This document shows, in pieces, positions 1 to 64,000 of a stretch of DNA of 64,000 nt (position 1 is the stretch's first letter; the number at the start of each line of letters is the position of its first letter). This DNA comes from Maritimibacter sp. (GTDB lineage: Bacteria > Pseudomonadota > Alphaproteobacteria > Rhodobacterales > Rhodobacteraceae). The position numbers and the translations under genes were made by a program. The notes under the pieces were generated by a model. That model made no database searches and was not told where the DNA came from. It saw only the letters and a list, made by a program, of their open reading frames with translations. Location: positions 2,826,001-2,890,000 of the forward strand of contig CP051232.1 of NCBI GenBank assembly GCA_017792445.1, in the 5' to 3' direction.

Positions 1-109
1 GCGCGACCTTCAGCCCCCGGCCAGCCGCATCGCGGGCGATGCCGCAGCCGTTGATGCCGCCGCCGATGACGAAAAGGTCGTGGACCGGTCCTGTGTCTTG
101 CGTTTCCAT
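1..109 (-). CDS. glpD: Glycerol-3-phosphate dehydrogenase, N-terminal fragment (window edge)
   Basis: Only the first 36 codons lie in the window; the rest continues past base 1. The start ATG is at 109. After a short lead comes the FAD-binding dinucleotide signature VIGGGINGCGIARDAAGRG, which is highly typical of aerobic membrane-associated GlpD (glycerol-3-phosphate to dihydroxyacetone phosphate, electrons to quinone). Other FAD-dependent oxidoreductases share GxGxxG, but the GGINGCGIARDAAGRG run is characteristic of GlpD. No good Shine-Dalgarno is seen before the ATG. It lies downstream of, and on the same strand as, the ArsR-type gene. Confidence 0.8.
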   Translation of the reverse strand, partial: METQDTGPVHDLFVIGGGINGCGIARDAAGRGLKVA

Positions 110-169
110 GGGGCAGTTATGTAGCGTCGTGCGCCACATCGCCACCGGGCAATTTGCGGTGACGCAGGG

Positions 170-520
170 TCATTCTGCGCTGTCGCGCGGTTCCTGTCCG
201 GCAGAGAGTTCGCGTTCCAGAAACGCCTCGAAAGCATCAAGGTTCACCGGCTCGAACTGACCGAAGCCCTGCATCCAGACCGACGCCGCCTTCAGCGCGT
301 CGGGTTCCAGCTTGCACCACTTCACGCGGCCGCGTTTCTCCTGACTGATCAGGCCGGCGCGGGTAAGGATCGCAAGGTGCTTCGAGATCGCGGCCAGCGA
401 CATCTCGAACGGCTCTGCCACGTCGGTCACCGCCATGTCGTCTTCCAGAAGCATGGTCAGGATCGCGCGCCGGGTGGGGTCGGCGAGGGCGGCGAACACG
501 GTGTCGAGGGTGGGCTCCAT
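170..520 (-). CDS. ArsR/SmtB-family winged-helix transcriptional regulator
   Basis: A 116-aa winged-helix repressor. From the chosen start (MEPTLDTVFAALADPTRR) it shows the usual ArsR opening, then a helix-turn-helix with recognition segment SLAAISKHLAILTRAGLI and a short wing. No metal-binding Cys cluster (ELCVCDL type) is present, so it is probably not a metal sensor. It resembles the ArsR group that usually controls SRPBCC/AHSA1 proteins. An upstream in-frame start at 559 (MVDQ) overlaps a perfect palindrome likely to be its own operator, so I prefer the start at 520. Target genes are unknown. glpD lies 60 bp downstream on the same strand, but co-regulation is only inferred from position. 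Confidence 0.8.
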   Translation of the reverse strand: MEPTLDTVFAALADPTRRAILTMLLEDDMAVTDVAEPFEMSLAAISKHLAILTRAGLISQEKRGRVKWCKLEPDALKAASVWMQGFGQFEPVNLDAFEAFLERELSAGQEPRDSAE

Positions 521-551
521 TCCAGCGGAGTGACAGCGCCCGCAGGTTTGG

Positions 552-567
552 TCAACCATTCGGTTGA
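552..567. promoter_or_regulatory. Putative ArsR operator palindrome
   Basis: TCAACC-ATTC-GGTTGA is a perfect inverted repeat with 6-bp arms and a 4-bp centre. It sits about 30 bp upstream of the preferred arsR start and covers the alternative start codon. Palindromes of the type AACCnnnnGGTT are typical of the non-metal ArsR group, so autoregulation is likely. Confidence 0.55.
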
Positions 568-736
568 ATTTGCCATTTCGCCCGATCCGCGCGGTGCGGC
601 CGCGTCCCGGTGGCGGTAACGGTTTCGATGTCTAGCAAAATCAGTGACTTAGTTGGTGAAGGAGAGGGGCTTTGCCAGCTTGACTCCGAACCGGTCCGTT
701 TCTAGGTTCGCCGCGACTGAACGGGGGTTCCGCATT

Positions 737-1069
737 TTGGTCGATCCGGAAGACAAGGCCCGCCTCGAGAGGCTGGACCAGAGGATTGCCGCGCTGAAAG
801 ACGCGAATGCGCCGAAGCCCCGCGAGACGACACATGCCGTGGGCGGCGCAGAGCTTGCCTGGCGGATGGTGATCGAACTGGTGGCCGGGATCGTGATCGG
901 TTCCGGCATCGGCTTTGGGCTCGACACGCTGTTCGGGACGATGCCGATCTTCCTGGTTCTGTTCACCCTGTTCGGCTTTGCGGCCGGCGTGCAGACACTG
1001 ATGCGCACGGCTCGCGCCGCGCAGGAAAAGAACGACAGGGCCGAGGGGCCCGAGAAGGACGAGGGATAG
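737..1069 (+). CDS. atpI: ATP synthase protein I
   Basis: A small hydrophobic accessory protein encoded first in the FO operon and thought to help assemble the c-ring. A charged N-terminal helix ([18 protein letters not shown]) is followed by two membrane helices (roughly [17 protein letters not shown] and [17 protein letters not shown]) and a charged tail, the normal AtpI plan. No ATG is available. The frame opens at TTG 653 (or GTG 656), but the family normally begins at the DPExKARL segment, so I choose TTG 737. The start is uncertain. The stop lies 4 bp before atpB. Confidence 0.8.
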
Positions 1070-1073
1070 GATC

Positions 1074-1850
1074 GTGGCGACCGAAGAACACAGCGAAGGC
1101 CTTGTCTTCCACCCGATGGACCAGTTCGTCGTGAAGCCGCTGTTCGGCTCGGCGGGCGACCCGGTTCACTGGTACACGATCACCAACGTCACGCTGTGGA
1201 TGTTCCTTACGATCGTTGCGATCTCGGCGCTTCTGGTGCTGGGCACGCGCGGCCGGGCCGTCATCCCGACCAAGCTTCAGTCGGTCGCGGAGCTGGCCTA
1301 CGGCTTCATCTACAAGATGGTCGAGGACGTGGCGGGCCGCGATGCGGTGCGCTTCTTCCCCTATGTCTTCACGCTGTTCATGTTCATCGTGATGTCGAAC
1401 TTCCTTGGCCTGCTGCCGACGGCGTTCACCACGACCTCGCACCTTGCGGTTACGGTGATCCTTGCGCTGGCGGTGTTCCTGACGGTCACCATCACCGGCT
1501 TCGTCCTGCACGGCAGCAAGTTCCTTGGCCTGTTCTGGGTCAGCTCGGCCCCGCTGGCGATCCGCCCGGTGCTGGCTGTGATCGAGGTGATTTCCTACTT
1601 CGTCCGCCCGGTCAGCCACTCTATTCGTCTCATGGGCAACATGATGGCCGGCCACGCGGTTATCAAAGTGTTCGCCGCCTTCGCGCCGCTGATCCTGCTG
1701 TCGGGCGTAGGTGTGCTGGTGACCCCGCTGTCCATCCTCGCCATCACCGCGATGTACGCTCTGGAGACGCTGGTGGCCTTCATCCAGGCCTACGTCTTCA
1801 CGATCCTGACCTGCGTGTACCTGAAGGACGCGCTGCATCCGTCGCACTAA
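1074..1850 (+). CDS. atpB: FO ATP synthase subunit a
   Basis: A 258-aa integral membrane protein forming the proton half-channels of FO. It has several membrane helices and the essential arginine in the segment [13 protein letters not shown] (Arg185), which faces the c-subunit carboxylate. Length and motif fit alphaproteobacterial AtpB. The start is GTG at 1074, 4 bp after the atpI stop, which implies coupled translation. It is followed after 70 bp by atpE. Confidence 0.96.
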
Positions 1851-1920
1851 TGCCCGGGGGCATGTGCCCCCGACGCTTGAACCCAATCATCAGCCAATTC
1901 CAACGTAAGGAGAAACGATC

Positions 1921-2157
1921 ATGGAAGGCGATATCGCACAAATGGGCGCCTACCTCGGCGCCGGTCTGACCGCCATCGGCATGGGTGGCGCTGCCATCGG
2001 TGTGGGCAACGTGGTCGGCAACTTCCTCGCCGGCGCCCTGCGCAACCCGTCCGCTGCTGGCGGCCAGACCGCGACCATGTTCATCGGCGTCGCCTTCGCG
2101 GAAGCCCTGGGGATCTTCTCGTTCCTCGTCGCGCTTCTGCTGATGTTCGCCGTCTGA
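1921..2157 (+). CDS. atpE: FO ATP synthase subunit c
   Basis: A 78-aa two-helix hairpin proteolipid that forms the rotor ring. Glycine-rich helix 1 ([21 protein letters not shown]), the polar loop ARNP (around residues 39-43) and helix 2 carrying the proton-binding carboxylate Glu61 (FAEALGIF) are all present. Residues around the site look like a proton-type rather than a sodium-type ring. A good Shine-Dalgarno (AAGGAGAAACGATC) precedes ATG 1921. A stable stem-loop follows the gene, which fits the higher output needed for the multi-copy ring. Confidence 0.97.
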
Positions 2158-2180
2158 TATCCTTCTGAAACTCCTTACGC

Positions 2181-2206
2181 TCGGTTGGGCCTTCGGGCCC
2201 GGCCGA
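2181..2206 (+). other. Stem-loop with UUCG tetraloop after atpE
   Basis: An 11-bp stem (two U-G wobbles) closed by a C(UUCG)G tetraloop lies between the atpE stop and atpX. There is no U-tract, so it is more likely a 3' stabiliser or processing barrier that raises atpE mRNA relative to downstream genes than a full terminator. This role is inferred. Confidence 0.55.
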
Positions 2207-2231
2207 AAGTGACAGGTGTCAGGGGGACGAC

Positions 2232-2807
2232 ATGGCAGGAAACACCGATACCCACGCGGTAGCCGAGGCCGGCCACGGCGCGGCTGACGCCGCGGCGCAC
2301 GGCGGCGGCGACGCTGTCGGTATGCCGCAGCTCGACTTCTCGAGCTGGCCGAACCAGATCTTCTGGCTGATCGTCACGCTTGTGGTGATCTACTTCATCC
2401 TCAGCCGCGTGGCGCTGCCGCGGATCGCATCGGTTCTGGCCGAGCGGGCCGGGACGGTGACCAACGATATCGCTGCGGCCGAAGAGCTGAAGCTGAAAGC
2501 GCAGGAAGCGGAGGACGCCTACAACCAGGCGCTCGCCGATGCCCGTGCCGAAGCGAACCGGATCATCGGGGAAGCCAAGGCCGAGATTCAGGCGGAACTG
2601 GACGAGGCGAATGCCAAGGCCGACGCCGAGATCGCGGCCCGCACCGCCGAGTCGGAAAAGGCGATTGCCGACATCCGCGCCAACGCGGTGGCAAGCGTCG
2701 AGGAAGTCGCCAAGGCGACCGCTGCCGAGATCGTCGCGGCGCTGGGCGGATCCGCCGATGCTTCGACCGTCGACGACGCCGTGCAAAGCCAGATGAAAGG
2801 GGCCTGA
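2232..2807 (+). CDS. atpX: FO ATP synthase subunit b' (second b-type stator subunit)
   Basis: A 191-aa peripheral-stalk subunit. A low-complexity N-terminus (His/Ala/Gly) precedes one membrane helix ([21 protein letters not shown]) and then a long Ala/Glu/Lys-rich coiled coil (about residues 60-170). Phototrophs and many alphaproteobacteria carry two diverged b subunits (b and b'). This first copy with the N-terminal extension is the b' form (also called atpG or atpF2). The stop overlaps the start of atpF by one base. Confidence 0.93.
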
Positions 2808-3367
2808 TGATGCGCAAACTCGCCATTCTCCCGGCCCTCTTCGCCGCCGGTCCGGCGCTGGCCGCCACGGGGCCCTTCGTGTCCCTGTGGAACACCAACT
2901 TCGTCGTGCTGATCGCCTTCGTGGTCTTCGTCGGCCTGCTGCTGGTCCTGGGCGTGCCCAAGATCCTCGGCAACATGCTGGACAAGCGCGCGGACACGAT
3001 CCGGAGCGAACTGGACGAGGCCAAGGCGCTGCGTGAAGAAGCGCAGACGATCCTTGCTTCCTACGAGCGCAAGCAGAAGGAAGTCGCGGAGCAGTCGGAG
3101 CGCATCGTGGCCAAGGCCAAGGACGAGGCGCGTCAGGCGGCCGAGCAGGCCAAGGCCGATCTCGAAGCCTCGATGGCCCGCCGCATGGCCGGTGCCGAAG
3201 AGCAGATCGCCTCGGCTCAGGCCCGCGCGGTGAAAGAGGTCAAGGACCAGGCGGTCACCGTGGCAGTCGCTGCGGCGCGTGAAGTCATCGCCAAGCAGAT
3301 GACCGCGCAGGCGGCCAACAAGATGATCGACGACTCGATCGCCACCGTCGAGAGCAAGCTGCACTAA
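2807..3367 (+). CDS. atpF: FO ATP synthase subunit b
   Basis: A 186-aa stator subunit. An N-terminal hydrophobic stretch that could be a cleaved signal ([19 protein letters not shown]) is followed by a membrane segment (FVVLIAFVVFVGLLLVLGVPKIL) and a long amphipathic coiled coil rich in Glu, Ala, Arg and Lys. It pairs with b' to connect FO to F1. The ATG overlaps the atpX stop codon, so translation is coupled. It is the last gene of the operon; F1 genes are not in this window, as is usual for this order of bacteria. Confidence 0.95.
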   Translation: MMRKLAILPALFAAGPALAATGPFVSLWNTNFVVLIAFVVFVGLLLVLGVPKILGNMLDKRADTIRSELDEAKALREEAQTILASYERKQKEVAEQSERIVAKAKDEARQAAEQAKADLEASMARRMAGAEEQIASAQARAVKEVKDQAVTVAVAAAREVIAKQMTAQAANKMIDDSIATVESKLH

Positions 3368-3392
3368 GCGGCTGCCCTTACCGGCAAAGAAT

Positions 3393-3418
3393 AAACCCGG
3401 CCAGTGGCCGGGTTTTTT
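3393..3418 (+). terminator. Rho-independent terminator of the FO operon
   Basis: Perfect 10-bp arms AAACCCGGCC / GGCCGGGTTT around an AGT loop, continuing into a run of six T. It lies 26 bp after the atpF stop and before the convergent SDR gene. Confidence 0.92.
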
Positions 3419-3445
3419 CGTTTCTCCGGGTGCGGTCCGGCAGGC

Positions 3446-4201
3446 TTATTGCGCGGTATAGGCGCCGTCGGCCAGATGGTAGCTGCCGGTGATGAAGCTG
3501 GCGCGGTCGGACAACAGGAAGCAGACAAGCGCCGAAATCTCTTCGGATTCGCCCAGCCGCCCGATCGGGTGCAGGGCGATCAGCCCTTCACGCTGTTCGT
3601 CGGTCATGGCGTTTTGGATCAGCGGCGTGTTGATGAAGGCCGGCCCCACCGCGTTCACGCGGATGCCCTTGGCGCTGTACTCGATGGCGGCGTTCTTGGT
3701 CAGGCCGATCACGCCGTGCTTGGCGGTCACATAGGCTGACGACTGCGCGAAGCCCACCGAGCCGAGGATCGACGCGATGTTCACGATGGCGCCGCCTCCG
3801 GTTTTCTCCATCGCGGCGATTTCGTAGCGGCAGCCGTAGAACACGCCGTTCAGGTTCACGTTGATCACCTGATGCCAGCCGTCGAGCGGGTATTCGCCCA
3901 CCGGCGCGGCCGGGCCGCCGATGCCGGCGTTGTTCACCGCGAGGTCCAGCTTGCCGAAGCTCGAGACGGCCTTGTCGACCATCGCCTCGACCTGTTCCGG
4001 CTTACTGACGTCGACCGAGAACGCCTCGGCAGTGCCGCCCGCGTCGCGGATCTTCTGGGCCTGTTCCTCGGCCTGATCCATGTGAAGGTCGGCGACCAGC
4101 ACCTTCGCGCCGTTCGCGGCGAGTTCCTCGACAATGGCTGCGCCGATGCCCGACGCGCCGCCGGTGACGATGGCGGATTTGCCTTCGAATTGCTTGTCCA
4201 T
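3446..4201 (-). CDS. Short-chain dehydrogenase/reductase (SDR)
   Basis: A 251-aa classical SDR. NAD(P)-binding TGGASGIG at residues 13-20, NNAG at 90-93, catalytic Ser144, and Tyr157/Lys161 in SSAYVTAKHG are all present. An acidic residue after beta strand 2 (VADLH) suggests NAD(H) preference. Substrate is not predictable; relatives are annotated as glucose 1-dehydrogenase or 3-oxoacyl-ACP reductase-like. It stands alone, converging on the atp terminator. Confidence 0.9.
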   Translation of the reverse strand: MDKQFEGKSAIVTGGASGIGAAIVEELAANGAKVLVADLHMDQAEEQAQKIRDAGGTAEAFSVDVSKPEQVEAMVDKAVSSFGKLDLAVNNAGIGGPAAPVGEYPLDGWHQVINVNLNGVFYGCRYEIAAMEKTGGGAIVNIASILGSVGFAQSSAYVTAKHGVIGLTKNAAIEYSAKGIRVNAVGPAFINTPLIQNAMTDEQREGLIALHPIGRLGESEEISALVCFLLSDRASFITGSYHLADGAYTAQ

Positions 4202-4486
4202 CTGATGCTCCTGTCTGTGCGGGGCAGGGGCTTTGCGCGGATCGGAATTGCGCGATCACTGCCCCCGGCGGACCGGATCGGGCCCGTCTTCCCCACAAAG
4301 ATGGGACCGGACGTCGCGTCGCTTCAAGGCGCCCCGGCGCGGCTTGTTAACGCGGTTAAGTGTGCGCTGTCGCACGGAACTTTCACTTGGGCGCTACAGA
4401 AGAAACCTGCGCCGCCTAATCATGTTAGGATAGCCCTGCTGCCGCACGTCCGATTCATTCCCATTCCGAATTGAAGGACCGCTTCC
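4202..4486. other. Intergenic region between divergent SDR and hydrolase genes
   Basis: 285 bp upstream of two divergently transcribed genes, so it must hold both promoters. I find no convincing operator, RNA gene or repeat. The last part before the hydrolase start carries a GAAGGA Shine-Dalgarno. Confidence 0.5.
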
Positions 4487-6412
4487 ATGACACCCGACCA
4501 AATCCTGCAAACCCTTGTCGCGCTGCTGTCCGGCACGGGCGAACCCGCCTTCGAAGCATTAAGGGACGGGGGGCACGACGACCGCTATCCGGTCGTGATC
4601 GAAAGCTGTCCGCGCCCGCTGGGGCCGCTGGAGGTCGAGGGGCAGACCGTCATCTGCGGCCGCGTCTCGGTGCCCGAGGATCACGACGCCGAAGGGGGCG
4701 AGACCATTCCGCTGGCCTTCGCGATCCTGAAATCCCGCTCTGCCGCGCCAGCGCCCGACCCGGTGATCTACCTGCACGGCGGCCCCGGCGGCTATACGGT
4801 GCAAAGCATTCCCGACAATGCGGCGATCTTCGACTTCCTGAGAAACCGGCGGGATCTGGTGATCTTCGACCAGCGCGCCGCGGGCATCTCGGACCGGACG
4901 ATCGCCTGCTACAACGCCTTCGCCGAGGATTTCATGGGCTTTGCGCGGCCGGATGAAGAGACGATGTTCGATGCGGATCAGCCGCTGGCGCATTGCATCA
5001 CCGAGATGGTCGATAGCGGCATCGACCTGTCCCTGTACAACACCACGCAAAGCGCGCTGGACGTGCGGGCGATCATGCATGCCCTGGGCTATCCAACCTA
5101 CAACGCCTTCGGCATCTCCTACGGCACCAAGCTGGGGCAGGAACTGCTGCGCGCCGCGCCCGAGGGGCTGCGCAGTCTGGTGATCGACAGCATCAGCCTG
5201 ATCGACCAGCCCGCGTATGACACGAACGGCGTCCCGCCCGATCAGGCGCTTGGCTGGATCGTGGATTTCTGCGCCGAGGACGAGGCCTGCGCTGCCGCGT
5301 ATCCCGATCTGGAGTCCACGGTTCACGAGGCGGCGGATTACCTTGCCCAGACCGGCGTCACGGTTGCCGGGACAGAGTTCGGGCCGGAGTTGATCGAAGC
5401 CCTGCTGTCGCAAAGCAACAAGACCGGCGGCCCCTTCACGGCTTACATGCCGCAGGTCCTGACAGAGATCGCGGCAGGCGATACCACGACGCTGACGCGG
5501 CTTCTGACCGGCGGCTTCGTGCCCGATGTCTCGGTCGCCGGTCTGATGGCGCGGTTCGGCGGCGATCTAAGCGAACCGGACCGGACCATAGCAGAGGTGC
5601 TGTTCATGCAGGCCGAGCAGATGCGCAGCCTTCAGGGGTCGGCGTCCAGCCTTCTGAACACGCTGTCCGACGACCTTTCGTCGGCAGCGGCGGACACCGA
5701 GCAGTTGCTGGACTCCGCCCTGTCCGAAGTGGCGCTTGGGATGGAGGCCCCGGCGCAGCTGGCGATGGTGCAGTCCTACACCAGCCTGATCGGGCAAGAG
5801 CCGGACAAGGCGGATATCGTGGCCTTCGTGACCGAGAACTTCCCGGCGACCGAACTGCCGCGCCTGCTGGCGCTGGTCGAGGCGATGTCGGAAGACGACG
5901 TGGCGGCTTTCTACACGCGCGCGGTCATCGATGCGGCCCGGCTGACCTCGGCGGCGCGGATGAGCCTGACGCTGGGCATCATCGCGTGCCAGGAGGATTT
6001 TCCCTTCAACTCGGCGGAAGGGTTCGACGCGGTCTCTGCCGACTACCGGTTCCCGGTGATCGACGCCGGGGTGCGGCCGGACACCTATCCCTTGTACGGC
6101 TTCTGCGAGTTGTTCGAGCAGCATCCGCGCGACGGCTATCACGACGCGGTACAAAGCGATCTGCCGGTGCTGGCGATGGCGGGGACGAAGGACACACAGA
6201 CCAATCCGGACGCGGCCGAGCGCGTGGTGTCGACGCTGCCCAACGGACAGGCGGTGCTGTTCCCGGAAGCGGGGCACGGGGTGATCATGTTCTCGCCCTG
6301 CGCCCGCGACATCGCGGTGGGGTTTCTCGAAGACCCGCAGGCCGAAGTCAGCACCGTCTGCACCGAGGCGCTGAAGCCCAAGTTCTACATCCCGCCTGCG
6401 CCTGCGGAATGA
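4487..6412 (+). CDS. Alpha/beta hydrolase, S33 (prolyl/tripeptidyl aminopeptidase-like) family
   Basis: A 641-aa serine hydrolase. The oxyanion motif HGGPGG is at residues 97-102, the nucleophile Ser211 sits in GISYG, and the remaining triad is Asp569 (AGTKDTQ) and His597 (EAGHGV). The C-terminal third matches the TAP-like domain arrangement of tripeptidyl/prolyl aminopeptidases. About 230 residues between core and C-terminal domain form a large lid or insertion (residues 290-520). No clear signal peptide is seen from the ATG at 4487, although many relatives are exported. It stands alone and is followed by a shared terminator with the convergent ompA-like gene. Natural substrate is unknown. 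Confidence 0.85.
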   Translation: MTPDQILQTLVALLSGTGEPAFEALRDGGHDDRYPVVIESCPRPLGPLEVEGQTVICGRVSVPEDHDAEGGETIPLAFAILKSRSAAPAPDPVIYLHGGPGGYTVQSIPDNAAIFDFLRNRRDLVIFDQRAAGISDRTIACYNAFAEDFMGFARPDEETMFDADQPLAHCITEMVDSGIDLSLYNTTQSALDVRAIMHALGYPTYNAFGISYGTKLGQELLRAAPEGLRSLVIDSISLIDQPAYDTNGVPPDQALGWIVDFCAEDEACAAAYPDLESTVHEAADYLAQTGVTVAGTEFGPELIEALLSQSNKTGGPFTAYMPQVLTEIAAGDTTTLTRLLTGGFVPDVSVAGLMARFGGDLSEPDRTIAEVLFMQAEQMRSLQGSASSLLNTLSDDLSSAAADTEQLLDSALSEVALGMEAPAQLAMVQSYTSLIGQEPDKADIVAFVTENFPATELPRLLALVEAMSEDDVAAFYTRAVIDAARLTSAARMSLTLGIIACQEDFPFNSAEGFDAVSADYRFPVIDAGVRPDTYPLYGFCELFEQHPRDGYHDAVQSDLPVLAMAGTKDTQTNPDAAERVVSTLPNGQAVLFPEAGHGVIMFSPCARDIAVGFLEDPQAEVSTVCTEALKPKFYIPPAPAE

Positions 6413-6439
6413 AGGGCGCGCTTCACGTTGCGCCACGAA

Positions 6440-6466
6440 AAAGGCCGGGCGCTGGGCCCGGCCTTT
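6440..6466. terminator. Bidirectional terminator between hydrolase and OmpA-family genes
   Basis: Perfect 11-bp arms AAAGGCCGGGC / GCCCGGCCTTT with a 5-base loop, A-rich on one side and T-containing on the other. It sits between two convergent genes. Confidence 0.85.
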
Positions 6467-6489
6467 CCTGTTTCCAGCGAACCGACGGA

Positions 6490-7155
6490 TCAGTTCGGGA
6501 TGATCGTGATGTCCACGCGGCGGTTCTGGGCGCGGCCCTCGGGCGTCAGGTTCGACGCGATGGGGGCGTCCTCGCCCCGGCCGCTGACCGAGACGCGCGA
6601 CGACGGGGTGCCCGCGCCGATCAGCACCGACGCGACCGAGTTGGCGCGGCGGACCGACAGGTCCTGGTTGTACGAGGCAGCGCCGGTGTTGTCAGTGTGG
6701 CCCACGACCTGAACGACCGAGTTCGGGTACTGCTGCAGGCTGTTGGCCAGAACGCGCAGGTCGCCCTGCAGCGAGGAGCTGACGGCGGCGCTGTCGGTCG
6801 GGAACAGGATGTCCTGCGGCATACGCACGGTCAGCGTGTTGCCGTTGTTGATGATCTGGATGCCCGAGTTGTCGAAGTCGCGGCGCAGTTCCGCGGCCTG
6901 CTTGTCGAGGTCATAGCCTACCGCCGCGCCGACACCGGCGCCGACGAGGCCGCCGATCAGCGCGCCACGACGGCGCGAGCCAGCGTCGTCGCCCACGGCG
7001 ACACCGGCCAGCGCGCCCAGAAGGCCGCCGATCGCCGCGCCTTCCCCGGTGCGCTGGTTCGGGTTGTTGGTGGGGGTGTCCGGGCTGGTACAGGCGGTCA
7101 GGGCCAGTGCCGAGACGGTGGCCAGGACCAGCGGGGTTTTCAGGGTGATCGGCAT
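6490..7155 (-). CDS. OmpA-family outer-membrane lipoprotein with glycine-zipper region
   Basis: A 221-aa lipoprotein. The N-terminal signal ends in the lipobox LTAC (Cys about residue 20). A glycine-zipper segment (GAAIGGLLGALAGVAVG and GALIGGLVGAGVGAAVGYD) follows, then a C-terminal OmpA-like peptidoglycan-binding domain with the signature GHTDNTGAASYNQDLSVRRA and a late NRRVDI. It likely anchors the outer membrane to peptidoglycan, like the YiaD family. The ATG at 7155 is chosen because the signal peptide begins there; upstream in-frame sequence is not protein-like. Confidence 0.92.
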   Translation of the reverse strand: MPITLKTPLVLATVSALALTACTSPDTPTNNPNQRTGEGAAIGGLLGALAGVAVGDDAGSRRRGALIGGLVGAGVGAAVGYDLDKQAAELRRDFDNSGIQIINNGNTLTVRMPQDILFPTDSAAVSSSLQGDLRVLANSLQQYPNSVVQVVGHTDNTGAASYNQDLSVRRANSVASVLIGAGTPSSRVSVSGRGEDAPIASNLTPEGRAQNRRVDITIIPN

Positions 7156-7335
7156 GTCTTTGTGCCCTCTGCTCGTGCTTTGCGTTGCGACGAACTTACA
7201 GCTAGCGCGGGGCGGCTCCAAGGCCATGCCTCGCAATTGTGAGCGGTTCTTTGCCTGCGAAATCACGCGAAAGTAATTCGGTTTCACGCGCCGGTCCTGC
7301 GCTTCGATCCTTTGTACGCTTCGCGGGCCCCGGCC

Positions 7336-8196
7336 TCAGGCCTCGGCGCGGGCGGCCTCGTAGGCCAGAAGCGCGCGCTTGACGGGCAGGCCCCAGTGAT
7401 AGCCGCCAAGGCCGCCGGACTTGCGCAGCGCGCGGTGGCAGGGGATCAGCCAGCTGATCGGGTTGCGGCCCACGGCGGTGCCGACCGCGCGGACTGCGCG
7501 GGGATTGCCGATGGCGCGGGCGATCTCGGAATAGGTGGTGACCTGCCCCGAGGGGATCGACAGCAGCGCCTCCCACACCTTGATCTGGAACGGAGCGCCG
7601 ATCAGGAACAGCGGCGTCGGCTGACCCGCGTTCTGCACCCCGAACGCGTTCAGCACCCACGGGCGCAGCGCCATCGGATCCTCGACGAAGGTGGCCTTGG
7701 GCCAGCGCGACAGCAAATCCTCCATCGCGGCCTCTTCCCCCATCTCGGCGGCGAAGCCGATGCCGCAGATGCCCTTGTCGGTGCCCATCACAAGCGCCGG
7801 GCCGAAGGGGCTTTCGAACCAGCCCCACAGGATCGTCAGACCCTCGCCGTGGCGGGCGAAGTCGCCGGGGCTCATCGCCTCCCACCGCAGGAACAGGTCG
7901 TGCAGGCGGCCGGGGCCGGACAGGCCGACGGCGTGGCTGGTGGCCAGCGTGGTGAAGTTCGACCGCAGCATCGCGCGCGCGTGGTCCAGCGTCAGGTACT
8001 GCTGATAGCGTTTGGGCGAAACGCCGACCCACTTGCTGAACAGCCGCTGGAAATGCGCCGGGCTCATGTTCATCGCGCCGGCGAGGTCGTCCAGCGACAT
8101 CGCATCGGCCCCGCCTTCGTCGATCAGGTCGATGGCGCGCCGCATCACGGCGAAATGATAGCTGTCTTCCGGGCTTTGATGGGTCATCGCGTTCAT
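7336..8196 (-). CDS. AraC-type regulator fused to methylated-DNA-[protein]-cysteine methyltransferase
   Basis: A 286-aa two-domain protein. Residues 10-115 form an AraC-type helix-turn-helix pair (SLDDLAGAMNMSPAHFQRLFSKWVGVSPKRY). Residues 120-286 form an O6-methylguanine-DNA methyltransferase with the acceptor Cys253 in PCHRAL. It lacks the N-terminal zinc-binding methylphosphotriester domain of E. coli Ada, so it is the short Ada form common in alphaproteobacteria. It should directly reverse alkylation damage; whether the HTH part still regulates genes is unclear. A second methyltransferase of this type lies at 26230-26694. Confidence 0.92.
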   Translation of the reverse strand: MNAMTHQSPEDSYHFAVMRRAIDLIDEGGADAMSLDDLAGAMNMSPAHFQRLFSKWVGVSPKRYQQYLTLDHARAMLRSNFTTLATSHAVGLSGPGRLHDLFLRWEAMSPGDFARHGEGLTILWGWFESPFGPALVMGTDKGICGIGFAAEMGEEAAMEDLLSRWPKATFVEDPMALRPWVLNAFGVQNAGQPTPLFLIGAPFQIKVWEALLSIPSGQVTTYSEIARAIGNPRAVRAVGTAVGRNPISWLIPCHRALRKSGGLGGYHWGLPVKRALLAYEAARAEA

Positions 8197-8299
8197 CCTT
8201 GATTGGCCCTAATTTACGGCACGGTCCCAGCCTCTGCGACCCGTTTCCTGCGGTATGGGAACACGAGGCCCGGTTGCGCTTGCAGCCGGAGCAGGCCCC

Positions 8300-8959
8300 A
8301 TGTCAAAGGGTGGCATGGCCAAGCAGCTTGACTACAACACGATGTGCGAGATCTTCCGGCGCTTCCACGAAACGGAGCCGGAGCCGAAAGGCGAGTTGGA
8401 TCACGTCAACGCCTATACTCTGGTGGTCGCCGTCGCGCTGTCGGCGCAGGCGACCGACGCGGGCGTGAACCGCGCCACGCGCGAGTTGTTCAAGATCGCC
8501 GATACGCCGGAGAAGATGCTGGCGCTGGGCGAGGAAGGCGTGATCGAGCATATCAAGACGATCGGCCTGTTTCGCAACAAGGCGAAGAACGTCATCAAGC
8601 TTAGCCGCATCCTTGTCGACCAGTACGGTGGCAAGGTGCCGTCATCCCGCGCCGCGCTGCAATCGCTGCCGGGGGTGGGGCGCAAGACCGCGAACGTGGT
8701 GCTGAACATGTGGTGGGGCCACCCGGCGCAGGCCGTGGACACCCACATCTTCCGCGTCGGCAACCGCACCGGCATCGCGCCGGGCAAGGATGTCGACGCC
8801 GTCGAGCGCGCCATTGAGGACAACGTCCCCGCCGAATACCAGCGCCATGCGCATCACTGGCTGATCCTGCACGGCCGCTACATCTGCACCGCCCGCAAAC
8901 CCAAGTGCGGCGTGTGCCCCATCGAAGACCTATGTTCCTACGAGGAGAAGACCATATGA
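8300..8959 (+). CDS. nth: Endonuclease III
   Basis: A 219-aa base-excision DNA glycosylase/AP lyase for oxidised pyrimidines. The helix-hairpin-helix LPGVGRKTANVVL holds catalytic Lys129, Asp147 follows in VDTHIFR, and the C-terminal [4Fe-4S] loop has Cys196, 203, 206 and 212 with the canonical 6-2-5 spacing. The frame is open upstream to 8255. I choose ATG 8300 because GGAG lies 8 bp upstream and family length fits. The stop overlaps the start of the kinase gene (ATGA). Confidence 0.96.
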   Translation: MSKGGMAKQLDYNTMCEIFRRFHETEPEPKGELDHVNAYTLVVAVALSAQATDAGVNRATRELFKIADTPEKMLALGEEGVIEHIKTIGLFRNKAKNVIKLSRILVDQYGGKVPSSRAALQSLPGVGRKTANVVLNMWWGHPAQAVDTHIFRVGNRTGIAPGKDVDAVERAIEDNVPAEYQRHAHHWLILHGRYICTARKPKCGVCPIEDLCSYEEKTI

Positions 8960-9945
8960 CGAAATCCTACGAGGTCGTCGGCATCGGCAACGCCATCGTC
9001 GACGTGCTGGCGCAGGCGGACGACAGCTTTCTGGACCTGATGGGAATCCAGAAGGGCATCATGCAACTGGTGGAACAGGAACGCGGTCAGCTTCTGTACG
9101 GCGCGATGAAGGAACGGGTGCAGGCTCCCGGCGGTTCGGTGGCGAACACGCTGGCGGGGCTGGGCAACCTTGGGCTCAAGACCGCGTTCATCGGGCGGGT
9201 GCACGACGATGCGCTGGGCCGGTTCTATGCCGACGCGATGCAGAAGGACGGCACCGACTTCGTGAACCCGCCGGTGCCCGAAGGCGAGCTTCCGACCTCG
9301 CGGTCGATGATCTTCGTGTCGCCGGATGGCGAGCGGTCGATGAACACCTACCTCGGCATCTCGTCCGAGCTGGGCCCGGACGACGTATCGGAAGAGGTCG
9401 CGGGGGCCGCGAAGCTGCTGTTCCTGGAGGGATATCTTTACGACAAGCCGAAGGGCAAGGAAGCCTTCGAGCGCGCCGCCAAGCTGTGCCGCGACGCGGG
9501 CGGGCAGGCGGGCATCGCGCTGTCGGACCCGTTCTGCGTCGACCGTCACCGCGCCGACTTCCGGCGTCTGGTGAAAGAGCTCGACTTCGTCATCGGCAAC
9601 GAGCAGGAATGGACCTCGCTATACGAAACCGACGACCTTGGCACCGCGCTGGAACAGGCCGCCGCCGAGTCCGGGCTGATCGTCTGCACCCGGTCCGGCA
9701 AGGACGTGGTTCTGGTGAAGGGCGACGAGGAAGCCGTGGTGCCGGTCGATTTCGTGACGCCGGTGGATGCGACCGGAGCTGGCGACCAGTTCGCCGCCGG
9801 GTTCCTTTACGGCTATGTCACCGGCGCCGATCTTGCGACCTGCGGCAAGATGGGCTGCGTCGCCGCGAAAGAGGTGATCGGCCACATGGGCCCGCGCCCC
9901 GAGGCCGACATGAAGGCGCTGTTCAAGGCCGAGGGCCTGATCTGA
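8956..9945 (+). CDS. Adenosine kinase (PfkB family)
   Basis: A 329-aa ribokinase-family sugar/nucleoside kinase. It opens with VVGIGNAIVDVLAQ, has the N-terminal glycine motif (PGGSVANTLAGLGNLG) and the C-terminal PfkB signature DATGAGDQFAAGFLYG with the catalytic Asp. The sequence is of the type annotated as adenosine kinase in alphaproteobacteria. The start ATG overlaps the nth stop, with GAGGAGAAG as Shine-Dalgarno inside nth, so the two are co-translated. Confidence 0.88.
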   Translation: MTKSYEVVGIGNAIVDVLAQADDSFLDLMGIQKGIMQLVEQERGQLLYGAMKERVQAPGGSVANTLAGLGNLGLKTAFIGRVHDDALGRFYADAMQKDGTDFVNPPVPEGELPTSRSMIFVSPDGERSMNTYLGISSELGPDDVSEEVAGAAKLLFLEGYLYDKPKGKEAFERAAKLCRDAGGQAGIALSDPFCVDRHRADFRRLVKELDFVIGNEQEWTSLYETDDLGTALEQAAAESGLIVCTRSGKDVVLVKGDEEAVVPVDFVTPVDATGAGDQFAAGFLYGYVTGADLATCGKMGCVAAKEVIGHMGPRPEADMKALFKAEGLI

Positions 9946-9971
9946 TACCGATCTGATCTGTCGCGCGGCTC

Positions 9972-11093
9972 TCAGAAGGCCGCGCGATAGATCGCCTCGA
10001 CATCGTCCACGCTCATATCGCGCGGGTTGTTGTCCATCAGGCGCCGGATGCCGTGCGCCTCTTCCGCCCAGGGCCGCAGATCGTTCGCCGTGACGCCGTG
10101 TGCGCGCAGCGCCATGTCGATGCCAAGGTCGCGGCAGAAGCCCGTGGCGCTGTCCAGCACCTCGGCCGGGTCGGCAGAGGCGGGCAGGCCAAGCGCCTGC
10201 AGCACCTCGGCGGTCTTTTCCGGCGCCGAGGGCGCGTTGAACGCCAGAACATGCGGGAAGATCAGTGCGTTGGAAATCCCGTGCGGCAGGTTGGCGTGGC
10301 TGCCCAGCGGATAGGCCAGCGCGTGCCCGGCGGCGGTGTTGACGGGGCCAAGGCACAGCCCGCCGTAGAAAGACGCCATCAGCATGCCCGCCCGCGCCTC
10401 GGCGTCGTCGCCGTTCTCGACCGCGCGTTTCAGGAACTTGCCCGCAAGCGTCATCCCCATCCGGGCATAGCCGTCGATCAGCGGATGGGCGTTCACGTTG
10501 GTGAAGGCCTCGACGCAATGCGCCAGCGCGTCGACGCCGGTCGCGGCGGTGACGGCGGCGGGGACGGTCATCGTCAGGTCGGGGTCCAGCACGGCGATGT
10601 CGGCGACCATCAGCGGGCTTTCGACGGCGGTCTTGGCGTTCGTCTCGGAGTTCGTCACCAGCGCGCGGATGCCGCCTTCGGACCCGGTGCCGGCGGTGGT
10701 GGCGACCTGCGCGAGGTCGGAACATTTGTTCGCGACCTTGTTCGGCCCCGCCACGTCGGCCAGCCTCTGCTCGCCGTCCCACAGGACCGCCACCAGCTTG
10801 GCCACGTCCATCACCGAGCCGCCACCCAGTCCGACGACAAGGTCCGGCTTGTGGGCGCGGGCGGCGCCCAGCGCGGCGGTCAGGTCGGTGTCCTTCGGCT
10901 CGGGCGCGACGTCGGTGAAGATGGCGACGTCGCCGGACAGGCCGAGCCTGTCGACCATCGGCGCGGTGACGGGCTGGGCCACGACGAAGACGCGCGTGTA
11001 GGGTTTCGCCCAGTCGCCAAGGCGCTCGGCGGCGCCCTTGCCGATCTCGATCCGCTTGGGCAGGTGCAGGGTGATCGCGCGGGAAATGTCCAT
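9972..11093 (-). CDS. Iron-containing alcohol dehydrogenase (type III)
   Basis: A 373-aa NAD(P)-dependent, metal-dependent dehydrogenase. The nucleotide site GLGGGSVMDVAKL, the TTAGTGSE motif, and metal ligands around DALAHCVEA (His) and GHALAYPLG...LPHG (His) are visible. Start ATG 11093 follows GAGGGAGGAATAC. It is the last gene of a leftward operon with dapA-, pdxA- and sialidase-like genes, separated from dapA by a strong palindromic region. The substrate is unknown; family members act on primary alcohols, hydroxy acids and phosphonoacetaldehyde-like aldehydes. Confidence 0.88.
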   Translation of the reverse strand: MDISRAITLHLPKRIEIGKGAAERLGDWAKPYTRVFVVAQPVTAPMVDRLGLSGDVAIFTDVAPEPKDTDLTAALGAARAHKPDLVVGLGGGSVMDVAKLVAVLWDGEQRLADVAGPNKVANKCSDLAQVATTAGTGSEGGIRALVTNSETNAKTAVESPLMVADIAVLDPDLTMTVPAAVTAATGVDALAHCVEAFTNVNAHPLIDGYARMGMTLAGKFLKRAVENGDDAEARAGMLMASFYGGLCLGPVNTAAGHALAYPLGSHANLPHGISNALIFPHVLAFNAPSAPEKTAEVLQALGLPASADPAEVLDSATGFCRDLGIDMALRAHGVTANDLRPWAEEAHGIRRLMDNNPRDMSVDDVEAIYRAAF

Positions 11094-11150
11094 GTATTCC
11101 TCCCTCTGGCGGGTTCTCTTGTTCAGTGCGGCGCTTTGTTCAAAGCGTCC

Positions 11151-11230
11151 GCCCGGCGGCAACGCCGGGCAGCGCCGACCCGCCCCCACGGGGCGGCGCT
11201 TGTGCGCCACCCCTCGGGTCGGCGCTGCCC
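11151..11230. repeat. Compound palindromic element between dapA-like and adh genes
   Basis: GCCCGGCG-GCAA-CGCCGGGC (11151-11170) is a perfect 8-bp hairpin with a GNRA-type loop. It abuts and overlaps a long inverted repeat whose 16-bp arms (11167-11182 and 11215-11230, GGGCAGCGCCGACCCG and its complement) are perfect and which contains a further CCGCCCC/GGGGCGG hairpin. It is not protein-coding. It may be a dispersed intergenic element acting as an attenuator within the operon. Confidence 0.65.
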
Positions 11231-11249
11231 TTGTCTCTTCCCTCGGGGG

Positions 11250-12155
11250 TCAGCCCCCCAGCTTCTCCATCTCGGCCCAGACGGTGTCGCGCTCGGCCTC
11301 GGTTACCTCGACCAGCGGCGGCAGCACCCGCATCCAGCCGTTGTCGCCGCGCGCGCGGGCGACCATCGCCTTCACGGTGGGCAACTGGACATAGCTGTTC
11401 GACAGCGTCCGCCATTCGTTGATCCGGTCCTGCGCCGCCTCGACCTCGGCCTCGCGGCCCGGCTTGTCCCACGTCTCCCACACCACCCGCAGCGCATCGG
11501 CGCGCAGGTTGGACGTGGCGGTGATGCAGCCCGCTCCGCCGACGCGCAAAAGCGGCAGCATCATCGGATCGGCCCCGGCCAGAACACCCAGCTTGGGGAA
11601 TCGTTCACACATCGCCTTCATGTTCTCGAGATCGCCGGACGAGTCCTTGATCCCCACGACAATGCCGGGGAAAGCGTCCATCAGCCGCTCGATCAGGTCG
11701 TGCGAGATCGGCACCTGCGTCACCTGCGGGATGTGGTAGAACACCATCCGCATCGCGTCATCGCCGACACCCTCGATCACGCGGGAATAGAAGCGGTACA
11801 GCCCCTCGTCGCTGACACCCTTGTAGTAATAGGGCGGCAGCAGCACGACACCCTTGGCGCCGGCCTTCACCGCATGGGCCGACAGCTCGATCGTTTCCGG
11901 GATGTTGGGCGTCGAGGTGCCGGGCAGCAACGTGCCGGGCTCCATCCCGCCGTCCACCAGCCCGTCCAGCAGCGCCATGCGGTCCTTGACCGAGAAGTTG
12001 TTCGCCTCGCCGGTCGTGCCCAGCATGGCGATGCCGTGACAGCCCTCTTCCATCAGCTTCTTGCAGTGGTCGATATACAGCGGCAGGTCGGGCCGGCCGT
12101 CGGCGTCGACAGGGGTGGCGGCGGCGCAGTGGACGCCCTGGATCGCGTGGTTCAA
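11250..12155 (-). CDS. Dihydrodipicolinate synthase (DapA)/N-acetylneuraminate lyase family protein
   Basis: A 301-aa class I aldolase-fold lyase. The Schiff-base lysine is in VVGIKDSSGD, the active-site tyrosine in MVFYHIP, and the TTGE motif (LGTTGEANNFS) is present. Start is TTG at 12155, supported by GGGAGGAAG six bases upstream. The catabolic setting argues against lysine biosynthesis. The family includes N-acetylneuraminate lyase, 2-keto-3-deoxygluconate aldolase, 4-hydroxy-2-oxoglutarate aldolase and L-2-keto-3-deoxyarabonate dehydratase, and I cannot choose among them by eye. Confidence 0.87.
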   Translation of the reverse strand: MNHAIQGVHCAAATPVDADGRPDLPLYIDHCKKLMEEGCHGIAMLGTTGEANNFSVKDRMALLDGLVDGGMEPGTLLPGTSTPNIPETIELSAHAVKAGAKGVVLLPPYYYKGVSDEGLYRFYSRVIEGVGDDAMRMVFYHIPQVTQVPISHDLIERLMDAFPGIVVGIKDSSGDLENMKAMCERFPKLGVLAGADPMMLPLLRVGGAGCITATSNLRADALRVVWETWDKPGREAEVEAAQDRINEWRTLSNSYVQLPTVKAMVARARGDNGWMRVLPPLVEVTEAERDTVWAEMEKLGG

Positions 12156-12183
12156 GTCTTCCTCCCTTTGGCCGCGTTCCGGG

Positions 12184-13119
12184 TCAGCGCCCGGCGGCCA
12201 GCTTTCGTGCGTATGCGATGGCGTGGACCATGTTCTCGTGGTTCGCGATGCCCTTGCCCGCGATGTCGAAGGCGGTGCCGTGATCGACCGAGGTGCGGTC
12301 GATGGGAAGGCCCAGCGTGACGTTCACCCCGGTGTCGAAGGCGACAAGCTTGACCGGGATGTGGCCCTGGTCGTGGTACTGCGCGACGATCAGGTCGAAG
12401 GCGCCGTTATAGGCGCGGTGGAACAGCGTGTCGGCCGAGATCGGGCCGTGCGCGTCGATGCCTTCCTCCTGCGCGGCCTTCACGGCGGGCACGACCTGCA
12501 CGTCGTCCTCGGTGCCGAACAGCCCGCCCTCGCCGCAATGCGGGTTGATCCCCGCAACGGCGATACGAGGCTTGTCGTAGCCGATGCGCTTGAGGTGCGC
12601 GTTGCCGATGCGGATCGTCTTCAGGATCTGTTCCGGTGTCGCGCGGTCGATGGCGTCCTTCAGCGAGACGTGGGTCGAGACGTGGATCACCTTCAGCTTG
12701 TCCGAGGCAAGGATCATCCACGCCTTCGGCTGGCCGGTCAGATGCGCCAGCATCCCGGTGTGACCGTCATAGTGATGCCCCGCCGCGTTCAGCGTCGCCT
12801 TGTTCAGCGGCGCGGTGACGATACAGCCGATCTCACCCGCTTCGGCCGCGCGCACCGCCGCCTCGACGAAGCGGAAGGCCGCGTCGCCCGCGCGGGAATC
12901 TTCGACGCCGAAGGGCAGGGGGGCGCCGTCCACGGGGATGTCGATCAGCACCGCGTCAAGGTCGACATGGGTGCCCACGGCCTTTTGCGCCGCTTCCAGC
13001 GTCACGCGGCAGCCGAAGATGCGGGTCTGCGCACGGTCCTCGGGGGACATGGCGTCCACCGCCTTCAGGGTGACTTCGGGTCCGACCCCTGCGGGGTCTC
13101 CCATGGTGATGCCGATCAT
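12184..13119 (-). CDS. PdxA-family 4-phospho-hydroxyacid dehydrogenase
   Basis: A 311-aa NAD-dependent, metal-dependent oxidative decarboxylase fold. It opens [16 protein letters not shown], and shows the metal-ligand segments [11 protein letters not shown] and [11 protein letters not shown], and the INPHCGEGG loop of PdxA. The family covers vitamin B6 biosynthesis (4-phosphohydroxy-L-threonine) and catabolic paralogs (PdxA2: D-threonate/D-erythronate 4-phosphate; TphB: terephthalate diol). The catabolic neighbours favour a paralog, but the DUF1537 kinase usual for PdxA2 is not here. I choose ATG 13119 because it overlaps the upstream stop as ATGA with GGAG ahead; ATG 13134 is an alternative. 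Confidence 0.87.
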
Positions 13120-14261
13120 TGCCGCTCCAGCCATTCGGGGCTTAGCGCCACGTGCTTGATGGCGCGCCGGTGGTAGGTATAGGCGAGGTGCAGGGTGCCG
13201 TCCGTCGCCTGGATCAGCGAGGGGTAGGACATTTCCTTGTTGCTGCCGTCAACCGAGTTGTTGTGCAGGCAGGTGCCCGGGCCGTCCTCGACGGTGACAC
13301 GCACCGGGAAGGTCCGGCCCTCGTCCTTCGAGAAACACACTGTCATCGGCGCGCGCGGCACGCCCCATGTCGGGTTGCAACCGCCGGTCGCGTTGGGCCG
13401 GTCGTCGGCCTCGCCCAGTTCGTCGTACAGCGACTCGCGCCGCGCCTCGGGATGTTCGGCGGCGTTGGTCGGGTTGCAGGCCATGGCGATGCGGCCGTCC
13501 GCCATCCGGATCACCGAGATCGACGAGTTGTTGTTCGGCACGTCCGTGGGTTGCGGGACCGACCAGCTTTCGCCGTCGTCGGCGCTGTCGGTGCGATAGA
13601 CGAAATCCGCCTGCCTGCGGCGGAAGAAGGCGGCCCAGCGGGCGCCGCCCAGCGGCACCAGCGTCATGTGAACGCACCCGATCGAGCCCGGAACCTCGAC
13701 TTCGCGCCACGTCTCGCCCGCGTCGGCGCTGATCGCCAGCGCGGCGGTGTCGTGGCTGCCGGTCCATTTCTGGCCGGGGCGCGACACGCAACGGAACAGC
13801 GGCAGCAACCAGGCGCCGTCGGAGCGGACATGGACGGGGCCGCGAATGAAGGTGCCGGCGGGCAGGGGCAGGTCGCGGGGCGTTTCGCCAAGGTTGCGCA
13901 TCCGGACGACGCAGGCGTCCTGATTGCCGCCGGGCTGCGCCGTGTGCAGCAGAAGGCGGCGACCGTCGGGCGCGTCGAACTCGACCGGGTTCTGTTCCGA
14001 CCGCTCGGCGTCGTCCGTCACCCGGTTCGCGTTGCGCCACCCTTCGGGCGCAAGCGTGCTGCGGTAGATCGAGATGTCGGACTTGCCTTCCAAAGAGCCG
14101 CCGAACCACAGGCAATGCAGCCCGTCCGCCGCTTCCGACAGAAAGGCTGCGTGGTTCTGGATGCAGGGGCTGGGCAGCAGCGCCTCGTGACGGCCGGGGG
14201 CCGTCTCGGTCTGGGTGCCATCCATGCCGTCCGCGATCTCTTCGGGTGTCGCAAGCGCCAT
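13116..14261 (-). CDS. Sialidase-like BNR-repeat protein (exo-alpha-sialidase family), cytoplasmic
   Basis: A 381-aa six-bladed beta-propeller-type protein. Asp-box-like repeats are visible ([25 protein letters not shown]), with an early [16 protein letters not shown] segment and a late [21 protein letters not shown] typical of the BNR_2 family. No signal peptide is seen, so it should act in the cytosol on an imported compound. Real sialidase activity is not implied; many members are uncharacterised glycoside hydrolases or lyases. It is the first gene of the leftward operon, and its TGA overlaps the pdxA start. Confidence 0.82.
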
Positions 14262-14538
14262 CGAATCGTCTTTCCGTCTCGGTCTGCGGGTCCTGTCCGC
14301 GGCACGGATGTTTCGGGTTGTCACCCAAAGTTGTCAAGTTGAAAAAGAGAATGGAAAACTCTCTCGAAACGCTTTGAGCGAGAATTGGCATTGAATATAA
14401 ACGATAAAAATTGAAGTCGCGCTTCCGAATTGCCGATCCGGAAATATGTGATTGACAAGTGAGGGGCTGTTGGGGGACGTTTCGGCCCGAGGAGGCCGCC
14501 GGGGAGATCGCGCGGTTTCGGGGAGAAGATGGACCATC
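14262..14538. promoter_or_regulatory. AT-rich divergent promoter region
   Basis: 277 bp between the sialidase-like operon (left) and the DMT transporter (right). The central part (about 14335-14460) is markedly AT-rich against the GC-rich background and contains several TTGACA-like boxes and a partial inverted repeat TCTCG...CGAGA around 14372-14393. It probably holds both promoters and an operator; no exact site can be assigned. Confidence 0.45.
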
Positions 14539-15429
14539 ATGGCGTCGAACAACCAGCCGGGTCATCCGGACAAAGCGCAGATGCTTGGCGTCGCCCTGAT
14601 GGTGGGTGTCGCGGTGCTAAGCGCGATGGACGCGGTGTTAGTGAGGCAGCTGTCATCGGGGGTGCATCCCTTCGTGATGGGCTTCACGCGCGCGCTGTTC
14701 GGGCTTTTGGTGTTCCTGCCCTTCATCCTGTCGCGGCCGGGCGTGATGCGGTCGAACTACCGCCTGCTTCACATTCTGCGCGCGGCGCTGAAACTGGCGT
14801 CTCTGATCGCGTTTTTCTTCGCCTTCGCGCTGTCGCCGCTGGCGGATGTGACCGCGATCATGTTCGCCGCGCCGATCTTCGTGACCATCGGGGCGTGGGT
14901 GTTCCTTTCGGAAAGCCCGCGCGCGATCCGGGTGATCGCGGTGCTGGTGGGCTTCGTCGGCGTCCTGATGGTGCTGCGGCCCGGGCAGGGCGCGGTGTCG
15001 CCGGGGCTGATCTTCGCGCTCGCGGGCGCATTGCTGACTGCGGTGATCCAGCTGTTGCTGAAGCCGATGTCGGGACGGGATTCGACCGAGACGCTGGTGG
15101 CGTGGAACCTGATCGCAACGGTGCCGATCGCGGCGGTTCCGGCGGTCATCGTGTGGTCGACGCCAACGCCGGGGGAATGGGCGCTGCTGGCGCTGCAAGG
15201 CGCGCTGGGCGCGCTGAACATGGGCATGCTGACGCGGGCGTTCTCGCTGGCCGAGGCGTCGCTGCTGGTGCCGATCGACTTCCTGCGGCTGCCGCTGGTG
15301 GCGGCGCTGGGCTACCTGCTGTTCGCGCAGGAAGTGCCGCTGACCACGTGGATCGGCGGAACGGTGATCTTCGGCGCGACGCTTCTGATGGCCCGCAGCG
15401 CCCGGTCGCGGAAGGATCGCGAGATATGA
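14539..15429 (+). CDS. DMT-superfamily transporter (EamA family)
   Basis: A 296-aa membrane protein with about ten hydrophobic helices in two EamA repeats (for example GVALMVGVAVLSAMDAVLV and GLIFALAGALLTAVIQLLL), the drug/metabolite exporter fold. The ATG at 14539 follows GGGGAGAAG. Its divergent arrangement with the sialidase-pdxA-dapA-adh operon suggests export or import of a related metabolite. Substrate unknown. Confidence 0.9.
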   Translation: MASNNQPGHPDKAQMLGVALMVGVAVLSAMDAVLVRQLSSGVHPFVMGFTRALFGLLVFLPFILSRPGVMRSNYRLLHILRAALKLASLIAFFFAFALSPLADVTAIMFAAPIFVTIGAWVFLSESPRAIRVIAVLVGFVGVLMVLRPGQGAVSPGLIFALAGALLTAVIQLLLKPMSGRDSTETLVAWNLIATVPIAAVPAVIVWSTPTPGEWALLALQGALGALNMGMLTRAFSLAEASLLVPIDFLRLPLVAALGYLLFAQEVPLTTWIGGTVIFGATLLMARSARSRKDREI

Positions 15430-15460
15430 TCCGGGGGCGGGATTTTCTGGATAATCCCGA

Positions 15461-15489
15461 GCCGCACGATCTTTCTCAAGATCGTGTGG
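15461..15489. terminator. Stem-loop between convergent eamA and lysR genes
   Basis: CACGATCTT-TCTC-AAGATCGTG is a perfect 9-bp hairpin, extended by GCC/GGC beyond one mismatch. It sits between convergent genes without a long T-run. Confidence 0.6.
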
Positions 15490-15503
15490 CGCGACCGGTG
15501 AGG

Positions 15504-16415
15504 TCAGTCGTTATAGGGGGCCAGCGCCTCGACGATCAGTTCGCGCATGCGTTCCTGAAGCACGGTGCGTTCCCCGGCGCGGTAGACAAGGTACATGTCG
15601 GACCGGAACTGCCGCGGCAGGTCGAGGTCGACATAGCGCACGTTGTCCATCCGCAGCACGCGGGACGAGGCGGGGACCAGCGCCAACCCGATGCCGCAGT
15701 TGACCATCGCCAGCACGGTGTGGGTCTGGCTGACTTCCTGCACGGTGCGGGGCGAGATGCCGTAAGACCCGAACAGCGCCTGATGCGTTTCGCGCACGAA
15801 GCCGCCCCTCTCGGTCGAGTATCCGACGAAGGGCGCGCCGTTCAGGTCTTTGATCGTCGGCTCGGGCTTGTCGGCCAGCGGATGATTGCGCGGGATTGCC
15901 AGCATGAAAGGTTCGCTGACGACGCGCTCGCGGGCGATCTCGGAACGGGTGTGTTCCATCCGGGTCAGGCCAAGGTCCAGCCGGCCCGACCGCTGCGCCT
16001 CGACGATCTCGTAGCTCATCATCTCGGTCGGATCGAGCGTCACGCCGGGAAACCGCGCCGAGGCCATCGTCACGATGCGCGGCACGAATTCCAGCGCCGC
16101 GGACGGCACGAACCCCAGCGCGATGCTACCGTAGTCGCCGCGCTGCGCCTGCCGCGCCTTGAGGATCGCGTGCTCGGACCGTTGCAGCAGGTCGGTGGCC
16201 GAATCGTAGAAGCTTTCCCCGGCGGGTGTCAGGCTCACCCGACGGTTGGTCCGCTCCAGAAGCTGAAGGCCAAGCCCATGCTCCAGCAATCGGATCTGCC
16301 GCGACAGCGGCGGCTGGGTCATGTGCAGACGTTCCGCCGCGCGGCGGAAGTTCAGCTCTTCCGCGACCGCAACGAAGCAGCGCAGCTGCGAGAATTCGTA
16401 CTTTCCGCCTGCCAT
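15504..16415 (-). CDS. LysR-family transcriptional regulator
   Basis: A 303-aa LTTR. The N-terminal winged helix is clear (LRCFVAVAEELNFRRAAERLHMTQPPLSRQIRLLEHGLGLQLLERTNRRVSLTPAG in outline, residues 8-65), followed by a two-lobe co-inducer domain starting near residue 95 (GSIALGFVPSAALEFVP). The pattern is of the BenM/CatM-like type that senses small carboxylates. It is divergent from the ABC transporter/dehydrogenase operon and likely controls it, probably through the palindrome at 16452-16468. Confidence 0.93.
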   Translation of the reverse strand: MAGGKYEFSQLRCFVAVAEELNFRRAAERLHMTQPPLSRQIRLLEHGLGLQLLERTNRRVSLTPAGESFYDSATDLLQRSEHAILKARQAQRGDYGSIALGFVPSAALEFVPRIVTMASARFPGVTLDPTEMMSYEIVEAQRSGRLDLGLTRMEHTRSEIARERVVSEPFMLAIPRNHPLADKPEPTIKDLNGAPFVGYSTERGGFVRETHQALFGSYGISPRTVQEVSQTHTVLAMVNCGIGLALVPASSRVLRMDNVRYVDLDLPRQFRSDMYLVYRAGERTVLQERMRELIVEALAPYND

Positions 16416-16451
16416 CCGATGTCCTTCCGCAGAGGATGCCGGCGAAAGAGT

Positions 16452-16468
16452 GATCCAATTTTTGGATC
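16452..16468. promoter_or_regulatory. Putative LysR operator
   Basis: GATCCAA-TTT-TTGGATC is a perfect palindrome with 7-bp arms and includes a T-N11-A core, the LTTR signature. It lies 37 bp upstream of the lysR start and about 130 bp before the binding-protein gene. A weaker half-repeat (TCCATCATTGGA) follows at about 16476-16488, as in activation-site arrangements. Confidence 0.6.
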
Positions 16469-16597
16469 AATTCAATCCATCATTGGAATGTACAAGGGAC
16501 GGAGCGCCCGTACACTCCAGATTGCTTCCGCCACAACGGAAGCTCTGCCGGCGCGGGAGGGTTTGCCGGCAAGACTGACACCTAGGGAGGTATCACA

Positions 16598-18103
16598 ATG
16601 ATCAGGAATCTCGGCGGCGCCGTGGCGCTGCTGCTTTCGTCGACCGCGGCTTTCGCGGCCAGCCATGGCGAGACGGGCGTTACCATCGTCCTGCCGGAAG
16701 AGCTGGACATCGTCGACCCGTGCGAGGCGTCGCGGTCCAACGTGGGCCGGGTCGTGCTGCAGAACGTGGCCGAAACCATCACCGAACTGACGCCGGACGA
16801 AGGGCTTCAGCCCCGTCTTGCCGAAAGCTGGGAAGACCTCGGCGGCGGCACGTGGCAGTTCAAGCTCAAGGACGGCGTGACCTTCCATGACGGTTCGGCC
16901 TTCGGCGCGACCGACGTGGCGCACTCGCTGGAGCGCATCAAGTCCGAGAACATCTCGTGCGAGATCGGCGCCAAGTTCTTCGGCGGCATCGAACTGACCA
17001 CCGAGGTGGTGGACGACACCACGATCAACATCACCGCGGACCCGGCCCAGCCGATCCTTCCGCTGCTGCTGTCGACCGTGACCGTCGTTCCGGAAGAGAC
17101 CTCGATGGACGCCTATGTCGACGTTCCGGTCGGCACCGGTCCGTACACCTTCGACGAGTACAACCGCGGCCAGGACATCAAGCTCTCGCTGAACGAGAAC
17201 TACTGGGGCGAAACCCCGACCGTGACGAACGCGACTTACGTGTTCCGTTCCGACTCGGCGGTCATGGCGGCGATGGTCGCCAACGGCGAAGCCGACATCG
17301 CGCCGGCCATCGCGCTTCAGGACGCCACCGATCCCGAGATGGACTTCAGCTACCCGAACTCGGAGACGGTCTATATCCGCCTCGACACCGAGATGGCGCC
17401 GCTGAACGACGTCCGCGTCCGTCAGGCGATGAACTACGCGGTCGACCGCGAAGCCTTCATCGGCACCATCCTGGCCGACGGCACCCTGCTGGCGACCGCG
17501 ATCAACCCGCCGTCGACCATCGGTTACAACCACGACCTCGAGCCGTTCCCCTATGACCCCGAGAAGGCCAAGGAACTGCTGGCCGCTGCTGCCGCCGACG
17601 GTGTCCCGACCGACATGGAGATCACCTTCATCGGCCGGAACAACAACTGGGGCAATGTGGTCGAAACCCTCGAAGCGCTGACCGCGATGTGGGCCGACGT
17701 CGGCCTGAACGTGAAGCTTCAGATGGTCGAAGTGGCGGAATGGCTCGAGCACTACTCGAACCCGTTCCCGGAGGATCGCGGTCCCGAGATCGTCGCGGCG
17801 ATGCATGACAACGCCAACGGCGACCCGGTGTTCTCGGTCTACTTCAAGTACGCCTCGGAGGGCCTGCAGTCGGGCGTGCGTGACGCCGGTCTCGACGACA
17901 TGATCGCTGCCGCCACCGCGGCCACCGGCGACGAGCGCGCCGCCCTGTGGAGCGACCTGTTCGAGTACATCCAGATGGAGCAGGTCTACGACGTCCTGCT
18001 GTTCCACATGGTGGGCTTCAGCCGCGTGAACCCGCGTCTCGACTTCGAGCCGTCGATCCGCACCAACAGCGAACTTCAGCTGTCGCAGATCAGCTTCAAG
18101 TGA
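16598..18103 (+). CDS. ABC transporter substrate-binding protein (SBP family 5, dipeptide/nickel type)
   Basis: A 501-aa periplasmic binding protein. It has a signal peptide (cut near AFAASHG), the family-5 opening (LDIVDPCEASRSNVGRVVLQNVAETI) and the segment LAESWEDLGGGTWQFKLKDGVTFHDG typical of DppA/OppA-like proteins. The cognate ligand need not be a peptide; members of this family also carry oligosaccharides, sugar acids and opines. A GGGAGG Shine-Dalgarno precedes the ATG. A strong stem-loop follows the stop and separates it from the permease genes. Confidence 0.94.
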   Translation: MIRNLGGAVALLLSSTAAFAASHGETGVTIVLPEELDIVDPCEASRSNVGRVVLQNVAETITELTPDEGLQPRLAESWEDLGGGTWQFKLKDGVTFHDGSAFGATDVAHSLERIKSENISCEIGAKFFGGIELTTEVVDDTTINITADPAQPILPLLLSTVTVVPEETSMDAYVDVPVGTGPYTFDEYNRGQDIKLSLNENYWGETPTVTNATYVFRSDSAVMAAMVANGEADIAPAIALQDATDPEMDFSYPNSETVYIRLDTEMAPLNDVRVRQAMNYAVDREAFIGTILADGTLLATAINPPSTIGYNHDLEPFPYDPEKAKELLAAAAADGVPTDMEITFIGRNNNWGNVVETLEALTAMWADVGLNVKLQMVEVAEWLEHYSNPFPEDRGPEIVAAMHDNANGDPVFSVYFKYASEGLQSGVRDAGLDDMIAAATAATGDERAALWSDLFEYIQMEQVYDVLLFHMVGFSRVNPRLDFEPSIRTNSELQLSQISFK

Positions 18104-18110
18104 TCCTGCA

Positions 18111-18137
18111 CAGGGGCGGGCCACGCGTCCGCCCCTG
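18111..18137 (+). other. Stem-loop after the substrate-binding protein gene
   Basis: CAGGGGCGG / CCGCCCCTG, perfect 9-bp arms with a 9-base loop, 7 bp past the stop. There is no U-run. It is likely to protect the upstream mRNA from 3' decay or to attenuate entry into the permease genes. Confidence 0.6.
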
Positions 18138-18180
18138 ATTAACCCCCAATTTCCCACCGCAATCGCAGCGGGGCCGAGCG

Positions 18181-19095
18181 ATGAAAACCTTCCTCAGAAA
18201 ACGAGCCGTGGCCAGCGCCTTCTCGCTGATCGGTCTCGTGATCCTCGTCTTCTTCCTCAGCCGTCTGACCGGCGACCCGACGGACCTGTACCTGCCCGTC
18301 GACGCGAGCGCCGAGGCGCGCGAGAACTTCCGCGAGATCCATGGCCTGAACGACCCGCTGCTGGTCCAGTTCGGCCGCTATGTCTGGGATCTTGCCCATT
18401 TCGATTTCGGCATGTCGATCCGCCGGGCCGAGCCCGCGCTTGACGCGGTGCTGCGCGGCTTTGCGTGGACGCTGCAACTGGCGGTCATCACCATGACGCT
18501 GGTGACCGTGATGGCGATCATCGTCGGCAGCCTTGCGGCCTACCGGGTCGGCGGCGTGTTCGACCGGCTGGCCACCTTCTTCTCGCTGATCGGCGCCAGT
18601 GCGCCGGACTTCTGGATCGCCATCGTGGCGATCGTCGTCTTCTCGGTCGGACTGGGCTGGGTGCCCACGTCGGGCACCGGCGGCTGGGAGTACTGGATCC
18701 TGCCCATCGCGGTGCTGTTCATCCGGCCCTTCGGCCTGATCCTGCAGGTCGTGCGGGGCTCGATGATCTCGACCCTGTCGTCGGCCTACGTGAAGACGGC
18801 CCGCGCCAAGGGCCTGAAGAACCGCCCGATCATCTTCGTCCACGCGCTGCGCAACGCGATGTTGCCGGTGATCACCGTGATCGGCGACCAGGCCGCGGCG
18901 CTGCTGAACGGCGCGGTGGTGGTCGAGACGATCTTCGGCTTCCCCGGCGTCGGCAAGCTGATGATCGACTCGATCCTTCAGCGCGACTTCACCGTGATCC
19001 TTGCCGCGATCATGGTCACCGCCTTCGCCATCTTCGTGATGAACCTGCTGATCGACATCCTCTACGCGGTGCTCGACCCGCGGATCCGGTACTGA
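18181..19095 (+). CDS. ABC transporter permease (DppB type)
   Basis: A 304-aa inner-membrane permease. An N-terminal helix (SAFSLIGLVILVFFLSRLTGDP) precedes a periplasmic loop with DPLLVQFGRYVWDLAHFDFGMS, then five more helices and the EAA coupling motif YVKTARAKGLKNRPIIFVHALRNAMLP. It partners with the DppC-type protein encoded next (4-bp gap). Confidence 0.94.
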   Translation: MKTFLRKRAVASAFSLIGLVILVFFLSRLTGDPTDLYLPVDASAEARENFREIHGLNDPLLVQFGRYVWDLAHFDFGMSIRRAEPALDAVLRGFAWTLQLAVITMTLVTVMAIIVGSLAAYRVGGVFDRLATFFSLIGASAPDFWIAIVAIVVFSVGLGWVPTSGTGGWEYWILPIAVLFIRPFGLILQVVRGSMISTLSSAYVKTARAKGLKNRPIIFVHALRNAMLPVITVIGDQAAALLNGAVVVETIFGFPGVGKLMIDSILQRDFTVILAAIMVTAFAIFVMNLLIDILYAVLDPRIRY

Positions 19096-19099
19096 GCCC

Positions 19100-20044
19100 A
19101 TGGCCATGACAGACGTATCCCCTCACAACGCTCCCTCCGAAGCCCCGGCCATTGCCGACGCACCTCCGGCCTATGTCCAGATCGCTCGCATGCTGTGGCG
19201 CGACAAGCTGGCGCTGTGCGCCGCCATCTTCCTGTTCATCGTCGTGCTCTGCGCGCTGTTCGGGCCGATGCTGCTGGAAGACGTGGCGACCAAGCAGAAC
19301 CTGCGCGGCCGCAACGCGCCTCCGTTCGACTTCTCGCTGCACTGGACGATGTGGCTTGGCGGCGACGCGCTGGGCCGGCCGCTGCTGGCGCGGATCATCG
19401 TCGCGGCGCAGAACACCATGATGGTCGCCGCCGGCGCCGTGGTCTGCGCCATGATCATAGGCACCGGGCTGGGCCTGATCGCGGGCTACTCGAACAAGGC
19501 GGGCAGCCAGGTCATCATGCGGCTGGCGGACGTGATCATGTCGTTCCCGTCGCTGCTGCTGGCGGTGATCGTGCTGTACATGCTGGAGCCTGCGGTCGGA
19601 AACCTGATCATCGTGCTGGCGATCACCCGTATCCCGATCTACCTGCGGACCTGCCGCGCCGAGGTGCTGGAGATCCGCGAGCGGATGTTCGTGCAGGCCG
19701 CGAAGGTCATGGGCGCTTCGACCAACCGGATCGTGTTCCGCCACATCCTGCCGGTCGTTTTCCCGACGCTGGTGACCATCGCGACGCTGGACTTCGCCTT
19801 CGTCATGCTGGCGGAAAGCTCGCTGTCGTTCCTCGGCATCGGCATCCAGCCGCCCGAGATCACCTGGGGCCTGATGGTCGCGCAGGGCCGGTCCTACCTG
19901 ACAACCGCGTGGTGGCTGTCGTTCTGGCCGGGCCTGGCGATCATCCTCACCACCCTGTCCCTGAACCTTCTCAGCAACTGGATGCGCACGGCGCTTGACC
20001 CGGTGCAGCGCTGGCGGCTCGAGATCGCGAGGAAGAAGAAATGA
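19100..20044 (+). CDS. ABC transporter permease (DppC type)
   Basis: A 314-aa second permease. An N-terminal cytoplasmic lead, first helix LALCAAIFLFIVVLCALFGPMLL, the GGDALGRPLLARII segment characteristic of DppC/OppC (usually GTDxxGRD), and an EAA loop EIRERMFVQAAKVMGASTNRIVFRHILPVV are seen. Its stop overlaps the start of the ATPase gene by 4 bp. Confidence 0.94.
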   Translation: MAMTDVSPHNAPSEAPAIADAPPAYVQIARMLWRDKLALCAAIFLFIVVLCALFGPMLLEDVATKQNLRGRNAPPFDFSLHWTMWLGGDALGRPLLARIIVAAQNTMMVAAGAVVCAMIIGTGLGLIAGYSNKAGSQVIMRLADVIMSFPSLLLAVIVLYMLEPAVGNLIIVLAITRIPIYLRTCRAEVLEIRERMFVQAAKVMGASTNRIVFRHILPVVFPTLVTIATLDFAFVMLAESSLSFLGIGIQPPEITWGLMVAQGRSYLTTAWWLSFWPGLAIILTTLSLNLLSNWMRTALDPVQRWRLEIARKKK

Positions 20045-21663
20045 ACCATCTTCTGCAGGTCAAAGACCTTTCGGTCGACTTCCACACGGCACAGGGCACC
20101 GTCCACGCCGTGCGCGGGGTGACGTGGCACCTCGACCGGGGCGAGACGCTGGCGATCCTGGGCGAGTCCGGGTCCGGCAAATCGGTCTCGGCCTCGGCGA
20201 TCATGAACCTGATCGATTGCCCGCCGGGCGAGATCGTGTCGGGCGAGATCCTGTTCGAGGGCCGCGACATCCTGAAGATGTCCGAAGACGAACGCCGCGA
20301 CCTGAACGGCCGCCGCATCGCTATGATCTTTCAGGATCCGCTAAGCCACCTGAACCCGGTCTATACCGTGGGCTTCCAGATCGCCGAGATGATGACGGCA
20401 CACGGCACGCCCAAGTCTAAGGCGCGCGAGCGGACGATGGAGTTGTTGAAGCGGGTCGGAATCCCGGACTACGAGAACAAGATCGACACCTATCCGCACC
20501 AGTTCTCGGGCGGGCAGCGGCAACGCCTGATGATCGCGATGGCGCTGGCGATGAAGCCCGACATCCTGATCGCGGACGAACCGACGACCGCGCTGGACGT
20601 GACGGTTCAGGCGCAGATCCTCGAACTGCTCGAAGAGTTGCAGGCCGAAACCGGCATGGGCCTTCTGCTGATCACGCACGATCTTGGCGTGGTGGCCGAG
20701 GTCGCCGACCGCGTGGTGGTCATGAACAAGGGCGAGATCGTCGAAAGCGGCACCGCCACGCAGGTCTACAAGGCCCCGGTGCATCCCTACACCAAGAAGC
20801 TGATCGCCGCCGTTCCGGGCGAGGGCGAGATGGCGCAGCCTGTGGGCGGCGAAGAGCCGATCCTGAAGATCGAGGGGCTGTCCAAGGCCTATGGCGCGTT
20901 CACCGCGCTCGACAGTGCGACGCTGACCGTGTTGCCGCGCGAGACGGTGGCGATCGTGGGCGAAAGCGGCTCGGGCAAGTCGACGCTTGCCAAGACAATT
21001 CTGCGGCTCGAGGACGCCACCGGCGGCGCGGCCTTCTACGAGGGGCGTGACCTCGTGACGATGGCGCCTGCCGAGTTGTTCGACCTTCGCCGCGAAATCC
21101 AGATGGTGTTCCAGGATCCGACGCAGTCCCTGAACCCGAGGATGTCGGTGTTCGACATCATCTCCGAAGCCTTCGTCATCCACCCCGAGATCCTCCCCAA
21201 GTCGGAGTGGAAGTCGAAGGTGCGGGAGCTTCTGGACCACGTCGGCCTGGACGCCAGCCACATGCACCGCTACCCGCACCAGTTCTCGGGCGGTCAGCGG
21301 CAGCGGATCGCCATCGCCCGCGCGCTGGCGCTCGCACCGCGCCTGATCATCTGCGACGAAGCCGTGTCGGCGCTGGACGTGTCGATCCAGGCGCAGGTGA
21401 TCCAGTTGCTGAAGCGCTTGCAGGACGAGCTTGGCCTCAGTTACCTGTTCATTGCCCACGACCTGCCGCTGGTGCGCGACTTCGCGCATCGGGTGGTGGT
21501 GATGCAGGGCGGGCGGATCGTGGAACAGGGCCCCGTGCGCGAGATCTTCGAGAACCCCAAGGAACAGTACACCAAGGACCTGCTGGCCGCGTCTCCACAC
21601 CCCGATCCCGAGGTGCAGGCAGAACGCCGCAAGGCCCGCATGCAACTGGAGAAGACTGCATGA
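20041..21663 (+). CDS. ABC transporter ATP-binding protein, fused double cassette (DppD-DppF type)
   Basis: A 540-aa protein with two complete ABC domains in one chain. Domain 1 has Walker [13 protein letters not shown], signature [15 protein letters not shown], Walker [14 protein letters not shown]. Domain 2 has Walker [14 protein letters not shown], signature [15 protein letters not shown] and [13 protein letters not shown]. In domain 2 the Walker B is followed by EA rather than the usual EP, a normal variant; the catalytic Glu is kept. The fusion replaces separate DppD and DppF subunits. It overlaps genes on both sides by 4 bp, so the whole operon is translationally coupled. Confidence 0.95.
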
Positions 21664-22634
21664 CCAAGCGCGAGTTGCTGGTCGTCTATCCCACGCTGCC
21701 GCCGCAGATGGCGCAGCTGGAAGAGACCTACACGCTGCACCGTTACGACCAGGCCGAGGACAAGGCCGCCTTCATCGCCGAGCATGGGCCGAAGTGCGAA
21801 GGGGTTGTGATCAACGGCCACGCCTCGTTCCGGCGCGAGCATCTCAAGCACATGCCGAAGCTGAAGATCGTCGCCTGTTCCTCGGCGGGGTTCGAGGACA
21901 TCGACGTCGACGCCCTGACCGAGGCGGGCGTGCATTTCACCAACACGTCGGACGCACTGTTCGACGACGTGGCCGACTGCGCGCTGATGCTGACGCTGGC
22001 CTGCCGCCGTCACCTTGTGGCCGGGCATGACTATGTGAAGACCGGCGCTTGGGGCCGGCAGGGGATGTACCCGCTGACCTCGGCGCTGCGCGGCAAGAAG
22101 GCGGGCATCGCCGGCCTTGGCACCATCGGCAAGGCCATCGCCCGCCGTTTCGAGCCGATCGGGCTGGAACTTGGCTATATGGCGCGGTCGAAGAAGGACG
22201 TGCCCTATGCCTATTTCCCCGACATCGTGTCGCTGGCGGAATGGTCCGACATCCTGATCGTCATCGTCCCCGGCGGCCCCGAGACCGAGGGCATGATCAA
22301 CGCCGACGTCTGCAAGGCGCTGGGTCCGAAGGGCACGCTGATCAACGTCGCGCGCGGTTCGGTGGTGAACGAGACCGACCTGATCGCCGCGCTGAAGGAC
22401 GGCACGCTGGGCGATGCGGGTCTGGACGTCTACCTGAACGAGCCGAACCCGAACCCCGAGCTGACCGGCCTGCCGAACGTGACGCTGTACCCGCACCATG
22501 CCTCGGGCACGGTCGAGACGCGGGACGCGATGGCGCAGCTTGTGGTCGACAACCTCGCCGCCTGTTTCGCGGGCAAACCGCTGCTGACCCCGGTCAACGA
22601 CGTCAAGCAGGGCGCGGACGCCGAAAGCGCATGA
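21660..22634 (+). CDS. D-isomer-specific 2-hydroxyacid dehydrogenase (hydroxypyruvate/glyoxylate reductase-like)
   Basis: A 324-aa NAD(P)-dependent dehydrogenase of the formate/D-lactate dehydrogenase superfamily. The nucleotide motif GLGTIGKAIARRF and the catalytic residues Arg (NVARGSVV), Glu (LNEPNPNPEL) and His (YPHHASGT) are all in place. It resembles the GhrA/HPR2-like group that interconverts 2-oxo acids and D-2-hydroxyacids. The ATG overlaps the stop of the ABC ATPase gene. It is one of three dehydrogenases that end this operon. Confidence 0.9.
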   Translation: MTKRELLVVYPTLPPQMAQLEETYTLHRYDQAEDKAAFIAEHGPKCEGVVINGHASFRREHLKHMPKLKIVACSSAGFEDIDVDALTEAGVHFTNTSDALFDDVADCALMLTLACRRHLVAGHDYVKTGAWGRQGMYPLTSALRGKKAGIAGLGTIGKAIARRFEPIGLELGYMARSKKDVPYAYFPDIVSLAEWSDILIVIVPGGPETEGMINADVCKALGPKGTLINVARGSVVNETDLIAALKDGTLGDAGLDVYLNEPNPNPELTGLPNVTLYPHHASGTVETRDAMAQLVVDNLAACFAGKPLLTPVNDVKQGADAESA

Positions 22635-22688
22635 GGAAAGACGGACGCGGCCGGGGCCGGGCCCTGCCGACAGGAAGGGCGGGCTAGG

Positions 22689-23648
22689 ATGGCTGTCGTA
22701 CTTACAACCTCTCCCGCCTTCGCGCGGGCAGGGGACATCGCGGACCGCGCCGCCGCCGCCGGCCACACGATCCTGCGCGTGATCGAGGACGGGCCCGAGA
22801 TGCAGGCGGCGCTTGGGCGGGCCGAGTACCTTGTGGCGGGGCTTCCCCGGATCGACGGCGCGGTGATGGACGCCGCCCCCAACCTGAAAGCGGTTCTGAA
22901 GCATGGCGTGGGCGTCGACAGCATCGACATCCCGGCAGCCTCGGCGCGCGGTATCGTCGTCACAAGCTGCCCCGGCGCGAACGCGCTTTCGGTGGCGGAA
23001 CTTGCCATCGGGGCGGTCTTTGCCCTGTCGCGCAGCCTGCTGTGGAACCACGACAGCGTCGCCTCGGGCCGGTTCGAACGCCAGCGCGGGCGCGAGGTCA
23101 CCGGCGCGACCCTGGGCATCCTCGGGCTGGGCCAGATCGGAGGCCGCGTCGCCCGCATGGCGCTTGGCGTCGGCATGAACGTGGTGGGCTATGACCCCGA
23201 CGAGACCGCCGCCGCCGAGGCTTTGGCGATGGGCGTCGAGCTTCTTGACCCGGACGAGGTCATCGCCCGCGCCGACACGCTAAGCCTGCACGTCACCGGC
23301 GTGGAAGCGAACCGCGACCTGATCGGCGCGGCGGATATCGCGCGGATGAAGCCCGGCGCGTTCCTTGTGAACTATGCGCGCGGTCTGGTGGTGGACGAGG
23401 ACGCGCTGGCCGCCGCCTTGGTCAGCGGGCATCTTGCCGGCGCGGCGGTGGACGCGTTCCGCGCGGAACCGCCCGATCCGGCCTCGGCCTTGATGCAGGC
23501 GCCGAATGTCCTGTTCTCGCCGCACACCGGGGCGGACACGCACGGCGCGGTGGTCCGGACGGGCGAGATGGTGCTGGCCGACATCGCCGAGATCGAAACC
23601 GGCGCGATCCCCGCGCGCGCGCTGAACGGAACGGAGCTGGCCCGATGA
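22689..23648 (+). CDS. D-isomer-specific 2-hydroxyacid dehydrogenase (phosphoglycerate-dehydrogenase-like)
   Basis: A 319-aa second member of the D-2-hydroxyacid dehydrogenase superfamily, clearly diverged from its neighbour. The nucleotide motif GLGQIGGRVARMA and the catalytic Arg (NYARGLVV), Glu (FRAEPPDP) and His (SPHTGADT) are present. KHGVGVDSIDIPAASARGI is the usual segment at the end of the catalytic domain. It lacks ACT/regulatory domains, so it is not a full serine-pathway SerA. It overlaps the next gene by 4 bp. Confidence 0.89.
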   Translation: MAVVLTTSPAFARAGDIADRAAAAGHTILRVIEDGPEMQAALGRAEYLVAGLPRIDGAVMDAAPNLKAVLKHGVGVDSIDIPAASARGIVVTSCPGANALSVAELAIGAVFALSRSLLWNHDSVASGRFERQRGREVTGATLGILGLGQIGGRVARMALGVGMNVVGYDPDETAAAEALAMGVELLDPDEVIARADTLSLHVTGVEANRDLIGAADIARMKPGAFLVNYARGLVVDEDALAAALVSGHLAGAAVDAFRAEPPDPASALMQAPNVLFSPHTGADTHGAVVRTGEMVLADIAEIETGAIPARALNGTELAR

Positions 23649-24694
23649 CCGAACCCCGCTATGACCTGGACGCTCTGACAGCCTGGGCGCAGGACGTTTT
23701 CGCCGCCGCCGGTCTGGGACAAGCGCAGGCAAAGGCGGTGGGCCGATACCTCGTCGCCGCCGATGCGATGGGGCATGACACGCACGGGCTTGGGCTGGCG
23801 ACGTGGTACCTCGACATGATCGCGGACGGCACCGTGACCAGGGAAGGCGCGCCCAAGGTGGTGTCCGACCGGGGCGCGGCGGTCTGCTGGGACGGGCAGC
23901 GGCTGCCCGGCGCATGGCTGACGGACGAGGCGATGACGCTTGCCGTGAACCGCGCGGCAGAGCACGGCACCTGCACCATCGCGGTGGGCAATGCGCACCA
24001 CATCGGGGCGCATGCCGTCTATCTCGAGAAGGCGACCGACGCCGGGATGATGGTGATGCTGGCGTCTTCTGTCCCCTCGGCGGCGACGGTGGCGCCGTTC
24101 GGCGGCATGAGCCCGGTCTACACCCCGGACCCGGTGGCCTATGGCATCCCGACCGGCGGCGTGCCGATCCTGATCGACATCTCGGCCTCGATCACCACCA
24201 ACAACATGGCCAAGCGGCTGGTGGCAGAGGGGCGCAGCTATCCGCACGACTGGCTGATGGATGCCGAAGGCAATCCCAGCCGCGATCCGAACGTGGTGTT
24301 CAACGGCGGCACGGTGCTGCCGACCGGCGGTCTGGATCACGGGCAGAAGGGCTATGGCCTTGGCCTGACCGCCGAGGCCGTCACGCAGGGCCTGTCGGGG
24401 ATCGGGCGGGCCGATGCGCTGCCGGGGATGAATTGCTCGTTCACCGTTCAGGTGATGGACCCCGAGGCATTCGGCGGGCGCGAAGCGTTTCTGCGCCAGA
24501 CCGGCTGGCTGGCGGCCGCCTGCCGCGCCTCGACCCCGCGCCCCGGCGTCGAACGCGTACGGCTGCCGGGCGAGGCGGCCCTGAAGCGCCGCACCGAGGC
24601 ACAGGCGAACGGCGTGCGCCTGTATCCCGGCATCATGGACGGTCTCGCGCCAAGGGCCGAGGCGCTGGGCGTGTCGCCGCCGGCAGCGCTCTGA
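23645..24694 (+). CDS. Ldh-family (malate/L-lactate/ureidoglycolate) NAD(P)-dependent dehydrogenase
   Basis: A 349-aa Rossmann-unlike oxidoreductase of the Ldh_2 family (YiaK/AllD/ComC type). Family marks include GHDTHGLGLA near residue 44 and NAHHIGAHAVYLEKA with the catalytic His, followed by SSVPSAATVAPFGG and the GLDHGQKGYGLGL loop. Members reduce 2-oxo acids to the hydroxyacid of one hand, including sulfolactate, 2,3-diketogulonate and piperideine-2-carboxylate. Next to D-hydroxyacid dehydrogenases this suggests inversion of a 2-hydroxyacid. Confidence 0.9.
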   Translation: MTEPRYDLDALTAWAQDVFAAAGLGQAQAKAVGRYLVAADAMGHDTHGLGLATWYLDMIADGTVTREGAPKVVSDRGAAVCWDGQRLPGAWLTDEAMTLAVNRAAEHGTCTIAVGNAHHIGAHAVYLEKATDAGMMVMLASSVPSAATVAPFGGMSPVYTPDPVAYGIPTGGVPILIDISASITTNNMAKRLVAEGRSYPHDWLMDAEGNPSRDPNVVFNGGTVLPTGGLDHGQKGYGLGLTAEAVTQGLSGIGRADALPGMNCSFTVQVMDPEAFGGREAFLRQTGWLAAACRASTPRPGVERVRLPGEAALKRRTEAQANGVRLYPGIMDGLAPRAEALGVSPPAAL

Positions 24695-24836
24695 CACCCG
24701 CGCGGCGGGAACGCTCCGCCGATTGTGCGCCGCGCCGCCGTTTCCTGTGCGTCACCGCAGCCCCGCCCGTCCATTGGGTTTCCCGATTGCATCCCCTATG
24801 TTGCCAGAAGCATGACGACAGCAGGGATTTCATCGC

Positions 24837-25703
24837 ATGACCGACACCTACACCCCGCCCAAGGTCTGGACCTGGGACAAGGAAAACGGCGGCACCTTCG
24901 CCTCGACCAACCGGCCCATAGCCGGACCGACGCATGACAAGGAACTGCCGGTCGGCAAGCACCCGATCCAGCTGTATTCACAGGGCACCCCCAACGGCGT
25001 GAAGGTCACGCTGATGCTCGAGGAACTGCTGGCCGCTGGCTACAAGGGCGCCGAGTACGACGCGTGGCTGATCCGCATCGGCAAGGGCGACCAGTTCGGC
25101 TCGGGCTTCGTCGACGTGAACCCGAACTCGAAGATCCCGGCGCTGGTCGACACCTCGGAAGACCCCATCGTGAAGGTGTTCGAAAGCGGCTCGATCCTGT
25201 TCTACCTTGCCGAGAAGTTCGACGCCTTCCTGCCGAAGGACATCCACAAGCGTACCGAGACGATGAACTGGCTGTTCTGGCAGATGGGCAGCGCGCCCTA
25301 TCTCGGCGGCGGCTTCGGCCATTTCTACGCCTATGCGCCCGAGAAATGGGAATACCCGATCAACCGCTTCGCCATGGAAGTGAAGCGCCAGCTTGACGTG
25401 CTGGACCGCCACCTTGCCGACCGCGAGTGGATGGCCGCGAATGAATACACCATCGCCGACATGGCGATCTGGCCGTGGTACGGCGGCCTCGTGATGGGCT
25501 GGCAGTACAACGCGGCCGAGTTCCTTGACGTGAAAAGCTACACCAATGTCGTGCGCTGGGCCGAGAAGATCTATGACCGCCCGACCGCCAAGCGCGGCCG
25601 CATGGTCAACCGCACCGCGGGCGAGCCGTCGACCCAGCTGCACGAGCGGCACGACGCCTCGGATTTCGAGACGAAGACCGCCGACAAGATCGGCGACTCC
25701 TGA
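24837..25703 (+). CDS. yghU: Glutathione-dependent disulfide-bond oxidoreductase (YghU-type GST)
   Basis: A 288-aa Nu-class glutathione transferase. The N-terminal extension PPKVWTWDKENGGTFASTNRPIAG and the following KHPIQLYSQGTPNGVKVTLMLEEL thioredoxin-fold segment are strongly typical of E. coli YghU. The C-terminal helical domain contains WLFWQMGSAPYLGGGFGHF. These enzymes bind two glutathiones and reduce disulfides. It is monocistronic, followed by a UUCG hairpin. Confidence 0.95.
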   Translation: MTDTYTPPKVWTWDKENGGTFASTNRPIAGPTHDKELPVGKHPIQLYSQGTPNGVKVTLMLEELLAAGYKGAEYDAWLIRIGKGDQFGSGFVDVNPNSKIPALVDTSEDPIVKVFESGSILFYLAEKFDAFLPKDIHKRTETMNWLFWQMGSAPYLGGGFGHFYAYAPEKWEYPINRFAMEVKRQLDVLDRHLADREWMAANEYTIADMAIWPWYGGLVMGWQYNAAEFLDVKSYTNVVRWAEKIYDRPTAKRGRMVNRTAGEPSTQLHERHDASDFETKTADKIGDS

Positions 25704-25714
25704 GCGCGCCCTCC

Positions 25715-25738
25715 GGAGCGGCGGTTCGCCGCCGTTCC
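25715..25738 (+). terminator. Stem-loop after yghU
   Basis: GGAGCGGCGG-TTCG-CCGCCGTTCC, a 10-bp stem (one wobble) with a UUCG tetraloop, 12 bp after the stop. No T-tract follows; it is a 3' stabiliser or weak terminator. Confidence 0.6.
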
Positions 25739-25806
25739 GCAGGCCCCTGTCGCGCGTCCCGCGAATAGCGTTTGACGGAATCGACCGGCGGACGCAGCCT
25801 TTGCCC

Positions 25807-26169
25807 ATGACCTACAAACCCGACGGCTATACCGATCTTGCGCCCTACCTCATGGTGACCGACCCCGAGGCGGTGCTGTCGTTCTGCGAAGCGGTGTTCG
25901 GGGCCGAGCGTCTGCGCGTTGTGCCCGACGGCGACCGCATCATGCATGCCGAGTGCCGCATCGGTGACACCGTCCTGATGATGGGCGGGGCCGAGGGGCC
26001 GCCGATGATGGTGCATGTCTACGTGCCGGACCCGGACGCCGTACAGGCCAAGGCGCTGGAACTGGGCGCCGAAGAGTTGCAGCCGGTGATGGAGAAGGGC
26101 GACGGCGACCGCCGAGGCGGCTTCCGCACGCCCTGCGGCACAAGCTGGTACGTGGCGAAGCAGGTCTGA
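25807..26169 (+). CDS. VOC-superfamily (glyoxalase/bleomycin resistance-like) protein
   Basis: A 120-aa single-domain protein. It begins with YTDLAPYLMVTDPEAVLSFCEAVFGAE, the opening of the PhnB/YdcE-like VOC group, and ends RRGGFRTPCGTSWYVAKQV. A metal-type His/Glu pair is only partly recognisable (IMHAECRIGDTVLMMG), and function is unknown. The ATG at 25807 is preferred over upstream in-frame starts because the domain begins there. Confidence 0.82.
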   Translation: MTYKPDGYTDLAPYLMVTDPEAVLSFCEAVFGAERLRVVPDGDRIMHAECRIGDTVLMMGGAEGPPMMVHVYVPDPDAVQAKALELGAEELQPVMEKGDGDRRGGFRTPCGTSWYVAKQV

Positions 26170-26229
26170 TCCTTCCGACCCGCAGGAACCGGATTGACCG
26201 CCGCCGTCCCGGTGCGGATGGATAGCGGC

Positions 26230-26694
26230 ATGGAACCTGATGAAGAGCGTGCGGGGCTTTCGACCCCTGTGGGACCGGTCTGGGTCGAAGCCCGCGACGG
26301 CGCGATCACTCGCGCCGGCTGGGGCGCGGCGGAGGCACCCGCAACGCCGCTTTTGTCCGAGACCATCGCCGAGTTGAACGCCTATTTCGACGGTCGCCTG
26401 ACCCGTTTCACCGTACCGCTTCAGCCCGGCGTCTCTGGCCTGTCGGCCCGCGTGCTGGACGCGATGCTGAAGATCCCCTGCGGCGAGACGCGCACCTACG
26501 GCGACCTCGCCCGCGACCTAGACGCCCCGGCGCAGGCCATCGGTCAGGCCTGCGGCGCCAATCCCATTCCGATCCTGATCCCCTGCCACCGCATCCTGTC
26601 CTCAACCGGGCTCGGCGGCTACTCCGGCGCGGGCGGGATCGAGACGAAGGTGGCGCTTTTGAAGCTGGAAGGCGCGGCGTCGCTGCTGATCTAG
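26230..26694 (+). CDS. ogt: Methylated-DNA-[protein]-cysteine S-methyltransferase
   Basis: A 154-aa stand-alone O6-alkylguanine-DNA alkyltransferase. The DNA-binding helix KIPCGETRTYGDLARDL is followed by the acceptor Cys119 in LIPCHRIL and a closing GLGGYSGAGGIETK. Start choice is uncertain: TTG 26194 and ATG 26218 are also in frame; ATG 26230 has GGATGGA about 8 bp upstream. It ends 4 bp inside the convergent pcs gene. Confidence 0.9.
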   Translation: MEPDEERAGLSTPVGPVWVEARDGAITRAGWGAAEAPATPLLSETIAELNAYFDGRLTRFTVPLQPGVSGLSARVLDAMLKIPCGETRTYGDLARDLDAPAQAIGQACGANPIPILIPCHRILSSTGLGGYSGAGGIETKVALLKLEGAASLLI

Positions 26695-27392
26695 CCCAGT
26701 CCGCGCCGCGCCGGGATCAGCTGTTGCAGGATGCCCGCGAAGACGAGGTACAGCGACGTGATCACCAGCCCCCAGTGCGCCCAGCTTTGCGGATCGAAAT
26801 CGACCCATGCGGCCCAGCCCGCGAAGAAGGTCCACGCCAGCGCCACCGGCAGCGAGACGGACCGCCAGCGGTCGGTGCGCACCGGATGGATGAACTTCAG
26901 CGGCAGGAACATCGCGACGGTCAGTACCACCACGATGAACAGGATCGCCCAATAGCTTGGCTGCAATCCGAACAGGACGATCACCACCATGTTCCAGCAT
27001 CCGGGGAAGCCGGAGAAGGAATTATCCTTCGTTTTCATGCGTGTATCGGCGAAGTAGACCACACTTGCGAAGGTGATCAGGATGATCGCCAGCCACCCGG
27101 TCCAGCCCGGCAAAAGGTGCGACTTGAACAGCGCGTAGGCGGGGATGAACACGTAGGTCAGGTAGTCGATGATCAGGTCCATCAGGACCCCGTCATACAT
27201 CGGCGCGTTCTTCTTCACGTCATAGCGTCGGGCCAGCGGGCCGTCGATGCCGTCCACGGCGAAGGCCACCACCAGCCACAGGTACATCAGGCCCCACTGC
27301 TCCTCGACGGCGGCAAGCATCGCCAGCATGGCGAAGACCGCGCCGGTGGCGGTCAGCAGGTGTACGAGTATGGCCTTGATCCGCAGCGTCAT
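26691..27392 (-). CDS. pcs: Phosphatidylcholine synthase
   Basis: A 233-aa membrane enzyme that condenses CDP-diacylglycerol with choline in one step. The CDP-alcohol phosphotransferase motif is seen as Asp50-Gly51...Ala54-Arg55, then twelve residues to Gly68, Asp72 and Asp76; this longer spacing is the form found in Pcs. About seven hydrophobic helices are present. Pcs is typical of alphaproteobacteria with phosphatidylcholine membranes and relies on external choline. Confidence 0.93.
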   Translation of the reverse strand: MTLRIKAILVHLLTATGAVFAMLAMLAAVEEQWGLMYLWLVVAFAVDGIDGPLARRYDVKKNAPMYDGVLMDLIIDYLTYVFIPAYALFKSHLLPGWTGWLAIILITFASVVYFADTRMKTKDNSFSGFPGCWNMVVIVLFGLQPSYWAILFIVVVLTVAMFLPLKFIHPVRTDRWRSVSLPVALAWTFFAGWAAWVDFDPQSWAHWGLVITSLYLVFAGILQQLIPARRGLG

Positions 27393-27431
27393 TCGCCCCT
27401 CATGTCGTATCGTGCGCCGCAGCGCAAACAG

Positions 27432-27977
27432 TTATGGCCCGGCCGGGGCGGCGCCGGTCCGTGGTGGCCCGTCGCGCCACAGCGTCACCGCGGGCTGCCC
27501 GTTATAGGCGATGTCCCGCGCGGCCCCGAAGCCAAGCTTGCGCGCCACGTGCATCGACGCCGCGTGCGCCGGGTCGAACAGCGCGAAGGTGCGCGGGTAT
27601 CGCCGGTCGATCCAGCCAAGCGCCGCCTGCATCGCCTCGGTCGCCAGCCCCTTGCCATGGGCATGCGTCGCCAGCACCCAGCCGGCCTCGGGAATGCCCG
27701 TCACGTCGACCGACAGGTCCCGGCGATAGTCGGCAAAGCCGATCTCGCCGACGAAGCGCCCGTCCGCCTTCGCCTCGGCCACCCAATAGCCATAGCCCAC
27801 CATGGCCCAATGCCCGGCATAGCGCAGGAACCGCTGCCACGACTGTTCCGCCGTCTGCGGCGTGCCTTGGATGAAGCGCACGACGGCCGGGTCGGCCCAC
27901 ATCGCCGCCGAGGCGGCGAAATCGTCGGGCCGGTGGCCGCGCAGGATCAGGCGAGGGGTGTCGAGGGTCGGGATCAT
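27432..27977 (-). CDS. GNAT-family N-acetyltransferase
   Basis: A 181-aa acetyltransferase of the RimJ/RimL-like group. It opens TLDTPRLILRGHRPDDF and has the acetyl-CoA segment ATHAHGKGLATEAMQAAL and the late HVARKLGFGAARD. The target is unknown. It follows xerC by 17 bp on the same strand. Confidence 0.88.
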   Translation of the reverse strand: MIPTLDTPRLILRGHRPDDFAASAAMWADPAVVRFIQGTPQTAEQSWQRFLRYAGHWAMVGYGYWVAEAKADGRFVGEIGFADYRRDLSVDVTGIPEAGWVLATHAHGKGLATEAMQAALGWIDRRYPRTFALFDPAHAASMHVARKLGFGAARDIAYNGQPAVTLWRDGPPRTGAAPAGP

Positions 27978-27994
27978 GGTGCGGCGGGCTCGTC

Positions 27995-28939
27995 TCAGGC
28001 CTTGGGGTGCGCCTTGTCGTAGACTTCCATCAGCCGCGCCTGGTCCACGGCGGTATAGGCCTGCGTGGTCGACAGCGAGGCGTGGCCCAGCAGTTCCTGT
28101 ATCGCGCGCAGGTCGCCTCCCGCCGACAGAAGGTGCGTGGCGAAGCTGTGGCGCAGGGCGTGGGGCGTCACGGTGGCCGGCAGGCCCAGCTGCATCCGCG
28201 CCTGCTGCATCGCCTTGCGGATCAGCCGCGGGTTCACCGGACCGCCACGCGCGCCACGGAACAGCGGCGCCTCGGGTTCGACGGGGTAGGGGCAGGCGCG
28301 CAGGTAGGCGTCCACCGCGCGGCGTGCGGCGGGGATCACCGGCACCAGCCGCTCTTTGCCGCCCTTGCCCCGGATGCGCAGGACCTCGGGCAGCGGCGCC
28401 TCGGCCCCGGTCAGGCCCAGCCCTTCCGAAATCCGCAACCCGCAGCCATACAGCAGCGTAACGATCGCCACGTCGCGGGCGGCGACCCAGTCCTTCTGCG
28501 ATTGCAGCTCCACCGTCCCGATCATCTCGCGCGCCGCCTCGGGCGTCAGGGGGCGGGGCAGCTTGCGCTGGTACTTGGGTGTCCGGGCCGACAGGATCGC
28601 GGTCGGGTCGAACCCGTCGCGCTCGGCGGCCCAGGTGGTGAAGGTCTTCACCGCCGACAGCGCCCGCGCCAGGGACCGCGCGCCAAGCCCATCCGCCCGC
28701 TCGCGCGCCATCCAGGCCCGCATATCCGATACGGTCACATCGCCCAGCACGGCGGTCCCCATCGCGCCGCCGCGATGATGCGCGAGAAAGGCGAGAAAGC
28801 CGCGCACGTCGCGGCCATAGGCGGTGATGGTGTTGGCCGAGGCGCCGTCCAGCGCCTTCAGATGCTCCAGCCACCGGGACAGCGCCTCGCGCAGCCCCGG
28901 CGACAGGGCGAGTGTCTCGTCCGTCGCGGTGCCGGTCAC
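27995..28939 (-). CDS. xerC: Tyrosine recombinase XerC
   Basis: A 314-aa site-specific recombinase for chromosome dimer resolution. An N-terminal SAM-like core-binding domain (residues 15-110) precedes the catalytic domain with Arg169 (GCGLRISEG), Lys192 (GKGGKERLVP), His260/Arg263 (HALRHSFATHLL), His286 (LLGHASLSTTQ) and Tyr295. Position next to DUF484, as in many alphaproteobacteria, supports XerC rather than an integrase of a mobile element. Confidence 0.95.
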   Translation of the reverse strand: MTGTATDETLALSPGLREALSRWLEHLKALDGASANTITAYGRDVRGFLAFLAHHRGGAMGTAVLGDVTVSDMRAWMARERADGLGARSLARALSAVKTFTTWAAERDGFDPTAILSARTPKYQRKLPRPLTPEAAREMIGTVELQSQKDWVAARDVAIVTLLYGCGLRISEGLGLTGAEAPLPEVLRIRGKGGKERLVPVIPAARRAVDAYLRACPYPVEPEAPLFRGARGGPVNPRLIRKAMQQARMQLGLPATVTPHALRHSFATHLLSAGGDLRAIQELLGHASLSTTQAYTAVDQARLMEVYDKAHPKA

Positions 28940-29646
28940 GCCAGCCAGCGGCGCATGGCGCGCTCGAAGACACCGGCGAAGAAGGTCAGAAGGTCGGTGC
29001 CCTGCGTCGGCTTGAACTGGTGCGGATCTTCCGCGCCCAGGACCAGCATGCCCGGCAGCCGGCCCTTGCCGAAGTCCAGCCGCAGGCAGGCTTCCGACCG
29101 GATCCAGTCCGACCGCTCGCCGTAGATCATGTCGCTCTCGGGCTGCACCTGCCGCAGCGTGACCTGCCGCACCGGCACGTTGCGGCCCTGCGTCAGGTAG
29201 GCCTCGACGAAGCCCGGATCGACCACCAGCAGCGTGTCGCCCAGCCCCCGCGCGGCGGGGTCCTCGTTCGCGACCTGCGATTCCAGCACCAGCCGCAGCG
29301 CGTCCAGCCGCAGGATGTCCGAAATCTCGGTGTTCAGGTTCTTCAGGAAGTCCTCGAACCCGGTCGGGTCCAGCATCTTCAGCACCGCGCGGTGGATCAT
29401 GTTGGTGCCCGCGAGGTTCTCGTAGGCCGCCGCGATGACGTGGCGATGGGTTTCTTCCAGCCGTTCCAGCCGCGACTCCAGCCGCTCCATCGCGATCCCG
29501 CGCAGGTCGACGATGTTGCCGCCCATGATCTTCTCGTTCGCGGCGATCAGCGCGCGCATGAGATCGCGGTCTTCCAGGATGACTTCGGGCTCGGAAATGA
29601 TCTTTGTCCGCAGATCCCCGGGGATCGCGGCGTTTTCGCTCGACAT
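28936..29646 (-). CDS. DUF484 family protein
   Basis: A 236-aa protein of the DUF484 family (GAF-like fold). A predicted N-terminal helix/coiled part (LEDRDLMRALIAANEKIMGGNIVDLRGIAMERLESRLERLEETH in outline) is followed by a sensory-type domain from about residue 80. Its stop overlaps the xerC start by 4 bp; this DUF484-XerC pairing is common across Proteobacteria, although the function is unknown. Confidence 0.88.
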   Translation of the reverse strand: MSSENAAIPGDLRTKIISEPEVILEDRDLMRALIAANEKIMGGNIVDLRGIAMERLESRLERLEETHRHVIAAAYENLAGTNMIHRAVLKMLDPTGFEDFLKNLNTEISDILRLDALRLVLESQVANEDPAARGLGDTLLVVDPGFVEAYLTQGRNVPVRQVTLRQVQPESDMIYGERSDWIRSEACLRLDFGKGRLPGMLVLGAEDPHQFKPTQGTDLLTFFAGVFERAMRRWLA

Positions 29647-29937
29647 GCCTGCCTCGTATCTGCTCCCGGCGCCTTCGTGGGAACCGGTTGGTTTTTCTGC
29701 CTAAGGTTCTGCCCGCTCGCGGGCCGACCAGTCCAGAAAATTGTCCACAGCCTCCGGGTTCCGCCGCCGGGGTGGCAGGCGGGACACAGGCACTTCAGTG
29801 GCCGACACCGGGCCACGAGCCGCCGGATCCCCCTTCTTCTCTTGCCAAAATACCTCGGGGGAGCCGCGCAGCGGCGGGGGCAGAGCCCCCTGTGAAAGCA
29901 AGGGGCAGGGGCACGGGGTTGGGAAAGGGCGCGGACC
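29647..29937. other. Intergenic region with conserved GC-rich element
   Basis: 291 bp between the DUF484 gene and the TrpD2-like gene. A minus-strand frame of 36 codons (29701-29808, GTG start) exists but has no recognisable domain, and I do not call it. The part 29831-29891 (CTTGCCAAAATACCTCGGGG followed by a GGGGGC...GCCCCC hairpin) resembles an intergenic motif I recall seeing often near gene ends in Rhodobacteraceae; I could not verify this here. Confidence 0.45.
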
Positions 29938-30903
29938 TCAGGCCGCCAGCGCCCGGGTGCGACCGTCCCACAGCTCGCGCGCCGCCCGTTCCGGCCCGGC
30001 CACGCCCAGCGTGTCCAGCGCCAGCGCGGCGGTGCCCACGACGATCGCCTCCGAGAACGGATCGTCCAGCCGCCCTTCCCACAGCGCGACCAGCCGCGCC
30101 GGATCGGTCTCGCCGTCGTTCAGCCGCCGCGTCTCGTCGATCAGCTCGGGCCAGCCCTGCTCCCACGCCGCGCCGCCGCGCAGCCCGTAGCCCGCGACGC
30201 CCTTTGCCGGGTTCCGCTCGAACTCGCCGCCGCCGCCCTTGATCACGGTCAGCGCGGGCAGACCCAGCAGCGCGCCCGCGTCCTGCTGCAATTCGCGGTA
30301 GGGCGGGTGGAACACGCCCTGCACCGAGGCCGCCGCACCGCCGGGGTTCAGCACCCGCAGAACCGTGTTGATGCAGGACCGCAGGCCAAGGTGGGTGCGC
30401 AGTTGCAAAAGCTCCAGCAAGCGGGGCGAGAAGGCTTCCAGCGGCATATAGGCGATACCGGCGTGTTCCAGCGACGCCGCGACCGCGTCCGCCGTTTCCG
30501 CCACCGGGATACCGACCAGCGGCAGCGCGTGCCGGACCGAGGCATGTTCGGACTGGTGCGAATTCCAGCCGTGCATCAGCACCGGGTATCCCGCCGAGGC
30601 GACAAGCCGCGCCGACAGCAGGAACCACGGCAGCCCCCGGGTCCGGCCCGCCGCATAGCTCGGCCAGTCCAGCGCCGGGGCGGGCAGGGCCGGAAGGGAG
30701 GCGCGGGCCGCCTCGGCGAAGCCCGCGATCTCGTCGGGGACCTCGCCTTTCATGCGCATCAGCATCAGCATCGCGCCGATGGCTTCCGGGGCGGCCTCGC
30801 CGTTCAGGACCAGCGTCAGCGCCTCGAAGGCTTCCTCCCGCGTCAGCGAGCGCGAGCGGCCGGGACCCCGGCCGAGGATGCGGACGTAGGGGGCGATGGT
30901 CAT
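29938..30903 (-). CDS. TrpD2/YbiB-like protein (glycosyl transferase/anthranilate phosphoribosyltransferase fold)
   Basis: A 321-aa protein of the anthranilate phosphoribosyltransferase-like family. The N-terminal helical part (LTREEAFEALTLVLNGEAAPEAIGAMLMLMRMKGE) and a NPG-containing segment (LRVLNPGGAA) match TrpD2/YbiB proteins, which lack full TrpD activity and have been linked to DNA binding. GGGGEFERNPAKG is a further family mark. In this order of bacteria it often follows nasA, but no role in nitrate use is known. Confidence 0.83.
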   Translation of the reverse strand: MTIAPYVRILGRGPGRSRSLTREEAFEALTLVLNGEAAPEAIGAMLMLMRMKGEVPDEIAGFAEAARASLPALPAPALDWPSYAAGRTRGLPWFLLSARLVASAGYPVLMHGWNSHQSEHASVRHALPLVGIPVAETADAVAASLEHAGIAYMPLEAFSPRLLELLQLRTHLGLRSCINTVLRVLNPGGAAASVQGVFHPPYRELQQDAGALLGLPALTVIKGGGGEFERNPAKGVAGYGLRGGAAWEQGWPELIDETRRLNDGETDPARLVALWEGRLDDPFSEAIVVGTAALALDTLGVAGPERAARELWDGRTRALAA

Positions 30904-30921
30904 CGACGGCTCATGGCGGGA

Positions 30922-33873
30922 TCACTCCGCGGCTTTGGGGGGCAGGGCTGCCTTCTGGAGTAGCGCCGCGATCTCCGGCCGGCAAGAGCCGCAGTTGGTG
31001 CCCGCCTGAAGCGCCGCGCCGATCGCTTCGACGGTGCACAGGCCCTGATCCTCGATCGCGGTCAGGATTGTGTTCACGCCGACGTTGAAGCAGGCGCACA
31101 GCACCGGCCCCGGATCGGGGCGGTCGGCGGGCGCGCGGCCCGAGATCGCTCCGGGCGCCTCGGTTCCCGGCAGCCCGGCCACGTAGTCGCGCATCAGCCC
31201 CACCGGTTCAGGAGCGACGAACAGCGCCGCGACCAGCCGGTCGCCCTCGTGGAATGCCAGCCGGTGAATGCCCCGGCCCGCGTCGCTGACCACCTGCACG
31301 GTCGCCTCGGTGCCGAACAGCTTGCGCGCCCAGGCTTCCCAGTCCGCCGGCGCCTCGCGCCCCGCCAGTTCCGCGCGCCATCCGTTGCGGGTGCGGGCGC
31401 GGGCCCAGTACTCGGCGTCGGGCGTCATGTCGCCCGCCGAGACTGCAAAGGCGTACCAGCCCGCCTCGAACTTCTTCATCGCCACCACCGAGGCCTTGCT
31501 TTCCGGCTGCCCCGACACCGGGTCGGTCACGGGCGCCACCAGCGCGTCGATCCGGGCCGAGGGCGCGGTCTCGCCGGTCCAGTGCATCGGCGCGAAGACC
31601 TCGCCCGGGCGGACCTTGTCGGTCACCACGACCCGCAGGATCGCGCGGCCCTGCGTGCTGGTCAGCTCGACAAGATCGGCGGGCGCAAGCCCCAGCTCGG
31701 CGGCGTCGTCAGGGTGGATCTCGCAGAACGGTTCCGGCAGGTGTGCAGAGAGCCGCGGCGATTTCGCGGTGCGGGTCATCGTGTGCCACTGGTCCCGCAG
31801 CCGCCCCGTGTTCAGGCGGTATGGGAAGCGGCGGCCGCGCTTCGATTCCGGCGGGCGGTAGTTCAGCGGGAGCATCCGAGCCTTGCCGTCCGGAGTGTAG
31901 AACTGCCCGTCGGCGAAGAACCGGCCGCCCTGCCGGGTGGCGGTCAGCGGCCAGCGGAACGGCTCCATCGCGTCATAGTCGATGTCGCGCATCCGCGTTG
32001 CCGCCGAGATGTCGAAGTCGCGTCCGAAGATCCCGGCAACCTGGCTGAGACCGGCGTATTCGCGGAAGATCTCGACCGGCGTGGAATAGTCGAAGGCATG
32101 ACGCCAACCCATGCGGCGGCCGACCTCGGCGAGGATCTCCCAGTCGGGCCGCGCCTGTCCCGGCACCGGCAGCGCTGCGCGCTGGCGGCTGATGGTGCGG
32201 TCCGAGTTGGTGACCGTTCCGTTCTTCTCGCCCCAGGCGGCGGCGGGCAGCAGCACATGCGCCAGCCGCGCGGTGTCGTTCTGAGCGGTGATATCGCTGA
32301 CCACCACGAAGTCGCAGCCCTTGATCGCGTCGCGCACCGCGTCGGCGTCGGGCATCGACACGGCGGGGTTGGTGTGGATGATCCACAGCGCCTTGATCCT
32401 CCCGTCGCCCACGGCGCGGAACATGTCGACGGCCTTCAGCCCTGGCGCGGTCGCGATGGTCGGCGCGTTCCAGAAGTCGCGCACCGCGCGGCGGTGGTCG
32501 GCGTTCTCGATATCGAGGTGACAGGCCAGCATGTTGGCAAGCCCGCCCACCTCGCGCCCGCCCATCGCGTTGGGCTGTCCGGTGACGCTGAACGGCCCCA
32601 TGCCGGGCTTGCCGATGCGGCCGGTGGCAAGGTGGCAGTTCAGGATCGAGTTCACCTTGTCGGCGCCCGACGAGGACTGGTTCACGCCCTGACTGAAGAT
32701 CGTGACGACCTTCTCGGTGCCGATCCACATGTTGTAGAACCGGTCGATCAGCGCCTGCGGCAGCTTGGTGACCTCGGCAGGCCGTGCGGTGGACGCGGCG
32801 GCGAGCGCGGCGTTGAAGCCCTCGACGTGGCGCATATAGCCTTTGTCCAGCGCGCCCATCTGGTGAATGCGCGACAGCAGGCCGTTGAACAGCTCGACAT
32901 CGGTGCCGGATTCGATCTGCAGGTGAATGTCCGCCCGGTCACAGGACGCGGTGCGGCGCGGATCGACCACGGCGATCTTCATGTGCGGGCGCTGTTTCTG
33001 CGCCGCGATCACGCGCTGGTACAGGACCGGGTGGCACCATGCGAGGTTCGAGCCGACCAGAACCACAAGGTCGGCGTCCTCGATGTCGTCATAGGTGCCG
33101 GGCACGGTGTCGGTCCCGAAGGCGCGGCGCTGGCCGGCGACGGTCGAGGCCATGCACAGCCGGGAATTGGTGTCGATGTTGCCCGAGCCGATGAAGCCTT
33201 TCATCAGCTTGTTGGCGACGTAGTAGTCTTCCGTCAGCAACTGGCCCGAAACGTAGAAGGCGACGCTGTCGGGGCCGTGTTTCGCGATGGTCTCGCCGAA
33301 GCGGGTCGCGACGAGGTCCAGCGCGCTGTCCCAGTCGGTGTCCGCGCCGTTCACGCGCGGGGCGAGCAGGCGGTCGTCAAGGCCGACGGTCTCGCCCAGT
33401 GCGATGCCCTTCGAGCACAGGCGGCCCCGGTTGGCGGGGTGGTCCGGGTCGCCCTTGACCTCGATGCCGCCCTGACCGTCGGGGGTCAGCAGGACGCCGC
33501 ATCCGACGCCGCAGTAGGCGCAGGTGGAGCGGACAGTGGTTTGGGGTGGGGTGGCTGCCCCCTCCCCCGACCCCTCCCCCTGTAGAGGGGGAGGGGAGCT
33601 ATGGGTGGCGCCGTTCGTGCCAAGGGTCGCGGCGGGGGAACTCCCTCCCCCTTGCAGGGGGAGGGTCGGGGAGGGGGGCACGCCCCCAGAGCCATCCGCA
33701 CTCCCTCCCGCTTGCAGGGGGAGGCTCGGGGAGGGGGTCACCCCCCCAGAAGCATCCGCACTCCCTCCCGCTTGCAGGGGGAGGGTCGGGGAGGGGGTCA
33801 CCCCCCCAGAGCCATCCGCACTCCCTCCCCCTGCCAGGGGGAGGGCTGGGGAGGGGGTCCCCTCCGAAGTCAC
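30922..33873 (-). CDS. nasA: Assimilatory nitrate reductase catalytic subunit with in-frame N-terminal repeat extension
   Basis: A 983-aa molybdopterin (bis-MGD) enzyme reducing nitrate to nitrite. The [4Fe-4S] motif Cys118/121/125 (CAYCGVGC) plus Cys in GRLCSKG opens the real enzyme. A C-terminal BFD-type [2Fe-2S] domain (VLCACFNVGVN...GTNCGSCRPEI) matches the NasA subgroup. Residues 1-116 are abnormal: a Gly/Pro/Ser-rich run of 20-residue repeats encoded by 60-bp palindromic DNA repeats. No start codon fits just before the CAYC motif, so translation should start at GTG 33873, which overlaps the nirD stop (GTGA). The enzyme may carry, or process off, this extension. Confidence 0.93.
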   Translation of the reverse strand: MTSEGTPSPALPLAGGGSADGSGGVTPSPTLPLQAGGSADASGGVTPSPSLPLQAGGSADGSGGVPPSPTLPLQGGGSSPAATLGTNGATHSSPPPLQGEGSGEGAATPPQTTVRSTCAYCGVGCGVLLTPDGQGGIEVKGDPDHPANRGRLCSKGIALGETVGLDDRLLAPRVNGADTDWDSALDLVATRFGETIAKHGPDSVAFYVSGQLLTEDYYVANKLMKGFIGSGNIDTNSRLCMASTVAGQRRAFGTDTVPGTYDDIEDADLVVLVGSNLAWCHPVLYQRVIAAQKQRPHMKIAVVDPRRTASCDRADIHLQIESGTDVELFNGLLSRIHQMGALDKGYMRHVEGFNAALAAASTARPAEVTKLPQALIDRFYNMWIGTEKVVTIFSQGVNQSSSGADKVNSILNCHLATGRIGKPGMGPFSVTGQPNAMGGREVGGLANMLACHLDIENADHRRAVRDFWNAPTIATAPGLKAVDMFRAVGDGRIKALWIIHTNPAVSMPDADAVRDAIKGCDFVVVSDITAQNDTARLAHVLLPAAAWGEKNGTVTNSDRTISRQRAALPVPGQARPDWEILAEVGRRMGWRHAFDYSTPVEIFREYAGLSQVAGIFGRDFDISAATRMRDIDYDAMEPFRWPLTATRQGGRFFADGQFYTPDGKARMLPLNYRPPESKRGRRFPYRLNTGRLRDQWHTMTRTAKSPRLSAHLPEPFCEIHPDDAAELGLAPADLVELTSTQGRAILRVVVTDKVRPGEVFAPMHWTGETAPSARIDALVAPVTDPVSGQPESKASVVAMKKFEAGWYAFAVSAGDMTPDAEYWARARTRNGWRAELAGREAPADWEAWARKLFGTEATVQVVSDAGRGIHRLAFHEGDRLVAALFVAPEPVGLMRDYVAGLPGTEAPGAISGRAPADRPDPGPVLCACFNVGVNTILTAIEDQGLCTVEAIGAALQAGTNCGSCRPEIAALLQKAALPPKAAE
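33571..33596. repeat. G-rich palindrome inside the nasA 5' end
   Basis: CCCCTCCCCCT-GTAG-AGGGGGAGGGG has perfect 11-bp arms. It belongs to the same hairpin family as the tandem array at 33641-33863 but is separated from it by about 45 bp of unrelated sequence (encoding roughly SSPAATLGTNGATH). Confidence 0.8.
33641..33863. repeat. 60-bp tandem palindromic repeat, about 3.7 copies, inside nasA
   Basis: Units begin at 33641, 33701, 33761 and 33821 with exact 60-bp period. Each contains CTCCCTCCC, a short spacer and GGGGGAGG (a hairpin of 8-10 bp), then GGTCACCCCCCCAGA and the constant GCATCCGCA or CCATCCGCA. Sixty is divisible by three, so the nasA frame stays open, and each copy adds about 20 residues (PLxxGGSADGSGGVTPSP). 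Confidence 0.93.
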
Positions 33874-34196
33874 GCCGCGCTCCGCCGGCTCAGCGTGTCG
33901 CCATCGATCAGCACACGCCCGTCCTCGACCCGCACCGGGTAGGTCTCGATCGCATAGCCGTCCGTCCCCGCGCCGGTCTCCAGGTCGAACACCGAATTAT
34001 GCAGCGGGCAGGTGACCTTGTTGCCGTGGACGATCCCTTCGGACAGCGGGCCGCCCTTGTGCGGGCAGGTGTTCGTCACCGCGAACACCCGGTCGTCGCC
34101 GGTGCGGAACAGCCCGATGCAGCCAAGCTGCGTCTTCAGCACCCGCGCCCCGCGCGCCGGGATGTCGTCGATGTGGCCGATGTCGATCCAGCTCAT
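33870..34196 (-). CDS. nirD: Nitrite reductase (NADH) small subunit
   Basis: A 108-aa Rieske-fold protein paired with NirB. It keeps both ligand pairs Cys-Pro-His (NTCPHKGGPLS) and Cys-Pro-Leu-His (VTCPLHNSVFD), so it may bind a [2Fe-2S] cluster, unlike E. coli NirD. The ATG at 34196 is preceded by AAAGGAG and overlaps the stop of a 13-codon relay frame following nirB. The stop overlaps the nasA GTG start. Confidence 0.94.
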   Translation of the reverse strand: MSWIDIGHIDDIPARGARVLKTQLGCIGLFRTGDDRVFAVTNTCPHKGGPLSEGIVHGNKVTCPLHNSVFDLETGAGTDGYAIETYPVRVEDGRVLIDGDTLSRRSAA

Positions 34197-34237
34197 GTCA
34201 CGGGCTCCTTTTGCATCATGTCCGCGAAGGTCATTCC
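34196..34237 (-). other. 13-codon coupling frame between nirB and nirD
   Basis: An ATG overlapping the nirB stop (AATGA) opens the short frame MTFADMMQKEPVT, whose TGA overlaps the nirD ATG (ACATGA). It includes the nirD Shine-Dalgarno AAAGGAG. It may let ribosomes finishing nirB pass on to nirD; a peptide role is not claimed. Confidence 0.45.
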
Positions 34238-36660
34238 GCCGCCTCCAGCGTAAGGTCGGCAATCGGGGCGTACAGCCTGCGCCGGGTGGCGACGTGATCG
34301 GCCCACGGGTCCTTCTGGTAGACCGACTGCGAGATGTCGAAACGCTCGATCAGCGCGGCGCGGGTGGCGGGGTCGCCGACCTGCTCCTTGACCCAGTCCA
34401 GCCCGACCTTCGCCAGCCACTTGTAGGGTCGGTCGAGGTACTTGGCGTGTTCGCGGTACAGCTGGATGAAGGCGACGGTATAGTCGATCGCCTCTTCCTC
34501 GGTCCGGACGTCGACAAGGCGCTCGACCTCTTTCACGTCCATCCCCGCCGCGCCGCCGACGCCGATCTGATAGCCGCTGTCGACGCAGATGATGCCCACG
34601 TCCTTGCAGGTGGCCTCGGCGCAGTTGCGCGGGCAGCCCGAGACGGCGAGCTTGACCTTGTGCGGCGTCCACGAGCCCCAGAGCCTCTTCTCGAGCTTTA
34701 TCCCGAGGCCCGTGGAATCCTGGGTGCCGAACCGGCACCAGTCACTGCCCACACAGGTCTTCACCGTCCGAAGACCCTTGGAATAGGCATGGCCCGACAC
34801 CATGCCCGCGTCGTTCAGATCCGACCAGATCGCCGGCAGATCCTCTTTCTTCACGCCCAGCAGGTCGATCCGCTGGCCGCCCGTCACCTTGACCGCCGCG
34901 CCGTACTTGTCGGCGGCGTCGGCGATGGCGCGCAATTCGTTCGCGTCGGTCATGCCGCCCCACATACGGGGCATCACGCTGTAGGTGCCGTCCTTCTGGA
35001 TGTTGGCGTGATTGCGCTCGTTCACGAAGCGCGACTGCGGGTCGTCCTGATAGTCCAGCGGCCAGTCGGCCAGCAGGTAGAAGTTCACCGCTGGGCGGCA
35101 GACGTGGCAGCCGTTGACGGTCTTCCAGCCCAGTTCCTGCCAGACGGCGGGCTGGGATTTCAGTTCCTTCGACTTGATCAGGCGCCGCACATCCTCGTGC
35201 GTGAGGTCGCAGCAGCCGCAGATCGGTTGAACCGTGGGGATGACGAATTCGTCGCCCAGCGTGACCGACAGCACCTGTTCCACCAGCCCGGTGCAGGTCC
35301 CGCAGGACGCACTGGCCTTGGTGGTCGCCTTGATCGCGGCGAGGTCGGTCGCGCCGCCCTCGATCGCGGCCACGATGTCGCCCTTGCACACGCCGTTGCA
35401 GCCGCAGATCTCCGCCTCAGGCGGCAATGCTGCAACGGCTGAGAGAGGGTCCGCGGTGGCGCCTCCCTGGAAGGACGGGCCGAAGATCAGCGTGTCGCGC
35501 ATGTCCGACACGTCCTCGCCGTCGCGGATCAGGCCGAAGAACCAGTTGCTGTCGGCGGTGTCGCCGTAGAATACGGCGCCGACCAGCTTGTCGCCTTCCA
35601 GCACCAGCCGCTTGTAGACGCCGCGCGCCGGGTCGCGGAACACGATGTCCTCGCGCCCCTCGCCCTCGGCGAAGTCGCCGGCGCTGAACAGGTCGCAGCC
35701 GGTGACCTTCAGCTTGGTCGACAGCTGCTTGACCTTGAAGGTGTCCTCTTCGTCCAGCAGCGTCTTCGCCAGCACCTTGGCCTGGTCGTACAGCGGCGCG
35801 ACCAGACCGAAGAGGTTGCCTTCAAACTCGACGCATTCGCCGACGGCGAAGACCGAGGGATCGCTGGTGCGCATCTGCGCGTCGACCACGATGGCGCGGC
35901 CCATCTCAAGCCCGCTCTCTTTCGCAAGCTGAACCTGCGGGCGGATGCCCACGGCCATCACCACGATGTCGGCCGGAAGGACGGTGCCGTCTTCCAGCAG
36001 GACGCTTTCGACCTTGCCGTCACCCTGGATCATCTTGGTCGACGCCTTGGTCAGCACGGTGATGCCGCGCTTTTCGAGGTCTTTCTGCAGCAGGTAGCCC
36101 GCCGCCTCGTCCAGCTGGCGCTCCATCAGGTGACCCGACAGGTGCAGCACGGTCACGTCCATTCCGCGCATCCGCAGCGCCGCCGCGGCTTCCAGCCCCA
36201 GAAGGCCGCCGCCGATCACCACCGCGCGGCCGCCGGGGGTGCCCGAGGCCTCGGTCATGGCGGTGGTGTCCTCGAGATCGCGGAACGCCACCACGCCGGG
36301 CAGGTCGTGGCCGGGGCAGGGGATGATGAAGGCCGACGAGCCGGTGCCGAACACCAGTTTGTCGTAGGGCACTTCGCCTTTCTCGCCGACGACGACCTTG
36401 CGCTCGCGGTCGACCGAGACGACGCGCTCGCCGAAGCGGCAGGTCACCTTGTTGCCCGCGTACCAGTCGTCGTCATGGGTGACGATTTCGGCATAGCTCT
36501 TCTCGCCCGACAGGACGGGCGACAGCATGATGCGGTTGTAGTTGCCCCGAGGCTCTGCGTTGAACAGCGTGACCTCGTAGGCGTCGGGGTTCGCTTCGAA
36601 CAGCTGTTCCAGCAAGCGGCCAGAGGCCATGCCGGCGCCGATGACGACCAGTTTCTGCAT
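34231..36660 (-). CDS. nirB: Nitrite reductase (NADH) large subunit
   Basis: An 809-aa siroheme enzyme reducing nitrite to ammonium in the cytosol. An N-terminal FAD/NADH module (VVIGAGMASGRLLEQLF; later AVVIGGGLLGLEAAAALR) is followed by BFD-type [2Fe-2S] cysteines (EICGCNGVCKGDI...SASCGTCTGLVEQ), then a sulfite/nitrite reductase domain ending with the siroheme/[4Fe-4S] cysteines (SGCPRNCAEATCKDVG). A second BFD-like cluster (QPICGCCDLTHEDVRR) is also seen. The ATG at 36660 has GGAG 9 bp upstream. Confidence 0.97.
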   Translation of the reverse strand: MQKLVVIGAGMASGRLLEQLFEANPDAYEVTLFNAEPRGNYNRIMLSPVLSGEKSYAEIVTHDDDWYAGNKVTCRFGERVVSVDRERKVVVGEKGEVPYDKLVFGTGSSAFIIPCPGHDLPGVVAFRDLEDTTAMTEASGTPGGRAVVIGGGLLGLEAAAALRMRGMDVTVLHLSGHLMERQLDEAAGYLLQKDLEKRGITVLTKASTKMIQGDGKVESVLLEDGTVLPADIVVMAVGIRPQVQLAKESGLEMGRAIVVDAQMRTSDPSVFAVGECVEFEGNLFGLVAPLYDQAKVLAKTLLDEEDTFKVKQLSTKLKVTGCDLFSAGDFAEGEGREDIVFRDPARGVYKRLVLEGDKLVGAVFYGDTADSNWFFGLIRDGEDVSDMRDTLIFGPSFQGGATADPLSAVAALPPEAEICGCNGVCKGDIVAAIEGGATDLAAIKATTKASASCGTCTGLVEQVLSVTLGDEFVIPTVQPICGCCDLTHEDVRRLIKSKELKSQPAVWQELGWKTVNGCHVCRPAVNFYLLADWPLDYQDDPQSRFVNERNHANIQKDGTYSVMPRMWGGMTDANELRAIADAADKYGAAVKVTGGQRIDLLGVKKEDLPAIWSDLNDAGMVSGHAYSKGLRTVKTCVGSDWCRFGTQDSTGLGIKLEKRLWGSWTPHKVKLAVSGCPRNCAEATCKDVGIICVDSGYQIGVGGAAGMDVKEVERLVDVRTEEEAIDYTVAFIQLYREHAKYLDRPYKWLAKVGLDWVKEQVGDPATRAALIERFDISQSVYQKDPWADHVATRRRLYAPIADLTLEAAE

Positions 36661-36673
36661 GTTCCCCAACTCC

Positions 36674-37615
36674 TTACAGGTACCAAGCCACGACGTGGCT
36701 CAGCTCGCCGTCCAGGTGGATCGGCAGCGCGACCATCGAGTCATAGCCGTTCGCCAGTCCCGGCTTGCCGCCTTCGACCAGCGGCACGCCGGTGCCAAGC
36801 ACGCGGCCGATGGCGCCCTGCCACGCTTTGACGACGCGCTCGTTGCCGGCGTTGTCCGGATCCCACAGCGCGCCTTCGCGGGCGCAGATGCCGTCGATCA
36901 GCCGGGCCTCGTTCGCCGCGCCGTTTCGGGCAGAGCGGGCGTCCCAGATCTCGAACCGGCGGGCGATCGGCGTGCCCTTGGCGGACAGCAGCGTCAGCAC
37001 GAAGGTCTTGCCGCCCGGAACCGGGATCGGCAGGCCAAGGCCGGTGGTCAGCCCCGCCTTCGCCGCGCTGTCGGCGCGGATGAAGCGATAGCCCGAGCCG
37101 AGGTCGCGCATCAGGATCGGCGTTTCCGACGACCAGACGCCGCCGGGCAGGCCCTGACCGCGCGGGAAGTGGGTGTGCTGCGACACCCACTCGAAGTGCT
37201 TCGCCGCGCCGTAATAGCCGTCGTCCAGCATCAGAAGGCCGTCCTGCTCGTGCCAGACCTCGATGGCGCCGGTGCGCTCGTCGTCGTCGCCGCACAGGAC
37301 CACAAGCACCGCCTTCAGCGTCTTGCCGTCGAACACCGGGACCGCGACCGCGCTGGTCAGCCCGGCGGCGGTGGCGGCCTCGGTGCGCTTGAAGTACGAG
37401 CCGTCGAAGCCCTTCAGTACCACCGGCCGTTCCTCGGCCCATGCCTTGCCCGGCAGGCCCTCGCCCATCGCGAAGCTTTCGCGGCGCGAGGCGGCGGCGA
37501 ATTCTTCCAGCCCGCCATAGTTGCCTTCGGCCAGCTTCAGGCGGTCCCCGTCGGGAACCCAGACCTCGGTGACCTCGATGAAGGTCTTGGCGGGCGTGTC
37601 CAGAGTGGTGTCCAT
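36674..37615 (-). CDS. GAF-domain protein of the nitrate assimilation cluster
   Basis: A 313-aa soluble protein made of tandem GAF-like units: residues about 10-130 (ESFAMGEGLPGKAWAEERPVVL ... AVAVPVFDGKTLKAVLVVLCGD) and about 130-210 (PRGQGLPGGVWSSETPILMRDL ... LGLPIPVPGGKTFVLTLLSAKG). No output domain is present. It is placed between nrtCD (start overlapping its stop by one base) and nirB (14 bp), so it is translated with the pathway. It may sense a small molecule or modulate NirB; this is inference. I do not know a named family member. Confidence 0.8.
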   Translation of the reverse strand: MDTTLDTPAKTFIEVTEVWVPDGDRLKLAEGNYGGLEEFAAASRRESFAMGEGLPGKAWAEERPVVLKGFDGSYFKRTEAATAAGLTSAVAVPVFDGKTLKAVLVVLCGDDDERTGAIEVWHEQDGLLMLDDGYYGAAKHFEWVSQHTHFPRGQGLPGGVWSSETPILMRDLGSGYRFIRADSAAKAGLTTGLGLPIPVPGGKTFVLTLLSAKGTPIARRFEIWDARSARNGAANEARLIDGICAREGALWDPDNAGNERVVKAWQGAIGRVLGTGVPLVEGGKPGLANGYDSMVALPIHLDGELSHVVAWYL

Positions 37616-39312
37616 CACGCGGCTTCCTTCTTGCTGGGGGTGTCCTCGGCCTTGGCCGTCTCGGACTTGCCGTGCTTGCCGTGCTCGTATTCCTCGAGGA
37701 AGTTCAGCACCTGTTCGCGGTAGAGGTAGTAATCGGGGTGCTCGAGCAGCGCCTTGCGGGTGCGCGGGCGGGGCAGGTCGACGTTGACGATCTTGCCGAT
37801 GGTGGCCTGCGGACCGTTGGTCATCATCACGACGCGGTCGGCCAGCAGGATCGCCTCGTCGACGTCGTGGGTGACGCAGATCGCGGTAACCTTGGTGCGC
37901 GACCAGACTTCCATCAGAACTTCCTGAAGCTCCCAGCGGGTCAGGCTGTCGAGCATCCCGAAGGGTTCGTCTAGAAGGAGCAGCTTCGGCGACAGGGCGA
38001 AGGCGCGGGCGATGCCCACACGCTGCTTCATCCCGTTCGAGAGGTCGCTGGCGGGCTTGTCCATACTGTCAGCGAGACCGACCCGTTCAAGGTAATACTC
38101 AACCACATCCTGGCGTTCGGCCTGGGAGGCGCGGGGATAGACACGGTCGACTCCGACACTGACGTTCTCCTTCGCGGTGAGCCACGGGAAGAGCGAGGGC
38201 GACTGGAACACCACGGCGCGTTCGGGGTCGGCCCCCTCGACGTGGCGTCCGTCAAGGCGAATGCCGCCCTTCGAGATCGAGTTCAGGCCGGCGGCCATGG
38301 TCAGGACGGTCGACTTGCCGCAGCCCGAGTGGCCGATCAGCGAGATGAACTCGCCCTTGTTCATTTTCAGGTTGAAGTCCTCGACCACGGTCAGGGGACC
38401 CTTGGGGGTGGGGTAGACCTTGTGCAGCTGGCTGAAGTCGAGGAAGCGGTCCTCGACCATGCCCTCGGTCGCCTTAACCACCGCGCTGGGCAGGCCGTGG
38501 ATCGGGGTCACGCTCGGCAGCAGCTTCGTGCCTTCCACCTTGGACTGGATGCCCACGTCCATCAGGTAGTTGGTGACGTCGGCGCGCAGGGTCTTGAAGC
38601 CCTCGTGGTGGTTCATCTCGCCCCGGTCGCGCGGGCGCGGGATGTCGACCGTGAACTGCTCGCCCAGCGTCCCGTCGGGGTTCAGGGCGATGATCCGGTC
38701 AGCCAGCACGATGGCCTCGTCCACGTCGTTGGTGATCAGGACGCAGGTCTTCTTGTCCTGCTCCCAGATGTGTTCGATCTCGTCCGCCAGATTGGCGCGG
38801 GTCAGCGCGTCCAGCGCCGACAGCGGCTCGTCCAGCAGCAGCACCTCGGGCGACATCGCAAGGGCGCGGGCCACGTTGACGCGCTGCCGCATCCCGCCCG
38901 ACAGCTCGGCCGGACGGCGGGCGGTGGCGTGAGACAGGCCGACCATCTTGACGTAATGCGCGACCTTTTCCTCTTTCTCGGCGTTCGAGAGCTTGGGAAA
39001 GACGGTGTCCACCGCCAGCCGCACGTTGCCCGCCACCGTAAGCCACGGCATCAGCGAGTAGTTCTGGAAGATCACGCCGCGCTCGCGGCCCGGTCCCTCG
39101 ATCGGCTTGCCCTTGAAGGTGACGCTGCCGGCGGTGGGCTTTTCCAGCCCGGCCATCAGGTTGATCAGCGTCGTCTTGCCGGTGCCCGAGAAGCCGAGGA
39201 GAACGAGGAACTCGCCCTCCCGGACTTCCAGATCGATGTTCTTCAGCACGTCGGCCTTGTGGACGCCTTCGCCGAAGCTTTTGGACACGTTGTCGAACTT
39301 GAGGATGCTCAT
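37615..39312 (-). CDS. nrtCD: Nitrate ABC transporter ATP-binding protein, fused double cassette
   Basis: A 565-aa protein with two ABC domains. The first has Walker A GFSGTGKTTLI, signature LSGGMRQRVNVARALAM and Walker B VLLLDEPLSALD. The second has GHSGCGKSTVLT, signature LSNGMKQRVGIARAF and LLLLDEPFGMLD. Cyanobacteria encode NrtC and NrtD separately, with a sensor-like NrtA domain on NrtC; here both cassettes are joined and no NrtA-like domain is present, so transport inhibition must work otherwise. Confidence 0.94.
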   Translation of the reverse strand: MSILKFDNVSKSFGEGVHKADVLKNIDLEVREGEFLVLLGFSGTGKTTLINLMAGLEKPTAGSVTFKGKPIEGPGRERGVIFQNYSLMPWLTVAGNVRLAVDTVFPKLSNAEKEEKVAHYVKMVGLSHATARRPAELSGGMRQRVNVARALAMSPEVLLLDEPLSALDALTRANLADEIEHIWEQDKKTCVLITNDVDEAIVLADRIIALNPDGTLGEQFTVDIPRPRDRGEMNHHEGFKTLRADVTNYLMDVGIQSKVEGTKLLPSVTPIHGLPSAVVKATEGMVEDRFLDFSQLHKVYPTPKGPLTVVEDFNLKMNKGEFISLIGHSGCGKSTVLTMAAGLNSISKGGIRLDGRHVEGADPERAVVFQSPSLFPWLTAKENVSVGVDRVYPRASQAERQDVVEYYLERVGLADSMDKPASDLSNGMKQRVGIARAFALSPKLLLLDEPFGMLDSLTRWELQEVLMEVWSRTKVTAICVTHDVDEAILLADRVVMMTNGPQATIGKIVNVDLPRPRTRKALLEHPDYYLYREQVLNFLEEYEHGKHGKSETAKAEDTPSKKEAA

Positions 39313-39354
39313 GGCTTTACCTTTCGGTTTGTCGCTTCGCTACCTGAGCGCCGC

Positions 39355-40437
39355 TCAGCGGTTGTTCGAGAAGGTGAAGAGGGACTGCAGCGCGTACATC
39401 ACGCGATCCAGCAGGAAGCCGATGATGCCGATGGTGAAGACGGCGACCATGATCTTGGCCAGCGAGCTGGAGCTGCCGTTCTGGAATTCGTCCCAGACGA
39501 ATTTGCCCAGACCCGGGTTCTGCGCCAGCATCTCGGCCGCGATCAGAACCATCCAGCCGACACCCAGCGACAGGCGGAGACCGGTGAAGATCAGCGGCAG
39601 CGCCGAGGGCAGGACCAGCTTGGTGATCTTGGTCCAGGTGCCCATCTTCAGGACCTTCGACACGTTGATCAGGTCCTTGTCGATCGACGCCACGCCCAGC
39701 GAGGTGTTGATCAGCGTCGGCCACAGCGAACACAGGGTCACGGTGATGGCGGAGACGAGGAACGACTTGGCGAACCAGCCGTCATCGGTGGTGTAGAGCG
39801 CCGAGACGACCATCGTCACGATCGGCAGCCACGCCAGCGGCGAGACCGGCTTGAAGATCTGGATCAGCGGGTTCAGCGCCGAGTTGGCGGTGACCGAAAG
39901 ACCGGCGGCGATACCCAGCGGCACGGCGACCACGGTGGCGATCAGGAAGCCGAAGAACACGGTTTTGATCGAGGTCCAGATCTGCTCGTAGTAGCTGGGG
40001 GCGCCGGTGTAGGCGACGGTCTTGACCTCGTCCGCGCGGCCGGCCTCGATCAGCTTGGCGTTGCGCTGGGCGACCATGTCTTCGAACTTGGCTTTCTTGG
40101 CCGCCTTGGCCTGCGCGTCCTCGTGCAGGTTCACGGCTTCGGTCCAGACCTGCGACGGTCCGGGCACCGCGCCCAGCGAGGTCTGCACCTTCGGCGCCAG
40201 CGTGCCCCAAACCAGCAGGAAGCAGGCGATGGCGAGAAGCGGAACGCCCAGCAGGCGCCAGATGTCCTTGGCCTGTGCCTTGGGGTTGTCGCCGGCGGCG
40301 GCTTTCAGGATCGGGGTGATCCACGCCAGGCCAAGGACCTGGAACCATTTGTCGGCCTTGTTGATGCGGGTGAAAAGCCGGGCCTTGCGCGCTTCGCGAT
40401 CAGCGGCCCCGGCAAAGTTCGGATCGACGGTGGTCAT
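39355..40437 (-). CDS. nrtB: Nitrate ABC transporter permease
   Basis: A 360-aa permease. It has an N-terminal cytoplasmic segment of about 60 residues, a first helix (LLGVPLLAIACFLLVWGTLAP), a charged periplasmic loop (ALNxEDAQAKAAKKAKFEDMVAQ region), and then the BPD_transp_1 core with the coupling motif ASIDKDLINVSKVLKMG...ALPLIFTGLRLSLGVGW. Downstream of nrtA and separated from it by three G-rich stem-loops. Confidence 0.94.
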   Translation of the reverse strand: MTTVDPNFAGAADREARKARLFTRINKADKWFQVLGLAWITPILKAAAGDNPKAQAKDIWRLLGVPLLAIACFLLVWGTLAPKVQTSLGAVPGPSQVWTEAVNLHEDAQAKAAKKAKFEDMVAQRNAKLIEAGRADEVKTVAYTGAPSYYEQIWTSIKTVFFGFLIATVVAVPLGIAAGLSVTANSALNPLIQIFKPVSPLAWLPIVTMVVSALYTTDDGWFAKSFLVSAITVTLCSLWPTLINTSLGVASIDKDLINVSKVLKMGTWTKITKLVLPSALPLIFTGLRLSLGVGWMVLIAAEMLAQNPGLGKFVWDEFQNGSSSSLAKIMVAVFTIGIIGFLLDRVMYALQSLFTFSNNR

Positions 40438-40465
40438 TCTGGCTATCCTTGCAACGGGTTGGCGG

Positions 40466-40586
40466 AGGGAGGCCCCCTCCCTGACCCTCCCCCTTCAGGG
40501 GAGGGAAAGTCGCATGTGGCCGATGTCGTGAAAGCCACTGGCGGTGTGTGTCGCTCTCTCCCCCCACCCCGGAGGAGGGGGGAGAG
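40466..40586. repeat. Three G-rich stem-loops between nrtA and nrtB
   Basis: Hairpins: AGGGAGG/CCTCCCT (40466-40482), CCCTCCCC/GGGGAGGG (40485-40505) and CTCTCCCCCC/GGGGGGAGAG (40556-40586), all with perfect arms. The composition matches the palindromes inside nasA, so they look like copies of one dispersed element. They likely stabilise nrtA mRNA and attenuate nrtB. Confidence 0.7.
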
Positions 40587-40601
40587 ACCTGGAGGAGGGA
40601 G

Positions 40602-41969
40602 TTAGCCCTGCACCTCGTTGCCGACGATCTTCTCTTCGCCCTTCAGGCCGATCGGCAGGCTGTCGAGATAGGCGTTCGGCGTGCGGCCGTCGTAGGGAAT
40701 GCCGTCGATGATGTCCTCGGCCGGCGTGGCTTCCTTGTAGCCGTCGCTGTCCCAGGGGAAGTCTTCCTCGTTGGCGAGACCTTCGTCGACAAGCAGGCGC
40801 GCGGCTTCCAGGTAGATGTCCGGGCGATAGACCGACTTGGCGACTTCATCGTACCACTCGTCGGACTTGTGCTCGGAGATCTGACCCCAGCGGCGCATCT
40901 GGGTCAGGTACCAGACGGCGTCCGAGTAGAACGGGTAGGTCGCGTTGTAGCGGAAGAACACGTTGAAGTCGGGAACTTCGCGGACGTCGCCCTTTTCGTA
41001 TTCGAAGGTGCCAGTCATCGAGTTCGCGATGACTTCGGCGTCTGCGCCCACGTATTCCGGCTGCGACAGCATCTCGACCGCTTCCATGCGGTTGGCGTTG
41101 TCGTTCTCGTCCAGCCAGATCGCGGCGCGGATCAGCGCCTTGACGATCGCCTTCGTGGTGTTCGGGTTCTCTTCCGCGAACTCGGCGGTGATGCCGAAGA
41201 CCTTCTCGGGGTTGTTCTTCCACAGTTCGTAGTCGGTGATGACCGGCACGCCGATGCCTTTGAACACGGCCTGCTGGTTCCACGGCTCACCCACGCAGTA
41301 GCCATAGATGGTGCCGGCCTCGAGGGTGGCGGGCATCTGCGGCGGCGGGGTCACGGACAGCAGAACGTCGGCGTTGATCTGGCCGGTGATGTTCTCGGGC
41401 GAGTAGAAGCCGGGGTGCAGACCGCCAGCGGCCAGCCAGTAGCGCAGTTCGTAGTTGTGGGTCGAAACCGGGAACACCATGCCCATGTTGAAGGGCTTGC
41501 CTTCGGACTTGTACTGCTCGACCACCGGGGCCAGCGCCTCGGCCGAGATCGGGTGGATCGGCTTGCCGTCAGCGTCGGCCGGGATGTTGGGCTTCATTTC
41601 TTCCCAGACCTCGTTCGACACGGTGATGCCGTTGCCGTTCAGGTCCATCGAGAAGGGGGTGATGATGTGGGCTTCGGTGCCGAAGCCGATGGTCGCGGCC
41701 AGCGGCTGACCGGCCAGCATGTGTGCGCCGTCCAGCTGGCCGTCGATGACGCCGTCCAGCAGCACCTTCCAGTTGGCCTGGGCTTCGAGCGTGACGAACA
41801 GGCCTTCATCGAGGAAGTAGCCCTGCTCGTAGGCAACGGCGAGCGGCGCCATGTCGGTCAGTTTGATGAAGCCGAAGGTCAGCTCGTCCTTTTCCAGCTC
41901 CAGCATCTGCGCGTAGGCGCCCGATGCCAGTACCGTCGAGGCGGCGAGCGAGAGGATCAATTTCTTCAT
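40602..41969 (-). CDS. nrtA: Nitrate ABC transporter substrate-binding protein
   Basis: A 455-aa periplasmic nitrate-binding protein. The signal peptide [20 protein letters not shown] is followed by the NrtA/CmpA core ([58 protein letters not shown] in outline) and the [14 protein letters not shown] segment. The ATG at 41969 is chosen as the start of the signal peptide. It is first in the structural operon, directly after the ANTAR-type attenuator. Confidence 0.96.
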
Positions 41970-42021
41970 GTCTGGGTCGTCCCTTGACTGCGCCCGGGAC
42001 ATTCAGGGTCCGGGGCAAACG

Positions 42022-42073
42022 AAAAAAGCCGCACGACACACCCGCCATAGGTATGGCGAGACGTCGAGCGGCT
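42022..42073 (-). terminator. Attenuator terminator in the nrtA leader
   Basis: Reading on the minus strand, AGCCGCTCGAC pairs with GTCGTGCGGCT (one mismatch), enclosing an inner hairpin CGCCATA/TATGGCG, and is followed by six U. It ends about 50 bases before the nrtA ATG, so by default it would stop transcription of the whole nrt-nir-nas operon. Confidence 0.85.
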
Positions 42074-42129
42074 GCGCTCAGATCACCCGGTCATTGGGAG
42101 AATTTCGTTGGCGGGCCCCGTTGCCTGCC
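42066..42129 (-). promoter_or_regulatory. Two-hairpin ANTAR-target RNA (NasT antitermination site)
   Basis: Hairpin 1 (42110-42129): arms GGCAGGC and GCCCGCC (one mismatch) with hexaloop AACGGG, which has the conserved A1 and G4 of ANTAR-binding RNAs. Hairpin 2 (42066-42080): TGAGC/GCTC(G) with hexaloop GCAGCC (G4 kept, A1 not). Hairpin 2 shares its 3' arm with the 5' arm of the terminator, so the two structures exclude each other. NasT is encoded just upstream. Confidence 0.8.
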
Positions 42130-42240
42130 GACACGAACCTAATTGCGGCGATTCGGCGGCGTGTTCAATTAAGATGCGTCAGGCGCGGTGGTTTGGATTG
42201 TTCCAAATTTCTGCGGTGCAGCGCGTTGCCCGATTTCGCG

Positions 42241-43419
42241 TCACTCAAAGCGTTTCGGGTCAAAAATCTGGCGGTCGAAGAACTGGTTTCGACGCAGGAA
42301 CAGGGTCCCGCCGTCCGACGCGACTGCGGTGCGCTCGGTCAGCCCGCCCTCGATCTTGGACGACGCGCCCGGCAGGTCCGCCTTCGTGCCCTTCATCGCC
42401 TCGCGGTAGATGTCGGACCGGAACGTGGCCCGGCCAAGCCGCGCCGCGGTGGCGCGGTCAAGCCCGGTGCGGGCCGCCATCTGGACCGCGATCCACTCTG
42501 CCTGACTGCGCCACGGGAAGTTGGCGGCGCCGTCGTGGAACACGATGAAGTCGGGCACTTCGCGCTGGTCGCCGGCCGAGTTGATCGTGAGTTTGCCGGT
42601 CAGTCCGCGGTCGAGGATCTCGGCATCGAGGTTCAGGTATTCCGGCCGCGCGAGGATCTCGGCGGCAAGGCCGCGGCTGCCGGGTTCGTCCAGCCAGCGC
42701 CCGGCGCGCCAGATGGCGCGGATCAGGCGACCGAGAAGGGCCTGTTCCTCTTCGGCCCAGTCGTTGCGGACGCACAGAACCTTCTCGGGCGCGAAGCTCC
42801 AGATCGCGGAGCCTGCCAGCAGCAGCGCGCCGACGCCGTTCTCGACCGCGATAGAGCCCCAGGGCGAGCCGACGCAGAAGGCGTCGATTTCGCCCGCCGC
42901 GATGGCGTCGGCCATCAAGGGGGGCGGCACCGTCTTGATCTCGACTCCTTGCGGCGCGGGCAGCCCCAGCGCGGAAAGCCAGTAGTACAGAAGTTCGGCG
43001 TGCATCGAGAACGGAAAGGGCACGCCCATGCGCAGCGGCGTCGGAGCGGCCGCGATCAGCGCGCGGCCAGCCGCGTCGGCATCCGTCAGGTCAAAGCCGT
43101 GGCCCGCGTCGCGCAGCTTGGCGGCAAGCTCGTTGCTGACGCCAAGGATGTTGCCGTTGATCGAGGTCACAGAAGCGGCGGACAGCGCCGAGCCCGCACC
43201 GCCCAGCCCCAGCGCGGTGGCGACGGGGACGGGGGACAGCATATGCGCGGCCTGCACCCGCCCGAACACCAGCATGTCGCGGATCGAGGACCACGAGGGC
43301 GCGGCCACAAGATCGAGGTCCAGCCCTTCCTGCGCGGCGAAGCCCATTTCCTGCGCGACGATCATCGGCGCGGCATCCAGAAGCGGCATGTAGGCCAGCG
43401 ACAGCCGGGTCGTGCTCAT
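42241..43419 (-). CDS. nasS: Nitrate-sensing NrtA-like protein NasS
   Basis: A 392-aa relative of NrtA/CmpA without a signal peptide, so cytosolic. Family landmarks are LAYMPLLDAAPMIVAQEMGFAAQEGL, GRVQAAHMLSPVPVA and DAFCVGSPWGSIAVENGVG. In Azotobacter and Paracoccus, NasS binds nitrate/nitrite and holds NasT inactive when nitrate is absent. Its ATG overlaps the nasT stop (ATGA), giving the equal synthesis expected for an inhibitory pair. Confidence 0.93.
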   Translation of the reverse strand: MSTTRLSLAYMPLLDAAPMIVAQEMGFAAQEGLDLDLVAAPSWSSIRDMLVFGRVQAAHMLSPVPVATALGLGGAGSALSAASVTSINGNILGVSNELAAKLRDAGHGFDLTDADAAGRALIAAAPTPLRMGVPFPFSMHAELLYYWLSALGLPAPQGVEIKTVPPPLMADAIAAGEIDAFCVGSPWGSIAVENGVGALLLAGSAIWSFAPEKVLCVRNDWAEEEQALLGRLIRAIWRAGRWLDEPGSRGLAAEILARPEYLNLDAEILDRGLTGKLTINSAGDQREVPDFIVFHDGAANFPWRSQAEWIAVQMAARTGLDRATAARLGRATFRSDIYREAMKGTKADLPGASSKIEGGLTERTAVASDGGTLFLRRNQFFDRQIFDPKRFE

Positions 43420-44021
43420 GACAGCAAGCCCGCCGCGGTGACCAGAGCCTGCGCGACGTCCGCGACCTTGCGGCCCTGATCCATTGCGGTCTTGCGCAGC
43501 AGGGCATAGGCCTCTTCCTCGTTGAGGCCCTTTGCCTTCATCAGCATGCCCTTGGCGCGGTCGATCACCTTGCGCTCTTCCAAAGCGCGCTTGGTTTCGG
43601 CCAGTTCGGTTCGGATCCGCTGGAACATGCGGAACCGGGCGACCGCCGCGTCAAGGATCGGCTTCAGGCGGTCGGGCTTCAGCCCGTCGACGACATAGGC
43701 GGACACGCCCGCTTCGATCGCGGCGTCGGTCAGGCCCTCGGCGGACTTGTCGACGAACATCGCGACCGGGCGGTCCAGCGGGCCCGAGGCCAGCGCCAGT
43801 TCCTCGAGCATATCGCGCGATGGGTTCTCGATGTCGATCAGCACGACGTCGGGATTGTGCTGCTTGATGTGCCGCGACAGCCCGGTGACTTCGGCGATCA
43901 CGTGAATCTCGAAATCGCCGGCTTCGCGAAGGGAGTCGACGATCAGCATCGCGCGGTCCCGGTCGGATTCTACGATGACGATGGAAAGGCCGCGGTCCAT
44001 GGCTTTATCTGGGCTGCTCAT
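43416..44021 (-). CDS. nasT: ANTAR-domain response regulator NasT
   Basis: A 201-aa antiterminator. A receiver-like domain (LSIVIVESDRDRAMLIVDSLRE; VVLIDIENPSRDMLEEL) precedes the C-terminal ANTAR three-helix RNA-binding domain (KRALEERKVIDRAKGMLMKAKGLNEEEAYALLRKTAMDQGRKVADVAQ in outline). The start ATG 44021 (MSSPDK) is favoured over an upstream GTG-type frame; ATG 44000 is also possible. It should act on the leader RNA described before nrtA. Confidence 0.93.
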   Translation of the reverse strand: MSSPDKAMDRGLSIVIVESDRDRAMLIVDSLREAGDFEIHVIAEVTGLSRHIKQHNPDVVLIDIENPSRDMLEELALASGPLDRPVAMFVDKSAEGLTDAAIEAGVSAYVVDGLKPDRLKPILDAAVARFRMFQRIRTELAETKRALEERKVIDRAKGMLMKAKGLNEEEAYALLRKTAMDQGRKVADVAQALVTAAGLLS

Positions 44022-44107
44022 GCGTGTGGATGTAAATCGCGGACGCGCGCACGGCAACGCGCCTCTACGTCCTAGCCCCGGGAAAACGCATTTCTGAGGG
44101 CAAGTGC

Positions 44108-45148
44108 CTAAGAAATAGCGCCTTCTCTGGCGATGATCTTCTCGGCTTTCGGAAGCAGAGGTTCGATATACTCCAAAACCTCGGCCAGAATGGCTGGATC
44201 CGGGGACTCGAGATCGATCTCGTTCGGCACCGGGTTAAGGGTGCCGTGTATCTCGGCCCAGGGCGTGCCCCAGTACCGCAGCGCGACTTCGTCGTTCCCG
44301 GCGGCAAACCGCGCCCGCGCGTCTTCAGCGGTTTCGGGCGAGAAGCCCATGAACTTTTCAGAGTTCCAGCCCAGCCCGAAGTCGGATTTGCGCATCTCCA
44401 CCGTCAGGCGGCGCAACTCGTCGAGGCGTCTCTGCCTCTCGCCGGGTCCGCGTTTCTTCAGGCGCCGGTTCAGCCGGGTCTTGTGCGCGAACAGGCGTGC
44501 CGCGAAGATCGTCTTGGGGCCCATGCTTTCATTCGCGCGCGCCACGTCCTTTTCGTCGAACGGCCCGACGCCCAGCGTCTCGCACAGGACCGACTGGATC
44601 GTCCGGCCCGGCGGCGGGAACGGGAACACGCGCAACTCGGCGTTCAGCTTCTCAAGCCGGTTCGTCATGCGGTCGTAATTGAAGATGACGTTGTTCTTCC
44701 AGCGGTTCAGGTAGGCCTCGAACGGGCCGACGGTGATGAAACGCTTGGCTTCCTGACAGTAGCGGCTGTTGATGTAGCTGACCTGATCGCGCAAGAACAG
44801 GATCAGGACCACGCGGTAGCCAAGGCTTTCCAGATAGGCCATCAGCCGGTTGGCGCGGTTCGTCGCCAGCATCGACCGGGTGAAGTGCTCGGCGCTCAGC
44901 AGGACGTCTTCGGGCCGGTTCTTGATCTCTGCGCCCAGCTTCTGCCAGATCTCGGGAACGTCAGAGTCCGGCAGCCATTCGCGGATCGGGGCGGACAGGT
45001 GCTTGTGCTGCGCTTCCTTCCGCATCCGGCCCGTTTCGGGCACGTAGATGCCTGCATCCAGCAGCTGTTTCAGGTGCAGATGCATCCAGCGCTGAATAAA
45101 GGTGGTGCCGGTCTTGTGGGTGCCGATATGGATGAACGCCGTCTTCAT
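44108..45148 (-). CDS. Sulfotransferase-family protein
   Basis: A 346-aa protein with the N-terminal PAPS-binding P-loop FIHIGTHKTGTTFIQ, as in bacterial sulfotransferase-like proteins of the P-loop NTPase fold, and LRDQVSYINSRYCQEAK resembling the 3'-phosphate-binding segment. The substrate is unknown; relatives are linked to polysaccharide or lipid modification. A GTG at 45157 is the alternative start. It stands alone between nasT and the feruloyl-CoA synthase gene. Confidence 0.72.
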   Translation of the reverse strand: MKTAFIHIGTHKTGTTFIQRWMHLHLKQLLDAGIYVPETGRMRKEAQHKHLSAPIREWLPDSDVPEIWQKLGAEIKNRPEDVLLSAEHFTRSMLATNRANRLMAYLESLGYRVVLILFLRDQVSYINSRYCQEAKRFITVGPFEAYLNRWKNNVIFNYDRMTNRLEKLNAELRVFPFPPPGRTIQSVLCETLGVGPFDEKDVARANESMGPKTIFAARLFAHKTRLNRRLKKRGPGERQRRLDELRRLTVEMRKSDFGLGWNSEKFMGFSPETAEDARARFAAGNDEVALRYWGTPWAEIHGTLNPVPNEIDLESPDPAILAEVLEYIEPLLPKAEKIIAREGAIS

Positions 45149-45220
45149 GCGCGGCACTCAGACCTTGAAACCGAAGCAACGTCAATAGCGGCCGGCGGGT
45201 GTCGCCGGCCGCCGGTGGGA

Positions 45221-47053
45221 TCAGCCCTGACCCGAGAAGATCACGTGATCGTCGTCGGTATAAAGCGTCATCGCGAACTCGGCGTGGTTGCGCAGAACGG
45301 CGCGCTGGTTGACCGAGCCCTTGTCGGTCACTTCGCCGCGGTCAAGGTTCAGCGGCTCGGTCATGATGATGACCTGCGGAATGCGCATCGACGAGCCGGT
45401 GGCCGTCTTGTTGTACTCGGCCAGCCGTCCGGCGATGGCGCTGCGAAGCTGGGGATGGTTGAACAGCGTCTCGTCGTCCATCGAGGCGCCTCCGTCGACG
45501 ACCTTCTCGATGGCAGGGCGGAAGGGCACCAGCATCGCGCCAAGGCTTTCGTGCCCTTCGCCGACGATGACCACGTCGCGGGCCAGACCGCCAAGCGCGT
45601 CGGTCAGCTTGGCGCGCAGCGTGCCGACCGAAACCCACGTGCCGGTTGCCAGCTTGAAGTTCTCGGCCACGCGGCCGTCGAAGTAGAAGCCCTTGGACGG
45701 GTCGTCCGGATCGGCGAAGCGCAACGCATCGCCCATCATGTAGAAGCCCTCGTCGTCGAAATGCTCGGCCGATGTCTTCGGATCGCGCCAGTAACCCGGC
45801 GTGACCGAGGGGCTTTTCACCCGCGCTTCCCACTTTCCTTCGTTCGGCACCAGCTTGAGGATCACCTCTCGCGAGGGGATGCCGACGTTGCCGGGCTTGT
45901 CCTGCGGCTCGGTGCAGAAGAAGGCGAAAGGCGCCGTCTCGGTCGAGCCAAGGCCGGTGGCAAGCAGCACGCGCTCGCCGGTGGTTTCGACCGCCAGCCG
46001 GTCAAGGTCCGCCCAGGTGTGTTCGGCCATGGCCGCGCCGGCGTACATCATCAGCTTGAGGTTCTTGAAGAACGACTTCCGAAGGTCTTCGTTCTCCTTC
46101 ATCGCGTGAACCAGCATTTCGTAGCCCACGGGCACGTTGAAATACCAGTTGGGCGAGACGTCCAGCAGGTTGCGGACCGTCAGGTCAATCGCACCCGGCG
46201 CGGGTTTGCCGCCGTCGATATAGTAGCTGCCGCCGTTGTAGATGTTCATGTTGAACACCTTGTTGCCCGCCGCCACGTGGTTCCACGGCGCCCAGTCCAG
46301 CAGCACCGGCGGCTCTTCGCGGAAGTAGCGGAAGCAGTCGGCGACGATCTCCTGGTTCGAGCACAGCATCTTCTGCGTGGTGATCACGGCCTTCGGGTTG
46401 CCCGTGGTGCCCGAGGTGAAGACGAACTTCGCCACGGTATCCGGGCCGGTCGCCGCGTTGGCGGCCTCGACCGCGTCGGTGGGCTTGGTGTCCAGCACGG
46501 CTTCCCACGACATCGCCAGCTTGTCGCCCTCGACGCCAAAGCGCGGGACGTCCGGAATCACCGCATCTACGGCGGGGGCGAAGCGTTCCATGTTCTCGGC
46601 GAAGACGGCGCCGGGGGTGATCTGGTCGCAGACCGACTTCAGCTTTTCATAGCCGCTGGACACCAGCGCATAGGCCGGGGCGATGGCGGCCGAGGGCACG
46701 CCCACATACTGCGCGCCAAGCGCCATCACGGCGTGGGCGATAGAGTTGCCCGACAGGATCAGCAGGGGCCGATCTTCGGACAGCCCATGGTCCAGAAGAA
46801 CCTGCCCGATGGCGCGGATGTCCTTCAGAAGCTGGGAATAACTGACGTGGTACCACTGGGTATCGGGGCCGCGTTCGGCCATCCACGTCCGGTCGGGCGC
46901 GGTCTCGGCCCAGTATTTGATCCGGTCCGACAGGCGGGCAGGGTAAGGGTCAAGGTCGCCCTTCTGCCACACGAGGATGCATCCATCGTCGCGCTTTTCC
47001 CATTCGACTTCGGCATCCCACAGTTCGACACTGCGCAGGCGTGATTCGGTCAT
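45221..47053 (-). CDS. fcs: Feruloyl-CoA synthase (acyl-CoA synthetase, ANL family)
   Basis: A 610-aa adenylating CoA ligase. The P-loop FVFTSGTTGNPKAVI, the LGSTETAPFA motif and the hinge/GYWRDPK...YFDGRVAENFKLATGTWVSVG segment are all present. The overall type, with an N-terminal LWDAEVEWEKRDDGCILVWQKGDL opening, is the long feruloyl-CoA synthase form. It would activate ferulate, coumarate or caffeate. It is divergent from the crotonase-MarR-amidohydrolase-TRAP operon, with which it should be co-regulated. Confidence 0.87.
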   Translation of the reverse strand: MTESRLRSVELWDAEVEWEKRDDGCILVWQKGDLDPYPARLSDRIKYWAETAPDRTWMAERGPDTQWYHVSYSQLLKDIRAIGQVLLDHGLSEDRPLLILSGNSIAHAVMALGAQYVGVPSAAIAPAYALVSSGYEKLKSVCDQITPGAVFAENMERFAPAVDAVIPDVPRFGVEGDKLAMSWEAVLDTKPTDAVEAANAATGPDTVAKFVFTSGTTGNPKAVITTQKMLCSNQEIVADCFRYFREEPPVLLDWAPWNHVAAGNKVFNMNIYNGGSYYIDGGKPAPGAIDLTVRNLLDVSPNWYFNVPVGYEMLVHAMKENEDLRKSFFKNLKLMMYAGAAMAEHTWADLDRLAVETTGERVLLATGLGSTETAPFAFFCTEPQDKPGNVGIPSREVILKLVPNEGKWEARVKSPSVTPGYWRDPKTSAEHFDDEGFYMMGDALRFADPDDPSKGFYFDGRVAENFKLATGTWVSVGTLRAKLTDALGGLARDVVIVGEGHESLGAMLVPFRPAIEKVVDGGASMDDETLFNHPQLRSAIAGRLAEYNKTATGSSMRIPQVIIMTEPLNLDRGEVTDKGSVNQRAVLRNHAEFAMTLYTDDDHVIFSGQG

Positions 47054-47179
47054 CCGCTCCTCCCTCTTCAGAAATTAGTTTACAGAAAAACATTTTCCAT
47101 GGATAGTGAAATCGCGGCGAGTCGTGTATTTTGCGCCGTGGGAGGCTCAGTGAGTGTACTGGGGAGGATGAAGGATCGC
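47054..47179. promoter_or_regulatory. Divergent promoter region of the hydroxycinnamate cluster
   Basis: A 126-bp divergent intergenic region whose left part (47070-47110, GAAATTAGTTTACAGAAAAA and following) is AT-rich. It is the logical binding place for the MarR-type regulator encoded just downstream. I see no clean palindrome, so no operator is called. Confidence 0.5.
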
Positions 47180-47959
47180 ATGAAATATCTGGACTATGAA
47201 CTGCGTGGCGACGTCGCGCTGATCGGGCTGAACCGCCCTGACAAGCGCAACGCCATCTCGGACGCCTTCATCGAGGAACTCGACACCGTCATCACCCGTG
47301 CGAACGGCGAGGCGAAGGCTGGCGTGATCTATGGCCACGGCCCGCATTTCTGCGCCGGTCTCGATCTGGCGGAGCATGTCCAGAAGACCCCGTTCGAGGG
47401 TGTCCACGGCTCGCGCCGCTGGCACGAGGTGTTCGGCCGGATCGAACGCGGCAAGCTGCCGTGGTTCTCGGCGCTGCACGGCGCGGTTGTCGGCGGCGGG
47501 CTGGAACTGGCCTCGTCGACCCATGTGCGCGTTGCGGACGCCACCGCGTTCTTCGCTCTGCCGGAAGGCCAGCGGGGTATCTACGTGGGCGGTGGCGCCT
47601 CGGTGCGCACCGCGCGGCTGATGGGGCAGGCGCGGATGACCGACCTGATGCTGACCGGCCGGTCCGTCGATGCCGACACCGCCGAGCGCTGGAACATCGT
47701 CCAGTACGTCGTGCCCGAGGGCGAGGCGCTGGAGAAGGCGGTCGAACTGGCCGGCAAGGCCGCGTCGAACGCCGAGTTCTCGAACTACGCGATCATTCAG
47801 GCGCTGCCCCGCATCCAGGATATGTCGGCGGACGATGGCCTGTTCGTGGAGAGCTTCATCGCCTCTTTCGCCGCCACCACCCCGGAAGCCGAAGCGCGCC
47901 TGCAGGCCTTCCTGCAGAAGAAGGTCGGCAAGGTGGGCCGCCCGGACGAGAAGAAATGA
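47180..47959 (+). CDS. Crotonase-family enoyl-CoA hydratase (hydroxycinnamoyl-CoA type)
   Basis: A 259-aa crotonase. The oxyanion-hole segments (HFCAGLDLAEH and GAVVGGGLELASS) and both candidate catalytic glutamates (GGGLELAS and ALPEGQRG) are present, so hydratase activity is plausible. Next to feruloyl-CoA synthase it likely hydrates feruloyl- or coumaroyl-CoA, possibly with retro-aldol cleavage to the aldehyde; it is not clearly the Pseudomonas hydratase-lyase (Ech) by eye. ATG 47180 is chosen (GAAGGA just upstream); ATG 47168 is in frame too. Its stop overlaps the marR start. Confidence 0.83.
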   Translation: MKYLDYELRGDVALIGLNRPDKRNAISDAFIEELDTVITRANGEAKAGVIYGHGPHFCAGLDLAEHVQKTPFEGVHGSRRWHEVFGRIERGKLPWFSALHGAVVGGGLELASSTHVRVADATAFFALPEGQRGIYVGGGASVRTARLMGQARMTDLMLTGRSVDADTAERWNIVQYVVPEGEALEKAVELAGKAASNAEFSNYAIIQALPRIQDMSADDGLFVESFIASFAATTPEAEARLQAFLQKKVGKVGRPDEKK

Positions 47960-48426
47960 ACGTCCAGCCCGCCAGCGGAATGGACGAGGACTCCATCCGC
48001 TTTGGCGAGCTTGGCCAGTCGGTCGGCTTCCTGCTGCGTATCGCGCAGCTGCAAAGTTTCGACCTCTTCTTCCAGCGGCTGGCCCACCATGGGCTGAAGC
48101 CGGGAGAGTTCACCGTGCTGTGGGTCGTCGGGCTGAACCCCGGCCTGCGGCAGGGAACGATCGCGGCGCGTTTGCGGATCAAGCCCGCGCACATGACCAA
48201 GCTTGTGCACCGCATGGTCGAGGCAGGGTATGTGCAGCGCAACGTGCTTGACCACGACCGGCGCTCGGTGCGCCTGTCGCTGACCGAGATGGGGGACACC
48301 TTCGTGCAATCGCACAAGCAGGCCTTCCTCGAGTTTCACCAGGCGGAACGCCTGAACCTGACGGATGCGGAGTTTGCCACGCTGATGCAGCTTCTCGGCA
48401 AACTGACCGGTATTGACGACACCTGA
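47956..48426 (+). CDS. MarR-family transcriptional regulator
   Basis: A 156-aa winged-helix regulator. It has the dimerisation helices (LGQSVGFLLRIAQLQSFDLFFQRLA), the HTH (RQGTIAARLRIKPAHMTKLVHRMVEAGYV) and the wing RNVLDHDRRSVRLSLTEMG. In ferulate/coumarate clusters such regulators (FerR, CouR, HcaR) release DNA on binding the CoA thioester. The start overlaps the crotonase stop (ATGA). Confidence 0.92.
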   Translation: MNVQPASGMDEDSIRFGELGQSVGFLLRIAQLQSFDLFFQRLAHHGLKPGEFTVLWVVGLNPGLRQGTIAARLRIKPAHMTKLVHRMVEAGYVQRNVLDHDRRSVRLSLTEMGDTFVQSHKQAFLEFHQAERLNLTDAEFATLMQLLGKLTGIDDT

Positions 48427-48451
48427 CGAAGGTCGGGGAGGAGACAGACAG

Positions 48452-49330
48452 ATGATCAACGCAGACGAGCTGATCGCGATCGACATTCACACCCACGCCG
48501 AAGAGCCGTGCTGCGGCCAGCGTGACGACGGCTATGACGAATTCCAGGCCGGGATGGCGAAGTATTTCCGCAATCCCGCCGGCAAGGACGGGATGCTGCC
48601 CTCGGTGCAGCAGACCGCCGAGTACTTCCGCGAGCGCAAGATCGGCGCGGTGATCTTCCCGGTTGACGCCGAGCGCGAGACCGGCTTCCGCCGCTATTCC
48701 AACGAGGAAGTCGCCGAGATCTGCGCCGAGAACAGCGACATCCTGATCCCCTTCGCCTCGGTCGATCCGTGGAAGGGCAAGGCCGGCATCCGCGAGATCC
48801 GCCGCCTGTGCCGGGACTTCGGCGTCTACGGCTTCAAGTTCCACCCGACGATGCAGGGCTTCTGGCCGAACGAGCGCCAGTTCTACCCGATTTACGAGGC
48901 CATTCAGGACGAGGGCAAGATCGCCCTGTTCCACACCGGCCAGACCGGCGTCGGCTCGGGCATGCCCGGCGGTATGGGGATGCGGCTGAAGTACTCCAAC
49001 CCGATGGCGATCGACGACGTCGCGGCGGACTTCCCGGATCTGAAGATCATCATGGCTCACCCTGCCTTCCCCTGGCAGGAAGAGGCGCTGGCGGTCTGCC
49101 AGCACAAGCCCAACGTCTACATCGACCTTAGCGGCTGGTCGCCGAAGTACTTCCCGGAAATCCTGGTGAAATACGCGAATTCGCTGATCAAGAAGAAGGT
49201 CCTGTTCGGGTCGGACTGGCCGGCGATCACGCCGGACCGCTGGCTTTCGGATTTTGAGAATGCGCCCTTCAGGGACGAGGTTCGCCCGCTCATCCTGAAG
49301 GACAATGCGCGCCGGTTGCTGAACATCTAG
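48452..49330 (+). CDS. Amidohydrolase_2-family metal-dependent hydrolase
   Basis: A 292-aa TIM-barrel hydrolase of the ACMSD/LigW-like family. The metal motif His-x-His is in IDIHTHAEE, further ligands are His in GFKFHPTMQ, His in ALFHTGQTG, His in IMAHPAFPW and Asp in LFGSDWP. In hydroxycinnamate clusters an amidohydrolase of this kind (CouO in Rhodococcus) is proposed to cleave the beta-keto acyl-CoA, releasing the benzoate without an aldehyde step. The same role here is inferred. GGGGAGGAG precedes ATG 48452. Confidence 0.85.
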   Translation: MINADELIAIDIHTHAEEPCCGQRDDGYDEFQAGMAKYFRNPAGKDGMLPSVQQTAEYFRERKIGAVIFPVDAERETGFRRYSNEEVAEICAENSDILIPFASVDPWKGKAGIREIRRLCRDFGVYGFKFHPTMQGFWPNERQFYPIYEAIQDEGKIALFHTGQTGVGSGMPGGMGMRLKYSNPMAIDDVAADFPDLKIIMAHPAFPWQEEALAVCQHKPNVYIDLSGWSPKYFPEILVKYANSLIKKKVLFGSDWPAITPDRWLSDFENAPFRDEVRPLILKDNARRLLNI

Positions 49331-49374
49331 CGGCACCGGCACAGGGTACGGGCGGATCATTAGGGAGGAGATCC

Positions 49375-50502
49375 ATGCTGAACTTCAAGACACTGACGAC
49401 CGGTCTCGCGCTTGCCGCGGCGCTGGGCGTTTCCGCCGAAGCGCGCGACTTGCGTCTTGCGCCCGCCGCGCCGCCGGCCCACCCGGCCAATGGCGTCATG
49501 TACACCAACTTCGCCAAGTACCTGCCCGAGGAAAGCGACGGCCGCCTGACCGGCACGATCCTTGGCCCCGAGGTAGTGAACCTTGGCCAGATGAAGGACG
49601 CGCTGCAAAGCCAGATCGCCGAGGTCGGCAACCTGCTGCCGCTGTACTTCCCGGCGGACTTCCCGAACATGGCGCTGACCGGCGAGCTGTCGCTGATGGG
49701 CACCAACAGCCAGGCCACCGCCGCCGCCGTGACCGAGTTCATGGTGTTCTGCGAGGAATGCCAGAAAGAGATGCGCGACTTCGGCATCGTTTTCCTTGGC
49801 TCGGGCGCGTCCGACCTTTACGAGATCCTGTCGACCAAGCCGGTGAAGACCGCCGATGACCTGAAGGGCCTGCGCCTGCGGTCGGGCGGCGCGCCGTGGG
49901 GCCGCTTCGCCGAGCACTTCGGCGCCGTGCCTGCCCAGATGTCGGTGTTCGACCAGTTCGAGGCCGTCAGCCAGGGCGTCATCGACGGCACCATGGCCTC
50001 GATCGCTGACCTGATTTCGTTCCGGATGGTCGAGGTGATCGACTATGTCACCTACGTCCCGATGGGCATGTACCAGTCGACCTCGAACTTCGCGACGTCG
50101 ACGATGACGTGGGACACGCTGTCGCCCGAGGATCGCGCCGCGATGGTCCGCGCCGCGAACCGCGCCAACACCGACTTCACGCACCGCTGGTCGGCGACCA
50201 TGCCCGCCGAGGCCGAGGAAGCCGCGAAAGAGGCCGGTATCGAGTTCGTCGAACCCGATCCGTCGCTGGTCGAGGCGATCAAGGAGTTCATCGCGACCGA
50301 GCCCGCCACGGCGGCCGGCCTTGCAAGCTCGAACTTCGGCATCGAGGACGGCGAGGAGCGCATCGCGCAGTTCCTCGAACTGGTCGAAAAGTGGACCGTC
50401 GTGGCCGAGGAGGTCGACAACGACCCGGTCGCCATGGCCGAACGTATCCAGGCCGAGGTCTGGGACAAGGTCGACTACACCACCTACGGCACCGCCATGT
50501 AA
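49375..50502 (+). CDS. dctP: TRAP transporter substrate-binding protein (DctP family)
   Basis: A 375-aa periplasmic protein with a signal peptide (MLNFKTLTTGLALAAALGVSAEA). The DctP core is seen in LKGLRLRSGGAPWGRFAEHFGAVPAQMS, where the conserved Arg would bind a carboxylate. With the catabolic neighbours, an aromatic or phenylpropanoid acid is the likely ligand. A strong hairpin follows the gene. Confidence 0.92.
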   Translation: MLNFKTLTTGLALAAALGVSAEARDLRLAPAAPPAHPANGVMYTNFAKYLPEESDGRLTGTILGPEVVNLGQMKDALQSQIAEVGNLLPLYFPADFPNMALTGELSLMGTNSQATAAAVTEFMVFCEECQKEMRDFGIVFLGSGASDLYEILSTKPVKTADDLKGLRLRSGGAPWGRFAEHFGAVPAQMSVFDQFEAVSQGVIDGTMASIADLISFRMVEVIDYVTYVPMGMYQSTSNFATSTMTWDTLSPEDRAAMVRAANRANTDFTHRWSATMPAEAEEAAKEAGIEFVEPDPSLVEAIKEFIATEPATAAGLASSNFGIEDGEERIAQFLELVEKWTVVAEEVDNDPVAMAERIQAEVWDKVDYTTYGTAM

Positions 50503-50510
50503 GGCGCTGC

Positions 50511-50536
50511 GTCCGGGCGCCGCTGCGCGCCCGGAC
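50511..50536 (+). other. Stem-loop after dctP
   Basis: GTCCGGGCGC / GCGCCCGGAC, perfect 10-bp arms with a 6-base loop (CGCTGC), 8 bp past the stop and before the small permease gene. No U-run. It is likely to give higher mRNA levels of the binding protein than of the permeases. Confidence 0.65.
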
Positions 50537-50566
50537 ACACCCGGACTCTGCCACTCGAGACCAGCC

Positions 50567-51070
50567 ATGCACGCCATTCTCAGACTGCGCGATATCGCCC
50601 TTTCCGGCCTTGCCCTGATCGGCGCCGTCGCGGTGATCGCCCTGATGCTGCACGTCGTCGCCGATGTCGCGATGCGCAACCTCACCAACACGCCGATCCC
50701 GGCCACCTTCGAGATCGTGACCCACTACTACATGGTCGCGCTTGCCTTCATTCCGCTGGCGTGGGTCGAACGCTCGGGCGGGATGGTGCAGGTCGAGGTG
50801 ATGGAGGGGCTGATGAGCCCGGCCATGACCCGCGTGTCCGACTGGCTGGTGGCGCTGTTGTCCACCGCTATCTACGTCGCGCTGTTCTGGGTCACGCTTC
50901 AGACCGCGCTGAAGAACTTCGACACCGGCACCTTCGTCATGTCGCAGTCCACCCGTCTGGTGACATGGCCCGGCTATTTCATCCTGCCCGCGGGCTTCGG
51001 TCTTGCGGCGCTGGTGACCGCGCTGCGCTTGATCGCCCCCGACACCGCCAAGCCGGAGGCTGCGAAATGA
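50567..51070 (+). CDS. dctQ: TRAP transporter small permease (DctQ family)
   Basis: A 167-aa membrane protein with four helices in the DctQ layout, for example ALSGLALIGAVAVIALMLHVVADVAMRNL in outline and YFILPAGFGLAALVTALRL at the end. It partners with the large permease DctM. The stop overlaps the dctM start (ATGA). Confidence 0.9.
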   Translation: MHAILRLRDIALSGLALIGAVAVIALMLHVVADVAMRNLTNTPIPATFEIVTHYYMVALAFIPLAWVERSGGMVQVEVMEGLMSPAMTRVSDWLVALLSTAIYVALFWVTLQTALKNFDTGTFVMSQSTRLVTWPGYFILPAGFGLAALVTALRLIAPDTAKPEAAK

Positions 51071-52368
51071 GCGTCGAAACCGGTTTCCTGGGCGTCGCCG
51101 TCCTGTTCCTGCTGCTGGCCCTGCGGGTGCCGGTGGCGCTGGCGCTGGTCGCCGTGTCCTTCGGCGGCACCGCCAAGATGCTGGGCCTCGCACCTGCCAT
51201 CGGCATCCTGTCCAACACCCCGCACAGCTTCGTCGCCAACTGGACCCTGTCGGCGGTGCCGATGTTCCTGCTGATGGGCTTCGTGTCCTACCACGCGGGT
51301 CTGACCGCCGGCCTGTTCGAGGCCGCGAAGGCCGTGCTGCGGAAGATCCCCGGCGCGCTGGCGATCTCGTCGATCTTCGCCTGTTCCGGCTTTGCCGCCG
51401 TCTGCGGCTCGTCGCTGGCGACCGCCGCCGCCATGGGCCGCATCGCGATCCCCGAGATGGTGAAGTCGGGCTACTCGCCCAGCTTCGCCTCGGGCGCCAT
51501 CGCGGCGGGCGGTACCATCGGCGCGCTGATCCCGCCATCGATCCTGATGATCGTCTACGGCGTCTTCGCCGAGACCTCGGTCACCAAGGTCTTCGTCGGC
51601 GGCGTCACCATCGGACTTCTGACGGCCGTGTCCTATTCGGTCGTCGTCCTGCTGACCTGCTGGCGCCGCCCCGACATCGCGCCGCCGCGCCCGCTGGACG
51701 TGGGCGACGTCGACACGATGCGGGCCGTGCTGAACATCTGGCCGGTGCTGCTGCTGATGGTGGTGGTGTTCGGCGGCCTGTTCTCGGGCATCTTCACCGC
51801 CACCGAGGCGGGGGCCGTGGGGGCGTTGGGGTCGATCCTTATCTCGCTGGCGACCCGGCGGCTGACCTTCGGCATCTTCCGCCAGTCGATGATCGAAACG
51901 CTGATGACCGCGTCCTCGCTGTTCATCATCGGCGTCGGCGCCGCGATGTTCACCCGTTTCCTCGGGTTGTCCGGCCTCACCAGCTTCATCTCTTCCGCAG
52001 TCAGCGGGTCCGAGATGTCGTATTTCCACCTGATGCTGATCGTGGTGGTGCTGTACCTTGTGCTCGGCATGTTCATGGAGCCCTTCGGCGCGCTGCTGGT
52101 GACGCTGCCGGTGCTTCTGCCGATCTTCCGTGCCGAGGGGATCGACCTGATCTGGTTCGGCGTCCTCGTGGTGAAGCTCTTGGAAATCGGGATGATCACG
52201 CCGCCCGTCGGCCTGAACGTCTTCGTGATCCGAAACGTCGCCAGCGAGTACGTGTCCGTCCTGCAGATCTTCAAAGGGGTCATCCCCTTCCTGATCGCCG
52301 ACATCGTGGTGGTCGCGATTTGCATCGCGTTCCCCGCCCTCATTCTTTTCCTTCCGGGATTCCTATGA
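51067..52368 (+). CDS. dctM: TRAP transporter large permease (DctM family)
   Basis: A 433-aa protein with about 12 hydrophobic segments. DctM signatures include LALRVPVALALV, FACSGFAAVCGSSLATAAAMGRIAIPEM and AAGGTIGALIPPSILMIVYG, and a second half with MITPPVGLNVFVI. It forms the Na+-coupled transport channel. Its stop overlaps the acyl-CoA dehydrogenase start. Confidence 0.95.
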   Translation: MSVETGFLGVAVLFLLLALRVPVALALVAVSFGGTAKMLGLAPAIGILSNTPHSFVANWTLSAVPMFLLMGFVSYHAGLTAGLFEAAKAVLRKIPGALAISSIFACSGFAAVCGSSLATAAAMGRIAIPEMVKSGYSPSFASGAIAAGGTIGALIPPSILMIVYGVFAETSVTKVFVGGVTIGLLTAVSYSVVVLLTCWRRPDIAPPRPLDVGDVDTMRAVLNIWPVLLLMVVVFGGLFSGIFTATEAGAVGALGSILISLATRRLTFGIFRQSMIETLMTASSLFIIGVGAAMFTRFLGLSGLTSFISSAVSGSEMSYFHLMLIVVVLYLVLGMFMEPFGALLVTLPVLLPIFRAEGIDLIWFGVLVVKLLEIGMITPPVGLNVFVIRNVASEYVSVLQIFKGVIPFLIADIVVVAICIAFPALILFLPGFL

Positions 52369-53930
52369 CTTACGCTGAAAATGCCGCCGCCATGCTGTCC
52401 GCCCTTGCGGTGACCCCCGACTGGCCCCGCGTCGCCGGAGACGTGATCGACACCGAAACGCTGGACGCGATCGTGACCGAGGCCGCCAAGCTGGCCGAGG
52501 GGCAGGTCGCGCCGCTGAACCCGATCTCGGACCGCGTTGGCGCGAGTTTCGCGGAGGGCAAGGTCTCGGTCCCGCCCGAGTACCTGCCGGCCTACGACGC
52601 GCTGGCCGAGGGCGGCTGGCTGGGGCTGGAGCATGACGATGACCTTGGCGGCATGGGTATGCCGCTGACCGTGTTCACCGCCGTGAACCCGCTGTTCGAA
52701 CGCGCATGCCCGTCGTTCATGATGTCTGCGGGCGGATCGCGGGCGGCGGCTTTGCTGCTGTCCGCTTGGGCCGATGACGACCTGAAACAGGACTGGGTCC
52801 CGGCGCTGGTCGCGGGCGAACGGTGCGCGACGATCTGCATCTCCGAGCCCGAGGCAGGGTCGGACGTTGGGCGCATCCGCACCAAGGCGGTGCAGGACGG
52901 CGACGGCTGGCGCGTATCGGGCCAGAAGATCTGGATCTCGTTCGGCGACCACGACATTCGCGACCGCATCGGCCACTGCATGCTGGCCCGCACAGGCGAC
53001 ACGCCGGGCACGCGCGGCCTGTCCCTGTTCTTCGTCGAACGCGGCCCCGGCGTGACCTGCGAACGGATCGAGGAAAAGCTGGGCCTGCACGGCTCTCCCA
53101 CCTGCGCGCTGCAATTCACGGACGCGCCCGCGCGGCTGGTCGGGCAGGAGGGGCGCGGTCTGGCGCAGCTGTTCACCATGATCCGGCACATGCGCCTGAC
53201 CGTGGCGACGCAAGGGCTGGGCATGTCGCTGGCCGCCTACGATGTGGCGGTCGAACATGCCGAGACGCGCCGGCAGGGCGGCAAGCCCACCGAGGCCGCG
53301 GTGCCGATCATCTCGCACCCCGACGTGCAGCGGCAGCTTATGGCGATGAAGTCGCGGATCGACATCTTCCGTCTCGCGCTGCTGGAGGCGGCGGTGACGG
53401 CGGACCTGTCCGACGATGACGCCGACATGGGCCGCCTGAACGCGTGGCTGCTGCCGCTGATCAAGAACTTCGGCGGCGAGATGGCTTTCGACACCGCCCA
53501 CGCCGCGATTCAGGTTCTGGGCGGGGCAGGGTTCACCAAGGACTACTCGCCCGAGCAATACATGCGCGACGCGCGGGTGTTCACGATCTACGAAGGCACC
53601 ACGGGCATGCAGGCGCAGGATTTTCTGCTGCGCCAGTCGCTGGCCGACGACAGCGCTGCGGTGGCGCTGTTTCTTGACCGGGCGCGGCGGGAATGCGTGG
53701 GCGACGATGCCCGGCTGGCCGTGCTCGACCGGTTCGAGGCGCTTGCGACCTCTGCCGCGCGCGATGCCGACCGCACCCACCAGTTCGAGATGGCCGATGC
53801 CTTCCTGCGGGCGGGCTGGGTCGCGGTGCAGACGTGGCTGTCGAAGCGGATCGAGGACACCCCCGAGGCCGCGTTCTTCATGAAGACGGCGGCGGCGCAG
53901 ATGGAGTTGCATATCGCGGCGGCGGGCTAG
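52365..53930 (+). CDS. Acyl-CoA dehydrogenase
   Basis: A 521-aa FAD enzyme longer than the typical 380-residue form, with a C-terminal extension of the kind seen in aryl- and long-chain acyl-CoA dehydrogenases. The flavin-domain signature is CISEPEAGSDVGRIRTKA, the later VLGGAGFTKDYSPEQYMRDARVFTIYEGTTGMQAQD contains the catalytic Glu of the IYEGT motif. Coupled to the TRAP transporter and near feruloyl-CoA synthase, it may desaturate phenylpropionyl-CoA (dihydroferuloyl/dihydrocoumaroyl) to the cinnamoyl thioester. This role is inferred. Confidence 0.88.
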   Translation: MTYAENAAAMLSALAVTPDWPRVAGDVIDTETLDAIVTEAAKLAEGQVAPLNPISDRVGASFAEGKVSVPPEYLPAYDALAEGGWLGLEHDDDLGGMGMPLTVFTAVNPLFERACPSFMMSAGGSRAAALLLSAWADDDLKQDWVPALVAGERCATICISEPEAGSDVGRIRTKAVQDGDGWRVSGQKIWISFGDHDIRDRIGHCMLARTGDTPGTRGLSLFFVERGPGVTCERIEEKLGLHGSPTCALQFTDAPARLVGQEGRGLAQLFTMIRHMRLTVATQGLGMSLAAYDVAVEHAETRRQGGKPTEAAVPIISHPDVQRQLMAMKSRIDIFRLALLEAAVTADLSDDDADMGRLNAWLLPLIKNFGGEMAFDTAHAAIQVLGGAGFTKDYSPEQYMRDARVFTIYEGTTGMQAQDFLLRQSLADDSAAVALFLDRARRECVGDDARLAVLDRFEALATSAARDADRTHQFEMADAFLRAGWVAVQTWLSKRIEDTPEAAFFMKTAAAQMELHIAAAG

Positions 53931-54205
53931 TCGCCGCCGTCGCCCCCTCCGTCGTCGCCGCAGTGCCCGCCAAAGCCGCCGCCGCAAGTGCCGTCGCCGC
54001 CGTCGCTGCGGCGTCGCTTCGCGGTGCCGGTGCCCCAGCCATCCTTGGACGCCATGAACCAGACGCCAAGCAGGATCACTCCGATCAGGAAAATGTTGCC
54101 CTGCGCGGCGTCCTCTATCCCGGCTTCGCTGCGCAGGTACCACCCGATCAGACAGGCCGCGCCGCCGAAGAACAGGGCCCACCGCAGGATCAGTTTCCGC
54201 TTCAT
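53927..54205 (-). CDS. Small two-helix membrane protein with Gly/Asp/Cys-rich tail
   Basis: A 92-aa protein I do not recognise. Two hydrophobic helices (about residues 8-22 and 36-51) are followed by a basic patch (GTAKRRRSDG) and a tail rich in Gly and Asp with two Cys and a His (CGGGFGGHCGDDGGGDGGD), which could bind a metal; this is speculative. It overlaps the glycosyltransferase gene upstream by 4 bp and the convergent acyl-CoA dehydrogenase by 4 bp at its end. Confidence 0.65.
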   Translation of the reverse strand: MKRKLILRWALFFGGAACLIGWYLRSEAGIEDAAQGNIFLIGVILLGVWFMASKDGWGTGTAKRRRSDGGDGTCGGGFGGHCGDDGGGDGGD

Positions 54206-55455
54206 CGCACGTCCTCCTTGCGCCGCGCCGTCAGCGCGAACACCGCAGCAAGCACCCCCATTCCGGCGATCGAGATCGGCGTCGTGAGGTTCAGCGGCAG
54301 CCAGCCCGGCAATACCGCCGCCACCCGGTCAGCGTAAAGTAACCCGAACGCAAGGATCAACACAGCCGCGCGCGCGGTGGGCAGGGCGCCGATCAGACCG
54401 GGGACAAGAAACAGCGGTACGAGATAGTGATGCGCCCACGCCAGCGGCGCGCAAAGCGTCAGCAGCGTCGCGCCCGCTGCCAGCCGGTGCCGCAGGCGGG
54501 CGTCGGGGGCGGCATCGCGCGTCGCGGCCCAGATCGCGGCGGCTCCGGCCAGCAGCGCCGCGACCACCGCCGGCGCCAGCCAGCCCGGCGACTCCAGCAG
54601 AAGCGGCCCATCGGTCGAGGCAGGCAGGCGCCGCCCGGCCACCAGCTCGGACATCTGGAACAGCGCGGCTTTCAGCGATAGGTTCAGGTCCCAGATCACC
54701 AGCTGGTCGCCCAGAACCGACAGCTTGCGAAGGTATTCGAGGTGCAGTTCCGGCCCGGCGAAGGCAAGGCTTAGAACCGCCAGCGCGGCCACCGTCGCGA
54801 CGGCGGTCGCCGCGGCCCGGAACCGGCGCTCGATCAGGAAGATCGCCAGCAGCAGGATCGGCGACAGCTTGATCGCCGCCGCAAGACCCAGCGCCAGCCC
54901 CGCCTCGGTGTCGCGGCCCGAGGTCAGGCGCTCGAAGGACAGAAGCGTCAGGAACGCCACCGTGATCTGCGGCTGGTTCTGGAACAGCGCCTGCTCGGTG
55001 ATCACCGAGGTTGCCAGAAGGGCGGCGGTGATCGCCGCGAAAACGGTGAAGGAAATCGCGGGCCGCATGATGCGGAACGCCAGCACCGGCGCGAGGACCA
55101 GCAGGGCGAGGTGCCACAGCAGGAACCCGTCGAACACCGCCTGTGGCGGCCACGCGGCCAGCGGCGCCATGAGCGCGGCCCAAAGCGGCGGGTAGACGTA
55201 GGGAAAGGTCTGCACCCCCGGATGCCCCGCCGCCGTCGCGGCATCGGCCCAGCTTTGCGGCATGTCCAATCCGAAAAACCGCGCGGGAGACGCGTAGATC
55301 TCGGCAGGCATCCCTTCGGCATGGAAGTGACCGGCGAAATACAGCGCGGACAGATCCGCAGGCCAATGCCCCCACCACCTTAGCGCGGCCCAGACCGCCC
55401 AGACGGCAAGAATGGCGACACCGGGGACAAGGCGTGTGATCGGGAAAGCGGGCAA
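54202..55455 (-). CDS. DUF2029/GT87-type membrane glycosyltransferase
   Basis: A 417-aa polytopic membrane protein with about ten helices. It resembles the polyprenyl-phosphate-sugar-dependent GT87 family (mannosyltransferase-like): YFAGHFHAEGMPAEIY and YVYPPLWAALMAPLAAWP in the first third, and QNQPQITVAFLTLLSFERL later. Likely adds a sugar to a lipid or cell-surface glycan on the periplasmic side; substrate unknown. Overlaps the downstream 92-aa gene by 4 bp. Confidence 0.8.
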   Translation of the reverse strand: MPAFPITRLVPGVAILAVWAVWAALRWWGHWPADLSALYFAGHFHAEGMPAEIYASPARFFGLDMPQSWADAATAAGHPGVQTFPYVYPPLWAALMAPLAAWPPQAVFDGFLLWHLALLVLAPVLAFRIMRPAISFTVFAAITAALLATSVITEQALFQNQPQITVAFLTLLSFERLTSGRDTEAGLALGLAAAIKLSPILLLAIFLIERRFRAAATAVATVAALAVLSLAFAGPELHLEYLRKLSVLGDQLVIWDLNLSLKAALFQMSELVAGRRLPASTDGPLLLESPGWLAPAVVAALLAGAAAIWAATRDAAPDARLRHRLAAGATLLTLCAPLAWAHHYLVPLFLVPGLIGALPTARAAVLILAFGLLYADRVAAVLPGWLPLNLTTPISIAGMGVLAAVFALTARRKEDVR

Positions 55456-55727
55456 GGGCGGGCCTGTTTTCGGCGCAGTTTAGTGGGTTCGGGGATTGGG
55501 GCAAGCGCGGTGAAACGCGGGCTGCCGCTCGCGGCTTGCTGCGCCAATGTCGGATGAAGGAATTTTACTTGGTAAATATTAATTGGAAACGACGGCCGGA
55601 GTATTTTTGACATTGTGGCAAAAATTGAAATTATTGACCGAGAGTGGCCGCGTGCGGTACTTTACCCAAGGTCAGTTTAACTTCGTTTCTTTTTACAATC
55701 CGCATTGCAATTCATGGGGGGATGGCA
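55456..55727. promoter_or_regulatory. AT-rich region upstream of the methyltransferase gene
   Basis: 272 bp between divergent genes. The part 55555-55715 is clearly AT-rich. A TTGACA box at 55607-55612 with a weak -10 (AATTAT, 55629-55634) 16 bp on is a candidate promoter. No repeat or RNA gene is seen. Confidence 0.4.
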
Positions 55728-56594
55728 ATGGATGGGGTGCAGACGAAGCGGCTGGACTTAAGCCAGCTGGCACGCGAGTTTGGCAGCAGTAAAGGCGCAG
55801 CCGGTTATTCAGTCGTGTACGACAGCTTGTTCGCGTACTTGCGCGACAGGGACATCAATATTCTTGAAATCGGACTTGCCGAGGGCGGGCCGGAAGTCGA
55901 CGGCGACAAGGATCGTGCGACGACGCACGTTCCGAGTGTCGAGATGTGGCGAAGGTATTTTCACGAACCGAACGTCGTGGGCTTCGACATTTCGGACTTT
56001 GCCCAGTTTCAGGATGCACGATTTACCTTTGTCCGCGGAGATTCCGGCGATCCCGCCGATCTTCGGAAGGTGAAAGACCTCGGCATCGACTTCGACATCG
56101 TGATCGACGATGCGTCCCATGCTTCCTACCACCAGCAGGTTGCGTTCGGCGCCTTGTTCGACGTGGTCAAGCCGGGCGGTTTCTACATCATCGAGGATCT
56201 GAACTGGAACCCGACACAGTACGAAAAGACGCTACCCGCGGTGCCGAAGACGCGTGAATGGCTGACCGATTTTCTTGTCACGGGCCAGCTGGCGCCGACG
56301 GCGGGTATATCGGCGGAGACGGCGGCGGATGTTGCGGCGCGCGTCCAGTCGCTGCAGCTGTACGACGAGCACATGCTGAACGCGCTAAGGGTCAACTACA
56401 ACCTTCTGAACGATATTCCGTCCGGCTGCGGTTTCGACATCAGTCGCCCGTGGCGGGGCAAGTCCACGCTCGGCAAGATCACCGACCCGTATTTCCTGCT
56501 GTACAACCTGCGCCGGCTGAAGGCGACGTTCCGGGGCGACGAATGCGTCACCCGGGAAAACGTGATGCTGGCGATCGTGCAGAAACGGTTCTGA
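55728..56594 (+). CDS. Class I SAM-dependent methyltransferase (TylF/MycE-like)
   Basis: A 288-aa protein. Motif I is seen as ILEIGLAEGGPEVDGD, motif II-like VVGFDISDF, and FDIVIDDASHASYHQQVAFGALFDVVKPGGFYIIEDLNW carries the acidic metal-binding residues of the macrolide O-methyltransferase type. The C-terminal part is more diverged. Substrate unknown; such enzymes decorate sugars or glycans. ATG 55728 is preferred for its GGGGGGA spacing, ATG 55722 is alternative. The AT-rich upstream region hints at a horizontally acquired gene. Confidence 0.75.
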   Translation: MDGVQTKRLDLSQLAREFGSSKGAAGYSVVYDSLFAYLRDRDINILEIGLAEGGPEVDGDKDRATTHVPSVEMWRRYFHEPNVVGFDISDFAQFQDARFTFVRGDSGDPADLRKVKDLGIDFDIVIDDASHASYHQQVAFGALFDVVKPGGFYIIEDLNWNPTQYEKTLPAVPKTREWLTDFLVTGQLAPTAGISAETAADVAARVQSLQLYDEHMLNALRVNYNLLNDIPSGCGFDISRPWRGKSTLGKITDPYFLLYNLRRLKATFRGDECVTRENVMLAIVQKRF

Positions 56595-56649
56595 AGCGGC
56601 GCTTTCTTGTCGGGTCAGATGGGGCGGGGCGCTGCATGCCCCGCGTCGT

Positions 56650-57354
56650 TCACTCGGCCGGTGGCTCTGCCGGGGGGGCAGTCTCGGCCTCGTCCTGCAC
56701 CTCGACCACCTGCAGGGCGACATCGCCGATCACCGTGTCGCGCAGGGCGTCGCGGTGTTTCAGCACCCCGTCGACCACGTAAAGCTTGTCCACGTCGTAG
56801 AGGTCCGGGCCATAGCCCGGCCCGGCGACCCGCACCATCGTCTTGCCGGCAAGGGCGGGGTTGCCCTTGAGCGTGTAGTATTCGGCGCCCTCCGGGATCA
56901 CCTTGAACATCGTGGGATCCGAGTTCGCGGCGAGGTTGGTGACGATGTAGAGGATCTCGTCGTAGTCGGTGATGCGTTCCTTGCGGAAGTGGCACACGCC
57001 CTCGAACCCGCCCAAGGCCACGGCGGTCGCGCCGGCGATGGAAAGGGTTACAGGGGCGGTCGCCACCGTCGCCGCCGTGCCAAGCGCGCTGGACGCGGCG
57101 GTGCCGATCGAGGTGCCCGCGGCGGTGGCGGTGCCGACGCCGGAGGACATCATGCTGATGCCGCTGACGGGATTGCGCAGTGTATAGGCGCCGATCGCCT
57201 TCACCCCGTTGGTGACGCCGCTGGCCACGTCGCTTGCGGTGTTCTTCGCGGCGGCTCCGGCCTTGCCGGCCATGATCGAGGGGCGGAAATCGCAGACATC
57301 GGCTGCGGCGGAAGAGGCGGCGAGTACGAAGACCGCCGTGAGACTCGGGTTCAT
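56650..57354 (-). CDS. Secreted hypothetical protein with Ala/Gly/Thr-rich hydrophobic centre
   Basis: A 234-aa protein I do not recognise. It has a probable signal peptide (MNPSLTAVFVLAASSAAA), one Cys soon after it, a low-complexity amphipathic centre (AATVATAPVTLSIAGATAVALGGFEG, about residues 80-115), and a folded-looking C-terminal part (DYDEILYIVTNLAANSDPTMFKVIPEGAEYYTL). The ATG at 57354 follows GGAG at good distance. Confidence 0.6.
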   Translation of the reverse strand: MNPSLTAVFVLAASSAAADVCDFRPSIMAGKAGAAAKNTASDVASGVTNGVKAIGAYTLRNPVSGISMMSSGVGTATAAGTSIGTAASSALGTAATVATAPVTLSIAGATAVALGGFEGVCHFRKERITDYDEILYIVTNLAANSDPTMFKVIPEGAEYYTLKGNPALAGKTMVRVAGPGYGPDLYDVDKLYVVDGVLKHRDALRDTVIGDVALQVVEVQDEAETAPPAEPPAE

Positions 57355-57510
57355 GCTGGGCTCCTGCTCGGGTGTTTTTTGGCAATGATAGCAGGGTGCG
57401 GCGGGCGCGGGCAGGGGGCGTGCTTCACATCGGCGTAGGCGTGCCGGTTGGGGGCGACGTATCTGGCTCCCCTTCACGCCGAATTAACCACGCTCGCGCA
57501 ATCCTGCGCC

Positions 57511-58056
57511 ATGACGTGCTACATCCGTCCCCGCATCCCCGGGGCCACCGTCTTCTTCACCGTCGCTCTGGCGGAACGTGGCGCCTCGGTCCTGATCGAC
57601 GAGATCGACGCCCTGCGCCATGCCGTGCGGCTTACCCGGTCCGAGCGGCCTTTCGGGATCGACGCCTGGGTGGTGCTGCCGGACCACATGCACTGTGTGT
57701 GGACCCTGCCGGAGGGGGACGCCGATTATTCGACGCGGTGGAGCGTGATCAAGGCGCGGTTCTCACGCGCCGTGCCACCGGGTCTCAGACGAGCCAGCCA
57801 CAGGGCACGGCGGGAACGGGGCGTGTGGCAACGCCGGTTCTGGGAGCATCACATCCGCGACGACACGGATCTCGCGGCGCATGTGCGCTATTGCTGGAAC
57901 AACCCGGTGAAACACGGCTTCGTCGCGCGTCCGACGGACTGGCCGCATTCGTCGATCCACCGGGATCTGCGGGAGGGGCGAGTGGATGCGGAATATGCGG
58001 AGGGTGCGGGTGGGGGCGCGTTGGGTCGTGCGATTGTTTGCGGCGGGTGCGCATGA
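57511..58056 (+). mobile_element. REP-associated tyrosine transposase (RAYT, Y1/HUH family)
   Basis: A 181-aa IS200-like transposase CDS. His59-x-His61 (LPDHMHCVW) is the HUH metal motif and Tyr127 (HVRYCWNNPVKHGFV) the catalytic tyrosine; WQRRFWEHHIRDDTDLAAH is the conserved RAYT segment. It lacks flanking IS ends of its own. Its stop codon lies inside the first REP palindrome (58046-58065), and three more follow, so it likely generated or maintains the local REP cluster. ATG 57511 is chosen; the frame is open farther upstream. Confidence 0.88.
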
Positions 58057-58316
58057 ATGCGCACCCTACGGTTGGTTGCGCCGGAGGGGGCCGGCGCGCA
58101 GCGGTAGGTAGCGACCCGTAGGGTGCGCGTTCACGCGCACCGGATCGGGCGTTCCGTTATGGTTGGTGCGCATGGATGCGCACCGTACGGTCGGTTGTGC
58201 CGGACGGAGCCCGCGGGCACCGGGCCGGACGCTCCATTACGGTTGGTTGAACCGGATGAGCCCCGCGCGCCAAACGGGAGGCCGCGACCCGTAGGGTGCG
58301 CGTTCACGCGCACCGG
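58046..58316. repeat. Array of four REP-like palindromes downstream of RAYT
   Basis: Palindromes with 9-bp arms GGTGCGCAT/ATGCGCACC or GGTGCGCGT/ACGCGCACC and 2-bp centres lie at 58046-58065, 58122-58141, 58165-58184 and 58295-58314. A 33-bp stretch is exactly repeated (58111-58143 and 58284-58316, starting GCGACCCGTAGGGTGCGCG). A second conserved piece, ACGGTTGGTTG or close variants, accompanies most copies (near 58068, 58187 and 58240). Centre sequences alternate between GA/GG and TC. The array fills the 303-bp space between RAYT and lepA; no gene lies there. Confidence 0.9.
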
Positions 58317-58359
58317 CATCCGGAACCAATGTCAGGCAAGGCGCGCAGGTATACGCCCC

Positions 58360-60159
<1,800 letters not shown>

Positions 60160-60256
60160 TGCGGTGATATGCGGGGGAACGGCGTCGTCGTCAATGGGGC
60201 GCGAAGGCCTTGCGCCATTGGATATAGGGACTAGGTTCATTGACGGGAGAACTGTC

Positions 60257-60406
60257 ATGAACATGGGCGTCTGGATCGCCATAGGCATAGGTATCGGCAC
60301 CGGGATCGGTGTCGCGATGGACAATATCGGGGCTGGAATCGCGCTGGGGGCCGGCATCGGCGCGGCGCTGGGTGTCGCGGTGAAGGATTTCGACCGGGAA
60401 GACTGA
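60257..60406 (+). CDS. 49-aa glycine-zipper small membrane protein
   Basis: A tiny protein, [20 protein letters not shown] followed by [19 protein letters not shown] and a charged end (KDFDRED). Repeated GxxxG-type spacing suggests a membrane-embedded glycine zipper. ATG 60257 has GGGAGA as Shine-Dalgarno. It is divergent from lepA with about 100 bp between starts. Function unknown. Confidence 0.6.
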
Positions 60407-60415
60407 CCCGCCGGC

Positions 60416-60937
60416 TCAGTCGGCGCTCAGCATCGTCTCGATAGCGCCGGTGATGGCGGTGGACAGCGGCTTGGTCATCGACCCGAAGGTGGCGGCGACG
60501 CTGCCGTCGGGGGCGATCAGGACCTTGTTGAAGTTCCACGACGGGGTAAAGCCGTGATCCTCGGCCAGCCAACGATAGAACGGGTGCGCCGCGTCGCCCC
60601 GCACCGGTGTGATGGTGGTCATCGGCAGGGTCAGGTCGAAGGTCATCGCGCAGAAGTCCTTCACCTGCGCATCGGTCGCGAGTTCCTGCTTGAAGTCGTC
60701 CGACGGCACCGCAAGCACGATCAGGCCCTCTGCGCCATAGCGCTCGTGCAGGTCCTGAAGCCCCTCGTACTGCGGGGTGAAGCCGCACAGCGAGGCGGTG
60801 TTGACCACCAGCACCGGGTGCCCGGCCCAGTCGGCGCTGTCGTAGGTTCCGCCGTCGAGGCTGTCGAACGAGAAGCTGCCACCGGCGAAAGCCGGGCCTG
60901 CGATCAGGACAAGAGCGGCTGCAAGGGTCTGGCGCAT
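60416..60937 (-). CDS. Glutathione peroxidase family protein, exported
   Basis: A 173-aa thioredoxin-fold peroxidase. A signal peptide ([20 protein letters not shown]) directs it to the periplasm. Cys51 in [12 protein letters not shown] takes the selenocysteine position, and WNFNK gives the conserved Trp/Asn of the tetrad. It should reduce peroxides with a thiol donor, in the envelope. Confidence 0.88.
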
Positions 60938-61014
60938 GGGGGACCTCCTTGGTCTCTGGCTTTATGTACGTAGCGCGACGCGCTAGAGTTCAAATTTAGT
61001 TGAGGACGATTGAA

Positions 61015-61284
61015 ATGGCTGGCGGATGGTCGCGCGACGGCGCGGTGAACGAACAGATCGAGGCGTCGATCTCGGAAGAGCTGGAACGCATGCGGTCGCG
61101 CAAGGCGCCCGTGGGCGAGTCGCTGTCGGAATGCGCCGAATGCGGTGAAGAGATCCCCGAGAAGCGGCGGCTGGCGCTGCCGGGGGTCAAGCTGTGTATC
61201 GACTGCCAGCAGGACCGCGACGGAGCCTTCAAGTCCCGGCCGGGGATCAACCGGCGCGGATCGAAGGACAGCCAGCTGAAGTAG
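61015..61284 (+). CDS. DksA/TraR-type zinc-finger protein
   Basis: An 89-aa C4 zinc-finger protein. The Cys-x2-Cys ... Cys-x2-Cys arrangement (CAECGEEIPEKRRLALPG then CIDCQ) matches TraR/DksA-like proteins (the YbiI/DUF group). The long coiled-coil of DksA is missing, so it is the short TraR-like form that may act on RNA polymerase. ATG 61015 follows GAGGACGATTGAA. Confidence 0.88.
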   Translation: MAGGWSRDGAVNEQIEASISEELERMRSRKAPVGESLSECAECGEEIPEKRRLALPGVKLCIDCQQDRDGAFKSRPGINRRGSKDSQLK

Positions 61285-61324
61285 GCCGCCACGGGCCTGC
61301 GCCCACCGGCGGAAGGGGAGGAGG

Positions 61325-61864
61325 ATGCGACCCATACGCCGTCTCCGGATCGGATTGTCGGCCGCCTGCATCGCCACGGCGGTCTCGCAGGCGGCTGCTG
61401 GCGACCTCGGCCGCATCACCGCCTTCCTCGACGGTGACCCGATCGTCTGGCACACGATCACCATGCAACAGGGCGGCCGGACCGTCGCGACGGCCAGCGT
61501 CACGCAGGGCGCGCGGCTGACCGAGGTCTATGTGCAGGGCCACCCCGAGCCCGCGTTCGGCACCGCGAAGCTGTTCACCCTGGAGGCCCGCTATGTCGGG
61601 CCCTACGCCGCTGGCGTCCTCCCGTTGTCCGTCGACATCATGTACATGCCGGACGGCATGGGCGGACCTTTCTGGACCTCGCGCGGGGCGACGCGGGCGC
61701 CGTCGCTCGACATCGTCGCGCTGGATGTCTGGGGTAATTTCGGCCGGCTCGAAGCGGTGTTCGAGGGCGAGCTTTGCCTTCGGCGGATCATTTCCTCTGC
61801 CACCGACCCCGCGACGTGCCGGACGGTCAGCGGCCTGATCGAAACCGAGATCTTCGCCGAATAG
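61325..61864 (+). CDS. Secreted hypothetical protein
   Basis: A 179-aa protein I do not recognise. An N-terminal Arg-rich then hydrophobic signal (MRPIRRLRIGLSAACIATAV, cleavage likely after SQAAA) precedes a beta-rich segment and two late Cys (ELCLRR and ATCRTV) that could form a disulfide. The gene follows the zinc-finger gene by 40 bp with GGGGAGG directly before the ATG. Confidence 0.65.
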   Translation: MRPIRRLRIGLSAACIATAVSQAAAGDLGRITAFLDGDPIVWHTITMQQGGRTVATASVTQGARLTEVYVQGHPEPAFGTAKLFTLEARYVGPYAAGVLPLSVDIMYMPDGMGGPFWTSRGATRAPSLDIVALDVWGNFGRLEAVFEGELCLRRIISSATDPATCRTVSGLIETEIFAE

Positions 61865-61949
61865 CGGGCCGCGCTGGTCATCTTCCCGATTGCATCGACT
61901 CGCATTGCGGTGAAAGGATTTCCGATCCGCTGTAGCGAAAGCGCCGCCC

Positions 61950-62654
61950 ATGACCGAAATCGTCGAGATGCCCGAACTGTCCGTTCCCCGGCTCAACGAC
62001 TGCCCCGACTGGCTGTACCTTCTGCGCGAATTCGACACCCTGTACCGCGCGGGCACGGCCGGTGGCAGCAAGCTGATCGGCGGCCACCGGCTTCGCGTGC
62101 GTCGGGCGCTTGGGGCGATCCTCGACGCCAACCCCAATGTCGTCGCCCGCGCGCCCGAGGCGAAGCCGGTCACGGCGCACCTGATGCGGGCGCTGGACCT
62201 TGGCGAGCGCGGCGCGGTGCATGGGCTGTCGCGCGCGCTGGGCCGGGTGGCGGACCGGCTGACGTGGGAATACGGCTATCAGAAGGTGCCGAAGGCGCTG
62301 GCGCAGAAATATGCCTATTGCGAGGTGCTGGGCCCGCGCGGCCCGGTGCAGGCGGACCGGCTGATCCTCGGCTTTGTCCTGTTCGCCCCGCGCACCACCT
62401 ATCCGCAGCACTCGCATCACGACATCGAGGAAAGCTATGTCGCCGTCTCGGGCGCGTGGTCCGAGAACGACGTGGCGGTTCACGCGCCGGGATCGCTGGT
62501 GCTGAACCGGCCCGGGGCCGAGCACCGGATCACCACCGCCGAGATGGAGCCTTGCCTGTTGGCCTATGCGTGGATCGGTCCCGAGGCGAACCTGTCCGAC
62601 CCCGGCATGCGGCTAAGCCGGACCCGCAAGGCGCGGATGGAACAGGGGATCTAG
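61950..62654 (+). CDS. dddL: DMSP lyase DddL
   Basis: A 234-aa cupin enzyme that splits dimethylsulfoniopropionate into dimethyl sulfide and acrylate. The metal-binding cupin box is seen as His154 and His156 (YPQHSHHDIEESYV), Glu161, Tyr163 and His192 (GAEHRITT). WEYGYQKVPKALAQKYAYCEVLGPRGPV and LAYAWIGPEANL in outline strongly resemble DddL of Sulfitobacter/Rhodobacter. The N-terminal helical domain and length fit. It stands apart from acrylate-using or DMSP-transport genes in this window. Confidence 0.86.
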   Translation: MTEIVEMPELSVPRLNDCPDWLYLLREFDTLYRAGTAGGSKLIGGHRLRVRRALGAILDANPNVVARAPEAKPVTAHLMRALDLGERGAVHGLSRALGRVADRLTWEYGYQKVPKALAQKYAYCEVLGPRGPVQADRLILGFVLFAPRTTYPQHSHHDIEESYVAVSGAWSENDVAVHAPGSLVLNRPGAEHRITTAEMEPCLLAYAWIGPEANLSDPGMRLSRTRKARMEQGI

Positions 62655-62672
62655 GCCGGGCCCCGGGGCCGT

Positions 62673-63140
62673 TCACCCCAGCGCCAGCCGCATCACATGC
62701 TGCGGCCCATATCCGCCGCCGTGATACAGGGCGCCCGTATCCTCGAACCCGCCCTTTTCGTAGACCCGCCGCGCCGCCGGGTTCTTCACGTTGACGGTAA
62801 GGTAGCAGGCGCTTCGGCCGGGGTAGACGGTGCCGAGATATCCGCGCAGCAACAGGCAGGCGGCGGTCGCGTATCCCTTGCCCTGCGCGGCGTGGTCGAC
62901 CGAGAACATCCGCAGCCCGATCGCATCGTCGGGGGCGAAGTCGTAGGCCGTGCCATAGTCCGGCTGGATCGCGAAGAAGCCCACCGGATGCCCATCCGCC
63001 AGCACGACATGGCCCTCGCGTCCGGGAGTGCCGACCACCTTTGACGGAAGATCGGCAAAGGGCGCCTGATCCGGCGGCAGCGTGAAATGGCGAAGCCGCC
63101 CGACTTCCGTGTCGGGCAGCCTCTCGATGGTGACGCCCAA
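62673..63140 (-). CDS. GNAT-family N-acetyltransferase
   Basis: A 155-aa acetyltransferase. The acetyl-CoA segment AAQGKGYATAACLLLRGYL and the late NPAARRVYEKGGFEDTGALYHGG are standard for the family. Substrate unknown. It ends 18 bp from the convergent dddL and starts 4 bp after the peptidase gene upstream. Confidence 0.87.
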   Translation of the reverse strand: MGVTIERLPDTEVGRLRHFTLPPDQAPFADLPSKVVGTPGREGHVVLADGHPVGFFAIQPDYGTAYDFAPDDAIGLRMFSVDHAAQGKGYATAACLLLRGYLGTVYPGRSACYLTVNVKNPAARRVYEKGGFEDTGALYHGGGYGPQHVMRLALG

Positions 63141-63144
63141 GCGC

Positions 63145-64000
63145 TTATTCCAGCGCTTCGAGCTCGTCGATCATGCCCGAGATCATCGACAGGCCCTTGT
63201 CCCAGAATTTGGGATCCGAGGCGTCCAGCCCGAACGGCGCCAGAAGCTCTTTGTGGTGCTTCGACCCGCCCGCCTTCAGCATGTCGAAATACTTCTGCTG
63301 GAAGCCTTCGTCGCCTTCCTCGTAGACCGCGTACAGCGCGTTCACCAGCCCGTCGCCAAAGGCGTAGGCGTAGACGTAGAAGGGCGAATGGACGAAGTGC
63401 GGGATATAGGCCCAGAAGGTCTCGTACCCGTCCATGAAGTTGAACACCGGGCCAAGCGACTCGGCCTGCACCGACATCCACAGCGCGTTGATGTCGTCCG
63501 GCGTCAGTTCGCCATGGCGGCGCGCCTCGTGCAGCTTGCACTCGAAGTCGTAGAACGCGATCTGGCGGACCACCGTGTTGATCATGTCCTCGACCTTGCC
63601 GGCCAGCAGGACCTTCTTCTCGGTGTCGGACTTGGCGTTGGCCAGCAGCTTGCGGAAGGTCAGCATCTCGCCGAACACCGACGCGGTCTCGGCCAGCGTC
63701 AGCGGGGTCGACGACAGCAGCTCGCCCTGACCGGCGGCCAGCACCTGATGCACGCCGTGGCCCAACTCGTGCGCCAGCGTCATCACGTCCCGCGGTTTGC
63801 CAAGGTAGTTCAGCATCACGTAGGGGTGCACGTCGGTGACAGTCGGATGCGCGAAAGCGCCCGGCGCCTTGCCGGGCTTCACGCCGGCGTCGATCCAGCC
63901 CTTGCCGAAGAACGGTTCTGCGATCTCGGCCATGTGCGGGTCGAACCCGGCATAGGCGTCCATGACCAGCGCCTTCGCCTCGTCCCAGCCCACGGTGCGC
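63145..64000 (-). CDS. pepF: Oligoendopeptidase F / M3-family peptidase, C-terminal part (window edge)
   Basis: The last 285 or so codons of a longer gene that starts beyond base 64000. The zinc motif HELGHG (MTLAHELGHGVHQVLA) with the downstream Glu (LTLAETASVFGE) defines an M3 metallopeptidase; the YFDMLKAGGSKHHKELLAPFGLD ending fits PepF-like oligopeptidases, typically about 600 aa. It should degrade cytosolic oligopeptides. Confidence 0.92.
   Translation of the reverse strand, partial: RTVGWDEAKALVMDAYAGFDPHMAEIAEPFFGKGWIDAGVKPGKAPGAFAHPTVTDVHPYVMLNYLGKPRDVMTLAHELGHGVHQVLAAGQGELLSSTPLTLAETASVFGEMLTFRKLLANAKSDTEKKVLLAGKVEDMINTVVRQIAFYDFECKLHEARRHGELTPDDINALWMSVQAESLGPVFNFMDGYETFWAYIPHFVHSPFYVYAYAFGDGLVNALYAVYEEGDEGFQQKYFDMLKAGGSKHHKELLAPFGLDASDPKFWDKGLSMISGMIDELEALE

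Follow-up and report, generated by a model that had tools for sequence, protein, structure and literature searches.

Triplex-type palindromic elements in frame with nasA at the nirD/nasA overlap of a Maritimibacter genome

The genome of Maritimibacter sp. analysed here (G000) consists of 4,675,334 bp on one contig, and the window is the stretch of 64 kb of this contig that was studied. It contains the genes nirB, nirD and nasA, whose features are summarized in Table 1 together with those of related elements elsewhere. None of the NCBIfam nitrate reductase models matches the nasA product above cut-off, the best two (Fdh-alpha and NasC) both falling below it, and the name nasA is based on its domains, on the adjacent genes and on relatives with a nitrate reductase annotation. 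On the minus strand, the nirD stop codon TGA (33872-33870) overlaps the nasA start codon GTG (33873-33871), and a Shine-Dalgarno-like GGAG is found 6 nt upstream of this GTG, within nirD. A 4-nt overlap of nirD and the nitrate reductase gene is annotated likewise in two named records.

Table 1. Positions of genes and triplex-type elements at the nasA locus of the window and of selected arrays at other loci
Feature	Position	Strand	Remarks
nasA ORF	33873..30922	minus	983 aa, GTG start
nasA GTG start codon	33871..33873	-	overlaps nirD stop as GTGA
nasA codons 1-117, predicted repeat-encoded N-terminal extension to first cysteine	33523..33873	-	
nasA conserved body	30922..33522	-	Molybdop_Fe4S4, Molybdopterin, Molydop_binding, C-terminal Fer2_BFD
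nirD, nitrite reductase small subunit	33870..34196	-	TIGR02378 above cut-off; upstream of nasA
nirB, nitrite reductase large subunit	34231..36669	-	TIGR02374 above cut-off
Triplex-type element 1, nearest start codon	33823..33858	+	from nasA codon 6
Triplex-type element 2, 60-bp register	33763..33798	+	degenerate, 2 mismatches to published pattern
Triplex-type element 3, 60-bp register	33703..33738	+	degenerate, 3 mismatches to published pattern
Triplex-type element 4, 60-bp register	33643..33678	+	
Triplex-type element 5, inverted	33557..33596	-	0 mismatches to published TMECO pattern
Seven-element array	L009, G000:C1 307177-307661		between genes by ORF context; irregular spacing
Seven-element array	L010, G000:C1 2618353-2618800		between genes by ORF context; exact 69-bp spacing
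G343 nasA element pair	L169/L195, G343:C11 about 48700-48850		

The first cysteine of the CxxC motif is residue 118 of the nasA product, and the DNA before it carries an array of five palindromic elements in one open frame with nasA, four of them direct in a 60-bp register and one inverted. Tandem Repeats Finder reports a period of 60 with 3.7 copies and 91% matches at 33640-33859. Element 1 begins 11 nt beyond the nirD stop, and the hairpin of element 5 (33571-33596) is formed by arms of 11 bp around a loop of 4 nt. An earlier sequence-only reading had described four 60-bp units and a related hairpin with 11-bp arms between the GTG and the cysteine motif; the repeat and hairpin coordinates confirm this, with the refinement that the units are not all alike in orientation, the four direct ones lying on the plus strand and the fifth, inverted, on the minus strand. 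The arrangement is consistent with an inverted pair, one arm of which has been repeated. The frame is indeed unbroken throughout the array, as that reading had also stated, but its openness is cheap evidence, since composition alone keeps a given frame open in 25% of base-shuffled arrays; open frames occur likewise in the nasA array outside the nasA frame, and in two further arrays.

A listing of every in-frame ATG, GTG and TTG of nasA places them at codons 1, 25, 45 and 65 only, the in-frame GTGs falling in three units of the array, and there is no canonical start codon between the array and the CxxC motif. The distance to the motif is 53 codons from the nearest in-frame start and 117 codons from the overlap GTG. 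In the other nasA loci with a listable start, G002 (cut by a contig end) and G343 being set apart, the nearest in-frame start lies 4-23 codons before the motif in 38 out of 38 cases. The sequence-only reading had put a normal NasA start within about 10 residues of the motif and the added stretch at about 115 residues; counted from the GTG, the extension is 117 codons, 102 more than the 15 of the congener G001.

Each unit consists of a pyrimidine stem, a short loop, a complementary purine stem, a loop of about 3 nt and a mirrored purine stem. This class II intrastrand triplex layout was found in all five units (stems 8-11, 1 mismatch) with a finder purpose-written after the rules in PMC4666352, namely a pyrimidine stem, a loop of 1-6 nt, a complementary purine stem, a loop and a mirror purine stem, with at most one mismatch. 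Six triplex-type elements were found in the window and none in five base-shuffled windows; the array structure is not due to chance. A further triplex-type element of the window is located at 40472-40505, and a second G/C-rich hairpin at about 40558-40590. The published TMECO pattern is CCCTCNCCC N3-6 GGGNGAGGG N3 GGGNGAGGG, with one stem mismatch allowed (PMC4666352). Three of the five units are within this limit (0, 1 and 1 mismatches) and two are beyond it (2 and 3), while mismatches across the 29 elements of the genome described below range from 0 to 8. Judged by layout and, in three of the five, by pattern, the units are probably G/C-rich intrastrand-triplex-type (TM) elements. In E. coli MG1655, TM/TMECO elements are described as always intergenic (PMC4666352), whereas the array lies within the nasA open frame and further elements lie in carB, lgt and a GNAT gene of other genomes; being intergenic has been described of these elements but does not define them. 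The stretch 33400-34000 gave 26 weak Rfam matches up to E 1, none of them at the gathering score.

The repeat was sought genome-wide, as the sequence-only reading had proposed, and it proved to be dispersed. A covariance model built from 12 elements gave 41 matches in G000 at E <= 0.01; 12 of these were dropped as consisting of the hairpin part only (in 11 cases that hairpin as read on the opposite strand, in one a hairpin lacking the third stem), leaving 29 elements at 12 places. Neighbouring elements, picked by hand among the matches listed, form 13 pairs in the -+ orientation, 1 in +-, 9 in ++ and 7 in --. Mobilisation by RAYT was considered and rejected, since the domain Y1_Tnp (PF01797) of this enzyme, the sole mobilising enzyme sought, has no match in G000; it is present in one of seven genomes searched (G343). 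In a sample of the family, 39 of 295 genomes, G000 included, carry matches at E <= 1e-6, so that the element is patchy in the family, and the covariance model gave no match in the congeners G003 and G004. Two congeners have elements at what is apparently a shared gene junction (L114, G002:C10:147165; L126, G001:C33:61687), and some element sites thus seem to be old and inherited. With the array as query, blastn found three plasmid records (two of Neorhizobium, one of Deinococcus) and nothing in E. coli genomes, and tblastn of a repeat peptide found nothing in plasmids.

In this bacterial family, elements are usually found downstream of a stop codon, at distances between a few nucleotides and a few dozen. 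Among 83 other sites in nine genomes, 52 have a gene 3' end facing them at 60 nt or less, compared with 74 of 1179 random points taken from the same loci under the same 60-nt rule, which is the valid comparison for a survey that sees only genes ending at most 60 nt away. Only one site lies inside a gene body (614 of the 1179 random points do), and 31 have no facing 3' end. The distance from stop to element, capped at 60 nt by design, has a median of 17 nt; its commonest single value is 11 nt (5/52), which is also the spacing of the nasA array from the nirD stop. In G000 itself, 10 of the 11 other places have a facing gene 3' end no more than 60 nt away. The survey sites come from the matches listed, mostly the best-scoring, with L119-L122 and L131 (weak or contig-edge sites) and the arrays at nasA in G000 and G002 omitted, and their genes were called by a codon-usage test trained on genes of the window; both sites and genomes are related, so that a p-value calculated from these counts comes out too small.

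Among congeners the junction occurs both with the array and free of it. In G001 the GTGA overlap and the GGAG are as in G000 and the array is absent, and at nasA of G004 it is likewise absent. In G002, whose NasA is 96% identical, the array is present and is split, the nirD contig ending and the nasA contig starting inside it. In the visible part of G002, a first unit of 54 nt is followed by a single unit of 60 nt, compared with 54 + 3 x 60 nt in G000; the visible array is 120 nt shorter than that of G000, in frame, free of stops and with codon 1 as its only canonical start, the unseen stretch corresponding to 32 nt of the G000 array, across which the frame is assumed. The sequence-only reading had suggested comparing the array and its copy number among relatives, and both differ (four direct units in G000, two visible in G002, no array in G001 and G004), the G002 count being subject to a possible collapse of units, since this is a draft metagenome-derived assembly, labelled 10% contaminated, whose contigs end in the array.

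The two parts of NasA appear to evolve differently. Between G000 and G002, the body comparison (883 residues, including 17 tail residues on G002's contig) gives dN 0.025 and dS 0.314 by NG86, a dN/dS of 0.08, and YN00 gives dN 0.020 and dS 0.864, which differs in dS and points in the same direction. Residues changed amount to 39/883 in the body comparison and 11/49 in the tail, where dN and dS are both 0.134 and their ratio is about 1.0 over 49 codons with 18 nucleotide differences. The contrast in dN/dS, small as the tail sample is, fits a working enzyme with an unconstrained tail. AlphaFold2 assigns a pLDDT below 50 to residues 1-110, in a whole-protein model that is only moderate (mean pLDDT 66.7, pTM 0.68), and the NasA tail is accordingly predicted to be disordered.

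We think it probable that a TM element of the kind that neighbours stop codons entered the nirD/nasA overlap, persisted in frame and now forms a near-neutral tail of NasA, whose translation we infer from the arrangement of the locus. An inverted element pair would have been inserted 11 nt after the nirD stop in the common ancestor of the G000 species and G002. By way of the overlap of the nirD TGA with the nasA GTG, the point of insertion would at the same time be nasA codon 6 onwards; the element would be coding here because nirD and nasA overlap, and the insertion would have survived only through keeping the nasA frame. One arm would then have changed in number in steps of 60 bp (20 codons), by slippage or unequal exchange. 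Translation would start from the ancestral GTG, served by the GGAG inside nirD, and give NasA a disordered, Gly/Pro/Ser-rich and near-neutral tail of roughly 100 residues that the enzyme would tolerate. The insertion itself and the preference for its target we infer from the placement of the elements. That NasA carries a repeat-encoded tail, one of the options of the sequence-only reading, is probably right.

That reading had also allowed for a true start elsewhere, which for canonical codons is possible inside the array only. Translation of NasA would then begin at one of the codons 25, 45 and 65 or at some non-canonical codon, and part of the array would be an untranslated leader. The internal GTGs of the three units could be used instead of codon 1, and N-termini that contain REPs are described as often untranslated, with starts downstream (PMC3733652). 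On the other hand, codon 1 is the only canonical start in the visible part of the G002 array, the ancestral GTG with its upstream GGAG has been kept, and a start at codon 65 would still translate the inverted element, and we regard an internal start as unlikely. It is also rather improbable that the array acts chiefly through its structure, in mRNA or DNA, to tune nasA against nirBD by translational coupling, processing or pausing, its coding being incidental. The array region folds strongly (z -5.19), and the mRNA hairpins that the sequence-only reading had named may have some effect on nasA expression; separate element pairs are found at the nirD-nasA junction of G343 and the nirB-nirD junction of G198. 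However, elements 2 and 3, as well as the two units visible in G002, have stem mismatches, which indicates that the hairpins are not strictly kept, and elements adjoin many other genes. Moreover, a nasA match at E <= 1e-100 is present in 19 of 38 element-bearing genomes, and only two of these 19 have element-like 7-mers within 600 nt upstream of nasA; the other 17 have none near the gene.

The tail being an adaptive feature of NasA, for partner binding or targeting, would agree with a tail that, in the sequence visible from two species, has no stop and keeps the frame, and with the separate extension in G343; given a dN about equal to dS, a share of changed residues far above that of the rest of the protein and the predicted disorder, we consider it very improbable. 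Least credible are two further readings, nasA as a decaying pseudogene and the array as an artefact of assembly. Repeat tracts can assemble badly, and the G002 contigs do end in the array; against this stand the strong constraint on the nasA body and, for the assembly error that the sequence-only reading had named as a way to be wrong, the single 4.68-Mb contig of G000 and the presence of the array in a second species, which make such an error unlikely.

Elements in frame with genes are not restricted to this locus. They were sought by scripts plus reading and found in at least 4 of the 83 sites, a lower bound since one script pattern, covering 54 clusters, missed many loci. In G343, which belongs to another genus, the nasA ATG overlaps the nirD stop and an inverted element pair lies in frame before CPYC; internal starts are available there, the last (GTG) 16 codons before the CxxC motif, and could serve, sparing the protein most of its tail, so that translation of this tail is not forced. 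The GNAT gene of G024 (L143 1915-2517) has an ATG overlapping the preceding stop and carries one element within its N-terminal coding part, in the same frame; the 173 nt that follow the element contain no canonical start. In lgt of the same genome (L146 about 2480-2510), the C-terminal residues of prolipoprotein diacylglyceryl transferase and the stop codon come from an element. In carB of G067 (L182 2483-2518), an element lies in frame at residues 424-436, before the oligomerisation domain (468-546). The peptide of this element in the carbamoyl-phosphate synthase large subunit resembles that of the nasA unit.

An inverted element pair is also located between nirB and nirD in G198 (L184, G198:C2 near 480044). 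By eye, this pair is flanked by a 16-nt near-duplicate that keeps the nirB stop and nirD start context, which could be a target duplication. In G080 (L030), of another genus, the nasA start is immediately preceded by a pair of palindromic repeats of a different kind. As a tentative view, which we hold to be somewhat doubtful, elements that insert by stops and are made coding by ATGA or GTGA overlaps may be a general route to protein tails in the family, with nirB-nirD-nasA as a recurrent target (G000/G002, G343 and G198), perhaps since structure at the junction tunes nasA; the recurrence at nirBD-nasA is a post hoc observation.

Palindromic elements inside genes are already known. In the searched parts of the open-access literature, we met no report of a triplex-type element as protein-coding or tied to overlapping genes, and the peptide strings LPLQGGG and PSPTLPL were not found there; among the matches listed, searches on CCCTCCCCC, palindromic and alphaproteobacteri repeats, and on overlap-translated repeats, gave nothing on point. 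The nasA locus suggests a route by which an 'intergenic' repeat may become protein, by landing on the stop/start overlap of two genes, and congeners with and without the array offer a natural experiment on whether such repeats impose a cost on an enzyme or tune it. For annotators it is a caution that repeat-encoded N-termini may be real.

Compared with known systems, the elements resemble TM/TMECO (PMC4666352) in the order of stems and loops, in dispersed copies, in inverted pairs and in being near the published pattern, with two of the five units degenerate; unlike those described from MG1655, they are here in tandem and in an ORF, and a triplex is predicted for them from the sequence layout. 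With REPs they share short palindromes, frequent placement by gene 3' ends and occasional reading in frame: REPs of the GTAG/CGTC families occur in ORFs, some of them in frame, with clusters encoding up to 82 residues and a number sitting at N-termini, and REPs between genes of one direction have a similar 3'-end habit (PMC3733652, which also mentions the Rickettsia palindromic elements, RPE). They differ from GTAG/CGTC REPs with RAYT in that 25 of the 29 elements have no terminal tag (the tetramer or its complement being absent from the elements plus 8-nt flanks) and G000 has no RAYT-type gene.

RPE are palindromes that lie in frame within genes for unrelated proteins. The sequence-only reading had compared the nasA repeats with them, and palindromic elements in frame are the right comparison. 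Unlike RPE, the element here is mostly non-coding and sits by gene 3' ends, with carB as the only gene-body case among the surveyed sites. At nasA itself the likeness lies in a putative in-frame insertion into a conserved gene, which congeners have with and without the array.
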